DNA of 64,000 nt from Deltaproteobacteria bacterium (GCA_031278395.1 JAITKM010000007.1:1-64000), one strand, 5' to 3'. Positions 1-64,000 are shown, counted from the first letter of the stretch. Made by a program: numbers and translations. The notes: generated by a model from the sequence alone, not told the origin.

Positions 1-1655
1 TCAGAGAGCATTTTTAAAAACTTTTCTTCAAAGTTCGGCACAGTTTTATCTTGATAAGCCTTATAAAGAGCATTAGCAATACAGTTTGCAAAAGAATACT
101 GATAGCAGTAAAACGGATAGCAAAATATTTGCATTATCGAAAACCAATCGTGAGTCTGTTCTGCCCTGAATTTAACTACCTTCCCCATATATTTCTGCGC
201 CTCTTCTCTGTAAATCTGCGCTATTCTTTCTCCAGAAAGCTCGCTTTTTTTTCGCTCAATATGGACACGTGACTCAAAAATATGAACTACTATACTCCAC
301 ATAATATGTCGTATTGCCATCTCAATATTATTCATCAATAAAACTAATTTTTCCCTGCCATTGTCGGAATTTTTCAGCAATTCATTAAAAACAAGCATTT
401 CACAAAAAATAGATGCAATCTCCTTTAAGACGTCCGGCGTATTTTCATTAAGATATGATTGATTCTTAAATAAATCATAATGGCAAGAATGACCTAATTC
501 ATGCGCTAAAGTAAAAACGTCCGACATTTTACCGCAAAAACTAAGCATAATATAGGAATGAAGCCTGTTATTTATATATGCCGAGAATGCTCCGCTACAT
601 TTATTGTCTCGCACCGAAGCATCAATCCAGCTCTCTTTAAATGCTCTTTCTGCGATTTTTGACAACTTCGGCGAAAAATTCTCAAACGCTGTTAAAATAA
701 TTTCCTTGGCTTCTTTCCACGCATAGCATCGGTCTTTTTCAAAAGGAAATGGCAAAGACAATTCCCAAGTCGGTATCTGTTTTTTGCCTTGCAGTTTGGC
801 TTTTAATTTAAAAAATCTGTGCGATATTGTTTTATAGTTGGCAACGACTGTCTGACTTAATAAATTAACAACCTTGTCATCTATTTCATTAATCAAATTT
901 CTCTTAGACACCGGAGAAGCATAACGTTCAAACTTATCGGCAATCGCTTTATCTTTAACGAGCATATTATAGATAAAAGCAAAAAGCGCGCTGTTCTCAG
1001 CGTCAACCCGAACAAACTCATCGCTAATCTTTTTCCTTTTAGCGCCTCTTGATTTAAAAAAAAGATTTCCTATTTCGCTATTACCGTATATTTTACCATC
1101 TATTTTATATTTTAGTTTAGAATACGACTCTTGATACAAGCGTGCCCAAGCATCGCCGGACGTTGCAGCTTTAGATATAAAAACTGCGTTTTGCTCTTCA
1201 CTGATACTATGTCCGCTAAATCTTCGGATATGCTTTATCGCAGACACGTAAAATTTCAATTTTGAATTTTTAAGCCACTTATTAATTTTTGCATTAGGCA
1301 AGGAATTAATCTCAAAATTAATAAAAGCGATTTCTTTTTTTAAAACACTTACACATTCCTCTATTTTCTGGCATAAAGAACCGGCGTAACCGTCATTTAA
1401 TTTGGCAGAATAATTTAACTGAACAGCCATGCTTAATTTTGCAAATGTTTCTTCCACCTCTTCAAGCTGTTGAAACATTTTAAAAATCTCACTTACACTA
1501 AGCGATGAGATTTTCCCTTTACATCTTCCAACAAGCTCGGAGCAAATCTTTTTGCAACGCTTTAAATCTCTCTGTAACAGAGGTTCAGAACAAGAATTAT
1601 ACAATTCGGATAAATCCCATTCGGGAATATTTTTATCTTTTGCAGATCGCTTCAT
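1..1655 (-). CDS. M3-family oligoendopeptidase F-like metallopeptidase (copy 1), C-terminus truncated by window edge
   Basis: Open minus-strand frame from ATG at 1655 running off the window start (absent from ORF track, presumably because no stop lies inside). Reads MKRSAKDKNIPEWDLSELYNS...; contains FTLAHELGHSCHYD (HExxH) and resembles the 4942-6729 protein throughout. Confidence 0.85.
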   Translation of the reverse strand, partial: MKRSAKDKNIPEWDLSELYNSCSEPLLQRDLKRCKKICSELVGRCKGKISSLSVSEIFKMFQQLEEVEETFAKLSMAVQLNYSAKLNDGYAGSLCQKIEECVSVLKKEIAFINFEINSLPNAKINKWLKNSKLKFYVSAIKHIRRFSGHSISEEQNAVFISKAATSGDAWARLYQESYSKLKYKIDGKIYGNSEIGNLFFKSRGAKRKKISDEFVRVDAENSALFAFIYNMLVKDKAIADKFERYASPVSKRNLINEIDDKVVNLLSQTVVANYKTISHRFFKLKAKLQGKKQIPTWELSLPFPFEKDRCYAWKEAKEIILTAFENFSPKLSKIAERAFKESWIDASVRDNKCSGAFSAYINNRLHSYIMLSFCGKMSDVFTLAHELGHSCHYDLFKNQSYLNENTPDVLKEIASIFCEMLVFNELLKNSDNGREKLVLLMNNIEMAIRHIMWSIVVHIFESRVHIERKKSELSGERIAQIYREEAQKYMGKVVKFRAEQTHDWFSIMQIFCYPFYCYQYSFANCIANALYKAYQDKTVPNFEEKFLKMLS

Positions 1656-1695
1656 TAGAATTACGGATATTGTTAAACAACGCTAAAAATAAAAA

Positions 1696-1720
1696 GTAGG
1701 TTGAGCTTAACTCAACCTAC
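1696..1720 (-). terminator. Rho-independent terminator between the Cys-rich peptide gene and the M3 peptidase
   Basis: Perfect 10-bp stem GTAGGTTGAG/CTCAACCTAC, followed on the minus strand by TTTTTATTTTT. Confidence 0.75.
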
Positions 1721-1774
1721 CTGCAAAACTTAAAAACCTTTGCGAAAAATTTTTGACTACACACTAACTACACA

Positions 1775-1939
1775 CTACTTGCCACATGTGCTACATGAGC
1801 AAGTGTCAGAAACTGAACATAAGCAAAGAGAAGCATCTCTTTGAAGGTCTGTCTCTGGCAGCGCCTTTCCGTCACAAATAGACAAAAATTGCGGCTCAGA
1901 ATCGACTTCGTGAGGAAGATTAATTTCTTTTTCACTCAT
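1775..1939 (-). CDS. Putative RiPP precursor: 54-aa peptide with six cysteines and a Cys-rich C-terminus
   Basis: Too short for the supplied ORF track. Reads MSEKEINLPHEVDSEPQFLSICDGKALPETDLQRDASLCLCSVSDTCSCSTCGK*. Preceded by GAAAGGAGGTGATAAAC-ATG (near-perfect anti-SD complement) and followed by a terminator hairpin; lies just downstream of an rSAM/SPASM gene. Confidence 0.8.
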   Translation of the reverse strand: MSEKEINLPHEVDSEPQFLSICDGKALPETDLQRDASLCLCSVSDTCSCSTCGK

Positions 1940-1972
1940 GTTTATCACCTCCTTTCGGGCTTTAAAAGCCGG

Positions 1973-3289
1973 TTAAGGGTTAAGGATCGACACAAAACCA
2001 GTCATAATCAGTTCGCTAAAGAACTTTTCATAACCAGGCTCAACGATTTCAGCTACGCTGCAAATCATGTTAGGCTGTAAATTGCCTAACATATCTGCGC
2101 CTAGCTTGTTTATCAGATATGCACGATAACCGTTCCAAGCTATAGCGCCAAACTCCTCAGACCTGATAGCAAAGTCATTAATTATAATCCGCTGTCCTTC
2201 TGTCTTCAACTGCGCCATAGTTTCTTCCTGAAGCTGCTGCATCATCTTGCCGGCTCTGGAGGCATTGGGTGGATTAATTAACAATTTAGTCGCAGATTTT
2301 TTATTACAGCAGCCAAGTTTGCAACTTCCGCCACAACGCTCTAGCAGCCAACACTCATGGCATTCATCTAAAATAAATTCATCTGTCTGCCAAGCTGAAA
2401 ATTCTTGCCAAATATCCGCTAGCTTTAAGCTTTGAATTGAGCCAACACTGTCCGTCACAAACGGACATGCCCTAACTTCGCCATCACTAGCAATCGTGCA
2501 TCCCAGTATCCCGGCTGAACAACTGGTGGATAAACAAAATTTAAAGCTATCCAGCTCAGGAAAAATGCAGTACGGGACAGGCGTAGCCTTAATCACATTA
2601 ATTCCCAGTTCGTTGTTGATATAAGACATCTGGTTTAAGACATCTATATATTCTTTACGAGTCAAGGAATACGCAGAAAAATCTGCACAATTAACAGGAC
2701 ATTCAGCTACATCCATATTGATAAAGGTGCAACCCATATCTCGCAGCATTTTAGCTGTTTTCAGAAGCTCATTCTTGTTAAGCTTACTGACAACAGTGTT
2801 CGTGCTGAAAGATACACCATTCTGCAAGCATAGCTCAATGCCTGCGACAGTTTTATCAAACGAACCCGTAACTCCCGTAACAGAATCATGGACATCAGAT
2901 GATGCACCATGTATTGAAAAATACATAGATGCCAACCCAAGCCCTGTCAATTCATCTAAGACGCTGCGTGTCAATAACGTAGCATTAGAGTTCATAGAAA
3001 CCCTAATGCTTGTTCCGTGCCAACGCTGAAGCAGGAGTTTTATAACTCCGTAGTTCAGTAAAGGTTCGCCGCCGGTTAAGCACACGCTAAACACTTTTGC
3101 GTCAATCAACTCTTGAGCTACTTTTTCTGCTAGTTGTTCAGTCATCTGATTAGATGCTGAACAATACTGTTGAACTCCAAAATCGCGCCAGTAGTTGTAA
3201 CAATGCATGCAACCAAGATTACAATTGCCTGTTACTTCTACAAAAACACGAATCGGAGATTTCAACCTCCGAAACAATCTTCTACTCAT
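1973..3289 (-). CDS. Radical SAM/SPASM peptide-modifying enzyme with C-terminal PqqD-like (RRE-type) domain
   Basis: CNLGCMHC (CX3CX2C) rSAM motif, LTGGEPLLN, Cys-rich SPASM-like region (CHECWLLERCGGSCKLGCC), C-terminal segment resembling PqqD (AIRSEEFGAIAWNGYRAYLINKLG...FFSELIMTGFVSIL). Confidence 0.85.
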   Translation of the reverse strand: MSRRLFRRLKSPIRVFVEVTGNCNLGCMHCYNYWRDFGVQQYCSASNQMTEQLAEKVAQELIDAKVFSVCLTGGEPLLNYGVIKLLLQRWHGTSIRVSMNSNATLLTRSVLDELTGLGLASMYFSIHGASSDVHDSVTGVTGSFDKTVAGIELCLQNGVSFSTNTVVSKLNKNELLKTAKMLRDMGCTFINMDVAECPVNCADFSAYSLTRKEYIDVLNQMSYINNELGINVIKATPVPYCIFPELDSFKFCLSTSCSAGILGCTIASDGEVRACPFVTDSVGSIQSLKLADIWQEFSAWQTDEFILDECHECWLLERCGGSCKLGCCNKKSATKLLINPPNASRAGKMMQQLQEETMAQLKTEGQRIIINDFAIRSEEFGAIAWNGYRAYLINKLGADMLGNLQPNMICSVAEIVEPGYEKFFSELIMTGFVSILNP

Positions 3290-3510
3290 ATTTAGTTTTT
3301 CCTTTCTGGTTAGAGAAATGAAAGTGTTTATGTAAAAACCTTAAGAAAAACATTTTCTACGATAAATACAAACGTTATGTTTCTGCCGCAGGATGTTTTT
3401 CTTGAAAACATTTCCGACCGCCAGTATCAAAAAAAAAAAATAAGCAAGTGGTTAAAAAAATTTTTAAAATCTATAAAAATTAACAAGTTATATAAAGCGA
3501 AAGTAACCCG
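3290..3510 (-). promoter_or_regulatory. Conserved leader/upstream region of rSAM gene (copy 1)
   Basis: Nearly identical to 7914-8135 upstream of the second rSAM remnant; contains overlapping inverted repeats AAGAAAAACAT/ATGTTTTTCTT and TGTTTTtcttgAAAACA. Confidence 0.55.
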
Positions 3511-3567
3511 CACCATGGGGAAAAACCAGAAAAAAAACACTAGAGTCACAGATAAATAATTATACAA

Positions 3568-4332
3568 TTATACAACCCTATAACGTTTTTCTTCCGGAAA
3601 TTTTCGTAAAAACTCATCAATCGACTGAACAAGATTTGTTTCAGGCTGTTTTCCAATACATTCATCCATATACGAACAAACTTTTGCAATTTCCTGATAT
3701 TGTGAAATGGTGCCATCCGACCATTTATAAAAATTGTCTATCTCATTAATCTCGTTAAAAGCATAAATGCATAAATTATCTACAATCCGCTCTTTCTCTT
3801 CTTGCTGTAATTTAAATCGCTGAACTATTATTTCTTCGATTCCTAAATGCAACATTTCGTGCACGAGAGTAACAGAGACTTTCCAAAAATTATCCCCACA
3901 ATAACCAAAGTCCACAACTCCAAATTTAGCATGATAGCCCGCCCCTGCTCTATAGCAATTTATATCGATTCTATATTCACGCCAAATCTTAAAATCCCAA
4001 CTTTTATTTAACGCTTCAAAGCGTAAATAACACTTTTGAACAATTGGAATTGCTGATTCGATTACCTCAACCATTTTTTTGTGTTCACCAATGTCAAATA
4101 ATTCTATCTTAAATCGTTCAAAATATTTATCACAAAACTGCTTATCATTATCAATTTTTGCCAAACATATATCGTCAATCATTTCATTAATTAATAGGTT
4201 ATTTTTGCTTCGCAGAAATCTTTCCATATAAAGACGATTATTTTTCTTAAACCATTCTAATCGACAAATATTAGAACATAAATTGTTCCACGCTTGATTG
4301 ACATCAGGGATTACAATTTGGAAATTAAACAT
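3568..4332 (-). CDS. Uncharacterised HExxH protein (putative metallopeptidase)
   Basis: 254-aa ORF with VTLVHEMLHLGIEE; no secretion signal obvious; lies between the two M3/rSAM modules. Confidence 0.6.
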   Translation of the reverse strand: MFNFQIVIPDVNQAWNNLCSNICRLEWFKKNNRLYMERFLRSKNNLLINEMIDDICLAKIDNDKQFCDKYFERFKIELFDIGEHKKMVEVIESAIPIVQKCYLRFEALNKSWDFKIWREYRIDINCYRAGAGYHAKFGVVDFGYCGDNFWKVSVTLVHEMLHLGIEEIIVQRFKLQQEEKERIVDNLCIYAFNEINEIDNFYKWSDGTISQYQEIAKVCSYMDECIGKQPETNLVQSIDEFLRKFPEEKRYRVV

Positions 4333-4797
4333 GATATTTAAAAAAAATACTTATAAAAATCGCTATGTAAAAGGGGGTATTTTATCATCTAAAAACACCC
4401 AAAAAGCAAAACCAATTATTAAAAAAGTGCTAATTTTTAACCAAAAAATTAGCAAAAGGAAAAGCATATATGGGGACATCATAGCATACATACTGTATGA
4501 CTATTGCCTTCCATTATAGTCTCTGTCTGCATCACAATCGCAATCACAATTTCTTTCTGGTGCAGGGTTACTTTTTGTTATCTTATCTTTATTATCTTTC
4601 TACGATTACTCTTATATAAAATCAACTGATAAACTGGACGATATATTCTTTTATCATTAAATTTCTTTAGACTGATTTTAAAAGAATCGCAAAAAAAACC
4701 TGCACCAAAATTTTTTCCAATTTTTTTTTTAAATTATACTGGCGGAACCTCAACAGCTTTAAAGTATCCGGGAATTTTTAGAAGTTTCCTAAAATGC

Positions 4798-4856
4798 CTA
4801 GGGAGAGACTCGAACTCTTACAGGGTTACCTTTAATTAAAGGACTCTCGCTTGCAA
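4798..4856 (-). pseudogene. Degenerate tRNA-Leu-like 3' fragment
   Basis: Minus strand GCGAGAGTCCTTTAATTAAAGGTAACCCTGTAAGAGTTCGAGTCTCTCCCTAGGCA: long variable arm, T-arm GAGTTCGAGTCTC and acceptor 3' strand, but no matching 5' half upstream. Confidence 0.5.
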
Positions 4857-4941
4857 AAACCAATAATTGATCACAAACCAAAGAATATCACAAAATGTCG
4901 CAAGCATAATATATTTACAAAATAATCAACACTGAAATCTA

Positions 4942-6729
4942 TTACGATAACACTACAACTTGAGATAATTCCTCAGCTTCGTCAAGATAATCAGAAATTA
5001 AATTTAGCCCTTTTTGCCAGAAGTCTTTTTGATTAACATCCAATCCAAAGGGTTTTAGCAATTCTTGATAGTCTTTTACTCCTGATTCAGAAAGCAGCTT
5101 TAAATATTTTTCTTCAAAATCTGGAACTAATTTTTCTTGATAAACTTTATATAGCGACTGAACAATACCACTCGCAAAAGAATACGAATAACAATAACAC
5201 GGATGAAAAAAGCAAGTCGGAAAAGAAAGCCATTCATGATTTGGCTTATCCATTAGATTCACCGTCGAGCCAAAATATTTACTTCTTTCTTCCTGAAAAA
5301 TTTGCGCCAAGTGTTCTGCAGAAATCATTCCTTTATTGATTTCTTGATGCGCACGAATTTCAAAATTATGAAATAACGCTGTGTATAAACTATCATTTAT
5401 CATCTGTTGAATTTGGCTCATCAATATTTCTAGTTTTTCTAAATCAGATTTTACAAAGTCTAGTAACTTTCTTAAGGTCAAAAAAGCTCCAAAGGTAGAA
5501 GGAACTTCGCACAAAAATATCGACGAATTATTGTTTAAAATCTTTTGTTGCTTCAAAAAAGTAAAATGACTTGCATGTCCAAGCTCGTGCGCAAGAACTG
5601 CCACATTGCTCCGGGTTCCGGTAAACTGAAGCGAAAGATACGCGCCCCATATGGTCGGTACAGGACAAGCAAAGGCAGTATCTCTTTTACCAGCCCGCAC
5701 CTCTGCGTCTATTACGCGGTTATCAAAAAAATTCTTTACGATTTTATATAGCTCAGGAGAAAACTCTTTATAGGCGCTTAAAATGATAACTTTTGCTTCG
5801 TTCCAGTTGTAACGTTTAGGCTGGATCAAATCTAGTTGCAAATGCGCATCCCAATATGGAATTTTGGATACTCCAAGCAGTCGCGCTTTTAGCTTAAAAA
5901 AACGTTGTGAAATATTTTTATAACTATCATTAACCGTTTGCAACAATAGTTCAACAGTTTTATCATCAACTTGATTATCAAAATTAACCTTAGCCAGAAT
6001 GGAATCAAATTTATAAATATTCGCTTCAATCTTTTGATCCCGTATAATCATGTTATAAAGATACGCAAAAAAATCAGCATTATCAGCATAAACTCTTTGC
6101 CGCTCGTTGTTAATTTCCTTGCGTTTTTTTCCGTTCACCTTATTAAACAATGCCCACAATTCTGGGTTGCTATATTCTTTGTTACCAATTCTAAATCTTA
6201 GCTTAGCAAAAGATTGATTGTAAAGCCTCAGCCAACCAGTAAATGATGTCTCGTCTTTTTTAGACAAAATATTTTTTATAACATCAGACACCTTGTGTGC
6301 ACGATGTCTTCGCAAGTATTTTAGAGCAGGCAAATACTCTCTTAATTTTTTATTTTTCAATAAGCTGCAAAGTTTATTCTCAGGAATAGCAACAATTTCA
6401 TTCTTATAAAACAAAATATTGCTTTCAATATTCTGCAACTGCGCGTGTATCTTGGCACTACCAACTTTAATATTTTTGTAATTCTCCGTTTCTTTTAAAT
6501 AAAAAAATCTCCATAATTTAATGCAAATCTTTTCCAACCTCTCCAGCAACTCAAACATCTCAAACATTTCTTTGGCGTTTAGCTTTGCAATTTTGCCCTT
6601 ATATTTTGCAGCAAAATTAGTTGTTAGCTTCTTATATGTCGCTAAATCTTCTTTTATCTTCGGATCAGAAACCGACTTATACAATCTTGACAAATCCCAA
6701 CGCGGTAACTTTTGATTATTTTCCTTCAT
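4942..6729 (-). CDS. M3-family oligoendopeptidase F-like metallopeptidase (copy 2)
   Basis: 595 aa; VLAHELGHASHFTF HExxH motif; paralogue of 1-1655. Confidence 0.88.
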   Translation of the reverse strand: MKENNQKLPRWDLSRLYKSVSDPKIKEDLATYKKLTTNFAAKYKGKIAKLNAKEMFEMFELLERLEKICIKLWRFFYLKETENYKNIKVGSAKIHAQLQNIESNILFYKNEIVAIPENKLCSLLKNKKLREYLPALKYLRRHRAHKVSDVIKNILSKKDETSFTGWLRLYNQSFAKLRFRIGNKEYSNPELWALFNKVNGKKRKEINNERQRVYADNADFFAYLYNMIIRDQKIEANIYKFDSILAKVNFDNQVDDKTVELLLQTVNDSYKNISQRFFKLKARLLGVSKIPYWDAHLQLDLIQPKRYNWNEAKVIILSAYKEFSPELYKIVKNFFDNRVIDAEVRAGKRDTAFACPVPTIWGAYLSLQFTGTRSNVAVLAHELGHASHFTFLKQQKILNNNSSIFLCEVPSTFGAFLTLRKLLDFVKSDLEKLEILMSQIQQMINDSLYTALFHNFEIRAHQEINKGMISAEHLAQIFQEERSKYFGSTVNLMDKPNHEWLSFPTCFFHPCYCYSYSFASGIVQSLYKVYQEKLVPDFEEKYLKLLSESGVKDYQELLKPFGLDVNQKDFWQKGLNLISDYLDEAEELSQVVVLS

Positions 6730-6776
6730 ATAATTTTCCTAAAAACAGACTTTATTTATTGATAACATAAAGGTAA

Positions 6777-7467
6777 TTACACATAATTTCCCGGCGAGAA
6801 ATATTTATCAAAGATATATTTCATCCAAATACAAAAATTATAATCTATTCCATTTATTGATTTTGTTCTGTTATACGCGCTGACTTTACATCCTGCTCCG
6901 CAAAAACTAATAGCCGGGCATTTTTTGCAGATAGGATTATTGAATCTTGAAATATAGCTCTGAATATGTGTAGAAATTTTTACATTGTCGTCTATATGCC
7001 CTAATTTTATTTCAGTTAGATTCTCTAATGCTTGACAAGCGTGTATGTTGCCTTCAGGAAACACAACCATTTTTCTGCCAATACCACAACTTTGCTTTTT
7101 AAGCTTTCCAGTTTTGACAGCCTCCACTACATCCAAAAACAGATAATCGTAAATATTATATTTTATGCTTTTATTATGTGTAGCAATCATACTCTCCGCA
7201 ATTACTACTGGCAGTTTGTCATCAAATTCCTCAATACCCAAATCAATTAACAAATTCATGCCATATTTCGTTACATAAAAATTTGTGTAATAGCAATTGA
7301 TTGACACTTTCGTTATCAACGTAATTTACAAACCAATTGGGTTCATCTTTTATTAAGGCATTCTTGATGTCATCAGATAAATAAATACTTTTACATATAA
7401 GTGAATGCCAGACATATCGCGTTTTAGTTACACCATGAACAAACTTTGATTTTCTTATTTCAGACAT
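6777..7467 (-). pseudogene. Frameshifted remnant of a second radical SAM/SPASM peptide maturase (C-terminal SPASM part plus a short N-terminal segment)
   Basis: Two overlapping frames: 7243-7467 (SEIRKSKFVHGVTKTRYVWHSLICKSIYLSDDIKNAL, typical maturase N-terminus) and 6777-7319 (CGIGRKMVVFPEGNIHACQALEN...CKKCPAISFCGAGCKVSAY, SPASM). Core rSAM cysteine motif absent. Confidence 0.6.
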
Positions 7468-7496
7468 AAAGCAAAATAATGGAGCAATAAAAATAA

Positions 7497-7913
7497 CTAT
7501 GTAATTAGATCGTGAATTTCAGAACACGAACCAAGCACTGAAACCAATACGCTATGAAGCACTAATTCCTTTAACTCTAGCAAGCGTTCTTGCGTAAGCA
7601 GTGTAAGATTAGAATTCATTGTAACCACAATGCCTGCATCTTTACACCTGCGAAGAACTAATTTCACTATATTGTAATTCGTAAGTGGCTCTCCTCCGGT
7701 GAGACAGACACTAAGCACTTCAGACTTAATAAGCTCATCTATAACACGATTTGCAAGTGCTTCTGATAAATGCTCTGCTGAAGCGCAATTAAGCTGTTTG
7801 CCCAAATCACGCCACGAATTGTAGCAATGCTTACAACTCAAGTTGCAATTTCCCGTTACATCGATAAACACGAGAAGCGGTGCCTTCAGCTTCCGAAACA
7901 ATCTTCTACTCAT
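7497..7913 (-). pseudogene. Truncated radical SAM enzyme (paralogue of 1973-3289, N-terminal ~138 aa only)
   Basis: MSRRLFRKLKAPLLVFIDVTGNCNLSCKHCYNSWRDLG...SVCLTGGEPLTNY aligns with the N-terminus of the intact enzyme, then stops after IHDLIT. Confidence 0.75.
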
Positions 7914-8135
7914 ATTTAGTTTTTCCTTTCTTGGTTAGAGAAATGAAAGTGTTTATGTAAAAACCTTTAAGAAAAACACTTTCTACGATAAATACAAACG
8001 TTATGTTTCTGCCGCAGGATGTTTTTCTTGAAAACATTTCCGACCGCCAATATCAAAAAAAAATAAGCAAGCAGTTAAAAAATATTTTAAAATCTATAAA
8101 AATCGGCATGTTATATTAAAGACAAAGTAACCCTG
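7914..8135 (-). promoter_or_regulatory. Conserved leader/upstream region of rSAM gene (copy 2)
   Basis: Near-identical copy of 3290-3510. Confidence 0.55.
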
Positions 8136-8162
8136 TACCAAGAAGAAGTAACCCTGTACCAA

Positions 8163-8288
8163 GAAGAAGAACAGAACGGCGAAGATAAAGACGTGATTAA
8201 AACGGGAGAAAACAATGTTGTTCGGGTTGCCAGTAATTTACCGATGACAGAACCGCTGGCTTATTATGGGCAGATCATAAAAATATAA
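8163..8288 (+). pseudogene. Gene fragment, possibly N-terminus of a periplasmic ABC substrate-binding protein
   Basis: Open frame without a start: EEEQNGEDKDVIKTGENNVVRVASNLPMTEPLAYYGQIIKI*; the VRVASNLPMTEPLAYYGQ segment resembles Peripla_BP_6 N-termini (IKIA.NLPLTGP.A.YG). Confidence 0.35.
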
Positions 8289-8344
8289 TCAGCCAGACAT
8301 TATTTTCATTTTTTAGTAGCGACTATTTAAATCTATTGATTTTA

Positions 8345-9349
8345 TCATTTTTTCCTACAACATCTACCATGGCAAATACGTCTGTTTGAGCTGGAGGAAT
8401 TACTCGACAATAAAATTGCCGGGCAGTTATTCTCACAAGAAACAAAAACACCGTCTGGGCATTGTCTAACACAACTTGGACATTCATCATCACAAGCGAC
8501 TGTTATGGTGTTGTTGAGGCACGATTTAAGCGAACAAATAGACGAATTACTTTCGCTATTACTACTAGAACTTAGCGTAGAAAAAATACTACTAGTTAAT
8601 GTACTAGATTCAGAATTACTACTAGCCTCAGAACTTTCCAAACTTGATGATTCAAAAGAAGATTCTAAGCTTAAACTGCTTGAAAGACTTTGACTTAAAT
8701 TATTCGAGCTAGAATTACTAGAGGAGCTATTTATTAAAGAACTTGAATTTGATAATTCACTAGAGATACTAATACTAAGCGAATTTAAAGCGCTGGAACT
8801 AGACGAACTTGAAAAACTTGTGGGGATCGTTGAATCATATGAAAATTTATAATCATAACAACCTATATAAATATCGGCATATGGTTTATCAGGATGGCCG
8901 CAATAATAGTCATCAAATTCAGAAAATAATTCTAAAGTAATGGTAAAATAAACATCTGAACTATTCCCAAGAATATCGTTTGGTGAAATTTGGTAAGTAA
9001 TATCTACTGATTGTGGTATTGTTGCTAGCTCTGCATCATCCTTGGGTAATGGAGGAATAGCAGAAGTTAATTTTATACTATTTCTGTCCAAAGATATACC
9101 ATTAATAATCACAATAAGCTCACAACCACCATAACAATCAATCCAGACTACGTCTTTATTAGAGTAGTTTACTGCATTATAATAATCATTATCAGTAATC
9201 TTAAGCGACCTTTCGCCAACAGCATTAAGTAAATCAGTAAGGTCGGTTGCAAAACTTTGAGTGTTATAAAAAAAGAAAACTAATAGGAAAATAAATATAT
9301 TAAAAAACGTTTTGAAAATATTAAAGCATCGGATTTGATTTTGATACAT
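8345..9349 (-). CDS. Secreted Ser-rich low-complexity protein with Cys-rich basic C-terminus
   Basis: 334 aa; hydrophobic N-terminal signal (FFNIFIFLLVFFFYNTQSFA), ~130-residue Ser-rich stalk, C-terminal CDDECPSCVRQCPDGVFVSCENNCP...RRICHGRCCRKK. Confidence 0.65.
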   Translation of the reverse strand: MYQNQIRCFNIFKTFFNIFIFLLVFFFYNTQSFATDLTDLLNAVGERSLKITDNDYYNAVNYSNKDVVWIDCYGGCELIVIINGISLDRNSIKLTSAIPPLPKDDAELATIPQSVDITYQISPNDILGNSSDVYFTITLELFSEFDDYYCGHPDKPYADIYIGCYDYKFSYDSTIPTSFSSSSSSSALNSLSISISSELSNSSSLINSSSSNSSSNNLSQSLSSSLSLESSFESSSLESSEASSNSESSTLTSSIFSTLSSSSNSESNSSICSLKSCLNNTITVACDDECPSCVRQCPDGVFVSCENNCPAILLSSNSSSSNRRICHGRCCRKK

Positions 9350-9380
9350 GACTAACTAACTCTCCATTGAAGCTATATAA

Positions 9381-9492
9381 ACCACCTTAAAAGGTGGTCG
9401 GGAGAGTTCATTAATCAAACACACTTGATGACCCTTATGATTTTTAGGTTGAAACCCTGAACATATATCATAAGCTCCCCGACCAAGGGTCG
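9381..9492. ncRNA. Candidate structured RNA or decayed IS200/IS605-type element end
   Basis: Hairpin ACCACCTT/AAGGTGGT (9381-9398); long-range stem GGTCGGGAG (9396-9404)/CTCCCCGACC (9475-9484); internal TTATGA/TCATAA stem; competing hairpin CGACC/GGTCG (9480-9492). Confidence 0.35.
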
Positions 9493-9818
9493 AGGAAAAA
9501 TAGATAAAAGAAGAGTATAATAAATCTTCTCAAATATAAGTGTATTGAGCTAATGAGGCTCTCTTGCACCTTTTATCTGTGTTTTAAAAACACAATAAAG
9601 TACTCAGAACATAAATATTATTTATGCTCGTTACTCATTTATAGAATAAAACATATATAATCAAGCAAAATTTTATACTTCGATTTTAAAAAATTTACTT
9701 TTTGTCCAGAGAAAACCGGACAATCGAGGTCATTGGTGTTTATTGAGAACAGTAGCTGTGTATTTCCAGACAATTGGGATCATCGCGTTTATCTGGAGTT
9801 TATGTATGTATTGCGGCA

Positions 9819-10556
9819 TTACATTTTAAAGTCTTCGCCCAAATAATATTGCCTTGCAATTTTAGAATCTGTAATTTCTTGCGGCGTGCCAGTCTCCACA
9901 ACTTTGCCATCTGTAAGAATATAGGCTCTATCACAAATGCCCAACGTCTCACGAACATTGTGGTCTGTAATTAAAATCCCAATGCCTTTTTTCTGCAGCC
10001 CCTTCACCAAAACTTGCAGATCTCCCACAATAATTGGATCAATCCCCGCAAACGGTTCGTCCAATAACATAAATTTAGGCGAACAGGCCAAAGCCCTAGC
10101 AATTTCTACACGCCGCCGCTCACCACCAGAAAGAGAGTAGGCTTTGCTTTTCTCAACTTTTTGTAAAGCCAGCTCAGTAATTAATTCATTCAGCCGATTA
10201 ACTTGTCTGCGCCTGTCACCTTCATATTCTGGCAAAATTTCTAACACTGCTAAAATATTTTCCTGTACTGTCAACTTCCGAAAAACAGAACTTTCCTGCG
10301 GTAAATAAGTTAAGCCCGCCCTAGCTCGCAAATACATCGGCTCGCTCGTAATATCTAAATCGTCAATAATAACTGAGCCAGAATCAGGCTTAACTAACCC
10401 CACCGCCATGTAAAACGAAGTCGTTTTCCCAGCGCCATTAGGTCCAAGTAAGCCTACAATTTCACCAGATTTAACCTCAAACGACACCCCATTGACCACG
10501 GGTCGCTCATCGTAAATTTTAACTAAGTCTTGGCATTTTAAAATATGCATATCCAT
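9819..10556 (-). CDS. lptB: LPS export ABC transporter ATP-binding protein LptB
   Basis: Walker A GPNGAGKTT, LSGGERRRVEIARAL signature, LLDEPFAGIDP; adjacent to lptA and lptC. Confidence 0.93.
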   Translation of the reverse strand: MDMHILKCQDLVKIYDERPVVNGVSFEVKSGEIVGLLGPNGAGKTTSFYMAVGLVKPDSGSVIIDDLDITSEPMYLRARAGLTYLPQESSVFRKLTVQENILAVLEILPEYEGDRRRQVNRLNELITELALQKVEKSKAYSLSGGERRRVEIARALACSPKFMLLDEPFAGIDPIIVGDLQVLVKGLQKKGIGILITDHNVRETLGICDRAYILTDGKVVETGTPQEITDSKIARQYYLGEDFKM

Positions 10557-10562
10557 AAAAAA

Positions 10563-11102
10563 TTATCTTTTATTTACAAAATCAACTTTTACCCTACCCT
10601 CTGCCACACTGCGTTGCTCCTTAATAAAAATAATAATTTTGTCTGCTGTTAATTTATTAGTTTTGTCAATCACTTCTGGTGAGCCAATCATGGTTATCTT
10701 GTCTTCCAAAATATCATACTCCGCCCGATTGGCACGAGCTGACATATCTGTACCTTTAGTCATAGTAACATTATTATTGAAAATAATTTTTTCTAGTTTG
10801 TTCTCTTTATTATAAGTTCCAGCCATAGTTTCGGACTTTAAAACCATATCTTCACGCGTTACCACGACATTACCTTTATACTCAAAAATTCTTTTATTAG
10901 CGTCCAGAGTTACTGTATCAGAAGTAATCTTCACAGGAATATTACTATCTCGATTAAAATTTCCAAAATCTTTACTCAATACATTCTGCTTAGCCACAGA
11001 CTCCGCCGCACTACTCGCTGCCTCAGCTAAAACCACTCGGCTCTCAACCAGAAGTAAAATAATAAACAGCATTAACCCTAAAACTTTTTTCATTACTTTC
11101 AT
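10563..11102 (-). CDS. lptA: LPS transport periplasmic protein LptA
   Basis: Signal peptide and OstA-like repeat region (ITSDTVTLDANKRIFEYKGNVVVTREDMVLKSE); position upstream of lptB. Confidence 0.85.
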   Translation of the reverse strand: MKVMKKVLGLMLFIILLLVESRVVLAEAASSAAESVAKQNVLSKDFGNFNRDSNIPVKITSDTVTLDANKRIFEYKGNVVVTREDMVLKSETMAGTYNKENKLEKIIFNNNVTMTKGTDMSARANRAEYDILEDKITMIGSPEVIDKTNKLTADKIIIFIKEQRSVAEGRVKVDFVNKR

Positions 11103-11731
11103 TTTTGACTTTTCCTAAACCACGACCGAACTTCATTTTTGACTACCACTATATCAGTCGCAATTTCAACTTCTAAACCTACACCTTCTATCTCATAACT
11201 CGGTCCACGCAACTTAACTTTCGCTGGCGTTATAATCTTACCATCTTTCTCGTTAAAGGTTGCAATATTTGAATCAATCATAATTTCATTATTGAGTTTA
11301 ACTTTGATATTACCTTCTAAATCAACTCTTTTAACTTGGTTTTTCTCAGCAATAATTCTGGCTGAAAGTGCATCAATTGCTACAACTGTTCCGTCTTCTC
11401 GATAAATAACAATCTTAGCATTACGCATCCGAGTAGTCCCGCTTTGCATATCATAGTAGGCATCAGCCGCCTCAATTTCCCAATTTTTTACAGCATTTTT
11501 AATATCAGTGCGATGAAAATCCTGTAAATGAATAGCAAAATTATTATCATCTGCTAGACCTCCGCTCTGGATATTCGAAGCGCTGCCATCCTCCAGACTG
11601 CCTAAATCAACTAATAAAATATTTTGCTTACCAAGCGACTTATAAATAATAAATCCTATCAGAGACAACAAATATAAAACCCCCAAAATCATTAAAACGA
11701 TCTGTATTTTTCTAATATTAGTAAAAGTCAT
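11099..11731 (-). CDS. lptC: LPS export protein LptC
   Basis: N-terminal TM plus LptC-like repeats; position upstream of lptA. Confidence 0.8.
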   Translation of the reverse strand: MTFTNIRKIQIVLMILGVLYLLSLIGFIIYKSLGKQNILLVDLGSLEDGSASNIQSGGLADDNNFAIHLQDFHRTDIKNAVKNWEIEAADAYYDMQSGTTRMRNAKIVIYREDGTVVAIDALSARIIAEKNQVKRVDLEGNIKVKLNNEIMIDSNIATFNEKDGKIITPAKVKLRGPSYEIEGVGLEVEIATDIVVVKNEVRSWFRKSQK

Positions 11732-11746
11732 TTTTTTCTGGGTAGA

Positions 11747-12169
11747 TTATTTTTTCCCTTCGACAAGTTCTAATTGAGCTTGAGTATAACGCAGTTCGCC
11801 TTTGATAAATTTCATTTCTATGCTGACATTACTCACACCAGCCTCTTTTAACTTGGCAAGTTCTTTGTTTAAGGCTTCAATTTTTAATTTAACTAGTTCA
11901 GGCGTTAAATCACTAGCAGTTGTAACATTATCTGTTAAAATATTAAGATTACCATTTAAGACGTTAAATAATCCTTCTGAAATTGCAAACTTTTCTGTCC
12001 CGGCTTCAGTCTCTAATCTTAAAATACCCTGCCCTAAACCACCAACAAAATCACAATGATTAAACAAAATCTCAACCCAGCCATCATCAGCGGGTATCAT
12101 GGCGCTTGAGATTTTCGCCTCAAACACTTTCCTCTCTGGAGTTAATATTTCTATGTTAAATAAATTCAC
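11747..12169 (-). CDS. atpC: F1 ATP synthase epsilon subunit
   Basis: LNIEILTPERKVFEAKISSAMIPADDGWVEIL; downstream of atpD. Confidence 0.92.
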   Translation of the reverse strand: MNLFNIEILTPERKVFEAKISSAMIPADDGWVEILFNHCDFVGGLGQGILRLETEAGTEKFAISEGLFNVLNGNLNILTDNVTTASDLTPELVKLKIEALNKELAKLKEAGVSNVSIEMKFIKGELRYTQAQLELVEGKK

Positions 12170-12217
12170 AATCTAATTACCTCAAAAATCAACGAACGAC
12201 TAAGGACAAAAACTCCC

Positions 12218-13672
<1,455 letters not shown>

Positions 13673-14575
13673 TTATTTTACAGCGTTTGCGCCACCCAGC
13701 ACGTCCAACAACTCAGTTGTAATTGAACTCTGCCTAGCTCGATTATAAAATAGTTTTAAATTTGCTATTAATTCATCTGCGTTATGTGTTGCCGAATCCA
13801 TGGCTGTCATTCTTGCCGCGTGTTCACTAGTTTTAGCAATAAAAATCGCTTGCTTAATTATTACAGTCATCATAATCGGCATAACTTTTGCCAAAATATC
13901 TTGTGGACTTGAACTATATTTAACGCCTCGCGTTGAAACTCCAGTCCCTTTGACTTGCCCTAAGGATTCTTTATTCAATGCCAGATCAACTACTGAAAAA
14001 GGTAAAATTTTTTCAATCACAACTTTCTGGCTAACTGTAGAGTTAAACTTAGTATAACAAATATAGAGTTTATCACACTTGCCGCTAATAAAATCTCCGA
14101 TAACTTCGTAAGTTAATTCCTCGATAGGCCACAATTGTATTTGTTCTGGCAAATCAATATATTCGCGAACAACCTGATAATTTAGACGTCTAGCTATATT
14201 AACCGCCTGCCTGCCAAACAACACAAATTCAACTTCTGCTCCAAAGCTAGCAACTTCTTCCTCTAAAGCTTTAAACAAATTTACATTATAACCTCCGCAC
14301 AAGCCGCGATCAGCCCCAATTACAATGATTCTAACTTTATTAATCTTTTTGCGATGTTCTAAAAGTGGATGAGCAAATATTGCTCCCTGACGTTTAACAT
14401 CCTCAATCGAGTTGATTATTATCTCACCCAGTTTAAAGGCAAAATTTTGTCCATTATGCATCAAATCTTGAGCTTTCTTAAGTTTCGCCGCAGAGACTAA
14501 CTTCATGGCCTTAGTAATCTGCTTGGTACTTCCAACTGAAGTAATTCGACGCCGTATTTCCTTTAAAACAGACAT
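13673..14575 (-). CDS. atpG: F1 ATP synthase gamma subunit
   Basis: LKEIRRRITSVGSTKQITKAMKLVSAAKL N-terminus, C-terminal RQSSITTELLDVLGGANA. Confidence 0.96.
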   Translation of the reverse strand: MSVLKEIRRRITSVGSTKQITKAMKLVSAAKLKKAQDLMHNGQNFAFKLGEIIINSIEDVKRQGAIFAHPLLEHRKKINKVRIIVIGADRGLCGGYNVNLFKALEEEVASFGAEVEFVLFGRQAVNIARRLNYQVVREYIDLPEQIQLWPIEELTYEVIGDFISGKCDKLYICYTKFNSTVSQKVVIEKILPFSVVDLALNKESLGQVKGTGVSTRGVKYSSSPQDILAKVMPIMMTVIIKQAIFIAKTSEHAARMTAMDSATHNADELIANLKLFYNRARQSSITTELLDVLGGANAVK

Positions 14576-14625
14576 AAATTGTTCATTTAAAATATTTAGT
14601 AATATCTCTAAAATTTAGAAAACCT

Positions 14626-16131
14626 TTATTTAAACTCCTCAGCTATCTTATTCATAGCTTTTTTTAATACCTCAACCTCTCCATCTTCAAATGCTCCAGT
14701 ATTTTTAATTTTATTTAAAACCTGCCCACAGTTTGCGTTAACATACTCATGCAGGCGTTCTTCAAACTTTGCAATCTGTGTTAGCTGTAAAGAGTCTAAA
14801 TATCCTAGATTTGCAGCTAAAATAGAGATAATCTGTAGTTCGACAGCCAAAGGCTTATACTGTGATTGTTTTAACATTTCAACCAAACGCTCCCCACGAT
14901 GTAATTGAGCTTTAGTAGAAGCATCCAGATCAGAACCAAATTGAGCAAAAGATTTTTTTTCACGATATTGAGCTAAATCCAAACGTAAGGTCCCAGCTAT
15001 TTTTTTCATAGCTTTAATTTGCGCTGCACCACCCACACGCGACACTGAAAGTCCCACATTGATTGCAGGTCGCACACCAGAAAAAAACAAATCAGACTCT
15101 AAATAAATTTGCCCATCCGTAATAGAAATCACATTCGTTGGAATATAAGCCGAGACATCGCCGGCTTGCGTTTCAATTATTGGCAGCGCAGTGAGCGATC
15201 CGCCACCATCTTCATCTCGCAGTTTCGCGGCACGCTCCAATAATCTTGAATGTAAGTAAAAGACGTCACCAGGATACGCTTCGCGCCCAGGTGGTCTACG
15301 CAATAAAAGTGAAATCGCACGATAAGCAACCGCATGCTTAGACAAATCATCGTAAACAATTAAAGCATGCTGACCATTATCCCTAAAATATTCGCCAATT
15401 GCACAACCCGTATAAGGCACAATATACGATAACGGAGCCGGCTCGGAAGCTGTTGCCGCAACCACAATGGTATGCTCCAGAGCACCATGTTCTTTTAGTT
15501 TATCAACCACTTGAGCGACACTTGAACGTTTTTGTCCAATTGCAACATAAATACAAATACAATTTTTATTCTTTTGGTTAATAATAGTGTCCAATGCCAA
15601 AGCAGTTTTGCCAGTTTGTCTATCGCCAATAATTAATTCTCTTTGACCACGTCCAATTGGCACCATTGAATCAATAGCTTTTAAACCTGTTTGCAGCGGC
15701 TCAGTAACTGATTTTCTTTTCACAATGCCAGGAGCTTTGATTTCAACATGCCTTCTTTCCTGAGTTAGAATTTCACCTAGTCCATCAATAGGTTGTCCTA
15801 AGGCATTGACCACGCGACCAATTAAGTTATCACCAACTGGCACATCAACAATCCGATTAGTTCTTTTAACTGTAGCGCCTTCCATGATATCCCCAACTTC
15901 ACCCATCAACACTGCACCGACATTATCTTCTTCAAGATTTAAAGCAATTCCAAACACACCTTTGCCAAAATCAAGTAGCTCTCCCGCTGCACAATTTGTT
16001 AGCCCATAAATCCTAGCAATACCATCACCAACCGAGAGGACTGTCCCAATTTCATCTAGTTTTAAATCACTCTGATAACCACTAATTTGTTCACTTAATA
16101 TTCGACTAATCTCGCTAGCTTTTATTTCCAT
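14626..16131 (-). CDS. atpA: F1 ATP synthase alpha subunit
   Basis: [19 protein letters not shown] and full-length colinear sequence. Confidence 0.98.
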
Positions 16132-16156
16132 AAAGTAATCTCAATCTGTATTAATA

Positions 16157-16699
16157 TTATCCTATACTTTCTCCCAATTTTTCCAACTTACCTCTAATAG
16201 ACCCATCAAAAACTTTTCCATCATATTTTATTACCATTCCACCGAGAAGTTCATAATCAACAACCCATTCAAAAACTAACCGCCCTAAAATTGAAACTTG
16301 CACTCGGCTTTCATATTCCGCCTTTTCCAAAGCTCCCACTTCTCTAGCTGTTTCAATCCTAACTCGTACAATTTCCGCCTGCTTCTCCACTAAGTCAAGT
16401 AAAGCTTGGGTGATTTCTGGTAACTCCACAATTCGGTTATTTTCAAAAACCATCTCGATAAACTGTCTGGCTATCCCACTCAAACCCATTAACTCTACAA
16501 TGCCAGCCAAAGCGTTTTTTCTCTGTTCTTTGGGATACGCTGGATTTAAAATACACAAAGAAAGTTCTGGGGCAGTCTGCCAAAGTTCGACAAATTGAGC
16601 TAACTCTTGAGCGATAGCTGTAATATTATTCATTCCCTGATCAACCTTAAACAAGGCCTTTGCATATCGATTTGCTAATTTACTAATACCTTTTGCCAT
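16157..16699 (-). CDS. atpH: F1 ATP synthase delta subunit
   Basis: OSCP-like; ANRYAKALFKV start, C-terminal LGGMVIKYDGKVFDGSIRGKLEKL. Confidence 0.92.
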   Translation of the reverse strand: MAKGISKLANRYAKALFKVDQGMNNITAIAQELAQFVELWQTAPELSLCILNPAYPKEQRKNALAGIVELMGLSGIARQFIEMVFENNRIVELPEITQALLDLVEKQAEIVRVRIETAREVGALEKAEYESRVQVSILGRLVFEWVVDYELLGGMVIKYDGKVFDGSIRGKLEKLGESIG

Positions 16700-16707
16700 A
16701 AAAACAA

Positions 16708-17277
16708 TTATACCATATTGTTCATAGATCTATTTAACAGTACCTCCAACACATTCCCTCTCAACTGTTTGTCCTGCTCTTCAGACATTTGTTTAAATTT
16801 TTCGCTTGCCTCAGCTAAGGCAATTTTAAAAACTTCTTGTTCAATTTCTGTCTCTGCCTTGGCTAATTCCTTATCGATTTGAGTTTGTACCTCTGCTAAA
16901 ATTTTATCTGATTTCTGCAGCGCCTTGGCTAAAATCCGATCCTTTTGAATTTCTCCTTCTTTTTTATATTTTAAAATAATTCCAATTTTTTCGTCTTCTA
17001 ATCTGTTTTTACGTTTGTTAATAGCTTGAGCTGACTGTTCAGCCTCAGCTAACTGTTCAGCTGAGCGTTGCATAAATTTCTCAATTGCCTTGGATGAATT
17101 TTGAATATGGACGCGCAAATATTTTTTATAAACGAAAATCAGCAGAAGAAGATAAACTCCAAAATTTATAGCTGGAATAGTTAGACTTTCAATCCCGACA
17201 GCTTGCTCACCATGTTCTGCAAAAGCCGACTTAACATAATTCCCAAAAACAAAAAAAATAACCAAAACTTTCAACAT
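16708..17277 (-). CDS. atpF: F0 ATP synthase b-type subunit (one of two)
   Basis: N-terminal hydrophobic segment, long charged coiled coil, operon position. Confidence 0.8.
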   Translation of the reverse strand: MLKVLVIFFVFGNYVKSAFAEHGEQAVGIESLTIPAINFGVYLLLLIFVYKKYLRVHIQNSSKAIEKFMQRSAEQLAEAEQSAQAINKRKNRLEDEKIGIILKYKKEGEIQKDRILAKALQKSDKILAEVQTQIDKELAKAETEIEQEVFKIALAEASEKFKQMSEEQDKQLRGNVLEVLLNRSMNNMV

Positions 17278-17285
17278 ATTTCTAT

Positions 17286-17741
17286 TTAATGAATTATTGT
17301 GTGCGAAACATGCTCATTTAATAATCTCAAATACGTCTCGTCAGCTAATTTTTTGGCTTCTAGTAATAATTCCTGCCTAGCTCTTTCTTTCAAGATTAAA
17401 ATTTGCTTTCTAGCATTTTCTAATTCTTGACTAGCTTCCAGACGCGCTGCTTCAATTATCTTTTCTGCTTCAGCTTTTGCAACAGTAGTAATTTCGTTTC
17501 TTCCTTTAATCCCTAGCAATTTGGCAGTCTTAACTTCGTTTTCAATAAATTCCATAATTTTTTGTGTATCCTTTTTTAGCAACAACGCCCTTTTTTCGTC
17601 GCCAGTAGTTCTAGCTTCACGTAATTCTAAAAGCTGGAACATTGTTTTAAAAAAGTAACGGCTTAAAATCTGCCAAAGAACAAGAAAAATAATGACTGAG
17701 CTAATAAATAGTTGTAAAAGTGGATTTTCAAATATTTCCAT
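17286..17741 (-). CDS. atpF: F0 ATP synthase b/b'-type subunit (second of two)
   Basis: N-terminal TM and coiled coil AEAEKIIEAARLEASQELENARKQI. Confidence 0.8.
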   Translation of the reverse strand: MEIFENPLLQLFISSVIIFLVLWQILSRYFFKTMFQLLELREARTTGDEKRALLLKKDTQKIMEFIENEVKTAKLLGIKGRNEITTVAKAEAEKIIEAARLEASQELENARKQILILKERARQELLLEAKKLADETYLRLLNEHVSHTIIH

Positions 17742-17749
17742 AAAAAAAT

Positions 17750-18181
17750 TTAAATTTCGTTAATTTTGACTGTATTTTCTGGATTCTGCATCTCGCAACC
17801 GCCAGAAAACACAACTCCATCTTGAATTATAATCTTCGAAGCTGCAATATTGCCTTTAACTACGGCTGGCACACATAATTCTATGCACTCCTCAGCTAAG
17901 ATATCACCTACAATACTGCCAAAAACTTTAATTTTTCTGGTTACAACATTACCTTCAATTTTTGATTTTACCCCGATAAAGATTTCGCCATCAGAATAAA
18001 TTTTGCCTTTTATTTCGCCGTCGACTTGCATACCGCTGGCAAGTTCAACTGTGCCAATAATTTTTGAGCCTTCAATAATATTCCCTTTAACGGATGAAAC
18101 ACTTCCATATGGGGTTTGTTTTTCTACAACTGTCATAAAAAATCCAATGGTTAAATGGTTAAGCGCTGGACAAACAAGCAT
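17750..18181 (-). CDS. Bactofilin-family cytoskeletal protein
   Basis: Beta-helical repeats GTVELASGMQVDGEIKGKIYSDGEIFIGVKSKIEGNVVTRKIKVFGSIVGDI. Confidence 0.8.
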   Translation of the reverse strand: MLVCPALNHLTIGFFMTVVEKQTPYGSVSSVKGNIIEGSKIIGTVELASGMQVDGEIKGKIYSDGEIFIGVKSKIEGNVVTRKIKVFGSIVGDILAEECIELCVPAVVKGNIAASKIIIQDGVVFSGGCEMQNPENTVKINEI

Positions 18182-18997
18182 AATTTGTTATTCCAAACAA
18201 TATTTTTTTTATAATAGTCATTATATTAACAAAATAGCTTGACAAGAAGTTAAAATTTAAATTAAAAAGGACACTTGTCGGGATCTTTTGAGATCATGGT
18301 TTTCGTTCAAAAAACAATCTAACAAAAAAAGGTGGTGATTCTTCTAAAACTTTTCGTGTAGGTGTTTGTTTTTTTTAACCATGCTTGCTGGTCAAAAATT
18401 GGTACCATTTGATTAGCGGCTGTATTTTTAGCTGTTGTGTTTTTGTGTAGTTAGTTTTTCTTTATATCTATGAAATTAGAAAATTTTTGATAAAGTGGGA
18501 AATATTAATTCTTCCCTTATCTTACTCTCAGGAGTAACATTTTCAAAATCATAGACTATATTGAATAGTTGCTAGCTACATAAATACACGATGGCATTTT
18601 TTCTTCAAAGGTTTTTTAATCTTGAAAGATTTCCGAATACCAATCTGCTAATTAATATATCGAAAAAATTAAGAATCCGTGATATTGCCGATGAATTATC
18701 TTTAGTAGAAGTTATTCGAGTCACTTTTACTTTTTAGGTATGTTTTTTTGGTACCGGGTTATTTTATTTATTATTTTTTTCATAATCTTTATAACTATAA
18801 TATATTCAATTTATTTATTATTTTAAAACTAGTCTATGTATAAAAGTAACCCTATACCAAAAATACCTATAGAATAAGTATGTATTTATAATAATGAATC
18901 TTTTCAAATTATTGAAAATAATATTTATTCCCCTTCCATTAGTGTGACCTAGATTAATGGCAAAATATTAATTTTAAAATTAACAAAGTTAAAATTT

Positions 18998-20272
18998 ATG
19001 AAAATACTTAACGATTATGTCTTAATTATCAAAAATAAGATATTTAAACCCATCATGATAGGCGGGATGGGTGTTGATATTTCAACCGAGGAGCTTGCTC
19101 TTGGTGCAGCTAAGCTGGGCGGCATTGGTCATATTTCAGACGCAATGTGTCCATATGTTTGCGATAAACGACTTGGTACGCATTTTCAAACTAAAAAACG
19201 TCAGCAATTTGTTGAGAAAGTTAGATCTGGCTTAGTGAACTTTGCTAAGTGGGACTATAATGAAACTTATGAGGCTTCAAAACGATATGTTCATAACGTG
19301 ATGAGCAAAAAAATCGGTAATGGCGATATTTTCATTAACATTATGGAAAAACTCACCATGGGTGATTCCCTGACAACACTAAAAGCCAGAATTTGTGGCG
19401 CATTAGATGGTGGTATTGATGGTATTACTCTTTCTGCAGGATTACATAATTCATCGCTAAAATTATTTGAAGATCACCCTCGTTTTAGAGATGTTTTGCT
19501 AGGAACAATTGTTTCTTCGGTAAGAGCTTTAAAAATTTTTATACGTTCCGCAAAACGAGTAGATAGGCTCCCAGATTATATAGTCGTTGAAGGTCCGCTT
19601 GCCGGTGGACATTTAGGATTCGATTTAGATTGGAAAAATTTTGATTTAAAAACAATTCTTAAAGAAGTTTTGGATTACTTAAAAGAGGAAGGCATAAAAA
19701 TTCCAGTTATTCCAGGCGGTGGAATTTTCACAGGTAAAGACGCAGTTGATTACATGGAACTTGGAGCAAGTGCGGTGCAGGTTGCAACCAGATTTACAAT
19801 TGCTAAAGAATGTGGACTTCCAGAAGAAGCAAAACAGGCTTATTTGCAAGCGGAAGAATCTGATATTGAGGTCAACTGTTCTTCGCCAACTGGATATTTA
19901 ATGAGAATGTTAAAAAATAGTCCGTCGCTAGCATCTAATACCAAACCTAACTGTGAATCTCTTGGATACTTAATGGATGACAAGGGTTATTGCGCATATA
20001 AAGAAGCCTACGATAAAGCTCCTGTGAACCAAAAGGGTGAAAAATTTCCAATTAAAGATAAAATGTGTATTTGTACACATTTTATGAAATGCGCTTGTTA
20101 TACTTGTGGATATTATACCTATAGATTAAAGGAAACTACTATTAAACTCTTAAATGGTAAATATTATATCCCACCGATGGAAGATATTTTTAATGATTAT
20201 CTTTTTACCGCCGATGGTAGTATTACATTGCCAGTCTTAGACGATAAAAAAGTTTGTGCCGTAGCATATTAG
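18998..20272 (+). CDS. NAD(P)H-dependent flavin oxidoreductase / nitronate monooxygenase-like
   Basis: GGMGVDISTEELALGAAKLGGIGHIS, VVEGPLAGGHLGF, IPVIPGGGIFTGKDAVDYMELGASAVQVATRF. Confidence 0.8.
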   Translation: MKILNDYVLIIKNKIFKPIMIGGMGVDISTEELALGAAKLGGIGHISDAMCPYVCDKRLGTHFQTKKRQQFVEKVRSGLVNFAKWDYNETYEASKRYVHNVMSKKIGNGDIFINIMEKLTMGDSLTTLKARICGALDGGIDGITLSAGLHNSSLKLFEDHPRFRDVLLGTIVSSVRALKIFIRSAKRVDRLPDYIVVEGPLAGGHLGFDLDWKNFDLKTILKEVLDYLKEEGIKIPVIPGGGIFTGKDAVDYMELGASAVQVATRFTIAKECGLPEEAKQAYLQAEESDIEVNCSSPTGYLMRMLKNSPSLASNTKPNCESLGYLMDDKGYCAYKEAYDKAPVNQKGEKFPIKDKMCICTHFMKCACYTCGYYTYRLKETTIKLLNGKYYIPPMEDIFNDYLFTADGSITLPVLDDKKVCAVAY

Positions 20273-20345
20273 ATTTTTTAATTTAAAAAATCTAATCTTC
20301 ATCTTGACATCTGATTTAAAATCAGTAAAAGGGAGCGATCTATTT

Positions 20346-20421
20346 TCCCCGATAGCTCAGTCGGTAGAGCAGATGACTGTTAATCATCGGGTCGGCGGTT
20401 CAAGTCCGTCTCGGGGAGCCA
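20346..20421 (+). tRNA. tRNA-Asn (anticodon GTT), CCA encoded
   Basis: Full cloverleaf: TCCCCGA/TCGGGGA acceptor, AGCTCAGTCGGTAGAGC D-arm, GACTGTTAATC anticodon loop, GGTTCAAGTCC T-arm, GCCA end. Confidence 0.97.
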
Positions 20422-20582
20422 GAAAAAGAAAACCGTAAAAAAAATAATTCACTTCAACGAGGTGTCGTCTATATAGTTTTAATTTAAACATCAATACTTA
20501 TTTTGTAAAAAGTTTTATTTTTTATAAAATATAAGTATAAAAATATTCCCATAGTTTCTCCAGAACTGAGTTCCCTAATTTA

Positions 20583-21542
20583 CTAAATTCCCTCATACAA
20601 ATCTGCATCTTGAGGATTGGGTCTTGTTTTAAATCGGCGGTGTATCCAGAGCCAATGCTCAGGGTTTTCTCTAATAAACTTTTCTAATCCGCGGTGCGTC
20701 TGCTCCATAAGTATCGATACTTTTTCGTCAAGTGATAATTGTTGAAACTCAGGACAATCTTTCGGAACTAGAATGTTCATTGCCTTATACATATACCTAT
20801 CAAAACCAATTCTAACTAAAACAACTAACACAAAAGGCGCACCAGTTCGCAAAACAGCTAAAGCTAAAGACTTAGTTGTTGCTGTCTTAATCCCAAAAAA
20901 ATCAACAAATACTGCATGCTTCTTAACAATATTTTGGTCAAACAATACTGCTACCATATTGCCAGCATTTAAACTATGTTCAATCTCTCTATATGCACCT
21001 TCTCTATCAAACACTGTATGTCCAAACATTTCACGACGTGAGTTCCACCAACGATTAAAGCGTTTAAGTTTAAACCCTCTAGCCAAAATAAAAACTGGTC
21101 CAAAAAGAAAACTATAAAATTGTGCTCCTAATTCAAAATCTCCAAAATGTGCCGTTGCAATTAAGACACCTTTACCAACAGCCTTTGCCTCTGCTTGCGC
21201 CAAGTTCATAACACGCATAATTTCTTCTCGTTTATCTTTGACTAAAATTTTATCTACCTTTTGCGCAGTCAAGCGGGGATTTTTGGCAAAACTATAAATA
21301 TTAGTCGCTAGCTCTCTAAAAGAACCATGCATGATTTTTTTACGCTCTGCTAACGTCTTTTCTGGAAAAACTAACTCTAGATTTCGTAGAGCTACTCTTT
21401 TAAAGCGTGGCATAGCAATAATAATACTCAAAGTTATAAGATATGAGATAAAAAAAGAAATTCTATTGGGCAGAACTTTTATAATCCAACAAATACTTTT
21501 TACCCAAAAAAGAACAAAAATATCTACAATAGAAATAAACAT
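20583..21542 (-). CDS. LpxL/HtrB-type lipid A acyltransferase
   Basis: ATAHFGDFELGAQ (HX4-like catalytic region), NPEHWLWIHRRFKTRP C-terminal motif. Confidence 0.85.
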   Translation of the reverse strand: MFISIVDIFVLFWVKSICWIIKVLPNRISFFISYLITLSIIIAMPRFKRVALRNLELVFPEKTLAERKKIMHGSFRELATNIYSFAKNPRLTAQKVDKILVKDKREEIMRVMNLAQAEAKAVGKGVLIATAHFGDFELGAQFYSFLFGPVFILARGFKLKRFNRWWNSRREMFGHTVFDREGAYREIEHSLNAGNMVAVLFDQNIVKKHAVFVDFFGIKTATTKSLALAVLRTGAPFVLVVLVRIGFDRYMYKAMNILVPKDCPEFQQLSLDEKVSILMEQTHRGLEKFIRENPEHWLWIHRRFKTRPNPQDADLYEGI

Positions 21543-21545
21543 CTA

Positions 21546-21920
21546 TTATTTATTAGGCTTAATTGTTGACTCAGTAATTAAACCAAAGAATGGAGTAGCT
21601 CCGTGAGCAACATCCCTAACAAGCTCGGCAGCTTGACGGGTGTCAACTTGAACCCAATCATAACGCTGCGGATCACCTACAGACGATAAAACCACTTTTT
21701 TAACTACTAAATATGATTCTGGCGTAGCCTCAGAGCCGCTAATTAGTTGATATACTGGCATAGGATATTTTTTTAAGTTTGCAACTAACTGAGCTTTATT
21801 TGACACATCTTCAAGTGATTCTCCAATATGCCACTGATGAGTCCCCTGTCCTTGACAAGCATAAATCACATCACCACTCTCAATACGCAGTTCCAATTCT
21901 TCTAAATAATCAAAATACAT
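21546..21920 (-). CDS. Hypothetical protein
   Basis: 124-aa ORF between acyltransferase and HU/IHF genes, same strand. Confidence 0.6.
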   Translation of the reverse strand: MYFDYLEELELRIESGDVIYACQGQGTHQWHIGESLEDVSNKAQLVANLKKYPMPVYQLISGSEATPESYLVVKKVVLSSVGDPQRYDWVQVDTRQAAELVRDVAHGATPFFGLITESTIKPNK

Positions 21921-21941
21921 GACGTCGCAAACTTAAAATTT

Positions 21942-22232
21942 CTATTTTTCATCATCTGAAAGATTCAATCTTTCCTTCAATTCCTTACCAACTTTAAAAG
22001 TTGGTAACTTTTTAGCTCCAACTTCAATCTTTTCTCCAGTTTTCGGATTTCTACCAAAATAGCTTTCATATGTTTTAACGACAAAACTACCAAAGCCTCT
22101 GATTTCAATTCTTTTTCCATTAATTAAAGATGATTTCATTCTATCTATAATTAACGAAACTACATCTTCAGCTGGAATAATTCCTATTCCTGATCTTTCT
22201 GAAAGTTTTTCAATTAATTCTGATTTGTTCAT
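21942..22232 (-). CDS. HU/IHF-family DNA-binding protein
   Basis: GKRIEIRGFGSFVVKTYESYFGRNPKTGEKIEVGAKKLPTFKVGKELKERL. Confidence 0.93.
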   Translation of the reverse strand: MNKSELIEKLSERSGIGIIPAEDVVSLIIDRMKSSLINGKRIEIRGFGSFVVKTYESYFGRNPKTGEKIEVGAKKLPTFKVGKELKERLNLSDDEK

Positions 22233-22282
22233 AACTAATAACCTTTTTATGAATTTATAGATAACAAATAGTATAAATAGTA

Positions 22283-22359
22283 TGGTACCCCTGATAGGAA
22301 TCGAACCTACGACCCCAAGTTTAGGAAACTTGTGCTCTATCCAACTGAGCTACAGGAGC
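22283..22359 (-). tRNA. tRNA-Arg (anticodon CCT), CCA encoded
   Basis: Minus strand GCTCCTGTAGCTCAGTTGGATAGAGCACAAGTTTCCTAAACTTGGGGTCGTAGGTTCGATTCCTATCAGGGGTACCA. Confidence 0.96.
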
Positions 22360-22840
22360 AAAGTAGTTTTCCTAAAAAAATTATTGGGAAACCAAAATCT
22401 TATTTAATAAAATATATTTAACTCTTTATAAATCTTAATATATTTTTGTTTATAGTTAGATTCATAAATAGTTGAAAACTATTCAAAAAATTTTAGACCT
22501 CAACAATTTTTGCAGCTTTTAGCAAAAAACAATTGGTAAATCAATAAAATATGAATAAAATTAAATAATTATAATTCTGGATTTCTATTCTAATTTTGGT
22601 TTTCTATTTTATGGTTACTTTCAAATATCGATTTATTTTAAAATATCTAATAAATTAAATAAATTATATCTATATAAATTATTAAAAAAATAAGGAATAA
22701 AGTAACCCTATACCAAAAAATCGCTAAAAAATCGCCAGAGCAAAGTATTTTTTGAATCAAAATCTTAAATCTACAGATCTGACTAAAAGTCATTTTAGAC
22801 ATAATTTTTTCTATTAATACATTAATTTTGAGTTTAAATT

Positions 22841-24607
22841 ATGAAGAAAGAATTAAATAAAATTTTATTACTAACTATATTTTTAAGTATTCCGGCATTA
22901 AGTCTATCTGCAAATACCTCTAGTATTCCAACAGTTTTTCTTTCTGAAAATCAAAATCAACAAACTACTTCTTCTAGTCAATCCTCTTTCCAAGTCGCTT
23001 GTTATTATAAAACCTCTGGAGCACAAAAAGGTTATGGAAGTTTCTTTTACGACAATAAGACAGTAGAGATCACAGGTAATATTCCTCAGTGTTTGGCTGA
23101 TGCTGTCGTGAAAGCCTACCACTACTGTTACAATGATAAAAATATTACCCTAGCTCAAGGCATTAAAGATGTTGCTAAAATCACCGACGATCCAAGTCTA
23201 GCTAATATTCTTTCTCAAATGAATGCTAAACTAGAAAATTTAAATAATGAGTCTATTCCACCCTACTACTTAAATGGATTATCCTTCAGCCAAAACATTT
23301 CTGAAAAAAATAACCAAAACGCAACTTGTGGCAATACGCCCAATCACTTTTACTGTCAAAATCTAAAAAATACAATTACCCAATCCGCTTGCAACGAAAT
23401 GGCAAACCTAAAAGGCTTATTGTGCGATAAGATAGAAGGCGATCAAGTCTATATGCATCAACATGGAGTTACTGACGTTGCATTTACCTACCATGGTAGC
23501 GGTGATGAATGTATTAACAATGCATTTGAACACTACGCTTTTGGAGAAATCAAAGGCTGGACTTGGACTAGAAATGTTGATGCTAATTGTAAGGTCATCA
23601 CCGATCTAACTGGCTTAAAACAATGCGGTAACGTCAGCACTTATTGGGCTATCACTCCAATTAGTTTAATTTGGAACGACAAAATTCCAATCCAGCCTGC
23701 AGTTACTCAATTCCCATTAGATTCAAAGAAACCCGGTCAGTGGTATATCTGGAAAGCCAGCGAAAATACACCTCTCATAGTTTGGGATAAGAAATACAAA
23801 AAAGAAATTATTTCTGTTGAACAATTGTTTGGACAAAAAACATTTGGCAAAACTTGGAAAGATGGTTTTGAGGCCTTAGCTAGTTTAGATAAAAATCAAG
23901 ATCGCATTGTTAATGGCAATGAATTAAATGAACTTGCGCTCTGGTTTGATAAAAACCAAAACGGTATTTCTGAAAAAGGAGAAATAAAAACTTTAAAAGA
24001 AGCTGGTGTTACTGCACTATATTATACTAAGGACGGGGATGATCCTCAGACTGGCGATATTATCGTTAGTAAAGGTTATACAAAAACCGACGGAACAACT
24101 GGAGCTGCAATCGATTGGATGGCTAAAACTGGCTATGTAACTAAAGAAGAAGCCATTAAAGCCGCAAACCAAGAAATTGAAAAAGCTGGACAAGCTGCTT
24201 TAAAATCTAGCTTTGGTGGAGTTTGGGTTTGGTCAGTTGACAAAGAGTTTATTACTAGTGAATTGACTATGCCTATTGGAACAATGACTTTGGCGGAAAA
24301 AGATGGCAAAGTCAAAGGCGTCTTAGCTAGCGAAGTCCCAATTGAACACCCTAGTAATGTTACTAGCATACAGTTTTTTGCTCGACTTGAAGGTGAAAAA
24401 ACTGTTTCAAATGGAATTAATAGAGTTAAATTTATAGTTATGAACGAAGAGGATTTAACTACTGAAATGACAGCTGAACTATCTGCCGATGGTGATTTGA
24501 TGTTTGGCGTTAGTCGAACAGAGCTTTATTTGGATAGCAACAAAAAAACAGACAAGCAAACTGCTCACTATACCTGGAAAGCTAAAAGAGCTAAGCTCCC
24601 AATATAA
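22841..24607 (+). CDS. Secreted protein of unknown function with EF-hand/dockerin-like calcium loops
   Basis: Signal peptide; DKNQDRIVNGNE and DKNQNGISEKGE loops; no other family recognised. Confidence 0.7.
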   Translation: MKKELNKILLLTIFLSIPALSLSANTSSIPTVFLSENQNQQTTSSSQSSFQVACYYKTSGAQKGYGSFFYDNKTVEITGNIPQCLADAVVKAYHYCYNDKNITLAQGIKDVAKITDDPSLANILSQMNAKLENLNNESIPPYYLNGLSFSQNISEKNNQNATCGNTPNHFYCQNLKNTITQSACNEMANLKGLLCDKIEGDQVYMHQHGVTDVAFTYHGSGDECINNAFEHYAFGEIKGWTWTRNVDANCKVITDLTGLKQCGNVSTYWAITPISLIWNDKIPIQPAVTQFPLDSKKPGQWYIWKASENTPLIVWDKKYKKEIISVEQLFGQKTFGKTWKDGFEALASLDKNQDRIVNGNELNELALWFDKNQNGISEKGEIKTLKEAGVTALYYTKDGDDPQTGDIIVSKGYTKTDGTTGAAIDWMAKTGYVTKEEAIKAANQEIEKAGQAALKSSFGGVWVWSVDKEFITSELTMPIGTMTLAEKDGKVKGVLASEVPIEHPSNVTSIQFFARLEGEKTVSNGINRVKFIVMNEEDLTTEMTAELSADGDLMFGVSRTELYLDSNKKTDKQTAHYTWKAKRAKLPI

Positions 24608-24629
24608 ATTATCGTAACCCATTAACGAG

Positions 24630-26339
24630 ATGCGCATCCTAACAGCAAAAGAAATACAAGAGCTTGAAAAAAGAACTTTTCTCACCTTAGGATTGCCGTC
24701 TCTTTTAATTATGGAAAATGCTGGGCGGGCGGTAGTCGATGTAATTTTGAATCATTTCAAACCAGATCTTCACAAAGAAATTTTAATTCTTTGTGGTAGC
24801 GGCAATAACGGTGGTGATGGTTTTGTGGTTGCCCGCACCTTAAAAAACCTAGGTTTTTCTGTTTTTGTCTTTTGTACCAGACGTATTGAACACATTTCGA
24901 GTGATGCCAGATTTCAAGCCCAAGCCTTTAAAAATCTTGGCGGTTCGATTTGTGAAATTCCTGCTTGCCCAGATTGGGACAACCAATTTTCAACCAAAAT
25001 TCTAAACTGCGGCTTAATAGTTGATGCCTTGTTAGGCACTGGATTTAACGGGCAGATTACGATTAGCGATCTCTCTCTAATGATTGATTTAATTAACATT
25101 GCCGATTGCCCTATCATCTCCATTGATTTGCCTAGTGGTCTAAACGCTACAACTGGAACAGCCGGAGCTGTAGCTGTTTATGCTACGGTTACTGTAGCCT
25201 TTCAATATCCTAAGTTAGGGCTTTTTATTGCTGATGGCATTTCCCACTCTGGAACTATTTATGTTTGTGATATTGGTTTAATTACTCAACCTGCAATCAA
25301 TAACGAAATTCAAAGAGAATTATTAACTCAAGATTTTATTGTCAAAGAATTGCAAGAGTGGCACAAAAAAAACTTAGCTATCCAAAGTGCTAAATTGTCT
25401 ACGCTGAATAGTCAAGAACGCTTGCAAAAAATCATTCAAATACATGACCTCCATAAAACAGATCAGATTAGCGTAGAACAATTTACTGATGCAGGTATGG
25501 TTGTGCTGCTTGGCGGACATTTAGATAGAATTTCTTCTATTTATGCTACGGCAAAAATTGCACAGCAGTGTGGTTTAAGAAAGGCTAGCTTAGTTTTGCC
25601 TTATTCTGTAGCGAAGAAATTTATTCCAGAATCTTTGACACTACAATGTGTTGGTTTAGCTGATGACGGAGAAGGATATCTCGCCAGAGTTGCCGAAAAC
25701 GAAATTTTAACTTTACTTGAAAAAGCTGATGTGCTTATGCTCGGCGCTGGGTTGAAGGAAAACGCAGCCATGAAGGAATTAATAAAAATCGTTTTTACAT
25801 CTGCTAATAAATTAAAGTTACCTGTTGTGATTGACAGCGATGTATTATCTTTTATTGCCAAAGATTCAGCGCTGCGACTATTAGTGCCAGAAACAGCTAT
25901 TTTAACCCCGACGAAATCAGTGATTGCAAAACTATTAGATGTGCAGATTGAAAATGTAAAAATTTCAAAGATTGAATGTGCTGGGATTTTAAGCCGAGTT
26001 CTAAATTCAATTGTCATTTTAAAGAATGAAAGAAGTGTAATTGCAGATCCCCAATCCTTTATGGGGCTTAGCTCAATCAATATTGATTTACAGGATTTGC
26101 CTGAATTAGATGATGTGTTAAACGGTATGCTAGTTACTTTGTTAGCCCAAGGTATGAATCCAACTTCTTGCGCTTGTATTAGTGTGTTTGTCCAAGGCTT
26201 GGTTAGTGAGTTAATGCAGAGCCAACTGGCGCTTGGGCGTAGTGATAATTGGATTAATGTAGCAAAACTCACAGCACAATGTTTTAATGATTTACTGCTA
26301 ACTCGCAATAATGAGTTAGCCTTGGCAAAATGTATTTAA
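24630..26339 (+). CDS. nnrD: Bifunctional NAD(P)H-hydrate epimerase/dehydratase (diverged dehydratase domain)
   Basis: YjeF_N: LIMENAGRAVVDVI, CGSGNNGGDGFVVARTL, DALLGTGFNG, SIDLPSGLNATTG; C-terminal half carbohydrate-kinase-like but with unusual motif. Confidence 0.85.
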   Translation: MRILTAKEIQELEKRTFLTLGLPSLLIMENAGRAVVDVILNHFKPDLHKEILILCGSGNNGGDGFVVARTLKNLGFSVFVFCTRRIEHISSDARFQAQAFKNLGGSICEIPACPDWDNQFSTKILNCGLIVDALLGTGFNGQITISDLSLMIDLINIADCPIISIDLPSGLNATTGTAGAVAVYATVTVAFQYPKLGLFIADGISHSGTIYVCDIGLITQPAINNEIQRELLTQDFIVKELQEWHKKNLAIQSAKLSTLNSQERLQKIIQIHDLHKTDQISVEQFTDAGMVVLLGGHLDRISSIYATAKIAQQCGLRKASLVLPYSVAKKFIPESLTLQCVGLADDGEGYLARVAENEILTLLEKADVLMLGAGLKENAAMKELIKIVFTSANKLKLPVVIDSDVLSFIAKDSALRLLVPETAILTPTKSVIAKLLDVQIENVKISKIECAGILSRVLNSIVILKNERSVIADPQSFMGLSSINIDLQDLPELDDVLNGMLVTLLAQGMNPTSCACISVFVQGLVSELMQSQLALGRSDNWINVAKLTAQCFNDLLLTRNNELALAKCI

Positions 26340-26401
26340 GATATTACTCTGTTAAAGACTAAGCAGGTTATAAAATCTTTTATGCTGGTTAAATTACGAA
26401 T

Positions 26402-26902
26402 ATGAAAAATAGCGTCACAATTTGTAATTCTATTGATGAAACACACCTGTTAGCAGAACAAATTATGCGCCAGCTCAAGGGTGGAGAAATTATTGGGTTA
26501 ACTGGTGAGCTGGGAGCTGGGAAAACAGAGTTTGTCAGAGGTTTAGCCAAAACTATTGGGGCAATGGAAGATGTTTCAAGTCCATCATTTATTCTGCAAA
26601 ATATTTATCGTAGTTCTTCCCAGAATAAGATTGATACAATTTATCATTGGGATTTATATCGTGTTGCAGCCAGTGTTGATTTAGCTGAAATTCTGGAAGG
26701 CAAAAAAAAAACTAATTCTCTAACTCTAATTGAATGGTTTGAAAAATCCCCTTTTTTAAACAAAAGCCTAGATTTAATTATCGAAATAAAAATACTTGAG
26801 CCTACTAAAACAGTAGTGCCTAATCCTACTACTGTTTTGTGGCACGATGCCTGTATCCGCCAATTTACAATTCGTCAAGAACATAGAGTGTGTCGGTGTT
26901 AA
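26402..26902 (+). CDS. tsaE: tRNA threonylcarbamoyladenosine biosynthesis ATPase TsaE
   Basis: LTGELGAGKTEFVRGLAKTIG, SSPSFILQNIY, HWDLYRV. Confidence 0.92.
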   Translation: MKNSVTICNSIDETHLLAEQIMRQLKGGEIIGLTGELGAGKTEFVRGLAKTIGAMEDVSSPSFILQNIYRSSSQNKIDTIYHWDLYRVAASVDLAEILEGKKKTNSLTLIEWFEKSPFLNKSLDLIIEIKILEPTKTVVPNPTTVLWHDACIRQFTIRQEHRVCRC

Positions 26903-27010
26903 AAGCTGTTAAATGGGATATTTGTTAGATTTATATAAATATATAAACCTCTTGACGATTCATTTCGTCTTACATTGACGAGTTGGAAGAATTGGTAAAA
27001 GAAATAATAT

Positions 27011-27043
27011 AAAGTGGCGCGCAAAGCAGAGTGCGCCACTTTT
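27011..27043. terminator. Bidirectional terminator between tsaE and porin
   Basis: AAAGTGGCGC/GCGCCACTTT stem between convergent genes. Confidence 0.75.
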
Positions 27044-27052
27044 ACATTTAAA

Positions 27053-28240
27053 CTACAGATTAGCGCTAATACCTGCTAAGAACTTAAGCTGATCTTGGTC
27101 CTTAGTTTTGCCATCAAGTGTGTAGTAAGAAACAGAAGTTTGTAATTTTAAATTGTGTCCCAAAATATATTTATTTAGAACAGCCGAATATTCAAAACTA
27201 TCACTGCTAGAATTTCTAACAAAATGTTTATCAAGGCTAACACCAGAAAAACGTAAAGCAACTTCGATATCTTTTGGAACTACAAAGTAACCTGCTTGAA
27301 TATAATAACCGTAGTTATTAGAGTTTTTGCCTAATTCAGGATCTACAATAGTGGTAAATACTTCAGATTGAAGTGATAATCCTTTTGTTCTTAAACCAAA
27401 ATCTAAACCTATGTTATAGACATCTTCTTCAATTTCAATGTTACCTAAATACATTTGATTATATAAACCACTTAGTCCAGTAGTCCAAGCAACACCTTTG
27501 GTGTAACCAAGGTCACCTTCTGCAGTTCTATCAAAACCATTAGCTGCATAATTTATACTAGCTACACCAGCAACATATGTATCTCGATCAGCAGCTTTAC
27601 TCTTGCTATTAAAACCTCCCAAAGTCGCAGTTAAAACCGAATTATCAACATTCACCTTGTAATATCCTGTTGTTCCAACATCAATTGATGGAATGTATTT
27701 ATATAATTCGCCAAGCACTTGGTATGCCAAAGGACGAGTGAAAAACTCTAACTTTGTTGTAGCTGCTGGTTGCGAATAGCCAAATTGTAACTTTTGACGA
27801 CCAAACCTAACTTTAAACTGCTCATCGATATTATACTGAACCCAAGCTTCAACTAAACTAGGGTCTTCATCAGGAAACGATGCAGAAGATGAACGAGCGC
27901 TAAATTGGTCTCTTATATCGTTATCGCCAAAAGCTGTAATATTGCTGCCAGCGAATTTATACTGCGTATAGTAGCTAAACTTTTTGTTTGCTACATCACC
28001 TTGTAAAGTAATACGCTCACGAAAAGGATCAAATGAATTTTTCTCTGCGCCACCACGATTGATTGAAGTATACGAATATGCGACATTAACTTCTGTGTTA
28101 ATCTTTAAATTGAAACCAGCTTCTGGAATTTCAATTTTTGTTCCTTTGTCATATGTAATTCTAGCGCCATCAGCAGCACTAGAATTTTGTATAAAAAATC
28201 CTGATAATAATAGGACACTTAATATTTTTATTGATCTCAT
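27053..28240 (-). CDS. Porin-like outer membrane beta-barrel (phosphate-selective porin O/P-like)
   Basis: Signal peptide; Phe-rich/aromatic beta-strand pattern with RFGRQKLQFGYSQPA; terminal LKFLAGISANL. Confidence 0.7.
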   Translation of the reverse strand: MRSIKILSVLLLSGFFIQNSSAADGARITYDKGTKIEIPEAGFNLKINTEVNVAYSYTSINRGGAEKNSFDPFRERITLQGDVANKKFSYYTQYKFAGSNITAFGDNDIRDQFSARSSSASFPDEDPSLVEAWVQYNIDEQFKVRFGRQKLQFGYSQPAATTKLEFFTRPLAYQVLGELYKYIPSIDVGTTGYYKVNVDNSVLTATLGGFNSKSKAADRDTYVAGVASINYAANGFDRTAEGDLGYTKGVAWTTGLSGLYNQMYLGNIEIEEDVYNIGLDFGLRTKGLSLQSEVFTTIVDPELGKNSNNYGYYIQAGYFVVPKDIEVALRFSGVSLDKHFVRNSSSDSFEYSAVLNKYILGHNLKLQTSVSYYTLDGKTKDQDQLKFLAGISANL

Positions 28241-28445
28241 TAGTTTTCTCTTTAAAAAGCAAGTTAATAAATTGTGTTTTAGATAAACAATTATTCACTA
28301 CACAAACTACACAGCAGCGTAACATGAAACATATAAATAACTTTTGAACAATATAAAAATTTTTAATTTTAATAAAAAAAAACACTAGACAAAAAATGGC
28401 GACTGAACAGTCTATTAAAATTTAAGAAAAAACATACCAGCAGTA

Positions 28446-29516
28446 TCAAATAGCTATGCTTTCGCCTATGGCTAAATATTTCACTCTGTCTGTGGTTTCA
28501 GGTAATTTTTGTAAGGCGTCTAAAAGGTCAAGTCTAGGTTGATTATAACTTTCCTGCGAAAGCTGAAAAACTCGATCGTGGATTGGTATCATGAGAGGTC
28601 GACCCAAAGTTTGCCAAACTAACAAAGCTTCCTCTGGATTTAAGTGGTAATGTTTCATAAACCAACGCGGCTCATATGCCCCAATTGGAAGTAAAGCTGT
28701 TTTTAGAGGAGCATATTTTTCAGCAATAGCTTTAAAATACTTACCTGTCCCGTAGCCAGTATCTCCTGCAAAATAAATATTACCAGCAGGACTTTTAATG
28801 ACAAAACCAGACCACAAGGCTTTGCCTTTATCAAATAACTTCCGAGCTGACCAATGCTTAGCTGGCGTTAAACAAATTTCAAAATTCTGCTTAACCTCAA
28901 TACAATCATCCCAATCATATGCAGCTACCTGAATATTTTTATTAATACTTTTAATAATAGTATCGTTTCCAAGTGCAGTAATAATTTTTGGATTATCTCT
29001 TAACCAAAGTTTTTTAAGTGTTGGTAAATCAAGATGATCATAATGATTATGAGAAATCAGCACTAAATCAATTTTGGGTAGATCTTCAAATTTGATACCG
29101 GGTGGATGAAAACGTTTAGGACCAATAAACTGAACTGGACTGGCTCGCTCCGAAAATATTGGATCTGTTAAAATCTTAAAATCTCCTATGCTAATTAAGA
29201 TTGAAGCATGACCAATTAAAGTAATTTTTATTAAAGCAGAAGGCTTAGCCGTAGAGTCGATTGTTGGATAAGCTTTAGGTATTTCTTGTTGTTCAGAATT
29301 CCATGCTCGACGTTTTGTAGAGTATAATTTAATTACATCCGAGAAGTTATGCTCATGTTGGTCTTCACCTGAGTTAAAAAAACGCTTACCATTAAAATGA
29401 TCTGAAATCGGTCCAGTATAATATGTTGCCTGTAAAAAATAAACTAGAATTGCTGTTGAAAGAATAAATAATAAAGCGGCCATTTTTAAAAGAAAATTTC
29501 TTACCACACATTGCAT
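28446..29516 (-). CDS. MBL-fold metallohydrolase (NAPE-PLD/UlaG-like)
   Basis: LISHNHYDHLDLPTL, TPAKHWSARKLFDKGKALWSGFVIKSPAGNIYFAGDTGYG, LPIGAYEPRWFMKHYHLNPEEAL. Confidence 0.88.
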   Translation of the reverse strand: MQCVVRNFLLKMAALLFILSTAILVYFLQATYYTGPISDHFNGKRFFNSGEDQHEHNFSDVIKLYSTKRRAWNSEQQEIPKAYPTIDSTAKPSALIKITLIGHASILISIGDFKILTDPIFSERASPVQFIGPKRFHPPGIKFEDLPKIDLVLISHNHYDHLDLPTLKKLWLRDNPKIITALGNDTIIKSINKNIQVAAYDWDDCIEVKQNFEICLTPAKHWSARKLFDKGKALWSGFVIKSPAGNIYFAGDTGYGTGKYFKAIAEKYAPLKTALLPIGAYEPRWFMKHYHLNPEEALLVWQTLGRPLMIPIHDRVFQLSQESYNQPRLDLLDALQKLPETTDRVKYLAIGESIAI

Positions 29517-29541
29517 AAAATTTATAACTTATAAAGTTTGG

Positions 29542-29581
29542 CTTCATGAGTTTTACCTCCTTAGTGGTAAAATTCATGAAG
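29542..29581 (-). promoter_or_regulatory. Hairpin enclosing a Shine-Dalgarno upstream of the MBL gene
   Basis: CTTCATGAGTTTTACC-tccttagt-GGTAAAATTCATGAAG, one mismatch; minus-strand loop carries AAGGAGG and the 3' stem contains an ATG. Confidence 0.5.
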
Positions 29582-29586
29582 TAGAA

Positions 29587-30501
29587 CTATAAATCCTCTT
29601 CACTGACCATCCAATTAGCTAAAGCTCTAGCGATGTCAGTATCGAATTTTTCTGGTTTTATATAAAATGTTGATCTAAAAATTTCTTCTGGCGAGGCAGA
29701 ATTATTAAGATTTTGCAGAAAAAATCGTATTTTCAACATGCCATATTTTTTAACTAAATATTTCGTCATAAATAAAGACTGGGCATAAAAAATCGTTGCA
29801 GCTTGATCGCCAAGATTCATCGGTGTTAATGATAACTCTCTAATTGACAATGGCTTATTGGTTTTTAGCCAGTTTTTAAAATAAAGCGCTAATCCAAATG
29901 GCGCGTTGCCTTCTACCATTTGAGCTAAACCTTCATTTAACCATAAGGGACATTTATTAATTGATTGTTCCATAATTAAAGCGTGAGCATATTCATGTCG
30001 CAGGATTCTATCTAATTTTTCAGTATCTTCTATTTTAGCTCTTGAACCATCCTCAAAGGGAAGGGTGATTTCGTAATTACGATATGTTCCAGCAGACCAG
30101 ACGGGAGATTTTAAAACATGCACAAACTTACTTTTAGGCACTAAAAGTAAAGTAATACGCTCTTGAGGCTCATATTTTAAAATTCTTTCAACATCCTTGG
30201 TAGCTTTATCAAGACGTCGCAAATAGTCTCTAGCAACAAAGCCAGTGATTTTGTTGCTAGAATCATATTTTATATCGAATTTTCTACCTATAATTACAGA
30301 AGGATCCTTTTCCCAAAGTTTTTCTTCAGCAGCTAAAGCTGCGTGAGTTATGCAGAGCCAAATGCTTCCGATAAGTAATAAATTATATAATAGCTTTATA
30401 ATTATTATATTTATACTCTGTCTGCTCCGCGAGTTTTTATCTAGTTTGGTCGAATACATGCTGAGATGGCTTAGATAGTTCATAATAAAATGCCAGAACA
30501 A
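29587..30501 (-). CDS. Peptidase MA-like gluzincin metalloprotease
   Basis: LRHEYAHALIMEQSINKCPLWLNEGLAQMVEG (HExxH + downstream Glu). Confidence 0.75.
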   Translation of the reverse strand: MFWHFIMNYLSHLSMYSTKLDKNSRSRQSINIIIIKLLYNLLLIGSIWLCITHAALAAEEKLWEKDPSVIIGRKFDIKYDSSNKITGFVARDYLRRLDKATKDVERILKYEPQERITLLLVPKSKFVHVLKSPVWSAGTYRNYEITLPFEDGSRAKIEDTEKLDRILRHEYAHALIMEQSINKCPLWLNEGLAQMVEGNAPFGLALYFKNWLKTNKPLSIRELSLTPMNLGDQAATIFYAQSLFMTKYLVKKYGMLKIRFFLQNLNNSASPEEIFRSTFYIKPEKFDTDIARALANWMVSEEDL

Positions 30502-30503
30502 AT

Positions 30504-30570
30504 AGGCGTAAGGAGGTTTAAACTCCTGACCTTTTACACGTTACACGTCAAGTAAATGCTTTAGTTACAT
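30504..30570 (-). pseudogene. Degenerate tRNA-Val-like (GAC) fragment with a 7-nt insertion
   Basis: Minus strand TGTAACTAAAGCATTTACTTGACGT-GTAACGT-GTAAAAGGTCAGGAGTTTAAACCTCCTTACGCC: TTTAC/GTAAA anticodon stem, T-arm AGGAGTTTAAACCTCCT, no 5' half. Confidence 0.45.
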
Positions 30571-30789
30571 TTTAAAAAAGAAAATACGTAAATGAGTTAT
30601 CTAGTTACGTGAAGTATTTGGACGTATATATTTCTGTTAAAAAAACGTCAATAATTTTTTTAACAAAAGTTTGCTTGGAATTGAAAATATTTGGAGAAAT
30701 ACCTAAAAGAGATAATAAAGCGTTAGCAGATACACTGAGTAATCATTTGGAAAATATTATAAATTATTTTGATAACAGATTAACAAAAG

Positions 30790-32196
30790 TTATTTGGGAA
30801 GGATTAAATAACCTGGGCAGGCTCGACTGTAATATTGGCTTTCTAGATTATTGAGTGTTAAATCGGCGCTCTGATAATATTCCAAAAGTTTCCTAAAGTT
30901 TTCAGTAGCGTTTTCTACTTTTCCTTGTGGATAACGAATGATACCGCCCACTGTCGGAGTTTTACAGCCAGTTGTTTCGGGCAAACTAAATGGTTCACCT
31001 ATTAGGCGACAATATGCCATATCAGCCATAATTCGCGCCTCCATATACTTTGCGCTATAACTTTTTTCGTCAGAAAACATAAGCTTCGGCTCTTCAATAA
31101 ACCTTTTCCAAAGCGCATTAAAAATTTCTTTATGCTCATTTAAAATTATCCCACGCCCGCAAAGCAAATCCTTAAAATCCTGCAAGACTATCGGATTTTT
31201 CCAGCCACCTCCAAAAATTAAAAAATTATTTGGGAACAATACATGCGCTGGCACAAATCTCAATGTATAAACAAAGATATACACGCTAAAATATTCTACC
31301 GTTCGCAGACGATCTTCAAACTTAATTACTGAATCTTTTAATAAATTCGGCATGCAATACCACTGCGGATCAGAGGATTTCGGCGGCATTTGTAATAAAA
31401 AATTTGAACCATCTGACCGCACAGCAGATAAATTAAACATTTCACGCAGCAAGTCCTCGTTAACTTTTCCAGCGCGTCCATATTTCCCATCCTCATCAAA
31501 TGCCTCGCCTTTTTCATAACGCACAAGCATATCAATAAAATGATTAAACGGCCCCACATCCCAACCTAATAGTACCTCCTTGCCATTATCTTGCTCACTC
31601 ACAATCGTTATATTCCCTGTATTTCCAGCGTTACAAAAAGCCAATGGGTAAAAACCACGAGCCTTCGCATCAATTGCAATATGCAAATTATGAACCGGCG
31701 CAAGTGGAGCACCCTCACCACCATTCAGAATGTCGTCAGAACGAAAATCATAAATCACTGTTAGACCAGTTAAATCAGCCAGCATCTGACCACTTCCGAT
31801 CTGAATTGTCCAAACCTTATCCTTACTCTTAGCGATTGACGGCGGATTATGCCCACAGGTTTGTCCGTGAAAACCAATAGCGTCAATCTTCTGGCGAGTA
31901 ATACCCTGCTGTTCTGCTACTTGCAGTAAGTTTTCAACGCCTTGAGCTACTGTTTTAAGATAAGCATCGTGAATCTGCTGAAATTCCTGAGTTTGAGAAA
32001 AGTCTTTTAATTTTAGTCCGTCTTCAATTTTTGCTCGTACAGTTCGAAGATCAGCGGACAACTTTTGAGGATAAGGTAGAGTATACGCAGTTAAGTCTTT
32101 AATTGAACCTTGCGTTGTAAATTCAGTCAACACCAAATCAACAGCATCAAGAGAGTTTCCAGTCATGATACCAATTGTTAAAACAACTGCTTCCAT
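30790..32196 (-). CDS. anmK: Anhydro-N-acetylmuramic acid kinase
   Basis: IGIMTGNSLDAVDLVL, FHGQTCGHNPP, QIGSGQMLADLTGLTVIYDFRSDDILNGGEGAPLAPV, NAGNTGNIT. Confidence 0.9.
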   Translation of the reverse strand: MEAVVLTIGIMTGNSLDAVDLVLTEFTTQGSIKDLTAYTLPYPQKLSADLRTVRAKIEDGLKLKDFSQTQEFQQIHDAYLKTVAQGVENLLQVAEQQGITRQKIDAIGFHGQTCGHNPPSIAKSKDKVWTIQIGSGQMLADLTGLTVIYDFRSDDILNGGEGAPLAPVHNLHIAIDAKARGFYPLAFCNAGNTGNITIVSEQDNGKEVLLGWDVGPFNHFIDMLVRYEKGEAFDEDGKYGRAGKVNEDLLREMFNLSAVRSDGSNFLLQMPPKSSDPQWYCMPNLLKDSVIKFEDRLRTVEYFSVYIFVYTLRFVPAHVLFPNNFLIFGGGWKNPIVLQDFKDLLCGRGIILNEHKEIFNALWKRFIEEPKLMFSDEKSYSAKYMEARIMADMAYCRLIGEPFSLPETTGCKTPTVGGIIRYPQGKVENATENFRKLLEYYQSADLTLNNLESQYYSRACPGYLILPK

Positions 32197-32394
32197 AATC
32201 TTGAATTTAATATATGCTAAGCTTTTTATTTAAAAGGCGAGCGGCTATATCACTCCCCATAAAAAATAGCAAATATTTAACTGTAACTATTCAGTAGCAG
32301 TAACTCTACAGGTAGGCTGAACGGTTACTTATACTTGACAGGAAAATATTACTAATAGATAGCATACAAAATAAACTCTTAACAGTTAAGACAA

Positions 32395-33426
32395 ATGGCA
32401 ACTATAGAACAAAAAATTGGGCAAATGATTAATATTGGATTTTATGGTGATACAATACAGTGTCCTGCGGTTAAGAACGTCTTAGAGCAAATCGCAAATA
32501 ACAAAATTGGCGGCGTAACTTTATTTGCTTCAAATGACAACATTAAAAGTCCACTACAGTTAAAAACCTTAATTCAGAATCTCAAATCGTCATCTAAGAA
32601 TTACCCTCTTAGTGTTGCAGTTGACCAAGAGGGCGGAATTTTGCAAAGATTAAATTCAAAAAATGGTTTTCCTAATTTTAAAACAGCTAAATATGTTGCT
32701 GAAAATATGTCCGCCACAGAGGCTTATCAGATGTATTATGAACTAGCTGGTGTTTTAGCAGAAGTTGGCATTAATTTTAATTTCACTCCAGTTCTGGATA
32801 TGCGCAGAGATTATAAATCTCCTGCAATAACTCAAAAAAGACGGAGTTTTGGTAAGACGCCAGAAGTCGTTGTAAAATTCGCTCATCAATGTATTAAGGC
32901 GCATGATGCACGGCAGATTATTAGTTCGCTCAAGCATTTTCCAGGTCATGGGAGTGCGAGAACTGATTCGCATCGTGGGTTTGTGGATGTTACTAATGAT
33001 TGGAAAGACGACGAATTAATTCCCTATCGGGAGTTGATTACCCAAGAACTTGCTAGAAGTATTATGATTGCCCATATATTTAATAAAAACCTTGATGCTC
33101 AGTTTCCTGCTTCCCTTTCTAAAAAGGTAATTAGTTCGTTGTTACGTGAAAAACTAGGCTTTCAAGGCGTGGTTATTTCGGATGATTTTCATATGGGGGC
33201 AATTAGGAATAATTTTTCTTTGGCAGAAACAGTGATTAACGCCATTAATGCTGGAATTGACATCTTGATCTTTTCTAATAATCTTGGAAATCCAGATTTA
33301 GAAACTCCGCAAAAAGTTATTAACCTAACAATACAAGCTATTCAAGACGGTCTAATCTCAGAAGAACAAATTGAAGAATCATTTACAAGAATTGTGCGAC
33401 TAAAATCAAATTTCATGCCCAAATAG
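32395..33426 (+). CDS. nagZ: Beta-N-acetylhexosaminidase (GH3)
   Basis: AVDQEGGILQRL, KHFPGHGSARTDSHRG, VVISDDFHMGAI. Confidence 0.9.
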   Translation: MATIEQKIGQMINIGFYGDTIQCPAVKNVLEQIANNKIGGVTLFASNDNIKSPLQLKTLIQNLKSSSKNYPLSVAVDQEGGILQRLNSKNGFPNFKTAKYVAENMSATEAYQMYYELAGVLAEVGINFNFTPVLDMRRDYKSPAITQKRRSFGKTPEVVVKFAHQCIKAHDARQIISSLKHFPGHGSARTDSHRGFVDVTNDWKDDELIPYRELITQELARSIMIAHIFNKNLDAQFPASLSKKVISSLLREKLGFQGVVISDDFHMGAIRNNFSLAETVINAINAGIDILIFSNNLGNPDLETPQKVINLTIQAIQDGLISEEQIEESFTRIVRLKSNFMPK

Positions 33427-33437
33427 CAGAACAACAT

Positions 33438-33854
33438 TCAAAACACACAAGCTAATTTTTTAATAAAATACTCGTCTGGCTTTAAGCCCAAAAGGGTTTT
33501 GACAATCTCTGATGTTTTAGGAGTCGACCTACTAGCATCAAAAAGCAATTTAAATTTTAAAACATAATTATTGCCAGCATCTTCCATTTTTAAATAAATT
33601 TCAGATACAAATTCGGCTAACACATACTCTTGCACCTTACACTTCTCACTAGTTCTGACAACTTTCAAATTATTTAAAAACTCAAACAAATTCTGGCTTT
33701 GCTTTACAACCGGCAAAGCTAACCAATTATTGTAAAAAACAGTAGCTACATTGCGCTCAAGACTTGGCATAAAACTAACTTCAAATAAATTAAACGCTGC
33801 ACTGGAAACGCTGCACTGGTATGGGGTTACTTTATTTCTTATAGATTTACACAT
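33438..33854 (-). CDS. Hypothetical protein; true start possibly downstream (MPSLERN...)
   Basis: ORF; N-terminal RNKVTPYQ is a translation of the dispersed repeat. Confidence 0.55.
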   Translation of the reverse strand: MCKSIRNKVTPYQCSVSSAAFNLFEVSFMPSLERNVATVFYNNWLALPVVKQSQNLFEFLNNLKVVRTSEKCKVQEYVLAEFVSEIYLKMEDAGNNYVLKFKLLFDASRSTPKTSEIVKTLLGLKPDEYFIKKLACVF

Positions 33855-34016
33855 TAATTTTTAAAATTATCTCAAAAAAATTAATAAGTTAAAGGTTAGA
33901 GACAATAAATCAAAAGTAACCCCATACCAGAAAAAGACCCCAGAAACCAGAAACCAACCCCATACCAGAAAAACTAGCCAGAAAACCAGAAACCAGAAAA
34001 AAAGTAACCCAATACA
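33815..34016. repeat. Cluster of dispersed repeat AAAGTAACCCCATACCAG
   Basis: CTGGTATGGGGTTACTTT near 33817; AAAGTAACCCCATACCAG near 33911; further copies near 33948 and 34003. Confidence 0.7.
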
Positions 34017-34210
34017 AAAAAACTATTAAGTCATTAAGTAAAAATTTTTATGGTGATGATTATGATCTGCTTGGGTAGATAAGTGTGGCAAGATTTTAGG
34101 TAAGCATAATATGGTTAGCATTATACTATTTACTGATGGGATATAAAAATATAGGGAGGCGTGGTAAATGTTACTTCAAGTTTTTATAGCTGAATTTTTC
34201 AAACGACAAA

Positions 34211-35611
34211 ATGTTATTAGAAAAAAGTGTTAATATTATTGGCGCTGGATTAGCTGGGTGTGAAGCAACATGGCAGGTTATTTCAGCTGGGATTCGTGCT
34301 AACTTATATGAAATGCGTCCGCTTTGTATTTCTAAGGCGCATAAAACAGATAAATTTGCGGAGCTAGTTTGTTCAAATTCTTTTCGGGGGATAAGTCTTA
34401 CTAATGCGATTGGATTATTGAAAGAGGAGTTAAAGCTTGCCAACTCGTTAATTATGCAAGCGGCTGAAGTTGCCAAAGTTCCTGCGGGTGGGTGTTTAGC
34501 TGTCGATAGAACAATTTTTAGTAATTATATAGACGACAAACTGCGCAATCATCCATTGGTTACGGTTTATAACGAGGAAGTAACAGATTTAAATAATTTT
34601 CTTATTGCACAAAACTCCCCAGTTCCTACTATTATTGCTACGGGACCTTTGACTTCGCTGACGTTTTCGCAAAGTCTTGTAAAATTCTTAGGGGATTCTA
34701 GTCTTTCTTTTTTCGACGCAATTAGTCCTGTTTTAGTTGATGATAGTTTGGATAAGTCGAAGTTATTTTTGCAATCTCGATATAACAAGGGCGCTGGCGC
34801 TGACTATCTGAATATTCCACTTACCAAAAATGAATACTATAAGTTTATTGAGCTTTTAAAAGATGGTGAAAAATTTGGTGGGCATGCTGAAGAGTTCGCG
34901 GATGATATTGCTAATCTTTGTCCTTTTGAGGGCTGTATGCCTATTGAAAGTATGTTGGAGCGGGGCGAGCAGACTTTGCTTTTTGGTCCACTAAAGCCGG
35001 TGGGATTAATTGATCCGCGCACGAATCAAAAACCGTTTGCTGTTGTGCAGTTACGACAAGATGATTTGGCTGGTAAGTTATGGAATATGGTAGGGTTTCA
35101 GACTAAATTAAAGCACTCGGAACAAGTCAGGATTTTTAAAACATTACCAGGCTTAGAAAATGCGGAGTTTGCGCGACTTGGTTCAGTGCATCGCAATACT
35201 TTTATTAACTCGCCAAAGTTTTTAAATAACACCAACGAAGTTAAAGAGCGCTCTGGACTTTTCTTTGCTGGACAAATTACAGGGGTGGAGGGCTATTTAG
35301 AATCGACTATTTCTGGCTTAGTAGCTGGAATCAATGCTGTGCGTTATGTTTCCCAAAAGCCATTGCTTTCTTTTCCGTCTAATACGGCGACAGGAGCTTT
35401 ACTAAATTATATCAGTGAGCCTAAAAAAGATTTTCAACCAATGAATATCAATTATGGGTTAATTCCGTTTTATGCCCAGTCTGTTACTCTCACTGAGCCA
35501 ACTCCAAATGGCAAATTTCGCAAACTTGGAAAAGATGAGCGACGTTTATTAACTGCCCAAAATGCTTTGCGAGAGTTAAAGGAGTTTCTCTCTCTGGTAG
35601 AAAAGCAATAA
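34211..35611 (+). CDS. trmFO: Methylenetetrahydrofolate-tRNA-(uracil-5-)-methyltransferase TrmFO
   Basis: VNIIGAGLAGCEATWQ, LYEMRP, LVCSNSFRG, FFAGQITGVEGYLESTISGLVAGINA. Confidence 0.95.
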   Translation: MLLEKSVNIIGAGLAGCEATWQVISAGIRANLYEMRPLCISKAHKTDKFAELVCSNSFRGISLTNAIGLLKEELKLANSLIMQAAEVAKVPAGGCLAVDRTIFSNYIDDKLRNHPLVTVYNEEVTDLNNFLIAQNSPVPTIIATGPLTSLTFSQSLVKFLGDSSLSFFDAISPVLVDDSLDKSKLFLQSRYNKGAGADYLNIPLTKNEYYKFIELLKDGEKFGGHAEEFADDIANLCPFEGCMPIESMLERGEQTLLFGPLKPVGLIDPRTNQKPFAVVQLRQDDLAGKLWNMVGFQTKLKHSEQVRIFKTLPGLENAEFARLGSVHRNTFINSPKFLNNTNEVKERSGLFFAGQITGVEGYLESTISGLVAGINAVRYVSQKPLLSFPSNTATGALLNYISEPKKDFQPMNINYGLIPFYAQSVTLTEPTPNGKFRKLGKDERRLLTAQNALRELKEFLSLVEKQ

Positions 35612-35629
35612 ATCAAAAATAACCCCAAA

Positions 35630-36733
35630 CTACTTAAAATTCATACGCTTAACAGCGACACTCGAAACTAAACCAAGCGAAATATAAAAAGAAATAACCG
35701 AGGTGCCACCATAACTAACTAAAGGCAAAGTAATCCCCACTACAGGCAAAATTCCTATCACCATTCCGATATTCACAAAAAGCTGCCAAAAAATATAAGC
35801 CGCTATCCCAAAACTAAGAAAAGTAGAAAATTTATCTCCCTTACTAGCTATAAAAAAAATTCTTAAAATTAAGAAAAAATACAAACTTAACAAAGTAAAA
35901 GCCCCTATAAATCCATTTTCTTCAGCCAACACCGAAAAAATAAAATCTGTATTCTGCTCTGGCAAAAACCTAAGCTGCGTCTGCGTCCCCTTTTTATAAC
36001 CTTTGCCAAAAGTTCCCCCTGAACCAACCGCAATTTTAGATTGTATCGCATGATAACCCTTGCCCAACGGGTCAAGCTCTGGATTCATAAAAGTTAACAC
36101 TCTATCTTTTTGATAATCTTTTAACCCCCAATTCCAAACCGGCACTGCAATTACCACCGCAGTAAAAAACATCAATAACAAAACCTTCTTCTTAATTCCA
36201 CCAAACCACAACATTGAACCAGAAATCATTATTAAAGTTAAAGCCGTCCCTAAATCTGGTTGAGCAAAAATTAATGCCGTCGGAATACCTATAATAATTC
36301 CCGGCAAGATTAAATCTACTAAACCATAACCATCCTTGGGAGCAGTATCCCTAGCTAAAAATCGTCCTAACGCTAAAATTAACCCGATCTTCATCACCTC
36401 AGAAGGTTGCAACCTAACTATTTTTAAATCTAACCAACGTTGCGCACCTCCACCAACATCACCATAAAAAATAACTCCCACCAACATGGCACAGCCTACC
36501 CCATAAATAAAATACGACCAATATTTCCAAACTGAAACCCTAATAAAAGTGCAAACTAAAAATCCCCCTACTCCCAGAGCTACATAAAAAGCTTGCTTTC
36601 TTAATGCTGCACTACTGTACGTTTTTGGTTCATATCCCGAACTACTTAACACAAATAAACTTATACAACTAATCGCAATAACTAGTCCCAGTAACACCCA
36701 ATCTATATTTTTTAATAATTTATAATTCATCAT
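35630..36733 (-). CDS. rodA: Rod shape-determining SEDS glycosyltransferase RodA
   Basis: FAQPDLGTALTLI, LPEQNTDFIFSVLAEENGFIGA, LPLVSYGGTSVIS. Confidence 0.95.
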   Translation of the reverse strand: MMNYKLLKNIDWVLLGLVIAISCISLFVLSSSGYEPKTYSSAALRKQAFYVALGVGGFLVCTFIRVSVWKYWSYFIYGVGCAMLVGVIFYGDVGGGAQRWLDLKIVRLQPSEVMKIGLILALGRFLARDTAPKDGYGLVDLILPGIIIGIPTALIFAQPDLGTALTLIMISGSMLWFGGIKKKVLLLMFFTAVVIAVPVWNWGLKDYQKDRVLTFMNPELDPLGKGYHAIQSKIAVGSGGTFGKGYKKGTQTQLRFLPEQNTDFIFSVLAEENGFIGAFTLLSLYFFLILRIFFIASKGDKFSTFLSFGIAAYIFWQLFVNIGMVIGILPVVGITLPLVSYGGTSVISFYISLGLVSSVAVKRMNFK

Positions 36734-38651
36734 CTAACTCTACAAAACCAATCTCCTCTTCATCCTCTTCAATTTTCCCTGATAATTTCTCTATTGCCAA
36801 TGGATTGGATAATTCTTTTAACAACCCCTTCTTATAAAAAAACATCTCTAAAACTTGCTTAGCTATAGGACCTGCTCCTGAACCGCCATGTCCACCATGT
36901 TCAACCAAGACCGAAACTACAATCTCTGGCTCTTGCACCGGTGCAAAAACTACAATCCACGCATGATCGTCTTCTTCAGGATTTAGCTTTTTATTATCGA
37001 CCAGCGCTTTATATTGCGCTGTTCCTGTTTTACCCCCAACTTCAATACCAGGCAATCTCACTCGTCGACCTGTCCCTCGATTGCCGTTAACTACAGTGCT
37101 GGCATATGCTTTAACTGTTTCAAAAGCATTTGCTGGAATATCATCTAAAGTTCTAATTAATTCTGGTTCAATTATTTGTTCCTCACCAGTCATAGTATTG
37201 ATAATTTTTTTCACTAAAAATGGTCGATAGAAACGTCCACCATTTACAATCGTAGCTGTCATTTGCGCAATCTGTAATGGAGTTACATTTAAAAATCCCT
37301 GACCTACTGCCATCGGTAAAATATCGTATGCTTTCCAATGAGGATCATTAGGAAAATTATTTTTTTTCCATTCACGATTGGCAAATAAACCAGAACTTTC
37401 ATTTGGTAAATTAATTCCTGTTGGCGATCCTAACCCCAGTGCAGTAGCGTATTTATAAAATCTATCTATCCCAAGATCCAAAGCTAGCTGATAAAAAAAT
37501 ACATTACAAGAAGTCATTAAGGCTTCTTGCAAATTCAAAGATCCATGTCCTTCTTTTTTCATACAAGCATAACGCCGCCCAAGTTGAAAATATCCAGGAC
37601 AAACATTTCTATTAGTCGCCAATGGTAGGTTCTCTGCTACAGCTGCTAAAGTTTCAACTAATTTAATTGTTGAACCAGACGGATAGGTTCCACTAATAGC
37701 GCGATTATTCATTGGTTTATCTGGGTTGTTTCGTAATGCTTGCCAATCCGTCTTAGAAACACTTCTGGAAAACATGTTTAAATCATACGTCGGAGTTGAG
37801 ACTAATGCCAAAACTTCGCCATTATTAGGATCCAGAGCAACCACTGCTCCAACTTTATTTTGTAAAGCATTTTCCGCAGCCCGCTGTAAATCGACATCTA
37901 ACGTAAGCTGAATATCCTTACCAGAAATACTGTCCACCTTTCCGACTTCTTTTCTTCTTTTGCCGTGTGCGTCAACTTCAACAAGTTTTTTGCCATCAAT
38001 GCCACGTAATTCTTTCTCCCAAATAGCCTCAATTCCACTTTTACCAACTAAATCACCTAGCTTATAAGTTTCGTCCCCGACTAGTTGTCGTTCTTTAAGT
38101 TTATTAGCTGAAATTTCCGAGACATAACCTAAGAGTTGTGCCGCTAGAGATTTAAAAGGATAAATTCTAGCTGGTGAAATTTCAATTATTATACCTGGTA
38201 AACGATATTCATTAGCTTCCAGTTTGGCTATTTGTTCTCGGTCAGCATCTTGAATAATAATCTGCGGTTCAAAGCGTTCTCGTTTATTGGTTCTGCTTTT
38301 AACCACATTAAACAATTCTTCTTTTGAAAGCCCAGTAATCCCGGCAACAGATTCAAGTAAGGTATCCAGATTATTAATATCTTCTAAAACCAGAACCACG
38401 TCAAAAGATGGTCTATTATAAACTACGAGCCGTCCTTCTCGATCTATTATTTCACCACGTGGGGCTAAGATTTTTACTGTGCGTAGTCGATTGTTCTCGG
38501 ATAAATCTTTAAAATATTCGCCTTTGATTACTTGTAAATAATACAAACGAATTACCAAAATAGCTAAAAACGCAAAAACCACAGCGCCAGAAACAATCAA
38601 CTTGCTTTCCATTGCCGTATCTATAATCAAAGCTTTTTTCATAATTCGCAA
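36720..38651 (-). CDS. mrdA: Penicillin-binding protein 2
   Basis: NRAISGTYPSGSTIKLV (SxxK), KTGTAQ, operon with rodA-mreCD. Confidence 0.95.
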   Translation of the reverse strand: MRIMKKALIIDTAMESKLIVSGAVVFAFLAILVIRLYYLQVIKGEYFKDLSENNRLRTVKILAPRGEIIDREGRLVVYNRPSFDVVLVLEDINNLDTLLESVAGITGLSKEELFNVVKSRTNKRERFEPQIIIQDADREQIAKLEANEYRLPGIIIEISPARIYPFKSLAAQLLGYVSEISANKLKERQLVGDETYKLGDLVGKSGIEAIWEKELRGIDGKKLVEVDAHGKRRKEVGKVDSISGKDIQLTLDVDLQRAAENALQNKVGAVVALDPNNGEVLALVSTPTYDLNMFSRSVSKTDWQALRNNPDKPMNNRAISGTYPSGSTIKLVETLAAVAENLPLATNRNVCPGYFQLGRRYACMKKEGHGSLNLQEALMTSCNVFFYQLALDLGIDRFYKYATALGLGSPTGINLPNESSGLFANREWKKNNFPNDPHWKAYDILPMAVGQGFLNVTPLQIAQMTATIVNGGRFYRPFLVKKIINTMTGEEQIIEPELIRTLDDIPANAFETVKAYASTVVNGNRGTGRRVRLPGIEVGGKTGTAQYKALVDNKKLNPEEDDHAWIVVFAPVQEPEIVVSVLVEHGGHGGSGAGPIAKQVLEMFFYKKGLLKELSNPLAIEKLSGKIEEDEEEIGFVELDDEL

Positions 38652-38681
38652 TTCTTTTAATCGTCAGTATCTATTGTTTTA

Positions 38682-39176
38682 TTAATCTTTACGCCTCTTG
38701 TCCTGTGGCGTTTTCTTTCCAAAAAAAGAAATTGCCCGAACCACAAATGGCGTTAAAACGGAAGTTGTTAAGGTCTCGGTTAAATTAGCAATTCCAATAT
38801 TAGGTTGTATCCAAGAGATTATTAATGAAAAATAAACTAATTGCTTAGTCAAAGACACAATAAAACCTAAAATAAGCAAACCCATAAAACTTTCTACAAA
38901 AAGCTTTTGTCCAACATAATTAACAACTAAAAAAGAAATTACCGCACTCGCAGCATTGGGTCCAACATATAAAACAGAAGCAAAGTCGAAGATTAACCCA
39001 AAGAAAAAGCATAACAATAAGCCATAAATGTCTCGATATTTTAAGGACAAAAAAATAACTAACATGACGAGAAAATCCGGCTTAATTAGGGCTAAGGTCG
39101 GAAAAGATGCAAAACTGCTTTGGATAAAAACCCCTAACAGGCAATAAACAAATAAAATGAAAATTTTTTTAAACAT
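38682..39176 (-). CDS. mreD: Rod shape-determining protein MreD
   Basis: Multi-TM small protein between mreC and mrdA. Confidence 0.85.
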   Translation of the reverse strand: MFKKIFILFVYCLLGVFIQSSFASFPTLALIKPDFLVMLVIFLSLKYRDIYGLLLCFFFGLIFDFASVLYVGPNAASAVISFLVVNYVGQKLFVESFMGLLILGFIVSLTKQLVYFSLIISWIQPNIGIANLTETLTTSVLTPFVVRAISFFGKKTPQDKRRKD

Positions 39177-39222
39177 AACGAGAGTTTCAAAAATTTTAAA
39201 GGTAATATTATAAAAGCTGTGA

Positions 39223-40044
39223 TTATTCTGATACCAACACCAACACTTCTTCTAATTTAAATAAATCCATACTTGGTTTAACTTCTATTTTTTTTACAAG
39301 TCCAACTGTATCCTCAGCTTTAGTTACTGTCCCAATTAATTTGCCTTTAGGATATATACCATCTAGTCCAGAACTAATAACTTTATCCCCAACCACTACT
39401 CCAGAGCCTTTTAAAACATAGTTCATTTCCAACATTGCCGTGCCCGTGCCTTTTATAATACCCGGCGTGCGGCTGGATTGAATCAAAGCATCAATGCCGC
39501 TAATATTATCTGTTAACAACAAAACTGTTGAAGTCTTTTTGGAGACTGCTATGATCTGACCTACTACTGCTTTACCATCGACAACTGGAGAGCCGACTTT
39601 CATACCGTCTTGTTTGCCGCGATTGATAGTTAGACTTCTAACCCAGTTTGAACTATTCCGCCCAATAACTGTCGCTCCAATTAATTTATAGGGATAGGAT
39701 TGACCAAAATTAAGCAATTTTCTAAGCCGCTGGTTTTCATATTCTACTTCGATTAAGCTGGCAATTTTATCTTCCAGAGCTTTATTTTCGGTAAACAACA
39801 AGTTTCTTGATTTTTCAATATCCCAAAGATTAACGTAACGATTCCAAGCCGCGGCAATAGATTGAAAAAGTTCATGGCGTCCTTTTTCAGCGGGAGCAAT
39901 CACACGCCCTACAAGATTAATCCCCAATGAGGGCAGGTAACTGCCTTTTTCAAAACTTTTTGCAGTGAGACAAAATGATATTATGAGAAGAAAAATTGCC
40001 GTCCCTGACAAGACGTTTTCTTTTATGAAGTTCAAGATCCACAT
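39223..40044 (-). CDS. mreC: Rod shape-determining protein MreC
   Basis: VIGRNSSNWVRSLTINRGKQDGMKVGSPVVDGKAVVGQI. Confidence 0.92.
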   Translation of the reverse strand: MWILNFIKENVLSGTAIFLLIISFCLTAKSFEKGSYLPSLGINLVGRVIAPAEKGRHELFQSIAAAWNRYVNLWDIEKSRNLLFTENKALEDKIASLIEVEYENQRLRKLLNFGQSYPYKLIGATVIGRNSSNWVRSLTINRGKQDGMKVGSPVVDGKAVVGQIIAVSKKTSTVLLLTDNISGIDALIQSSRTPGIIKGTGTAMLEMNYVLKGSGVVVGDKVISSGLDGIYPKGKLIGTVTKAEDTVGLVKKIEVKPSMDLFKLEEVLVLVSE

Positions 40045-40169
40045 GACAGCAAGTAATATTTAGATTTAAGGATAATAAAATGGCTAGAGTCAAAATCGCT
40101 AACTATTTTATCAACAAAATAAAGGCGGGCGGCTAAATACTTTTAAGTGTATCTAGTTGTCAATATTAA

Positions 40170-40775
40170 ATTTTTGTTCCAATAATTAGTGTTCAGTGGT
40201 TAGTGTAGAGTGGTTAGTGATTAGTGGCTGGTGGTTAGTGCTCACTGGTTTGCTCGCTGGTATGGGGTTGTTCAGTGGATAGTGGTTAGTGGATAGTGCT
40301 CGCTCGCTGGTATGGGGTTACTTTTTCACTATTCACCAGACAGCGAACACTAGCCACTAATCACTATCCACTGAACACCAGATTGGCTGGCGCTGCTGGC
40401 TGGTATGGGGTTACTTTTAAGCATAAGTTTAGATGGAAACTTTTTTAAATATTTGACGATCAATTTAAAGTTTTGAGCTTTGTTCAAGATCCGAAAAAAA
40501 CATAATAATTACAACCAAAATTACAAAATCTAAAGTAACCCCATACCAGTGTGATTGTGAACCAGTGTGATTGTGATTGTGAATTGTGATTGATTGTGAT
40601 TAGTGGTTAGTGCTGGCTCGCTGAAAATTTCCATCTAAATTTATGCTTAAAAGTTGCTTACCTAAAAGTAACCCCATACCAGCCAGCCAGCAGAGCCAGC
40701 GAGCACTAATCACTAGCCACTAATTGGTGCTCGCTGGTATGGGGTTACTTTTAAGCACTTTTAAGCATAAGTTTC
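40170..40775. repeat. Dense mosaic of short direct and inverted repeats (GTGGTTAGTG, GCTCGCTGG, GGTATGGGGTTACTTTTAAGCATAA)
   Basis: Six copies of GGTATGGGGTT/AACCCCATACC in both orientations; TTTTAAGCATAAGTTTAGATGGAAA vs TTTCCATCTAAATTTATGCTTAAAA inverted repeat. Confidence 0.8.
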
Positions 40776-41185
40776 TAACCACTAACCAAAGACACCAGCA
40801 CTTCCCTATTATGTGGAGTTTTACGATGTTCCCAAAGATAAACTCCCTGCCAAGTTCCAAGAGCAAGTTGTCCATCCAAAATCGGAATTGATAAACTAGT
40901 GTTAGTTAATACTGATTTGATATGTGATGGCATATCATCTGGACCTTCCAGTACATGCGAAAACTTAGTTGGAACTAAAGAAAACAAATCATTTATCCAT
41001 CTCTGAATATCTGCTTTGACTGCGGGATCAGCATTCTCCTGAATTATCAAACTAGCACTAGTATGTGGAACAAAAATCGTGCAAAGTCCCTCTTCAATCC
41101 CGCTTTCTCGAATCACCTCTTCGACTTTCCTGGTAATTTCTACAAATTCTTGTTGTGTCGTTTTTATTGTAATTGTCTTAATCAT
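40775..41185 (-). CDS. YjbQ family protein
   Basis: IFVPHTSASLIIQENADPAVKADIQRWI, LGTWQGVYLWEHR. Confidence 0.9.
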   Translation of the reverse strand: MIKTITIKTTQQEFVEITRKVEEVIRESGIEEGLCTIFVPHTSASLIIQENADPAVKADIQRWINDLFSLVPTKFSHVLEGPDDMPSHIKSVLTNTSLSIPILDGQLALGTWQGVYLWEHRKTPHNREVLVSLVSG

Positions 41186-41259
41186 AATTCAATTCACCAT
41201 TACTGCGTAACAATCCAAATTTCTAAAAACTTATTTTTTAGCTTGGCAATGTTGTTCTA

Positions 41260-43353
41260 CTATTCATTATAATTCCTCACCTCCGCTAGCCTCATCACCA
41301 AATCATCTGGATTAATTTTTTTAATCTTTAAACTTACTCTATCGCCTGGTTTATTTAAAATAACTCCCCGCACTCTCTTGGATTCTAACGGTTCAAAACT
41401 CCAAATTAAAGATAAACTATCTAACTCAACTAACGGATTTTTTACTCCCACATTTCTCAACACAGTCCCCTCTAACTCCGTCCAGCCTTCCTGGATAATA
41501 TATCTGAGCAACCAATAACGATTACGTTCTTTCTGCAAAGTCCTAGCCTCTTGTAAGCTTTCATCTGTTTTATTAGCAAGTTTTTGCAAAGTCTCCACTG
41601 AAAAGAATCCCCGCTTTTCTCTCAAAAAACTAATTATCTGTTTTTGATTAATTAAATCCACAGCACGTCTAATCGGCGAAGTAATTTGCGTATAAACATC
41701 CACGCCTAAAGAATAATGTTTTAAAGGCTCGGTCCCTGTAATTGACTTTTTCATTACTATACATTGTAAAAAATTACGAGCGACTCCCTCCGGTACATCT
41801 AACGCTAAACTTTTCGGGTCAGTATCCGGCTCTGCCTGACTGCGATAAATGATCGCTAAATTATTATCCTTGGCAAACGAAGCCGCCGTATAATTTGCCA
41901 GCACCATTAACTCGCTCACTAACTTGCGGGCTGGCGTATTATCGTTGTTTTGCTCAAGTCCTATTTTCCCATCTGCTAATAACACTGGTAACATTTCATT
42001 TCTCTGAAAAACAACTGCTCCAGTATTAAGTCTGGCTTGTTCTAACTTTAAAGTGAAGTCGTATAATTTGTGTAATAAATTATCTAATTCGCAAGCTGGC
42101 GGCTTACTTAAAGCCTCATCTACTGTCTCATAATCTAGTCTTTGCTTAACCATGATTTTTGACCTCAAAATCTCACGGCGCACTATCTTATCCTCGTTAT
42201 CTAAATACAGGAAAAAAGTCATTGCAAAACGAACTTGATTATTTACCAAACTACAAGCTTTCTCAGAAAGCTGTTGTGGAAGCATATGGACTTTTTGTTC
42301 TGGAAAATATAAAGAACTCGCCCTGAATAATGACTCTTCAAATAAATCTGTGTTAGGTTTAACTAAGTCTGCTACATCAGTTATGTGAATCCCGATACGC
42401 CACCCTTGAGTTAATTTTTCCAAAGACAATGCATCATCAATATCTTTTGTTTCTATGCCATCAATACTAAAAATATTAAGTTCTGTTAAATCCTCAAATT
42501 CCTCCTGAACAAAATGCTCGGCGTAAGTTTTGACTAGCTGTGCCGCAGAATCTTCAAGCTCTAAATCAAACTTTGTATAGCGCCCAACTTTGTAAAGCGC
42601 TAGATTTTCATCTCGGCTAAAATGACCTATCTTGACTAACAAATTAAAAGCGCGCTCTTCGCCTCGCCCAGTTAAAACGATTTTAGCTCGTTGCACAATT
42701 TCATCTAAGACAGAGAGGGCAGTTTTATAATCAAATGCTTTACTACCTGAAGCAGCATATTGTTCTAATATGCCTATTTCATCTGGTAATTTTATATTTT
42801 TCTTGCCGTTTAAAATAGACACAATTGCTACAACTAGCCTTTCTTGGGCTTGCTTTCTTAAAAGCTCGTTAGCTTGCTTCTTTTTTAGCTCTTCAATAAT
42901 CGAACTGCTACGCGGCTCAAACCAAACACCAGTTTTATCGCGTTTAAAAAAAATTTTATCTTCTAAAAGGACGCGATGGACAGCTAGTTTTTTAACTAGA
43001 TCTAACTCTGAAAAAAACAATTCGGCAATTTCTTGTTCCGCAACAGTTTTTCCAGCTTCAGCAAACATTTCCCAAGCTGACTCAAGTTGAATTTCAAGAA
43101 AGGCGGCTTGTGCTGACTGAGTCAGTTCTTTAAGCCAAGTTAGGCGTTCAGCAGCTGTATTTAACTCTTTAGCTTTGCCCAGTCTAAATAGCCTATTACT
43201 AGGTAAAAAAAGATTATTTCCTGTCTCATTAAAAATTTCAAACTTGTCTTTATTTAGCCCGATAATAATTCCCAACAACGATTTACTATTTTGTTGATAC
43301 TCAACTACTGTTCCAGTGGTTAGATTTTCTGTTTTACTTGGCTTTAAATCCAT
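41260..43353 (-). CDS. RNB-domain exoribonuclease (RNase II/R type)
   Basis: FSIDGIETKDIDDALSLE, GWRIGIHITDVADLV, YTQITSPIRRAVDLINQKQI. Confidence 0.9.
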   Translation of the reverse strand: MDLKPSKTENLTTGTVVEYQQNSKSLLGIIIGLNKDKFEIFNETGNNLFLPSNRLFRLGKAKELNTAAERLTWLKELTQSAQAAFLEIQLESAWEMFAEAGKTVAEQEIAELFFSELDLVKKLAVHRVLLEDKIFFKRDKTGVWFEPRSSSIIEELKKKQANELLRKQAQERLVVAIVSILNGKKNIKLPDEIGILEQYAASGSKAFDYKTALSVLDEIVQRAKIVLTGRGEERAFNLLVKIGHFSRDENLALYKVGRYTKFDLELEDSAAQLVKTYAEHFVQEEFEDLTELNIFSIDGIETKDIDDALSLEKLTQGWRIGIHITDVADLVKPNTDLFEESLFRASSLYFPEQKVHMLPQQLSEKACSLVNNQVRFAMTFFLYLDNEDKIVRREILRSKIMVKQRLDYETVDEALSKPPACELDNLLHKLYDFTLKLEQARLNTGAVVFQRNEMLPVLLADGKIGLEQNNDNTPARKLVSELMVLANYTAASFAKDNNLAIIYRSQAEPDTDPKSLALDVPEGVARNFLQCIVMKKSITGTEPLKHYSLGVDVYTQITSPIRRAVDLINQKQIISFLREKRGFFSVETLQKLANKTDESLQEARTLQKERNRYWLLRYIIQEGWTELEGTVLRNVGVKNPLVELDSLSLIWSFEPLESKRVRGVILNKPGDRVSLKIKKINPDDLVMRLAEVRNYNE

Positions 43354-43451
43354 ATTATTCTGTATTATTCTGTCATTTAAAATTTTTTCAGAAGATTAAT
43401 CTCAAGTTTAAAGAATAATTCTATAAGCTGATTTTATTGAATAAAAGAATT

Positions 43452-43739
43452 TTATAAAAACAAATCATTCAATTTTTTTAATGTATCCTCTTTGGTTTGT
43501 TCTGTTGAGTTTCCTTCTATTTCTCGTCCCAAGCTAAAATAATCACAAAAATTTGCTCGTCCTTTTTCAACTACGCGTTCTGCTTGTGGTTCGCCACACT
43601 CGTTATAGCTTTGGGAATTATAAAACTTACAGTTGCAACAACATCGCACATCTGAGTGACATATTGCACACTCTGCAGAACGTCCAATAATTTCGCCAAC
43701 TTTAAAACCAAGTTCGCTTGAACATCTATAGCATTTCAT
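43452..43739 (-). CDS. Small zinc-ribbon-like cysteine-rich protein
   Basis: MKCYRCSSEL...CAICHSDVRCCCNCKFY. Confidence 0.65.
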   Translation of the reverse strand: MKCYRCSSELGFKVGEIIGRSAECAICHSDVRCCCNCKFYNSQSYNECGEPQAERVVEKGRANFCDYFSLGREIEGNSTEQTKEDTLKKLNDLFL

Positions 43740-44023
43740 AAATTCTACTATCTAAATTATGTTTTATCAGTTAAAAATCCGCCCGAAACTATACTATTTC
43801 GCACAAAGTTTCAAATACTAATAAAATTAACATATCTTATATTTACTCTGGTATGGAATTACATATAAGTAATCTATATAAATACTAAATTTTAATATGT
43901 ATTCATTATTCAGAATAAGAGCCTTTGACACCCTGGGATTGGAGAGACAAGTTTTAAATTTACCAGACTACTACTTCTGTTCCAGAATCTTAGAGGGAGG
44001 CTATAAATTAAAATTAACAGCAT

Positions 44024-44860
44024 ATGAAACTATTATTTAAGACGCCTCACAGTAGAACAAAAATCGTCGCTTTTATATTTTTTATTCTGCCTCTACTTGT
44101 TACCTGCTCACATAACAAAACCCCAATACCAATTGGTCAAATCCCTGAGGTTGTTTCAGTCAATCCAGCTGATGAACGATATGGTCATGAAACAATGACT
44201 AATTTATCTAAAGAGTATGAACTAGACTATACAGATCCAAACTATCAAAGATTAGTAAATATTGTAGAAAGGCTTTCGGAAGCTATTAATGCTAAACAAG
44301 ACCCGTGGCATGTCTTTTTGTTTAAAGCCCCAAATATTAAAAATGCTGGTGCGACTAAAGGTAATCACATTTTTGTTTGGTCTGGTATTTTACAAACTGT
44401 GCAAAAAGATTCCGAACTTGCCGCCATTCTAGCCCACGAAATGGCGCATATTATAGCTCAACATGTTTCTAACTCAACTTTGGAAACTACACAGGTATTA
44501 GTCAATGTCGCTTCAATCTTAGTGGGAGCCGGAGTCTCAATTGCGATTAAAGATCCAACCCTCGCCAATAATGCCAGCGATCTCTCGCAAGTTCTAACAA
44601 ATGTAGTCGGCAATGAACTTTTTACCAACGAATACTCACGAGAAAACGAAATAGAAGCCGACCATATTGGTTTAATGATTATGGCAAAAGCTAAATATCA
44701 TCCTCAAGATGCTATCAATTATTGGAAACGCATTGAACAAGATCCTAAGATGGCAGCAACTATGAAATATTTTTCAACTCACCCAACAACCAGAGATAGA
44801 ATTATCAACTTAGAAAAGGCTTTGCCACTAGCGCTAATGTATTATCAAGGTAAGAAGTAA
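44024..44860 (+). CDS. M48-family metallopeptidase lipoprotein
   Basis: LLVTCSHNK lipobox-like, LAHEMAHIIAQH, ENEIEADHIGL. Confidence 0.88.
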   Translation: MKLLFKTPHSRTKIVAFIFFILPLLVTCSHNKTPIPIGQIPEVVSVNPADERYGHETMTNLSKEYELDYTDPNYQRLVNIVERLSEAINAKQDPWHVFLFKAPNIKNAGATKGNHIFVWSGILQTVQKDSELAAILAHEMAHIIAQHVSNSTLETTQVLVNVASILVGAGVSIAIKDPTLANNASDLSQVLTNVVGNELFTNEYSRENEIEADHIGLMIMAKAKYHPQDAINYWKRIEQDPKMAATMKYFSTHPTTRDRIINLEKALPLALMYYQGKK

Positions 44861-44918
44861 GCTCATAACACCTCAGGGCGTTCTACTTCCTAACAATCTT
44901 TCACACCATAATATATTT

Positions 44919-45740
44919 CTACAACTCCAAGATAAACATTACAACTCCGATAACAATTATCATTCCAGCCGCAGCGCATCTTAGAAAAATACTAAATTTA
45001 GACGGCACCTGATGAGCTGCTGGATACTCACAGAGCAACTTTTTTGAGGCGAAAATACTGATTATACCCAGAACACACAAAGCTAAAGCCATACCCGCCG
45101 ACATACAAAATACCAAAATAATACCAGTACCGAGCATTTGCTCAGACATAGTATAAAACAAAAAGGCCAAGATACTTGGACAAGGCACTAAACCCACCCC
45201 AAAACCTAGAAGCCATCCCATTTTTTTCTCGCCGCTCAAAGTCACAAGTCCATGACAACAACACGCGCACGAACATTTATGCAAATGCCGAAACAACATA
45301 AATAATCCTAGCATGGCAATAACTGCATAACTGACAAGCTTCATATATCTTAAGCTACTATCGCCAACAAACATTACCTGCGCCAGCTTTTGCGCCACTA
45401 AAACAATAACAATAGACGAAAGCGCATGAATTAACGCTATCTGGACACCAGCTATTATACCGCGCAAATATCTGGCGTTATGTGAGCTAAAATACGAAAT
45501 TACAACAAACTTTCCATGCCCCGGACCAAACGCATGCAAAACGCCATACAAAAAAGCCAGCGGTATAATCGTCCACAAAACCGCTACATCTCCACTTTCA
45601 AATAAATCAAGCCCCTTAAATAGTTTTTCATAAACATCATCGCCTACCCCAGCATGCGCATAAACTGAAGTCGTCCAACAAAAAATACCAGCTAAAAATA
45701 AAATCCATTTAAACATATTAACCCAACCCTGCCTAATCAC
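44919..45740 (-). CDS. NicO-family (nickel/cobalt, possibly zinc) transporter
   Basis: LHAFGPGHGKFVVISYFSS and GLVPCPSILAFLFYTMSEQ motifs, six or more TMs, His/Cys-rich loop (HLHKCSCACCCH). Confidence 0.82.
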   Translation of the reverse strand: MIRQGWVNMFKWILFLAGIFCWTTSVYAHAGVGDDVYEKLFKGLDLFESGDVAVLWTIIPLAFLYGVLHAFGPGHGKFVVISYFSSHNARYLRGIIAGVQIALIHALSSIVIVLVAQKLAQVMFVGDSSLRYMKLVSYAVIAMLGLFMLFRHLHKCSCACCCHGLVTLSGEKKMGWLLGFGVGLVPCPSILAFLFYTMSEQMLGTGIILVFCMSAGMALALCVLGIISIFASKKLLCEYPAAHQVPSKFSIFLRCAAAGMIIVIGVVMFILEL

Positions 45741-45800
45741 TATTATTTTAATTTAGCGGCTGTAACATTTTGTTCTGGACAAGTAAAGCGCAATCTCCTC

Positions 45801-45823
45801 TTATTGCAAATGATTTGCAATAA
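45801..45823. promoter_or_regulatory. Fur/Zur-family operator candidate
   Basis: Perfect 11-1-11 palindrome TTATTGCAAAT-G-ATTTGCAATAA in the divergent promoter of the transporter and the Fur-family gene. Confidence 0.75.
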
Positions 45824-45867
45824 TGCTATAGCAGCGCCCCTTAAGATAATGAAATTTGGAGTAACTC

Positions 45868-46251
45868 ATGGCATTGATACGCAATACAGTTCAGAAAAAA
45901 ATGATATTAGACGTATTTCGTAGCACAACTAGCCTGCTTTCAGCAGAAGGTATTTACGAAAAACTTGGCGGCTCAATCGCAAAATCCACTATCTATCGTA
46001 ATATACCTACGCTCGTCGAAAACGGCTTGCTGGAGCTACATTACTTGGACGGCTGCTCAATGTATAAAATCGGCACAAAAAAACACTCGCACTATCTGAT
46101 ATGCGACGTCTGCCATTCCATGACACCAATCTCAGGTTGCAACATTCGCTTCATTGAAAAAAAAGCCAAACGCGAAACTGGCTTTATAATCAAAAAACAT
46201 CATTTACAAATAAACGGTACTTGCCGTAAATGCGCTAAAGGAAAAAAATGA
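45868..46251 (+). CDS. Fur-family metalloregulator (Zur-like)
   Basis: Winged helix SIAKSTIYRNIPTLVENGLLELHYLDG, HYLICDVCHSM (CxxC) and CRKCAKGKK (CxxC). Confidence 0.85.
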   Translation: MALIRNTVQKKMILDVFRSTTSLLSAEGIYEKLGGSIAKSTIYRNIPTLVENGLLELHYLDGCSMYKIGTKKHSHYLICDVCHSMTPISGCNIRFIEKKAKRETGFIIKKHHLQINGTCRKCAKGKK

Positions 46252-47186
46252 GAATAGGATTTTTAGGCAAAGGCGGTAGCGGCAAAACTACTATTGCCGC
46301 CGGCTATATAAATTATTTAACTGGATTGAACAAACATGTTTTAGCTTTTGATGCCGACGTCAACGTCCACCTCGGCGCTACGCTTGGCATGCAAGTTAAA
46401 GATATAGCTAGTTGGTTTCCTAAAATTGTTCGAGAACTTGACCCCAACCGTCCAGGTGCCAACATGTTTATCGGCACTACTCCGCCAACACTTGCCACGC
46501 ATTTTATTACCCCAACAGCCAATGACGAATTTATAAAAAAATACGCTACCCAAAAAGAAAACATCAGCCTAATCACAATCGGCACCTACGATGGACAACG
46601 CGCTGGTAGCGCCTGCTATCACAGCATGCTCGGCGTAGCAGAGTTCATTGGTTCGCGTCTACTGGATAGCCAAAACAGCCGTGTAGTTCTAGATATGACC
46701 GCAGGAATTGACAGCATCGGAACTGGTATGCACTTTATTGCAGATCTGAATATCTTTGTAGTCGAAGCCACAAAAAAAAGCATAGATGTCTATTTGGACT
46801 TTAAAGAAAAAACAAAAAATCTTAATCTCAAAACGCTAGTAGTTATCAACCAAAGCGAGGGCATCCATGACGAAACTTTCGTCCAAAAATATATTACCGC
46901 TAATGAAATAATAGCCGTCTTTGGCAAGTCCCAAAATATCAAAGCCTTTGAGCAAGGCGAGAATGCAGCGTTCGCTCGCTTTGTAGCTGAACACGCAAAC
47001 TCGTTTGCTTATATCGAAACTGAACTTTCCAAGCTCAATAAGGACTGGGACGAATATTACAAAAAACTCTTAAAAACATATCAGAACAACTGCCACGAAT
47101 GGTATAATGGGTTTTATGGTTGCGATCTAACTGAACTTGTCGATAAAGATTTCTCGTATACAAAGGTTTTAGCTAACCATGCTTAG
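46248..47186 (+). CDS. CooC/MinD-like P-loop ATPase
   Basis: FLGKGGSGKTTIAAGYINYL deviant Walker A, FDADVNVHLGATLG, VVLDMTAGIDSIGTG. Confidence 0.8.
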   Translation: MRIGFLGKGGSGKTTIAAGYINYLTGLNKHVLAFDADVNVHLGATLGMQVKDIASWFPKIVRELDPNRPGANMFIGTTPPTLATHFITPTANDEFIKKYATQKENISLITIGTYDGQRAGSACYHSMLGVAEFIGSRLLDSQNSRVVLDMTAGIDSIGTGMHFIADLNIFVVEATKKSIDVYLDFKEKTKNLNLKTLVVINQSEGIHDETFVQKYITANEIIAVFGKSQNIKAFEQGENAAFARFVAEHANSFAYIETELSKLNKDWDEYYKKLLKTYQNNCHEWYNGFYGCDLTELVDKDFSYTKVLANHA

Positions 47187-48573
47187 ATTCGCTCCATGTA
47201 TCTCCGAGACTGTCGCGCAATTTCTAGATAATCAAACTTTGCCGTTTGAGCTTATCCGAGCGTTTGGCTCTCCGCTAAATATAGTTTACCCCAGAGAAAC
47301 ACAGACCAATATTGCACAGTTTAAGGCTATCTATGCCAAATATAATTTATCTGGCGCAATATTCTGGGCGCACAAAACTAATCAAGCGCACTCCTTTGCA
47401 ATTGAAATTGCTGCGAATGGAATAGGTATAGATGTAGCTTCAAAAAACGAACTAATCGACGCCCTGGCTGCTGGGTTTTGTGGAGAACGCATAGAAGCCA
47501 CTGGACCGAAAAATGAAGATTTTGTCCGTCTTGGTTTACAACATGGAATTTTATTTAATGTTGATAATCTCGACGAACTAAAACTTATAGCTGCACTAGT
47601 TCGTAAAACTACTGCTCCCGCAAGGATACTGCTTAGGCTATCTGGTTTTGCTGGAATTGGCAGAAAAAGCCGTTTTGGTATCAGTGTGTGGCAATTTGAC
47701 CAGGCGCTAGATTACCTTAAGCAGCACGGCGCAGCCTTTGATTTTCTAGGACTTGCCCTGCACTTAGACACAATAGAAATAAGAGAAAAAGCAACTGCCA
47801 TCTCTGAAATATTAAAATTATTTTTTAAAGCCAATGCTGCTGGAGCAACTCTGAAAATCTTAAATATCGGCGGCGGCTTTCGGGTTAATTATCTTGCTTC
47901 AAAATCTGAATGGAATAATAGCGTGTCAAAGTTAAAACAAAGTATTGCAGGAGAAATTCCAGCTTTGACTTGGAATAACTATTCCTACGGCGCACACCTA
48001 GAAAATAAGAGATTTCGCAACAGCCCCAACATTTATGATTTTTATAACGAAACTACAGGCGCCGATTATTTTGACGCACTACTGACAACAACGCTTGAGG
48101 ATTTTGAAGGACGTAAAATTGGCGAATTTTTATCCGAAAATATGATTAATCTCTATATTGAACCTGGCAGTTCACTACTTGCCAGAGCTGGGGTAACTCT
48201 AGCACGAGTTGAATTTGTCAAGCAAAGCGCTGACCAGGAAATGCTTGTCGGATTGGATATAAAAAAAAGTGATTTGTTTATGGGGCATGAGCTTTTTGTC
48301 GATCCAATAATTTTATCACGCCAACCTAATACCAAGCCCAGCGAATTTTATATGCTCGGCAACCTCTGTCTGGAAAACGACATGTTAAGCCTACGCAAGG
48401 TGTTTGCGGAAACTACGCCACAAAAGGGCGATATCTTCGTTTTTGCAAACACAGCGGGATATTTTATGGATTTTAACGCAAGCAACTCGATAATGCATGA
48501 ACCAGCGCAAAAAATCGCCGTGTATCAAAATTCGCTTGGAACCTTGGAATGGTGTCTTGATAAGAAATATTAG
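47179..48573 (+). CDS. Fold-type III PLP-dependent decarboxylase (diaminopimelate decarboxylase-like, Y4yA-like)
   Basis: FWAHKTNQAHSF (PLP Lys), LALHLDTIEI, ILNIGGGFRVNY, YIEPGSSLLARAG. Confidence 0.78.
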   Translation: MLRFAPCISETVAQFLDNQTLPFELIRAFGSPLNIVYPRETQTNIAQFKAIYAKYNLSGAIFWAHKTNQAHSFAIEIAANGIGIDVASKNELIDALAAGFCGERIEATGPKNEDFVRLGLQHGILFNVDNLDELKLIAALVRKTTAPARILLRLSGFAGIGRKSRFGISVWQFDQALDYLKQHGAAFDFLGLALHLDTIEIREKATAISEILKLFFKANAAGATLKILNIGGGFRVNYLASKSEWNNSVSKLKQSIAGEIPALTWNNYSYGAHLENKRFRNSPNIYDFYNETTGADYFDALLTTTLEDFEGRKIGEFLSENMINLYIEPGSSLLARAGVTLARVEFVKQSADQEMLVGLDIKKSDLFMGHELFVDPIILSRQPNTKPSEFYMLGNLCLENDMLSLRKVFAETTPQKGDIFVFANTAGYFMDFNASNSIMHEPAQKIAVYQNSLGTLEWCLDKKY

Positions 48574-48580
48574 TAAGTAT

Positions 48581-48633
48581 CTACCGCTCCGCATTTTTTC
48601 TTTGCAAATCAAAAAAAAAATGCGGAGCGGTAG
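48581..48633. terminator. Strong hairpin terminator-like inverted repeat
   Basis: CTACCGCTCCGCATTTTTT / AAAAAATGCGGAGCGGTAG perfect stem. Confidence 0.75.
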
Positions 48634-48665
48634 ATTAATTTAGGAACAAAAAATTAAGAATAACT

Positions 48666-49967
48666 ATGATTTACACCAGTATCCTGGATTACATTGGTCA
48701 AACGCCGTTACTAAAAATAGCTCCTGAAATTCACGGATTGAATAATGTCGAGCTTTACGCCAAGTGTGAATTATTCAATCCGTTCGGTTCAGTAAAGGAC
48801 AGAACTGCGCTAGCTCTGGTTAAAAAACATCTCACAGAATTAAAATCATCAGGACAAACATTTCTTGAAAGTTCAAGCGGTAACACAGCCAAAGCTTTAC
48901 AGGTAATATTATCAATGTCTGGCATAGAGTTCAAATCTGTTACCAACAGAATCAAAACTCCAGAGGTGCGCGAAATACTTTCAGCACTTGGGGCTAAGCT
49001 GCAAGAACTGCCCGGACTTTCCGAATGCCCTGATCCAACAGATCCATATAACCCTATCTCTTACATTGCGAACATGATTTCCCGTAACCCGAAAAAATAC
49101 TTTCAAAACTCGCAATATTACAGCCTTGATAATCCAGCAATTCACCACACCACAGGAACTGAGATCTTCGCCGACCTCGGCGCACTGGATTATTTTTTTG
49201 GTGTTCTTGGCACAACAGGTTCAACACGTGGTGTAACTGAATTTATTAAAAACAAAAACCCAGCACTTCAAACCATCGGCATTATAGCAGAAAAAGGCGA
49301 CTATTTACCCGGCATACGTAACCAGGACGAAATACACGAAGTCGGTATTTTTGAGCGCTCGCTTTATACCGACATTGTCCAAATCAGCGTGGACGCCGCA
49401 ATAGACAGCATGCTGATTTTGAATCGTAAGTGTGGGCTGTTATGCGGTCCAACCAGTGGCGGAGCATTTGCAGGAACTATTGCTTATCTCAAATCCAATC
49501 CGCCGCCCAAGTTGTCCAAAGTTGTCTTTATAGCTTGCGATAGATTGGAATGGTATATGTCGTATCTTAAAAAATACAGACCTAGTTTGTTTGGGGGGGA
49601 GAACAAAGAAAATGTTCACAACCTAACAGAGCAAGAAATTCAAGCAGCGGCAGTTGTTTCGGCGGAGGATGCACCAAAATGGATAGCCGAAAACAAACCG
49701 CTAATCATTGACTTACGCGGGAATACGGCTTTTAAAACAGCTCATCTTCCTGGCTCCATCAACATAACCGACAATATTTTTGAAGACCTGACGCAGTATG
49801 CTCCGCCATTTTCAAAAGGTAATAAAGTGTTACTTGTCTGTCCGGTCGGGGATAGGTCACGAGCCTTTGTAGCGCTCCTTTTGCGTAAGGGGTTTGACAG
49901 CGCGTATTCGCTTGACGGCGGCATAGTTAAATATAGAGACTTGGGATGGGCGCTAGAACGGAGTTAA
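48666..49967 (+). CDS. Cysteine synthase-like PLP enzyme fused to C-terminal rhodanese domain
   Basis: NPFGSVKDRTA (PLP Lys), ESSSGNTAKAL, GPTSGGAFAG; C-terminal PLIIDLRGNTAFKTAHLPGSINI...LLVCPVGDRSRAFVALLLRKGF. Confidence 0.85.
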   Translation: MIYTSILDYIGQTPLLKIAPEIHGLNNVELYAKCELFNPFGSVKDRTALALVKKHLTELKSSGQTFLESSSGNTAKALQVILSMSGIEFKSVTNRIKTPEVREILSALGAKLQELPGLSECPDPTDPYNPISYIANMISRNPKKYFQNSQYYSLDNPAIHHTTGTEIFADLGALDYFFGVLGTTGSTRGVTEFIKNKNPALQTIGIIAEKGDYLPGIRNQDEIHEVGIFERSLYTDIVQISVDAAIDSMLILNRKCGLLCGPTSGGAFAGTIAYLKSNPPPKLSKVVFIACDRLEWYMSYLKKYRPSLFGGENKENVHNLTEQEIQAAAVVSAEDAPKWIAENKPLIIDLRGNTAFKTAHLPGSINITDNIFEDLTQYAPPFSKGNKVLLVCPVGDRSRAFVALLLRKGFDSAYSLDGGIVKYRDLGWALERS

Positions 49968-51151
49968 AGATGAATATAGATAAAATTCGTTCAGATTTTC
50001 CATTCTTCAAAGATTCAAACTTGATCTACTTTGACAATGCGACTACCACGCAAAAGCCCGAGATAGTTTTGGCAGCAACAGACGACTTATTAAGAAATGG
50101 GCTAACAAATGCATGGCGGGGCAGTCATATGCTGGCAAATAAAGCCGCTATGATTCTTGAAAATGTCCGAACAGCGACAGCAAAATTTATCGGAGGTGCA
50201 GCGGACGAAATTGCATTTACTCCTGGATCGACCTATTCTATGAATACGCTAGCATATGCGTGGGGACTATATAATTTAGAAGACGGAGATGAAATTTTGC
50301 TCTGCTATGAAGACCATAAATCTACAATTTTGCCATGGCTGGAGCTTGTCAAAACACTTGCCAAATTCGGAAAAAATATCAAGGTAATTTCTATCCCAAT
50401 TCATCCACACGGCGATTATGATGATGCAGAACTTGCAGCACGCCTGACACCTAAAACACGAGTTATAATTCTGACGCACATTCATAGCTATTTTGGAACA
50501 GAGATGAATATTGCGCTAAATATAGCCGAGATTCGGCGATATAATAAGAAAATCAAAATATTTATAGATGGCACAGGTGCGGCTGGACATATCCCGGTTG
50601 ATGTAGGCAGTCTGGGTTGTGACGCTTATCTGTTTACTGGACATAAAATGTGTGCACTTCCGGGAGTTGGAATTCTTTGGATAAGCAAAGATGTTCAGCA
50701 TGAACTACAATTTTTTATTTTTGGAGCTAACCCAGATTCACAGGGCTTGCGGATGTTGGAGAGTGGAACCTATAACATGCCAGCAATTGTCAGTCTGGGT
50801 GCAGCCATAAAATATATCGAAAAAATCGGGTTGAATAAGATAGAGCAGTATATATCCGATCTGACACGCAAGCTTGCTAACGGGTTAAACGCAATTCCAG
50901 GACTAATAATCGAAAGAGGGGCGTCGTTGTGTAAATGCCAATCCTACGGAATTTGCACTTTTGGAATTGAGGGGATGACTGGCGCTGACATATCCTACGT
51001 GCTAAACGAACATAAAATTTATGTCCGTGCGGATAATTTTTGCTTTGAAAATTCAGCCAAACTAACTTCCAGTGTCCGCGCCAGCTTGTATTTTTATAAT
51101 ACAGAAAACGAAGTTGAAAACTTTATCCGCAGAGTTCAGGAAATGTGCTAA
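49946..51151 (+). CDS. Cysteine desulfurase-like class V aminotransferase
   Basis: YFDNATTTQKPE, FIDGTGAAGHIPVDVGSLGCDAYLFTGHKMCALPGVGILW (PLP Lys). Confidence 0.85.
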   Translation: MGARTELKMNIDKIRSDFPFFKDSNLIYFDNATTTQKPEIVLAATDDLLRNGLTNAWRGSHMLANKAAMILENVRTATAKFIGGAADEIAFTPGSTYSMNTLAYAWGLYNLEDGDEILLCYEDHKSTILPWLELVKTLAKFGKNIKVISIPIHPHGDYDDAELAARLTPKTRVIILTHIHSYFGTEMNIALNIAEIRRYNKKIKIFIDGTGAAGHIPVDVGSLGCDAYLFTGHKMCALPGVGILWISKDVQHELQFFIFGANPDSQGLRMLESGTYNMPAIVSLGAAIKYIEKIGLNKIEQYISDLTRKLANGLNAIPGLIIERGASLCKCQSYGICTFGIEGMTGADISYVLNEHKIYVRADNFCFENSAKLTSSVRASLYFYNTENEVENFIRRVQEMC

Positions 51152-51359
51152 GGATTTTCAGTTAATCGTGCTGGCTGGCAAAAATACAGAGATGCTAAAA
51201 AGATTAGAGGCACTCGCTCAAAAATATCCAGCGCGTCTTTGTCCGCAAGGCTTTACAAACGAAGTTGAAAAATTCACGGTAGTTTCGAATTTAATTATTA
51301 CTAAGGTGTTTGGAAATTGCGCTGCGCTTTGCCAGCATATCTGTAAAATAAACTTCTGA
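51152..51359 (+). pseudogene. Fragment of a GT28/MGDG-synthase-like glycosyltransferase
   Basis: Frame reads DFQLIVLAGKNTEMLKRLEALAQKYPARLCPQGFTNEVEKFTVVSNLIITKVFGN; no N-terminal domain. Confidence 0.5.
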
Positions 51360-51591
51360 CATAAACTAAAATATCTTTTATTGCATATATTACGACTTAT
51401 TTTATATTTTATGTCTTTTAGAGATATATCTAAAAGTAACTCCATACCCAAAAAACTTACCTAATTGTTTAAAAATATTATCCTTTAAAAAGGATCTTGT
51501 AACCAAAGTTAATTTATATTATTTACCCCAGCTCTGTTTTTGAGGTCAAAAAAACTCTACTTATTTTTCTATACTCAATAGAAACTATTTT

Positions 51592-53820
51592 ATGGAATTA
51601 ACAAAAATATTTAAAGCTGGACTCTGGAGTAAAGAGATAAATGTTACCGACTTTGTCAAAAGCAATCTTACGCCATATACAGGAGACGCTTCTTTTCTTG
51701 TCAGAGCAACTGCAAAAACAAAGCGCTTGTGGGATTTATGCCTGCAAGCAATCGCCGAAGAACACGCCCGTAACGGTGTGCGCTCATTGGATAATAAAAC
51801 TATCTCAACCATCACCTCCCATAAGGCCGGATATATAAATAGAGAAGATGAACTAATTGTCGGTTTACAGACAGATGAACTACTCAAACGTGCTATAAAA
51901 CCGTTCGGCGGAATTAATGTTGTCGTGAAAGCCTGTAGTGAAAACGGCGTGGAAATAGATGAAAAAGTCAAAGATTTTTTTACACATTATCGCAAGACAC
52001 ATAATGACGGGGTTTTTGACGCCTATACTGATGAAATCCGCTCTTTCCGTTCTCTGGGCTTCATTACTGGCTTGCCCGATAATTATGCCCGTGGACGAAT
52101 CATCGGCGATTACCGTCGTCTGGCGCTTTACGGTATTGACCGCCTGATAACAGCTAAACAGGAGGATTTAAAAAAACTAACAGGTCCAATGACAGACGCC
52201 CGTATCAGACTTCGCGAAGAAGTTGCAGAACAGATAAAAGCATTGAGAGATATTAAAATTATGGGCGAATATTACGAGCTAGATTTGAGCCGCCCTGCTT
52301 ATACGGCTCAGGAAGCTGTCCAGTGGGTTTATATGGCTTATCTGGCTGCTGTTAAGGAACAAGATGGCGCAGCTATGTCGCTGGGAAACGTCTCCTCATT
52401 TCTAGATATTTATATTGAGAATGATTTAGCGGAAGGTAAAATTGATGAAACCTTTGCTCAGGAACTAATAGACCAGTTTGTTATGAAACTTCGTTTGGTG
52501 CGCCACTTGCGTATGCAATCTTATAACGACATCTTCGCTGGAGACCCAACGTGGGTAACTGAAGCACTTGGAGGGTGTTTTAATGACGGACGAACAAAAG
52601 TAACCAAAACTACCTTCCGCTTTCTGCAAACACTATATAACTTAGGTCCAGCGCCAGAACCAAATCTGACTGTTTTGTGGAGCACTGAATTGCCAGAAGG
52701 ATTTAAAAAATTTTGCGCTAAAGTGTCCGTTGATACAAGTTCCATACAATATGAAAATGACGAATTAATGCGTGAAGTGCGTAGTTCCGACGATTACGGA
52801 ATAGCTTGTTGTGTATCTTATCAGGACCTAGGTCGCCAGATACAGTTTTTTGGAGCGCGGGCAAACCTTGCCAAGGCGTTGTTGCTAGCGATTAACGGCG
52901 GGCGCTGCGAGAACACGGGAAAACTAATGGTCAAAGATATTCCAATCTTGACGGATGAAACCCTGACTTACGAAACAGTAATGGCAAACTATAAAAAGGT
53001 GTTACTTGAAATAGCCCATATATATAACGAAGCAATGAATATTATTCATTACATGCACGACAAATATTACTATGAAAAGGCGCAAATGGCATTTATTGAT
53101 ACAGACCCGCAGATCAACTTGGCATATGGCGTTGCGGGGCTTTCAATTGCAGTCGATTCACTTTCGGCTATTAAATATGCCAAAGTAAAAGCTGTGCGTA
53201 ATGCTTTAGGTCTGACAGAACGTTTTGAGATAAACGGAGAATTTCCGTGTTTTGGTAATGATGATAACCGCGTGGACAAACTAGCTGTGGACTTAATTTA
53301 TTTTTTCAACGAAGAGTTAAAAAAACTTCCTGTTTATAAAAACGCTAGCCCTACGCTTTCTGTTCTGACAATTACTTCAAATGTAATGTATGGTCAGAAA
53401 ACAGGTGCTACGCCAGACGGACGCGACAAAGGCGTTTCTTTCGCACCCGGAGCAAATCCAATGCATGGACGCGATAAGAGCGGAGCTATTGCTTCACTCT
53501 TGTCCGTAGCCAAAATACGCTACCGCGACTCTCAGGACGGAATAAGTAATACCTTCTCAATTGTTCCTAAATCTTTGGGCGTAACGTCTGAGGATCGGAT
53601 TGAGAATCTAGTTACAATGTTAGACGGCTATTTTACGAAGGGCGCTCATCATCTGAATGTCAATGTGCTAAATCGTGAGATGTTAGAAGACGCTATAGAG
53701 TCTCCTGAAAAATATCCGCAGCTGACTGTACGTGTGTCGGGTTATGCGGTGAACTTTGTAAATCTTAGCCGTGTGCACCAATTGGAGGTTATCGCAAGAA
53801 GTTTCCACACTACGATGTAG
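51592..53820 (+). CDS. pflB: Pyruvate formate-lyase (glycyl radical enzyme)
   Basis: [34 protein letters not shown] (Cys-Cys active site), C-terminal [29 protein letters not shown] (glycyl radical loop). Confidence 0.93.
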
Positions 53821-53895
53821 AGAATGTCTAAAAATCCTAACCTTTTTCGAAGTTGGAATTTTTAGATATTCTCTGTATTAACACGCTATATAAAT

Positions 53896-54621
53896 ATGAT
53901 AAAAGTTCATTCTTACGAAAGTCTGGGAACACACGATGGACCAGGAATTAGGCTCGTTGTATTTTTACAAGGTTGTAATTTCAGTTGCCTATACTGTGCT
54001 AATCCTGACACAATTACTTGTGACGGAGGAGTGCCAACCCCTGCCGAAAAAATTTTTCAAAAAGCTATTAACGAAAAACCTTTTTTTGGGAAAAAAGGAG
54101 GTATCACATTCAGCGGTGGAGAACCTACAATGCAAGCCAAAGAGTTAATTCCGCTTTTCAAAAAACTAAAAGAGGAGAGAATACATATTTGCGTTGATAC
54201 GAATGGCGGAATTTTAAATGATGATGTAAAAATTTTATTTTCGCTGGCGGACATTATTTTGCTTGACGTCAAAGAGTTTAACCCAGACAGGCATTTTCTA
54301 TTAACCCAAAGGGATAACAACCAAACTCTTCTGACCGCGCAATGGCTTGAATCGAACTCAATTCCCATATGGCTGCGTTATGTTCTGGTTGCCGGTTATT
54401 CTGATTTTGAAGAAGATATTCTTGCTCTGTGCGAACATTTTAAAGCATATAACATGCTACAGCGCATTGAAATATTACCCTATCACACTTTAGGCATTCA
54501 TAAATACGAATCCCTTGGAATGCCTTATTTGCTCAGCAGTGTCCAACAAAATACAACCGAACAATTAAAGCACGCCCAACTGCTATTTTCGCGTTATTTC
54601 AAAACGGTGCATGTGTTATAA
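53896..54621 (+). CDS. pflA: Pyruvate formate-lyase activating enzyme
   Basis: DGPGIRLVVFLQGCNFSCLYCANPDT (CX3CX2C), TFSGGEPTMQ. Confidence 0.93.
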   Translation: MIKVHSYESLGTHDGPGIRLVVFLQGCNFSCLYCANPDTITCDGGVPTPAEKIFQKAINEKPFFGKKGGITFSGGEPTMQAKELIPLFKKLKEERIHICVDTNGGILNDDVKILFSLADIILLDVKEFNPDRHFLLTQRDNNQTLLTAQWLESNSIPIWLRYVLVAGYSDFEEDILALCEHFKAYNMLQRIEILPYHTLGIHKYESLGMPYLLSSVQQNTTEQLKHAQLLFSRYFKTVHVL

Positions 54622-54666
54622 CATCTTGCCCAAACCACTAACACTCTTGCTGAATACCTTATATAA

Positions 54667-55665
54667 TTACCTTACTCGCAAATGATTCACGCTAATCACG
54701 GTTGCTTTATTACCAGTCTTATCGATAATTAATAAAAAAGCCAAAAAAGGAATTTTACTGCCCAATTCATTACTTTTTGTTCCAGCTGGCTCGTTAGTTT
54801 GCTGCACAACTCCCCAGCCGCCAATAACAATTTTTTCCACCACACCACGCTTGTTATAAACAAGCTTATACAAAGGCAAAGAACTTTCTTGATCCACAAT
54901 TAAAATCTGTCGTCCCGAGTAATAAAAAAGATTTTTCGGAAACTGCTCCAGCACTACTACCCGCCGCGGCACAAAATAAGCTTGCTCTGGCAGCCAGCCA
55001 GCAAAACTTTGCTGAATCTCTAATTGTTCTGCAGCAACTTTGGTATAAACCTCTAACGCAGGAAACAGCCCTAAGATAACTTTTTCACCAATAACCTTAG
55101 AACTAAAAGCTTCGTCTTTACCACTAAAAACATTTAGATCATCGTAAGCTAACAAAGAATTAAGTAATAAATCACCACGTAGAACCACTGGTAATTTGCG
55201 TTCTAACTTAGAAATTGGGGAATGAATATAAAGCTGCTGCCCCTTAGCTTCTATTGCAAATCCAGCAACTACTAACGGCGCATCTAAACTTAAAATTATC
55301 CCTAACTCATTATTAGTCTTAATTACTCCGTGCGCTGTTCTGGTGGCAGGCTGCTCAGGATTTTTATCTAGCAAAGTAAAATTAATATCGTAATCAACAT
55401 TTCCTAAATGCTCCCCTTTTGGAAAAAAAAATTCTAATTTTTTAGCTAAACGGATTTGAAATTTTCTTTGTTTGACAAATTTAAAAAGCAATTCTGGCAG
55501 AACCTTCTCTAATTCCCCCAAATATTCGTCTTTAAGACGTAGTTCTTTGTCATTTGAACTGTCAGCCCAACAATCCAGAACAGGCAAGTTAATCAGCAAC
55601 GCTAACAACAATCTCAATAACAAAAGCTTTCGATTTAATTTGCAAGTCATTATACCTAATTTCAC
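54667..55665 (-). CDS. Periplasmic protein of unknown function
   Basis: Signal peptide-bearing 332-aa ORF. Confidence 0.6.
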   Translation of the reverse strand: MKLGIMTCKLNRKLLLLRLLLALLINLPVLDCWADSSNDKELRLKDEYLGELEKVLPELLFKFVKQRKFQIRLAKKLEFFFPKGEHLGNVDYDINFTLLDKNPEQPATRTAHGVIKTNNELGIILSLDAPLVVAGFAIEAKGQQLYIHSPISKLERKLPVVLRGDLLLNSLLAYDDLNVFSGKDEAFSSKVIGEKVILGLFPALEVYTKVAAEQLEIQQSFAGWLPEQAYFVPRRVVVLEQFPKNLFYYSGRQILIVDQESSLPLYKLVYNKRGVVEKIVIGGWGVVQQTNEPAGTKSNELGSKIPFLAFLLIIDKTGNKATVISVNHLRVR

Positions 55666-55673
55666 TCACAAGC

Positions 55674-56297
55674 TTAGTCATTCTGAAATGGAAACTTTTC
55701 CACTCGTTGCATCTTTTTAAGATGCGCCTGCCTGACTTCAGCTACTGTTTGCTTTTGCAACTCTTTAGAACGCTTAACTAATACCTCTTTAGTTTCTATA
55801 TAAGCAGAACGTTTTGGGGGATAAATCTCTGGCTGAATCCCTGTATCCATCCGAATTGCATCCACTGGACAAGCATTGACACAAAAGCCACAATAGATGC
55901 AACGCAATGTGTCAATCTCATAACGTTTAGGGAATTTTTCCGCGGTTGTAGTGCCTAAAGTTCCACCAACACATCCACCCTCACGACCATCTTGCGCCTC
56001 AATATAAATACACTTTGACGGGCAAGCTGTCGCGCATAAAAAACAAGCCGTACAACGCACCTCACCATGATCATTTAAAACTAATCTATGACGTCCGCGA
56101 TAACGAGGAAAGTATTCACGTATTGCCGAAGGATATTCTATTGTTACCCAAGGTTTTTTATTCTTAGCTAAACCAAGACTATTTAGTAAATAAATACTAA
56201 GATTTCTAACCAACTTACTAAAAGTAAAAAATACTCCTTTTAAGACTTCCCCTAAGTATAGGGATTCGATGAAATTTAATTTTTCTCTACGCTGCAT
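55674..56297 (-). CDS. nuoI: NADH-quinone oxidoreductase subunit I-like ferredoxin
   Basis: RGRHRLVLNDHGEVRCTACFLCATACPSKCI and LRCIYCGFCVNACPVDAIRM (two 4Fe-4S motifs). Confidence 0.85.
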   Translation of the reverse strand: MQRREKLNFIESLYLGEVLKGVFFTFSKLVRNLSIYLLNSLGLAKNKKPWVTIEYPSAIREYFPRYRGRHRLVLNDHGEVRCTACFLCATACPSKCIYIEAQDGREGGCVGGTLGTTTAEKFPKRYEIDTLRCIYCGFCVNACPVDAIRMDTGIQPEIYPPKRSAYIETKEVLVKRSKELQKQTVAEVRQAHLKKMQRVEKFPFQND

Positions 56298-56434
56298 TTT
56301 TATTTTTCCCTAGATATTCACACCTCATGACGCCATGAGGTTTTAACAAATAACTATTGGGTGATTGACTATTCTTATTTTATCTTGCTAAGCAAGGCTT
56401 TAATTTTGTTTTTCTTTTGGTATTGGCGGATGCA

Positions 56435-56474
56435 GGGCAGACAATAATTTGTTTTCAAAAATTATTGTCTGCCC
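56435..56474. terminator. Inverted repeat/terminator-like hairpin
   Basis: GGGCAGACAATAATTT/AAATTATTGTCTGCCC perfect 16-bp stem. Confidence 0.6.
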
Positions 56475-56678
56475 ATACGAATGGCTGCTTAAAAAAATAT
56501 CAAATAAATTCAATATATTGTGATAATACAAAAAGACACCCGTACTAGTTTTCTCATCTAAAAAAATCTACCATCCTGCATTTTTTACGTATTAAAAGAT
56601 TAATCTCCGAATAACAAAAAAATAAAATAAAAATGTAAGTCTTCGTAGGGACACACCCTTGCCATTTTTAAACCAAAT

Positions 56679-57749
56679 TTATAGCGCCTTATTGTAGCTG
56701 CCAAGCCAAATTATTTCGTGCTTGTCTTTATTTTCATTTAATGTTTTTTGCACGTTTTCATCATCGATGTGACCTTCAAAATCCAAATAAAAAACTGACT
56801 CAAAACTCTCTCCTTTTAATGGACGAGATTCAATTTTAGTAAGATTAATACGATTACTTTGAAAACTTTGCAGTAGCTCAACTAAAGCTCCTGGACGATT
56901 TTCAGTTTTGGCAAAAATAGAAGTTTTATCGTTTGTAGTCGGGTCATTTTTAAAATCACTTAAAATCAAAAAGCGCGTTTTATTGGCAAGGTTATCTTCA
57001 ATCTTATTAAACAACACCGGTATATTAAATAATTTTGCTGCAATTTGAGAACAAATTGCAGCAGCTGATTTTTCTTGACTAGCTAGTTGAGCAGCTGTTG
57101 CTGTTGACTTCGCAGGAATAAACTCAAGGTCTAAAAGTAAGTGGCTTTCTAAAAATTTTCGACATTGATTATAACCTTGCGGATGTGAATAAATACGTTT
57201 TACTTCCTTAATATTCTCCGCAAAAGTCGCAAAGGAATGATGAATATCCATATACATTTCAGCTACAATTTTTACGTTTTCATATTGCCCAAGACAATCA
57301 AGCGTAACCCCAACAGCTCCTTCAGTGTTATTTTCAATTGGTACAACTCCGTATTTGGTTTCTTTGTTTTTAAGCGTTGAAAACACCGCCTCAATCAAAT
57401 TTAGTGGAAGGTAACTCACTAAAGCTCCAAACTTTCTTTGCGCTGCTTGATGAGAGTAGCTACCTTCTGGACCTAAAAAAGCAACTTTTTCCGGTAATTC
57501 AAGATTGCGACTAATCGCAAAAATTTCAGAATAGATAGCTTCAATTGCGGGAGTTTGTAAAACTGTGAGATTTTGACTTTTTAATCTATCAATAATTTCT
57601 TTTTCGCGTTCAGGACGATAGATTGATGTAGCGCTAATTTGCTTTAGCTTACCAATGTCCTTGACGTGAAGCATGCGTTCATCCAGAAGTTTTAAAATTT
57701 CGTTGTCTATGCGATCAATCTCAGCTCTGTGTTGGTTAATTGTTTTCAT
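56679..57749 (-). CDS. pheA: Chorismate mutase/prephenate dehydratase
   Basis: N-terminal CM (IDNEILKLLDERMLHVKDIGKLK), PDT (LGPEGSYSHQAAQRKFG, VVPIENNTEGAV), ACT domain (ENRPGALVELLQSF...ESRP). Confidence 0.94.
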   Translation of the reverse strand: MKTINQHRAEIDRIDNEILKLLDERMLHVKDIGKLKQISATSIYRPEREKEIIDRLKSQNLTVLQTPAIEAIYSEIFAISRNLELPEKVAFLGPEGSYSHQAAQRKFGALVSYLPLNLIEAVFSTLKNKETKYGVVPIENNTEGAVGVTLDCLGQYENVKIVAEMYMDIHHSFATFAENIKEVKRIYSHPQGYNQCRKFLESHLLLDLEFIPAKSTATAAQLASQEKSAAAICSQIAAKLFNIPVLFNKIEDNLANKTRFLILSDFKNDPTTNDKTSIFAKTENRPGALVELLQSFQSNRINLTKIESRPLKGESFESVFYLDFEGHIDDENVQKTLNENKDKHEIIWLGSYNKAL

Positions 57750-57994
57750 ATATCTTTATTTTTTTCCTTAAATTTCATTTTAGATAACCGTTTTAAAACT
57801 TAAATAATCTAGTGCCCCACATTTTTGCAAAGCAAAAAATTTACTACTATTTAAAACGGTTTTCTACAAGACTAGATTATCCTTAAATTATTAATGGTTG
57901 TGCGCCGCTAATTTATTTTTTTCTTAATTCCTTGACTTTTTATAAAAATTAAAGTTTTAAGGGCAAAGTTTTTCCGCCGAGTATTGTTAAAGTC

Positions 57995-58699
57995 TTGGCT
58001 TTTTATAAATTCAAAGGCATCCCCGTTTCCGTAATCAAGTTTTACTGTTTTAGGAAACTCAAATTGTTTGGGTGTTCGTTATTTTTTGTCAAAATTATGG
58101 ACCACATAGTTGAAATTTTTTATTCTTTTCAGTCACCCTACTGTTATCTTACCATTGATCGTCTAACACAATTAGGCGAAAAATTCGATATTAAGGCAAT
58201 TTGGCAACCTTATATGATTAAAGCCTCAAATATAGGAAATGCTCAAATGTCAGATGATCAGATAAGTTATATTAAAGAAGACGCCACTCGACTGGCAGCC
58301 AAGCAAGGACTACCATTAAATTTTATCGAACGCTGGCCTTATAATGAGTTTGATCCAGAAAAAAGCATTCGTGGCGCATTAGTCGCATCTGATTTAGGTA
58401 TGTTGTATGAATACAATATCAAAATGTTTCAACGTTGGTGGGATACCGCAGAAGATCCAAATGAACAGTCTTTTATCATCGAACTCTGTGATGATTTAGA
58501 TGTTGATCCTAATGAATATTCAGGGAGAATTAATTCTTCTGATGTTCGCGATCGAGTTCGCGGTTTAACCAAGCGAGCTAGAACACTCGGTATTTTTGAT
58601 ATTCCAATGATCTTAATTAACAAGGAGCGTTTCTATGGCATCCAAGGCATTATCGATGCTGAGAATAAATTAGCAGAGCTAGGATTAAAGAAAGCATAA
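57995..58699 (+). CDS. DsbA-family/HCCA isomerase-like protein (start likely at the internal Met near 58097)
   Basis: FYSFQSPYCYLTIDRL, GIFDIPMILINKERFYGIQGIIDAEN. Confidence 0.78.
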   Translation: MAFYKFKGIPVSVIKFYCFRKLKLFGCSLFFVKIMDHIVEIFYSFQSPYCYLTIDRLTQLGEKFDIKAIWQPYMIKASNIGNAQMSDDQISYIKEDATRLAAKQGLPLNFIERWPYNEFDPEKSIRGALVASDLGMLYEYNIKMFQRWWDTAEDPNEQSFIIELCDDLDVDPNEYSGRINSSDVRDRVRGLTKRARTLGIFDIPMILINKERFYGIQGIIDAENKLAELGLKKA

Positions 58700-58842
58700 A
58701 CATCTACTAATTTTTTTTATTAAAAACACAGAGAGCACGGAGAACCAGAGAAAAATTCTGTACTCTCTGTGTTTATAAAAATTAATACTCCAGACAATAT
58801 CTCTTAACTGTTCAACCTCAAATCGAACTAATTACATAATCT

Positions 58843-59607
58843 ATGCGCATCCCCAAAATAATAGTTGATTTTGTAGGTCAAGCGATAAATTCGCAACTCC
58901 TGATAACTGGACAAAATTATCACCACTTAATCAATGTATTGCGTTGCAAAGTAACTGACGTAGTTGAAGTAGCTAGCGCCGATAATTCGAAAATTTTTAA
59001 AGCTCAAATTACTACTCTGGATATTAAAAAAAATTCTCTACTTCTGAACCTGTTAGAAGAAATACAGCCTATCAAACTAAATGCCATAGATTTAATCTGT
59101 GGTTTTCCTAAACCCACAATTGCCGAATTTATAGTAGAAAAGTCCGTAGAAATTGGTGTTTCAAATATTCATTTCTTTTTTGCAGAACGTAGCCAAAGTC
59201 ATTTACAAGGTGAACAGCTGCAAAAAAAATTAACCCGCTTGAATAAAATTAAGGAAGCAGCTTTAAAACAATCTGGCTTGGTAAGCGAGGTAACTAAAAT
59301 TTACATTCATAATTGTCTACAACCTGCCTTAGCTAAAATTCATTCAGAAACTCTCAAAATAGTTTTAATTGCGCCAGCAGAAGAACGACAAGAATTATTG
59401 AAAATCACCGATTTTATAAAGTCTAACCCAAATTATGCACAACAACATCAGGCTTATTCAATAATTATTGGTCCCGAAGGAGGATTAAGCCCTAGCGAAA
59501 TTGCGTTAGCTCAAGACTCTAACTTTATACCAACCTCTTTAGGTAAAAAAACTCTGCGAGTTGAAACTGCTGTCATCGCCAGTTGTGCGCTGCTACAACT
59601 ATTATAA
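58843..59607 (+). CDS. rsmE: 16S rRNA (uracil1498-N3)-methyltransferase RsmE
   Basis: LICGFPKPTIAEFIVEKSVEIGVSNIHFFFAERSQSH, IIIGPEGGLSPSEI, SLGKKTLRVETAVIASCALL. Confidence 0.94.
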   Translation: MRIPKIIVDFVGQAINSQLLITGQNYHHLINVLRCKVTDVVEVASADNSKIFKAQITTLDIKKNSLLLNLLEEIQPIKLNAIDLICGFPKPTIAEFIVEKSVEIGVSNIHFFFAERSQSHLQGEQLQKKLTRLNKIKEAALKQSGLVSEVTKIYIHNCLQPALAKIHSETLKIVLIAPAEERQELLKITDFIKSNPNYAQQHQAYSIIIGPEGGLSPSEIALAQDSNFIPTSLGKKTLRVETAVIASCALLQLL

Positions 59608-59922
59608 AATTATTTTTTAAACCACAAAGCGCACAACTAATTCTGACTGTGCTACACTTAAATCCTCCGCCTGTGGTTTTTAAATTATTAATGCGTTAGT
59701 TAATGGCTTAATCTAACCCTTGTTAAAAACGGAGTGATAGATTGTGCATAGCTTGGTTAAAATCAGACTTTAAAGCCGCATTAAAATACAGCTAAAATTA
59801 TTTTTTATTTTACTATGAAAATAATTTTTTTTTTGCTATAGGCGGAGCACTTTGTGTCGTTTTTTTTTAGATTCGTCTGGTTGTATATTCATTAATTTTA
59901 AATCGCTAATTAAAGAGGGAAA

Positions 59923-60198
59923 ATGAGAAAATTTTTAACAATAAGTTTAATGTTGGTTATGATAATTTCAGCTGCCGTAGCTTGCAAAAGAGTAGCTAAA
60001 GATTCAGAAGTAACTCCACAACAAGAAGAAGTTATGGAAATAGATGAAACTATTGCAACTGAAGAGGAAGAAAATAATGGTTTAGCTGCTAACACAGAAA
60101 TTGAAATAATCGACAACGAAAATGACGAGAATAATGTAGACTATGTTGAAACTGAAGAAGTAACAGACAACACTCCAGAAGATACAACAGTAGAATAA
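59923..60198 (+). CDS. Small acidic predicted lipoprotein
   Basis: Signal with lipobox-like SAAVAC, then Glu/Thr/Asn-rich tail. Confidence 0.6.
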   Translation: MRKFLTISLMLVMIISAAVACKRVAKDSEVTPQQEEVMEIDETIATEEEENNGLAANTEIEIIDNENDENNVDYVETEEVTDNTPEDTTVE

Positions 60199-60252
60199 TT
60201 TTATTTTCTAAACGTATGGACATTAGCCTTAATTTGTAGTTAAGTATCGCCC

Positions 60253-60340
60253 GGCTAGTGAATGCAAAATAGTCCACAAACCCCGCCAGAGTCGGAAGAC
60301 AGCAACGGTAGTGATTACTTATTTGTGATATTTACTAGCC
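60253..60340 (+). ncRNA. ffs: Bacterial small-type signal recognition particle RNA
   Basis: ACCCCGCCAGAGTCGGAAGACAGCAACGGTAG domain IV signature; closing stem GGCTAGTGAAT/ATTTACTAGCC; immediately upstream of dnaX. Confidence 0.88.
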
Positions 60341-60371
60341 ATTTCTAATTTAAAAGTTAAGAATTTTTAAC

Positions 60372-62126
60372 ATGTCCTATCTTGTTTTTGCACGAAAATT
60401 TAGACCTCACACTTTTGCTTCTGTTATCGGACAGGAACATATCACTAAAGCCTTACAAAATGCTGTTCTCAGAAATAGAATTCCTCATGCTTTACTTTTT
60501 ACTGGTCCACGTGGCGTAGGCAAAACAACCACTGCTAGATTAATTGCCGCTGCGTTAAATTGTCAAAAATTAACTCCAGATTTTATTAAAAATGCTCAAA
60601 CAGAAGACATCGAACCTTGCGGAGAATGTGCTAGTTGTCGAGGCATTGCAATTTCATCTGATATTGCAGTGATTGAAATTGACGGGGCGTCAAATAATGG
60701 TGTGGACGATGTGCGAAGCTTGATTGACTCTTTGCAATCTGCGCCACCACCTGGCTCACGCTATAAAATTTATATTATTGACGAAGCACATATGCTGTCA
60801 AAAGAAGCCTGGAATGCTCTACTCAAAAGTCTTGAAGAACCCCCGCCTAACACTGTGTTTATTTTTGCGACAACCGAAACTCATAAAATTTTAGAAACTG
60901 TTATTTCCCGTTGCCAGCGGCATGATTTTGCCCGAATTAATTCTAACTTGATTGCAAGTAATCTTCAAGAAATTGCTCAAAAAGAAGGAGTTAGTGTTGA
61001 CCCAGATGTTTTAGCGTTAATTGCCAAAAAATCTGTGGGTGGTATGCGCGATGCGCAGTCGATGTTTGATAGGCTATTAACTTTTTCGGCTGAAAAAATT
61101 GATCTTAATTTAGCTAAAAAAGTTTTTGGTTTTGTAGATAATATATTTCTACAAACTTTAACAGAGACGATTTTAGAAAAAGATAGCGCTAAATGTTTTA
61201 ATTTGATTAACGACATTTTTTCACAAAGCCTAGATTTACGCGCTTTTTGCGCTGATTTAGTTTTATTCTGGAGAAACCTGCTTTTAGTCTCAGAAACAAA
61301 AGCTTATTCCCCACTTTTAGACCTTACTCAAGACGAATATTCAGAATTACAAAAACTAATTGCTAAAACAACGCGTCTGGATTGTCTGAATTATTTTGAG
61401 AAAATAATTGTGCTAGCTGATAAAGCTATTCTGAGTAACTACCCACGCTACGTCATAGAAGCTGGTTTAATTAAGATGATAAATGCTGGTTCAGTGAAAG
61501 AAATTTCTGAAATTGTAGCTGTTCTGGAAAGCTTAAAAAAAAAGTCTAGTCGCGAGTTAGATTCTGGGCGAACTAATCTAGCCCAAAATAAAAACAATAT
61601 TCCCAAGCTAGAGACAACCCCAGCTAATTCTAGCCAACTCGCAGCTGTAAAAGTTCTCCCTCCAACAGCAACAGTTCACTCGTTAGGATTTCAAGAAGAA
61701 GTCAATAATTTCGTCCCGAATTGGAATGAATTTTTAAATTTCGTTCGCAACAAATCGGCTTTAATGTTACATTCGATATTAAAGCGCGTGGCGCCAATAG
61801 TTTTTGAGGCGCGCCATTTAAAAATTCAGGGAATAGAATTTGAGTTAAAAGCGTTAACTGAGCCAACTTTACTAAATAATTTAAAAATTTTTTTAGGGCA
61901 ATATTCTGGCGCTAGTAATTGGATTGTTGAATTTGAGGAAATAGATAAACCTCAAAACAAATATATAGACGGTTCGGTTGCTAGTCAGGAACAAAAAAAT
62001 AATCTTGACTACCAACAACAAATTCTAAACGAAATTAAAATGCAGACGGAATTTAAAAAAATTTTTGAGCTATTTCCCAATAGTAAAATCGAAAATGTAA
62101 ATGTATTAAAAAATAAATTAACTTAA
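60372..62126 (+). CDS. dnaX: DNA polymerase III gamma/tau subunit
   Basis: LLFTGPRGVGKTTTARLIAAALNC, CGECASC, EIDGASNNGVDDVR, IIDEAHMLSKEAWNALLKSLEEPP. Confidence 0.97.
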   Translation: MSYLVFARKFRPHTFASVIGQEHITKALQNAVLRNRIPHALLFTGPRGVGKTTTARLIAAALNCQKLTPDFIKNAQTEDIEPCGECASCRGIAISSDIAVIEIDGASNNGVDDVRSLIDSLQSAPPPGSRYKIYIIDEAHMLSKEAWNALLKSLEEPPPNTVFIFATTETHKILETVISRCQRHDFARINSNLIASNLQEIAQKEGVSVDPDVLALIAKKSVGGMRDAQSMFDRLLTFSAEKIDLNLAKKVFGFVDNIFLQTLTETILEKDSAKCFNLINDIFSQSLDLRAFCADLVLFWRNLLLVSETKAYSPLLDLTQDEYSELQKLIAKTTRLDCLNYFEKIIVLADKAILSNYPRYVIEAGLIKMINAGSVKEISEIVAVLESLKKKSSRELDSGRTNLAQNKNNIPKLETTPANSSQLAAVKVLPPTATVHSLGFQEEVNNFVPNWNEFLNFVRNKSALMLHSILKRVAPIVFEARHLKIQGIEFELKALTEPTLLNNLKIFLGQYSGASNWIVEFEEIDKPQNKYIDGSVASQEQKNNLDYQQQILNEIKMQTEFKKIFELFPNSKIENVNVLKNKLT

Positions 62127-62137
62127 AGGAAGATACT

Positions 62138-62470
62138 ATGTTTAAAGGACTTGGAGATTTAAAAGCCTTGATGGAACAAGCCAAGAATTTACAAGAAAGC
62201 GCTAATAAAATAAAAGCTGACTTAGAAAAAAAAGATGTTTCGGCTAGTTCAGGGGCGGGACTAGTAACAGTAACTGTTACTGGAACTGGTAAGTTTAAAG
62301 AAATTATTATTGATAAAACTATAATTAACCCGGATGATGTAGAAATGTTACAAGATTTAGTTTTGTCTGCTATCAATGCTGGAATCAAAAAATCTAAAGA
62401 GTTATTAAAAGAAGAAATGTCGAAACTGGCTGGTGGTATGCCACTTCCTTCAGGCTTTGATGATTTATGA
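62138..62470 (+). CDS. ybaB: YbaB/EbfC nucleoid-associated protein
   Basis: Between dnaX and recR; VTVTGTGKFKEIIIDKTIINPDDVEMLQDLVLSAINAG. Confidence 0.93.
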   Translation: MFKGLGDLKALMEQAKNLQESANKIKADLEKKDVSASSGAGLVTVTVTGTGKFKEIIIDKTIINPDDVEMLQDLVLSAINAGIKKSKELLKEEMSKLAGGMPLPSGFDDL

Positions 62471-63111
62471 AGCAGTATCAATTTCCTTTATCTATGCGCC
62501 AATTAATTGCAGAATTTTCTAAACTTCCAGCTATTGGTGAGAAGAGTGCGACACGTTTAGCTTATCATGTTATTAACGGTCAAAAGGAGGAAGCCCAACG
62601 TCTGGCTACGGCAATTCTTGCAGCCAAAGAAAAAGTATGTGTTTGTGAAGTGTGTTTTGGTTTAGCTGAGGAAAAAGTATGTCCTATCTGTTCTGATTTA
62701 AATCGGGATCGGCAAACTATTTGTGTGGTAGAGAAGCCAGCAGATTTAATAGCTATTGAAAGAAGTGGAGGATTTAATGGCTTATATCACGTATTACATG
62801 GGCTTTGGTCGCCACTACGTGGTATTGGTCCAGAGGAAACTAAAATCTCCGAGCTTTTAAAACGTATTAGGCAAAGTTTTGAAAATGTGGATTTAAAATT
62901 GGCGCTGCCAAAAGTTGAAGAGTTAATCATTGCCACTAGCACCACCGTTGAGGGTGACGCAACAGCGCTGTATATTGCTAAAAATGTAGCGCAATTTGGC
63001 ATTAAGGTTTCACGTATTGCACAAGGACTACCCAAAGGCGGTGAGTTGGAATATTCAGACCAAGGCACAATCACCCACGCTCTTAACGGACGCAGTAGAA
63101 TCAATTCGTAA
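62467..63111 (+). CDS. recR: Recombination protein RecR
   Basis: LPAIGEKSATRLAYHVI, CEVCFGLAEEKVCPIC, Toprim-like GLYHVLHGLWSPLRGIGPE. Confidence 0.96.
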   Translation: MKQYQFPLSMRQLIAEFSKLPAIGEKSATRLAYHVINGQKEEAQRLATAILAAKEKVCVCEVCFGLAEEKVCPICSDLNRDRQTICVVEKPADLIAIERSGGFNGLYHVLHGLWSPLRGIGPEETKISELLKRIRQSFENVDLKLALPKVEELIIATSTTVEGDATALYIAKNVAQFGIKVSRIAQGLPKGGELEYSDQGTITHALNGRSRINS

Positions 63112-63183
63112 AAGAGTTTTTTTAACTACCTTTCCTGAAATAAAAAAACAACAAGTTATATACTGAGTAGGTTAATTCGATCT

Positions 63184-63265
63184 ATGAAGCAGTATCAATT
63201 TCCTTTATCTATGCGTCAATTAATTGCAGAATTTTCTAAACTTCCAGCTCTTGGCGAGAAGAGTG
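63184..63265 (+). pseudogene. Duplicated 5' fragment of recR
   Basis: 82 nt matching 62467-62548 with about 3 substitutions, then diverges. Confidence 0.9.
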
Positions 63266-63442
63266 TGATAATTTCGAGCGGAGTTAGAATAATAGCGGTA
63301 GCAACATTGCTGCGCGAATTTTTTAGTTTATAAAAAAGATTCAGATTCTCGTTTAGGCATTTTTGAGAGGCATTTATTCTTATTATCCTGCACATTTTAT
63401 CTATGTTCAAAACTTAATCTATTTGCTAAGAGCAGACCCGCT

Positions 63443-64000
63443 ATGAATCATGAATCAACTTTAAAATATTTTAAGCTGCTAGCTCGCATTTTTGGCATTA
63501 CTCACTCTTATACAGATCTCTGGGGTATCAAACGTCAATGCCAACCAGAACAAATTAAAAATATTTTAAACGCCATGGGACTTCAAGTCCAAAATCTAAC
63601 CGACGCTAAAGAAATTATTCGCAACTTAAAAAAAGAAAAATATCAAAGAATATTAGCCCCAGTTCGAGTCATTAGCGAAACAGAAGAAAACATTGAAATC
63701 AATTGTTATTTAAGCGAAGATAAATTAAACGCCACAATCTTTTGGCAATTAACCTACGAAAATGGCGAAATTGAAATCGGCGAAATACAGCCAACCGACT
63801 TAACTGCAAAAGGCTTTAGAATTTTTTCCGCTAAACGATATTTCAAATTTAAGCTTGTCTTAAACAAAAAATTACCACTAGGTTATCACAAATTTAATTT
63901 AAAATTCAGCAATTCTGAGTCTCCGCAACATTTAATAATCGTTACCCCAAATACCTGCTATCTACCAACAGAGAAAAAAAAATATAACGGACTAAGCGTT
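63443..64000 (+). CDS. malQ: Probable 4-alpha-glucanotransferase (MalQ) N-terminus, truncated by window end
   Basis: MNHESTLKYFKLLARIFGITHSYTDLWGIKRQCQPEQIKNILNAMGL; open to window end. Confidence 0.65.
   Translation, partial: MNHESTLKYFKLLARIFGITHSYTDLWGIKRQCQPEQIKNILNAMGLQVQNLTDAKEIIRNLKKEKYQRILAPVRVISETEENIEINCYLSEDKLNATIFWQLTYENGEIEIGEIQPTDLTAKGFRIFSAKRYFKFKLVLNKKLPLGYHKFNLKFSNSESPQHLIIVTPNTCYLPTEKKKYNGLSV

Follow-up and report, generated by a model that had tools for sequence, protein, structure and literature searches.

The first genes of the DNA analysed here, a stretch of 64,000 nucleotides (the window) from a Deltaproteobacteria bacterium, raise the question whether an rSAM/SPASM maturase, a cysteine-rich peptide and an M3 oligoendopeptidase constitute a RiPP system, and whether the M3 enzyme is its dedicated peptidase. 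Both had been proposed in the original prediction, and the open reading frames named there were all present at their coordinates. The window opens at base 1 of contig C25, of which it covers 64 kb, in an assembly of 1.71 Mb with a completeness of 92 %. An extension to the left is thus impossible in the present assembly.

Three modules were recognised in the window (Table 1). One is apparently intact, although the contig ends within its M3 gene, and the other two are decayed. They include two peptidase types and the remnant of an unrelated maturase. The best-preserved module is located at 3520-1. Its M3 protein (M3-1) matched TIGR02290 (E = 1.6e-123) and PF01432 (E = 2.8e-26). A purine-rich site similar to that ahead of the precursor gene is present in the sister modules of this genome (G000) as well as in the intact module of a second genome, G034, and hairpins comparable to that of module 1 were found in most other modules examined.

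Table 1. Features of the three modules on the window
Feature	Position	Strand	Remarks
M3 oligoendopeptidase 1, module 1	1..1655	-	Open at window base 3; first 551 aa; gene leaves the contig
Terminator-like hairpin, module 1	1694..1722	-	Stem of 13 bp followed by a T run; separates the precursor stop from the M3 start
Precursor peptide, module 1	1775..1939	-	54 aa, 6 Cys, MSEKEINLPHEVDSEPQFLSICDGKALPETDLQRDASLCLCSVSDTCSCSTCGK
Shine-Dalgarno AGGAGG of module 1 precursor	1948..1953	-	Sequence
rSAM/SPASM maturase, module 1; predicted PqqD-like (RRE-like) domain at its C-terminus	1973..3289	-	438 aa
Shared upstream element/structured 5' leader, module 1	3290..3520	-	90-97 % identical before other module rSAMs
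HExxH protein of type A, module 2; putative zinc peptidase	3568..4332	-	254 aa; homologues on C9, C45
Terminator-like hairpin, module 2	4375..4400	-	Predicted hairpin
Truncated precursor remnant, module 2	4501..4558	-	Ends ...RNCDCDCDADRDYNGRQ*; CDCDCD tail
M3 oligoendopeptidase 2 (M3-2), module 3	4942..6729	-	595 aa, intact; TIGR02290 E = 1.2e-121
C-terminal remnant, with SPASM, of an rSAM maturase of another class (SCIFF/PapB-like)	6777..7319	-	TIGR04085 E = 5.4e-13, TIGR03974 E = 1.1e-10
N-terminal remnant, core deleted, probably of the same maturase as 6777..7319	7243..7467	-	ORF calls, rSAM-locus comparison
5' fragment of module-family rSAM, module 3	7497..7913	-	138 aa, then stop
Shared upstream element, module 3	7914..8133	-	92 % identity with the module 1 element

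Recurrence of the module in the genome

With the 438-aa rSAM as query, paralogues were identified on contigs C35, C18, C9, C21, C22, C45 and C13, besides fragments. All seven are followed downstream by a small cysteine-rich ORF and a zinc metallopeptidase. The 1.71-Mb genome thus holds at least eight modules in the same order: an rSAM/SPASM maturase with a predicted PqqD-like C-terminal domain, a cysteine-rich peptide of 48-63 aa and a zinc metallopeptidase. The peptide gene is located behind a strong ribosome site, and in most modules a terminator-like hairpin comes next. Six of the eight rSAMs are full-length; the copy on C21 stops short where its contig ends, and that on C45 has no 5' part. 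Several modules are decayed or cut by contig ends, including the M3 gene of the best window copy. An exporter had not been seen in the window; none is visible in the modules, and no peptidase-C39 exporter (PF03412) was found in the 92 % complete genome, a family detected in eight of 14 control genomes.

Maturase and precursor peptides

The 438-aa maturase matched Radical_SAM (PF04055, E = 3e-22) and SPASM (PF13186, E = 1.3e-4) in Pfam. It carries the rSAM motif CX3CX2C (C23-C27-C30) and the SPASM cysteines CX17C (C257, G270, C275) and CX2CX5CX3C (C310X2C313X5C319X3C323). Its AlphaFold model (mean pLDDT 77) matched anSME, CteB, SkfB and SuiB in a fold search, and in this model residues 367-436 at the C-terminus resemble a PqqD-type winged helix. 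The PqqD domain assigned earlier is a putative one, indicated by the predicted fold and by a sub-threshold match (E = 0.18); Pfam detected no PqqD domain in this protein, and no sequence profile confirmed one. None of the curated NCBIfam families of RiPP-forming rSAMs (SCIFF, geopeptide, PapB, GeoRSP etc.) was matched at its cut-off; the best NCBIfam match was NirJ2 with 116 bits against a cut-off of 500, and the others shown were below theirs as well. A scan of a genome-contig database yielded only remote rSAMs with at most 30 % identity, and the plasmid scan only rSAMs of about 23-25 % identity, e.g., PqqE, among the matches listed. Neither the rSAM nor the type A protein was matched in the scans of viral contigs, nor type A in the phage scan.

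A precursor was defined as an ATG-initiated ORF of at least 45 aa with a Shine-Dalgarno site and at least three cysteines in its second half, located between rSAM and peptidase. Nine of ten rSAM-peptidase intergenic stretches contained such an ORF, against 0-3 in 2000 dinucleotide shuffles of each stretch, so that a chance ORF was rejected. The tenth stretch, in a decayed module of G034, encodes a 74-aa peptide outside this definition. Mantel tests across nine modules revealed a strong correlation of rSAM similarity with leader similarity (r = 0.81, p = 0.0003), to which the leader part of the module 1 precursor contributes, but none with the core (r = 0.06, p = 0.32). Leaders that follow the maturase and cores that do not are the signature of a maturase reading the leader next to a freely varying core. 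The type of the peptidase was related neither to the leader (p = 0.19) nor to the core (r = -0.03, p = 0.51, a comparison of peptidase class that left finer sequence out). Properties of an rSAM-type RiPP locus found here are a short precursor with a conserved leader and a variable core, and an adjoining modifying enzyme with the CX3CX2C rSAM motif and SPASM.

CteB and SkfB (sactipeptide/ranthipeptide) and SuiB (streptide-type) ranked among the best PDB matches of the maturase, by sequence and by fold. These enzymes combine an rSAM domain with SPASM/twitch and a leader-binding domain, the last of which is predicted for the maturase, and precursors of thioether systems are also rich in cysteine. 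The cysteine-rich cores are suggestive of sactipeptide or ranthipeptide thioethers. In contrast to CteB, SkfB and SuiB, whose leader-binding domain is N-terminal, the predicted PqqD-like domain is C-terminal here; the fold alignments show 16-19 % identity, and the module carries an M3 or HExxH zinc peptidase. With PQQ synthesis (PqqA/PqqE/PqqD) the modules share an rSAM/SPASM enzyme, a (here predicted) PqqD-like domain and a short precursor, and proteases are also involved in PQQ synthesis (PMC8326336). However, the PqqD-like domain is fused C-terminally in the modules, and the cores are cysteine-rich and hypervariable instead of providing one Glu-Tyr crosslink. The presence of many modules in one genome makes a cofactor role unlikely. 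Eight modules in a 1.7-Mb genome suggest a peptide repertoire for competition or signalling.

An exchangeable peptidase slot

The position behind the precursor gene is filled by three unrelated zinc peptidases: M3 in the window (M3-1) and on C35 and C21, a type A HExxH protein of the same type as window 3568-4332 on C9 and C45, and a type B HExxH protein, a gluzincin, on C18, C22 and C13. M3-1 and M3-2 exceeded the cut-off of PF01432, and the HEXGH...E residues, in M3-1 HELGH with the downstream Glu, are invariant in the four M3 proteins of the genome. HExxH and the downstream Glu are also kept in the type B proteins, which present the gluzincin pattern HExxH...EG.A and weakly match Peptidase_MA_2/M1. 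For type A, no family of Pfam or NCBIfam was matched, and the fold search with its model yielded no significant match. Another HExxH protein (HELAH, 293 aa, no family match), encoded at the end of the C13 array (L021:388-1269, minus strand), may be a fourth peptidase type. Two similar GNAT-like acetyltransferases are encoded downstream of a type A and a type B module peptidase (L020:2755-3366 and L021:1412-2050, both minus strand).

The peptidases are confined to modules and their remnants. The genome has exactly four M3 genes, all beside an rSAM of this family or its remnant. Type A gave exactly three matches, each of them within a module or what is left of one, and the same holds for every well-scoring type B match. 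The four M3 proteins form one clade (support 100/100). Because the M3 modules are related by duplication, the four M3 adjacencies are not independent events; independent support for the slot comes from the unrelated peptidases in the same position. Along the rSAM tree the slot switches from one peptidase type to another. The rSAM and M3 trees disagree: the window M3-1 is nearest to C21, the window rSAM to C35 (89/91). With moderate support, this disagreement indicates that cassettes may have been exchanged. With three unrelated proteases beside related rSAMs and leaders, the genome offers a natural experiment by which protease specificity can be told apart from leader recognition.

Among 47 genomes of the phylum, all of one class, the rSAM family (E ≤ 1e-40) was present only in G000 and in G034, a member of another order. 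Contig C26 of G034 encodes an intact module in which the rSAM is followed by a 48-aa peptide ending in CLCLAHPPKCNR, then by a hairpin and finally by a peptidase of type B; a decayed module is located on C7 and a remnant on C10. The expected co-occurrence of the rSAM with a cysteine peptide and a zinc peptidase thus extends to G034, but the partner there is type B and not M3. M3 genes occur in 20 of the 47 genomes, and outside G000 no family rSAM was found beside an M3 gene in the flanking sequence examined, which reached 1.5 kb at most; this makes M3 a lineage-specific recruit. An rSAM-RiPP module with an M3 peptidase recurs in this genome, with all four M3 genes next to a family rSAM or remnant, but the idea that M3 defines the system had to be rejected: G034 uses a gluzincin, the M3 genes of other genomes have no such rSAM in these flanks, and M3 is one of three interchangeable peptidases. 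An involvement of M3 in the rSAM-RiPP system is probable, in a putative role.

Role of the peptidases

We consider it fairly probable that each module yields one rSAM-modified RiPP whose leader is processed by the zinc peptidase, M3 being a recruited processing enzyme. The maturase would recognise the leader of the precursor by means of the PqqD-like domain at its C-terminus and modify the cysteine-rich C-terminal core, most likely by Cys thioether crosslinks; the zinc metallopeptidase would then act in the cytosol to trim the leader or remove it. Since the peptidase gene follows a terminator-like hairpin, its product is presumably made in smaller amounts. Metallopeptidases that process RiPPs are known from lanthipeptides and LAPs, namely AplP (M1), MfuP (M61), PttP1/2 (M16) and TldD/E (M103). 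Type B resembles the M1/Peptidase_MA gluzincins, if weakly; the modifying enzyme of the modules, however, is an rSAM. The metalloprotease section of a 2023 review on RiPP leader proteases treats M1, M16, M50, M61 and M103, with M1, M16 and M61 enzymes processing other RiPPs, and M3 does not appear in this section, nor was oligoendopeptidase found in the text of the review (PMC10885120). A literature search, with most subscription journals outside it, retrieved no report of an M3 enzyme or oligoendopeptidase with an rSAM RiPP, which is not a proof of absence. If the processing role is correct, peptidase family M3 joins the RiPP-maturing metalloproteases. For TldD/E, threading has been described, with degradation of the leader until the core blocks (PMC10885120). 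By analogy, but with an unrelated fold, M3 might thread the precursor and digest its leader up to the point where the crosslinked core stops the enzyme, within a birth-and-death RiPP array with an exchangeable peptidase cassette; this extended picture is tentative.

M3 oligopeptidases usually cleave or degrade short peptides, and the length of the precursors, 48-63 aa, was counted against processing by M3. The family habit of degrading small peptides would also suit a peptidase that destroys unmodified or incoming peptide for quality control or self-protection, with the leader removed elsewhere or kept. The location behind a terminator-like hairpin and the independence of peptidase class and leader, as for a non-specific clearing enzyme, are consistent with this role. 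Yet a dedicated peptidase in every module exceeds the needs of housekeeping clean-up, and the zinc peptidases of other RiPP clusters mature the product (PMC10885120), so that destruction has to be seen as unlikely. That a peptide gene is paired with a single protease gene, and that the cores are hypervariable, would further agree with a crosslinked peptide that inhibits or regulates the adjoining metallopeptidase and is not its product; the core does not follow the peptidase type, as far as class was compared, and we give this idea hardly any credence.

Some HExxH proteins of RiPP clusters are alpha-ketoglutarate oxygenases, among them a protein of an rSAM system once annotated as metallopeptidase (PMC12636437). 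Type A and/or type B could accordingly add a second modification, like the ChlB-type enzymes and PflC, and type A has no known family. As in the systems with an rSAM-fused HExxH domain or PflC/PosC, an HExxH protein is encoded near a RiPP-modifying enzyme, but neither type A nor type B matched an NCBIfam HExxH-modification family even at E ≤ 1, and type B retains its gluzincin pattern and weakly resembles M1. Bona fide M3 peptidases in the same slot point to a peptidase as well. The oxygenase was therefore rejected as the main reading and appears quite improbable. We regard it as equally improbable that the M3 adjacency is incidental, i.e., that an ancestral M3 gene behind one rSAM was copied along with the duplicating modules. 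The single M3 clade and the M3 genes of other phylum members, which are not beside rSAMs, would fit such a history. It does not account well for two unrelated HExxH families in the same slot of sister modules, one of them also in G034, nor for an M3 frame that stays open with its catalytic residues even where the rSAM has decayed, and the conflict between the rSAM and M3 trees suggests exchange over hitch-hiking.

Duplication and decay of the modules

The tandem duplication with one decaying copy, as proposed earlier, was confirmed as to duplication and decay, but the picture of two sets was too simple for three modules and the remnant of an unrelated maturase. In module 2 the rSAM is lost and the precursor tail, the hairpin and the type A peptidase are kept. 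The HExxH protein, seen before as a separate gene between the two sets, is thus the peptidase of its own module, and its homologues on C9 and C45 are both located directly behind an rSAM and a cysteine peptide. The DNA near the hairpin (4415-4463) resembles DNA of C18. In module 3, M3-2 is preceded by the remains of two maturases. The 138-aa fragment shares 55 % identity with residues 1-139 of the 438-aa rSAM, in agreement with its assignment as a truncated paralogue. The stretch 7467-6777 had been taken for one frameshifted SPASM maturase; it consists instead of a core-deleted N-terminal piece and the SPASM part of another rSAM class, with SCIFF and PapB as best specific matches, and a close relative of the SPASM remnant was absent among the rSAM loci fetched. 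The N-terminal piece presumably resembles the N-terminal domains of SCIFF-like maturases.

Upstream of most rSAMs, a stretch of about 230 bp is 90-97 % identical between modules, far above the identity of the genes; the copy on C9 has no distal part. The transcribed portion (window 3287-3425, minus strand) is predicted to form a long hairpin (RNA fold z = -2.65 against shuffles), and an Rfam search of the element returned no credible family. Contig ends fall inside the element, and the end of C13 and the start of C22 overlap exactly over 119 bp, which suggests tandem modules that the assembler did not resolve. In G000 as in G034, fragments of all three kinds of module gene (rSAM, precursor, peptidase) indicate a birth-and-death evolution: modules multiply by tandem and dispersed duplication around the near-identical upstream element and then decay, with fast diversification of the cores.

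The element carries CTTGCTTA or CTTGCCTA, followed by 9-14 T and GATACT or GATATT, in the window at 3423-3448 and 8049-8071 (minus strand); the same arrangement occurs in C13, C22, C35, C50, C38 and C52. The length of the T run varies between copies and could reflect a slippage-prone, phase-variable promoter or, possibly, homopolymer assembly errors. Weaker or partial copies of the element were located at C50:1025-1142, C38:2678-2817, C46:29411-29487, C55:3728-3788 and C55:2206-2262, and the genes behind them are unrelated (a ThiF-like protein, a LivH-like permease and cysteine-rich predicted secreted proteins). Adjoining the modules, window 8345-9349 (minus strand) encodes a Ser-rich and Cys-rich predicted secreted protein that matched no known family in profile searches; a similar cysteine-rich stretch is present at C38:3-521. 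A short dispersed repeat, TTCTGGTGCAGGGTTACTT-like, recurs in the surroundings of the modules, in the window at about 4560-4600 and 8090-8130 and in L020. C18, C21 and C45 have other repeats of about 100-200 bp in common, and one of these is located where the rSAM on C45 is truncated at its 5' end.
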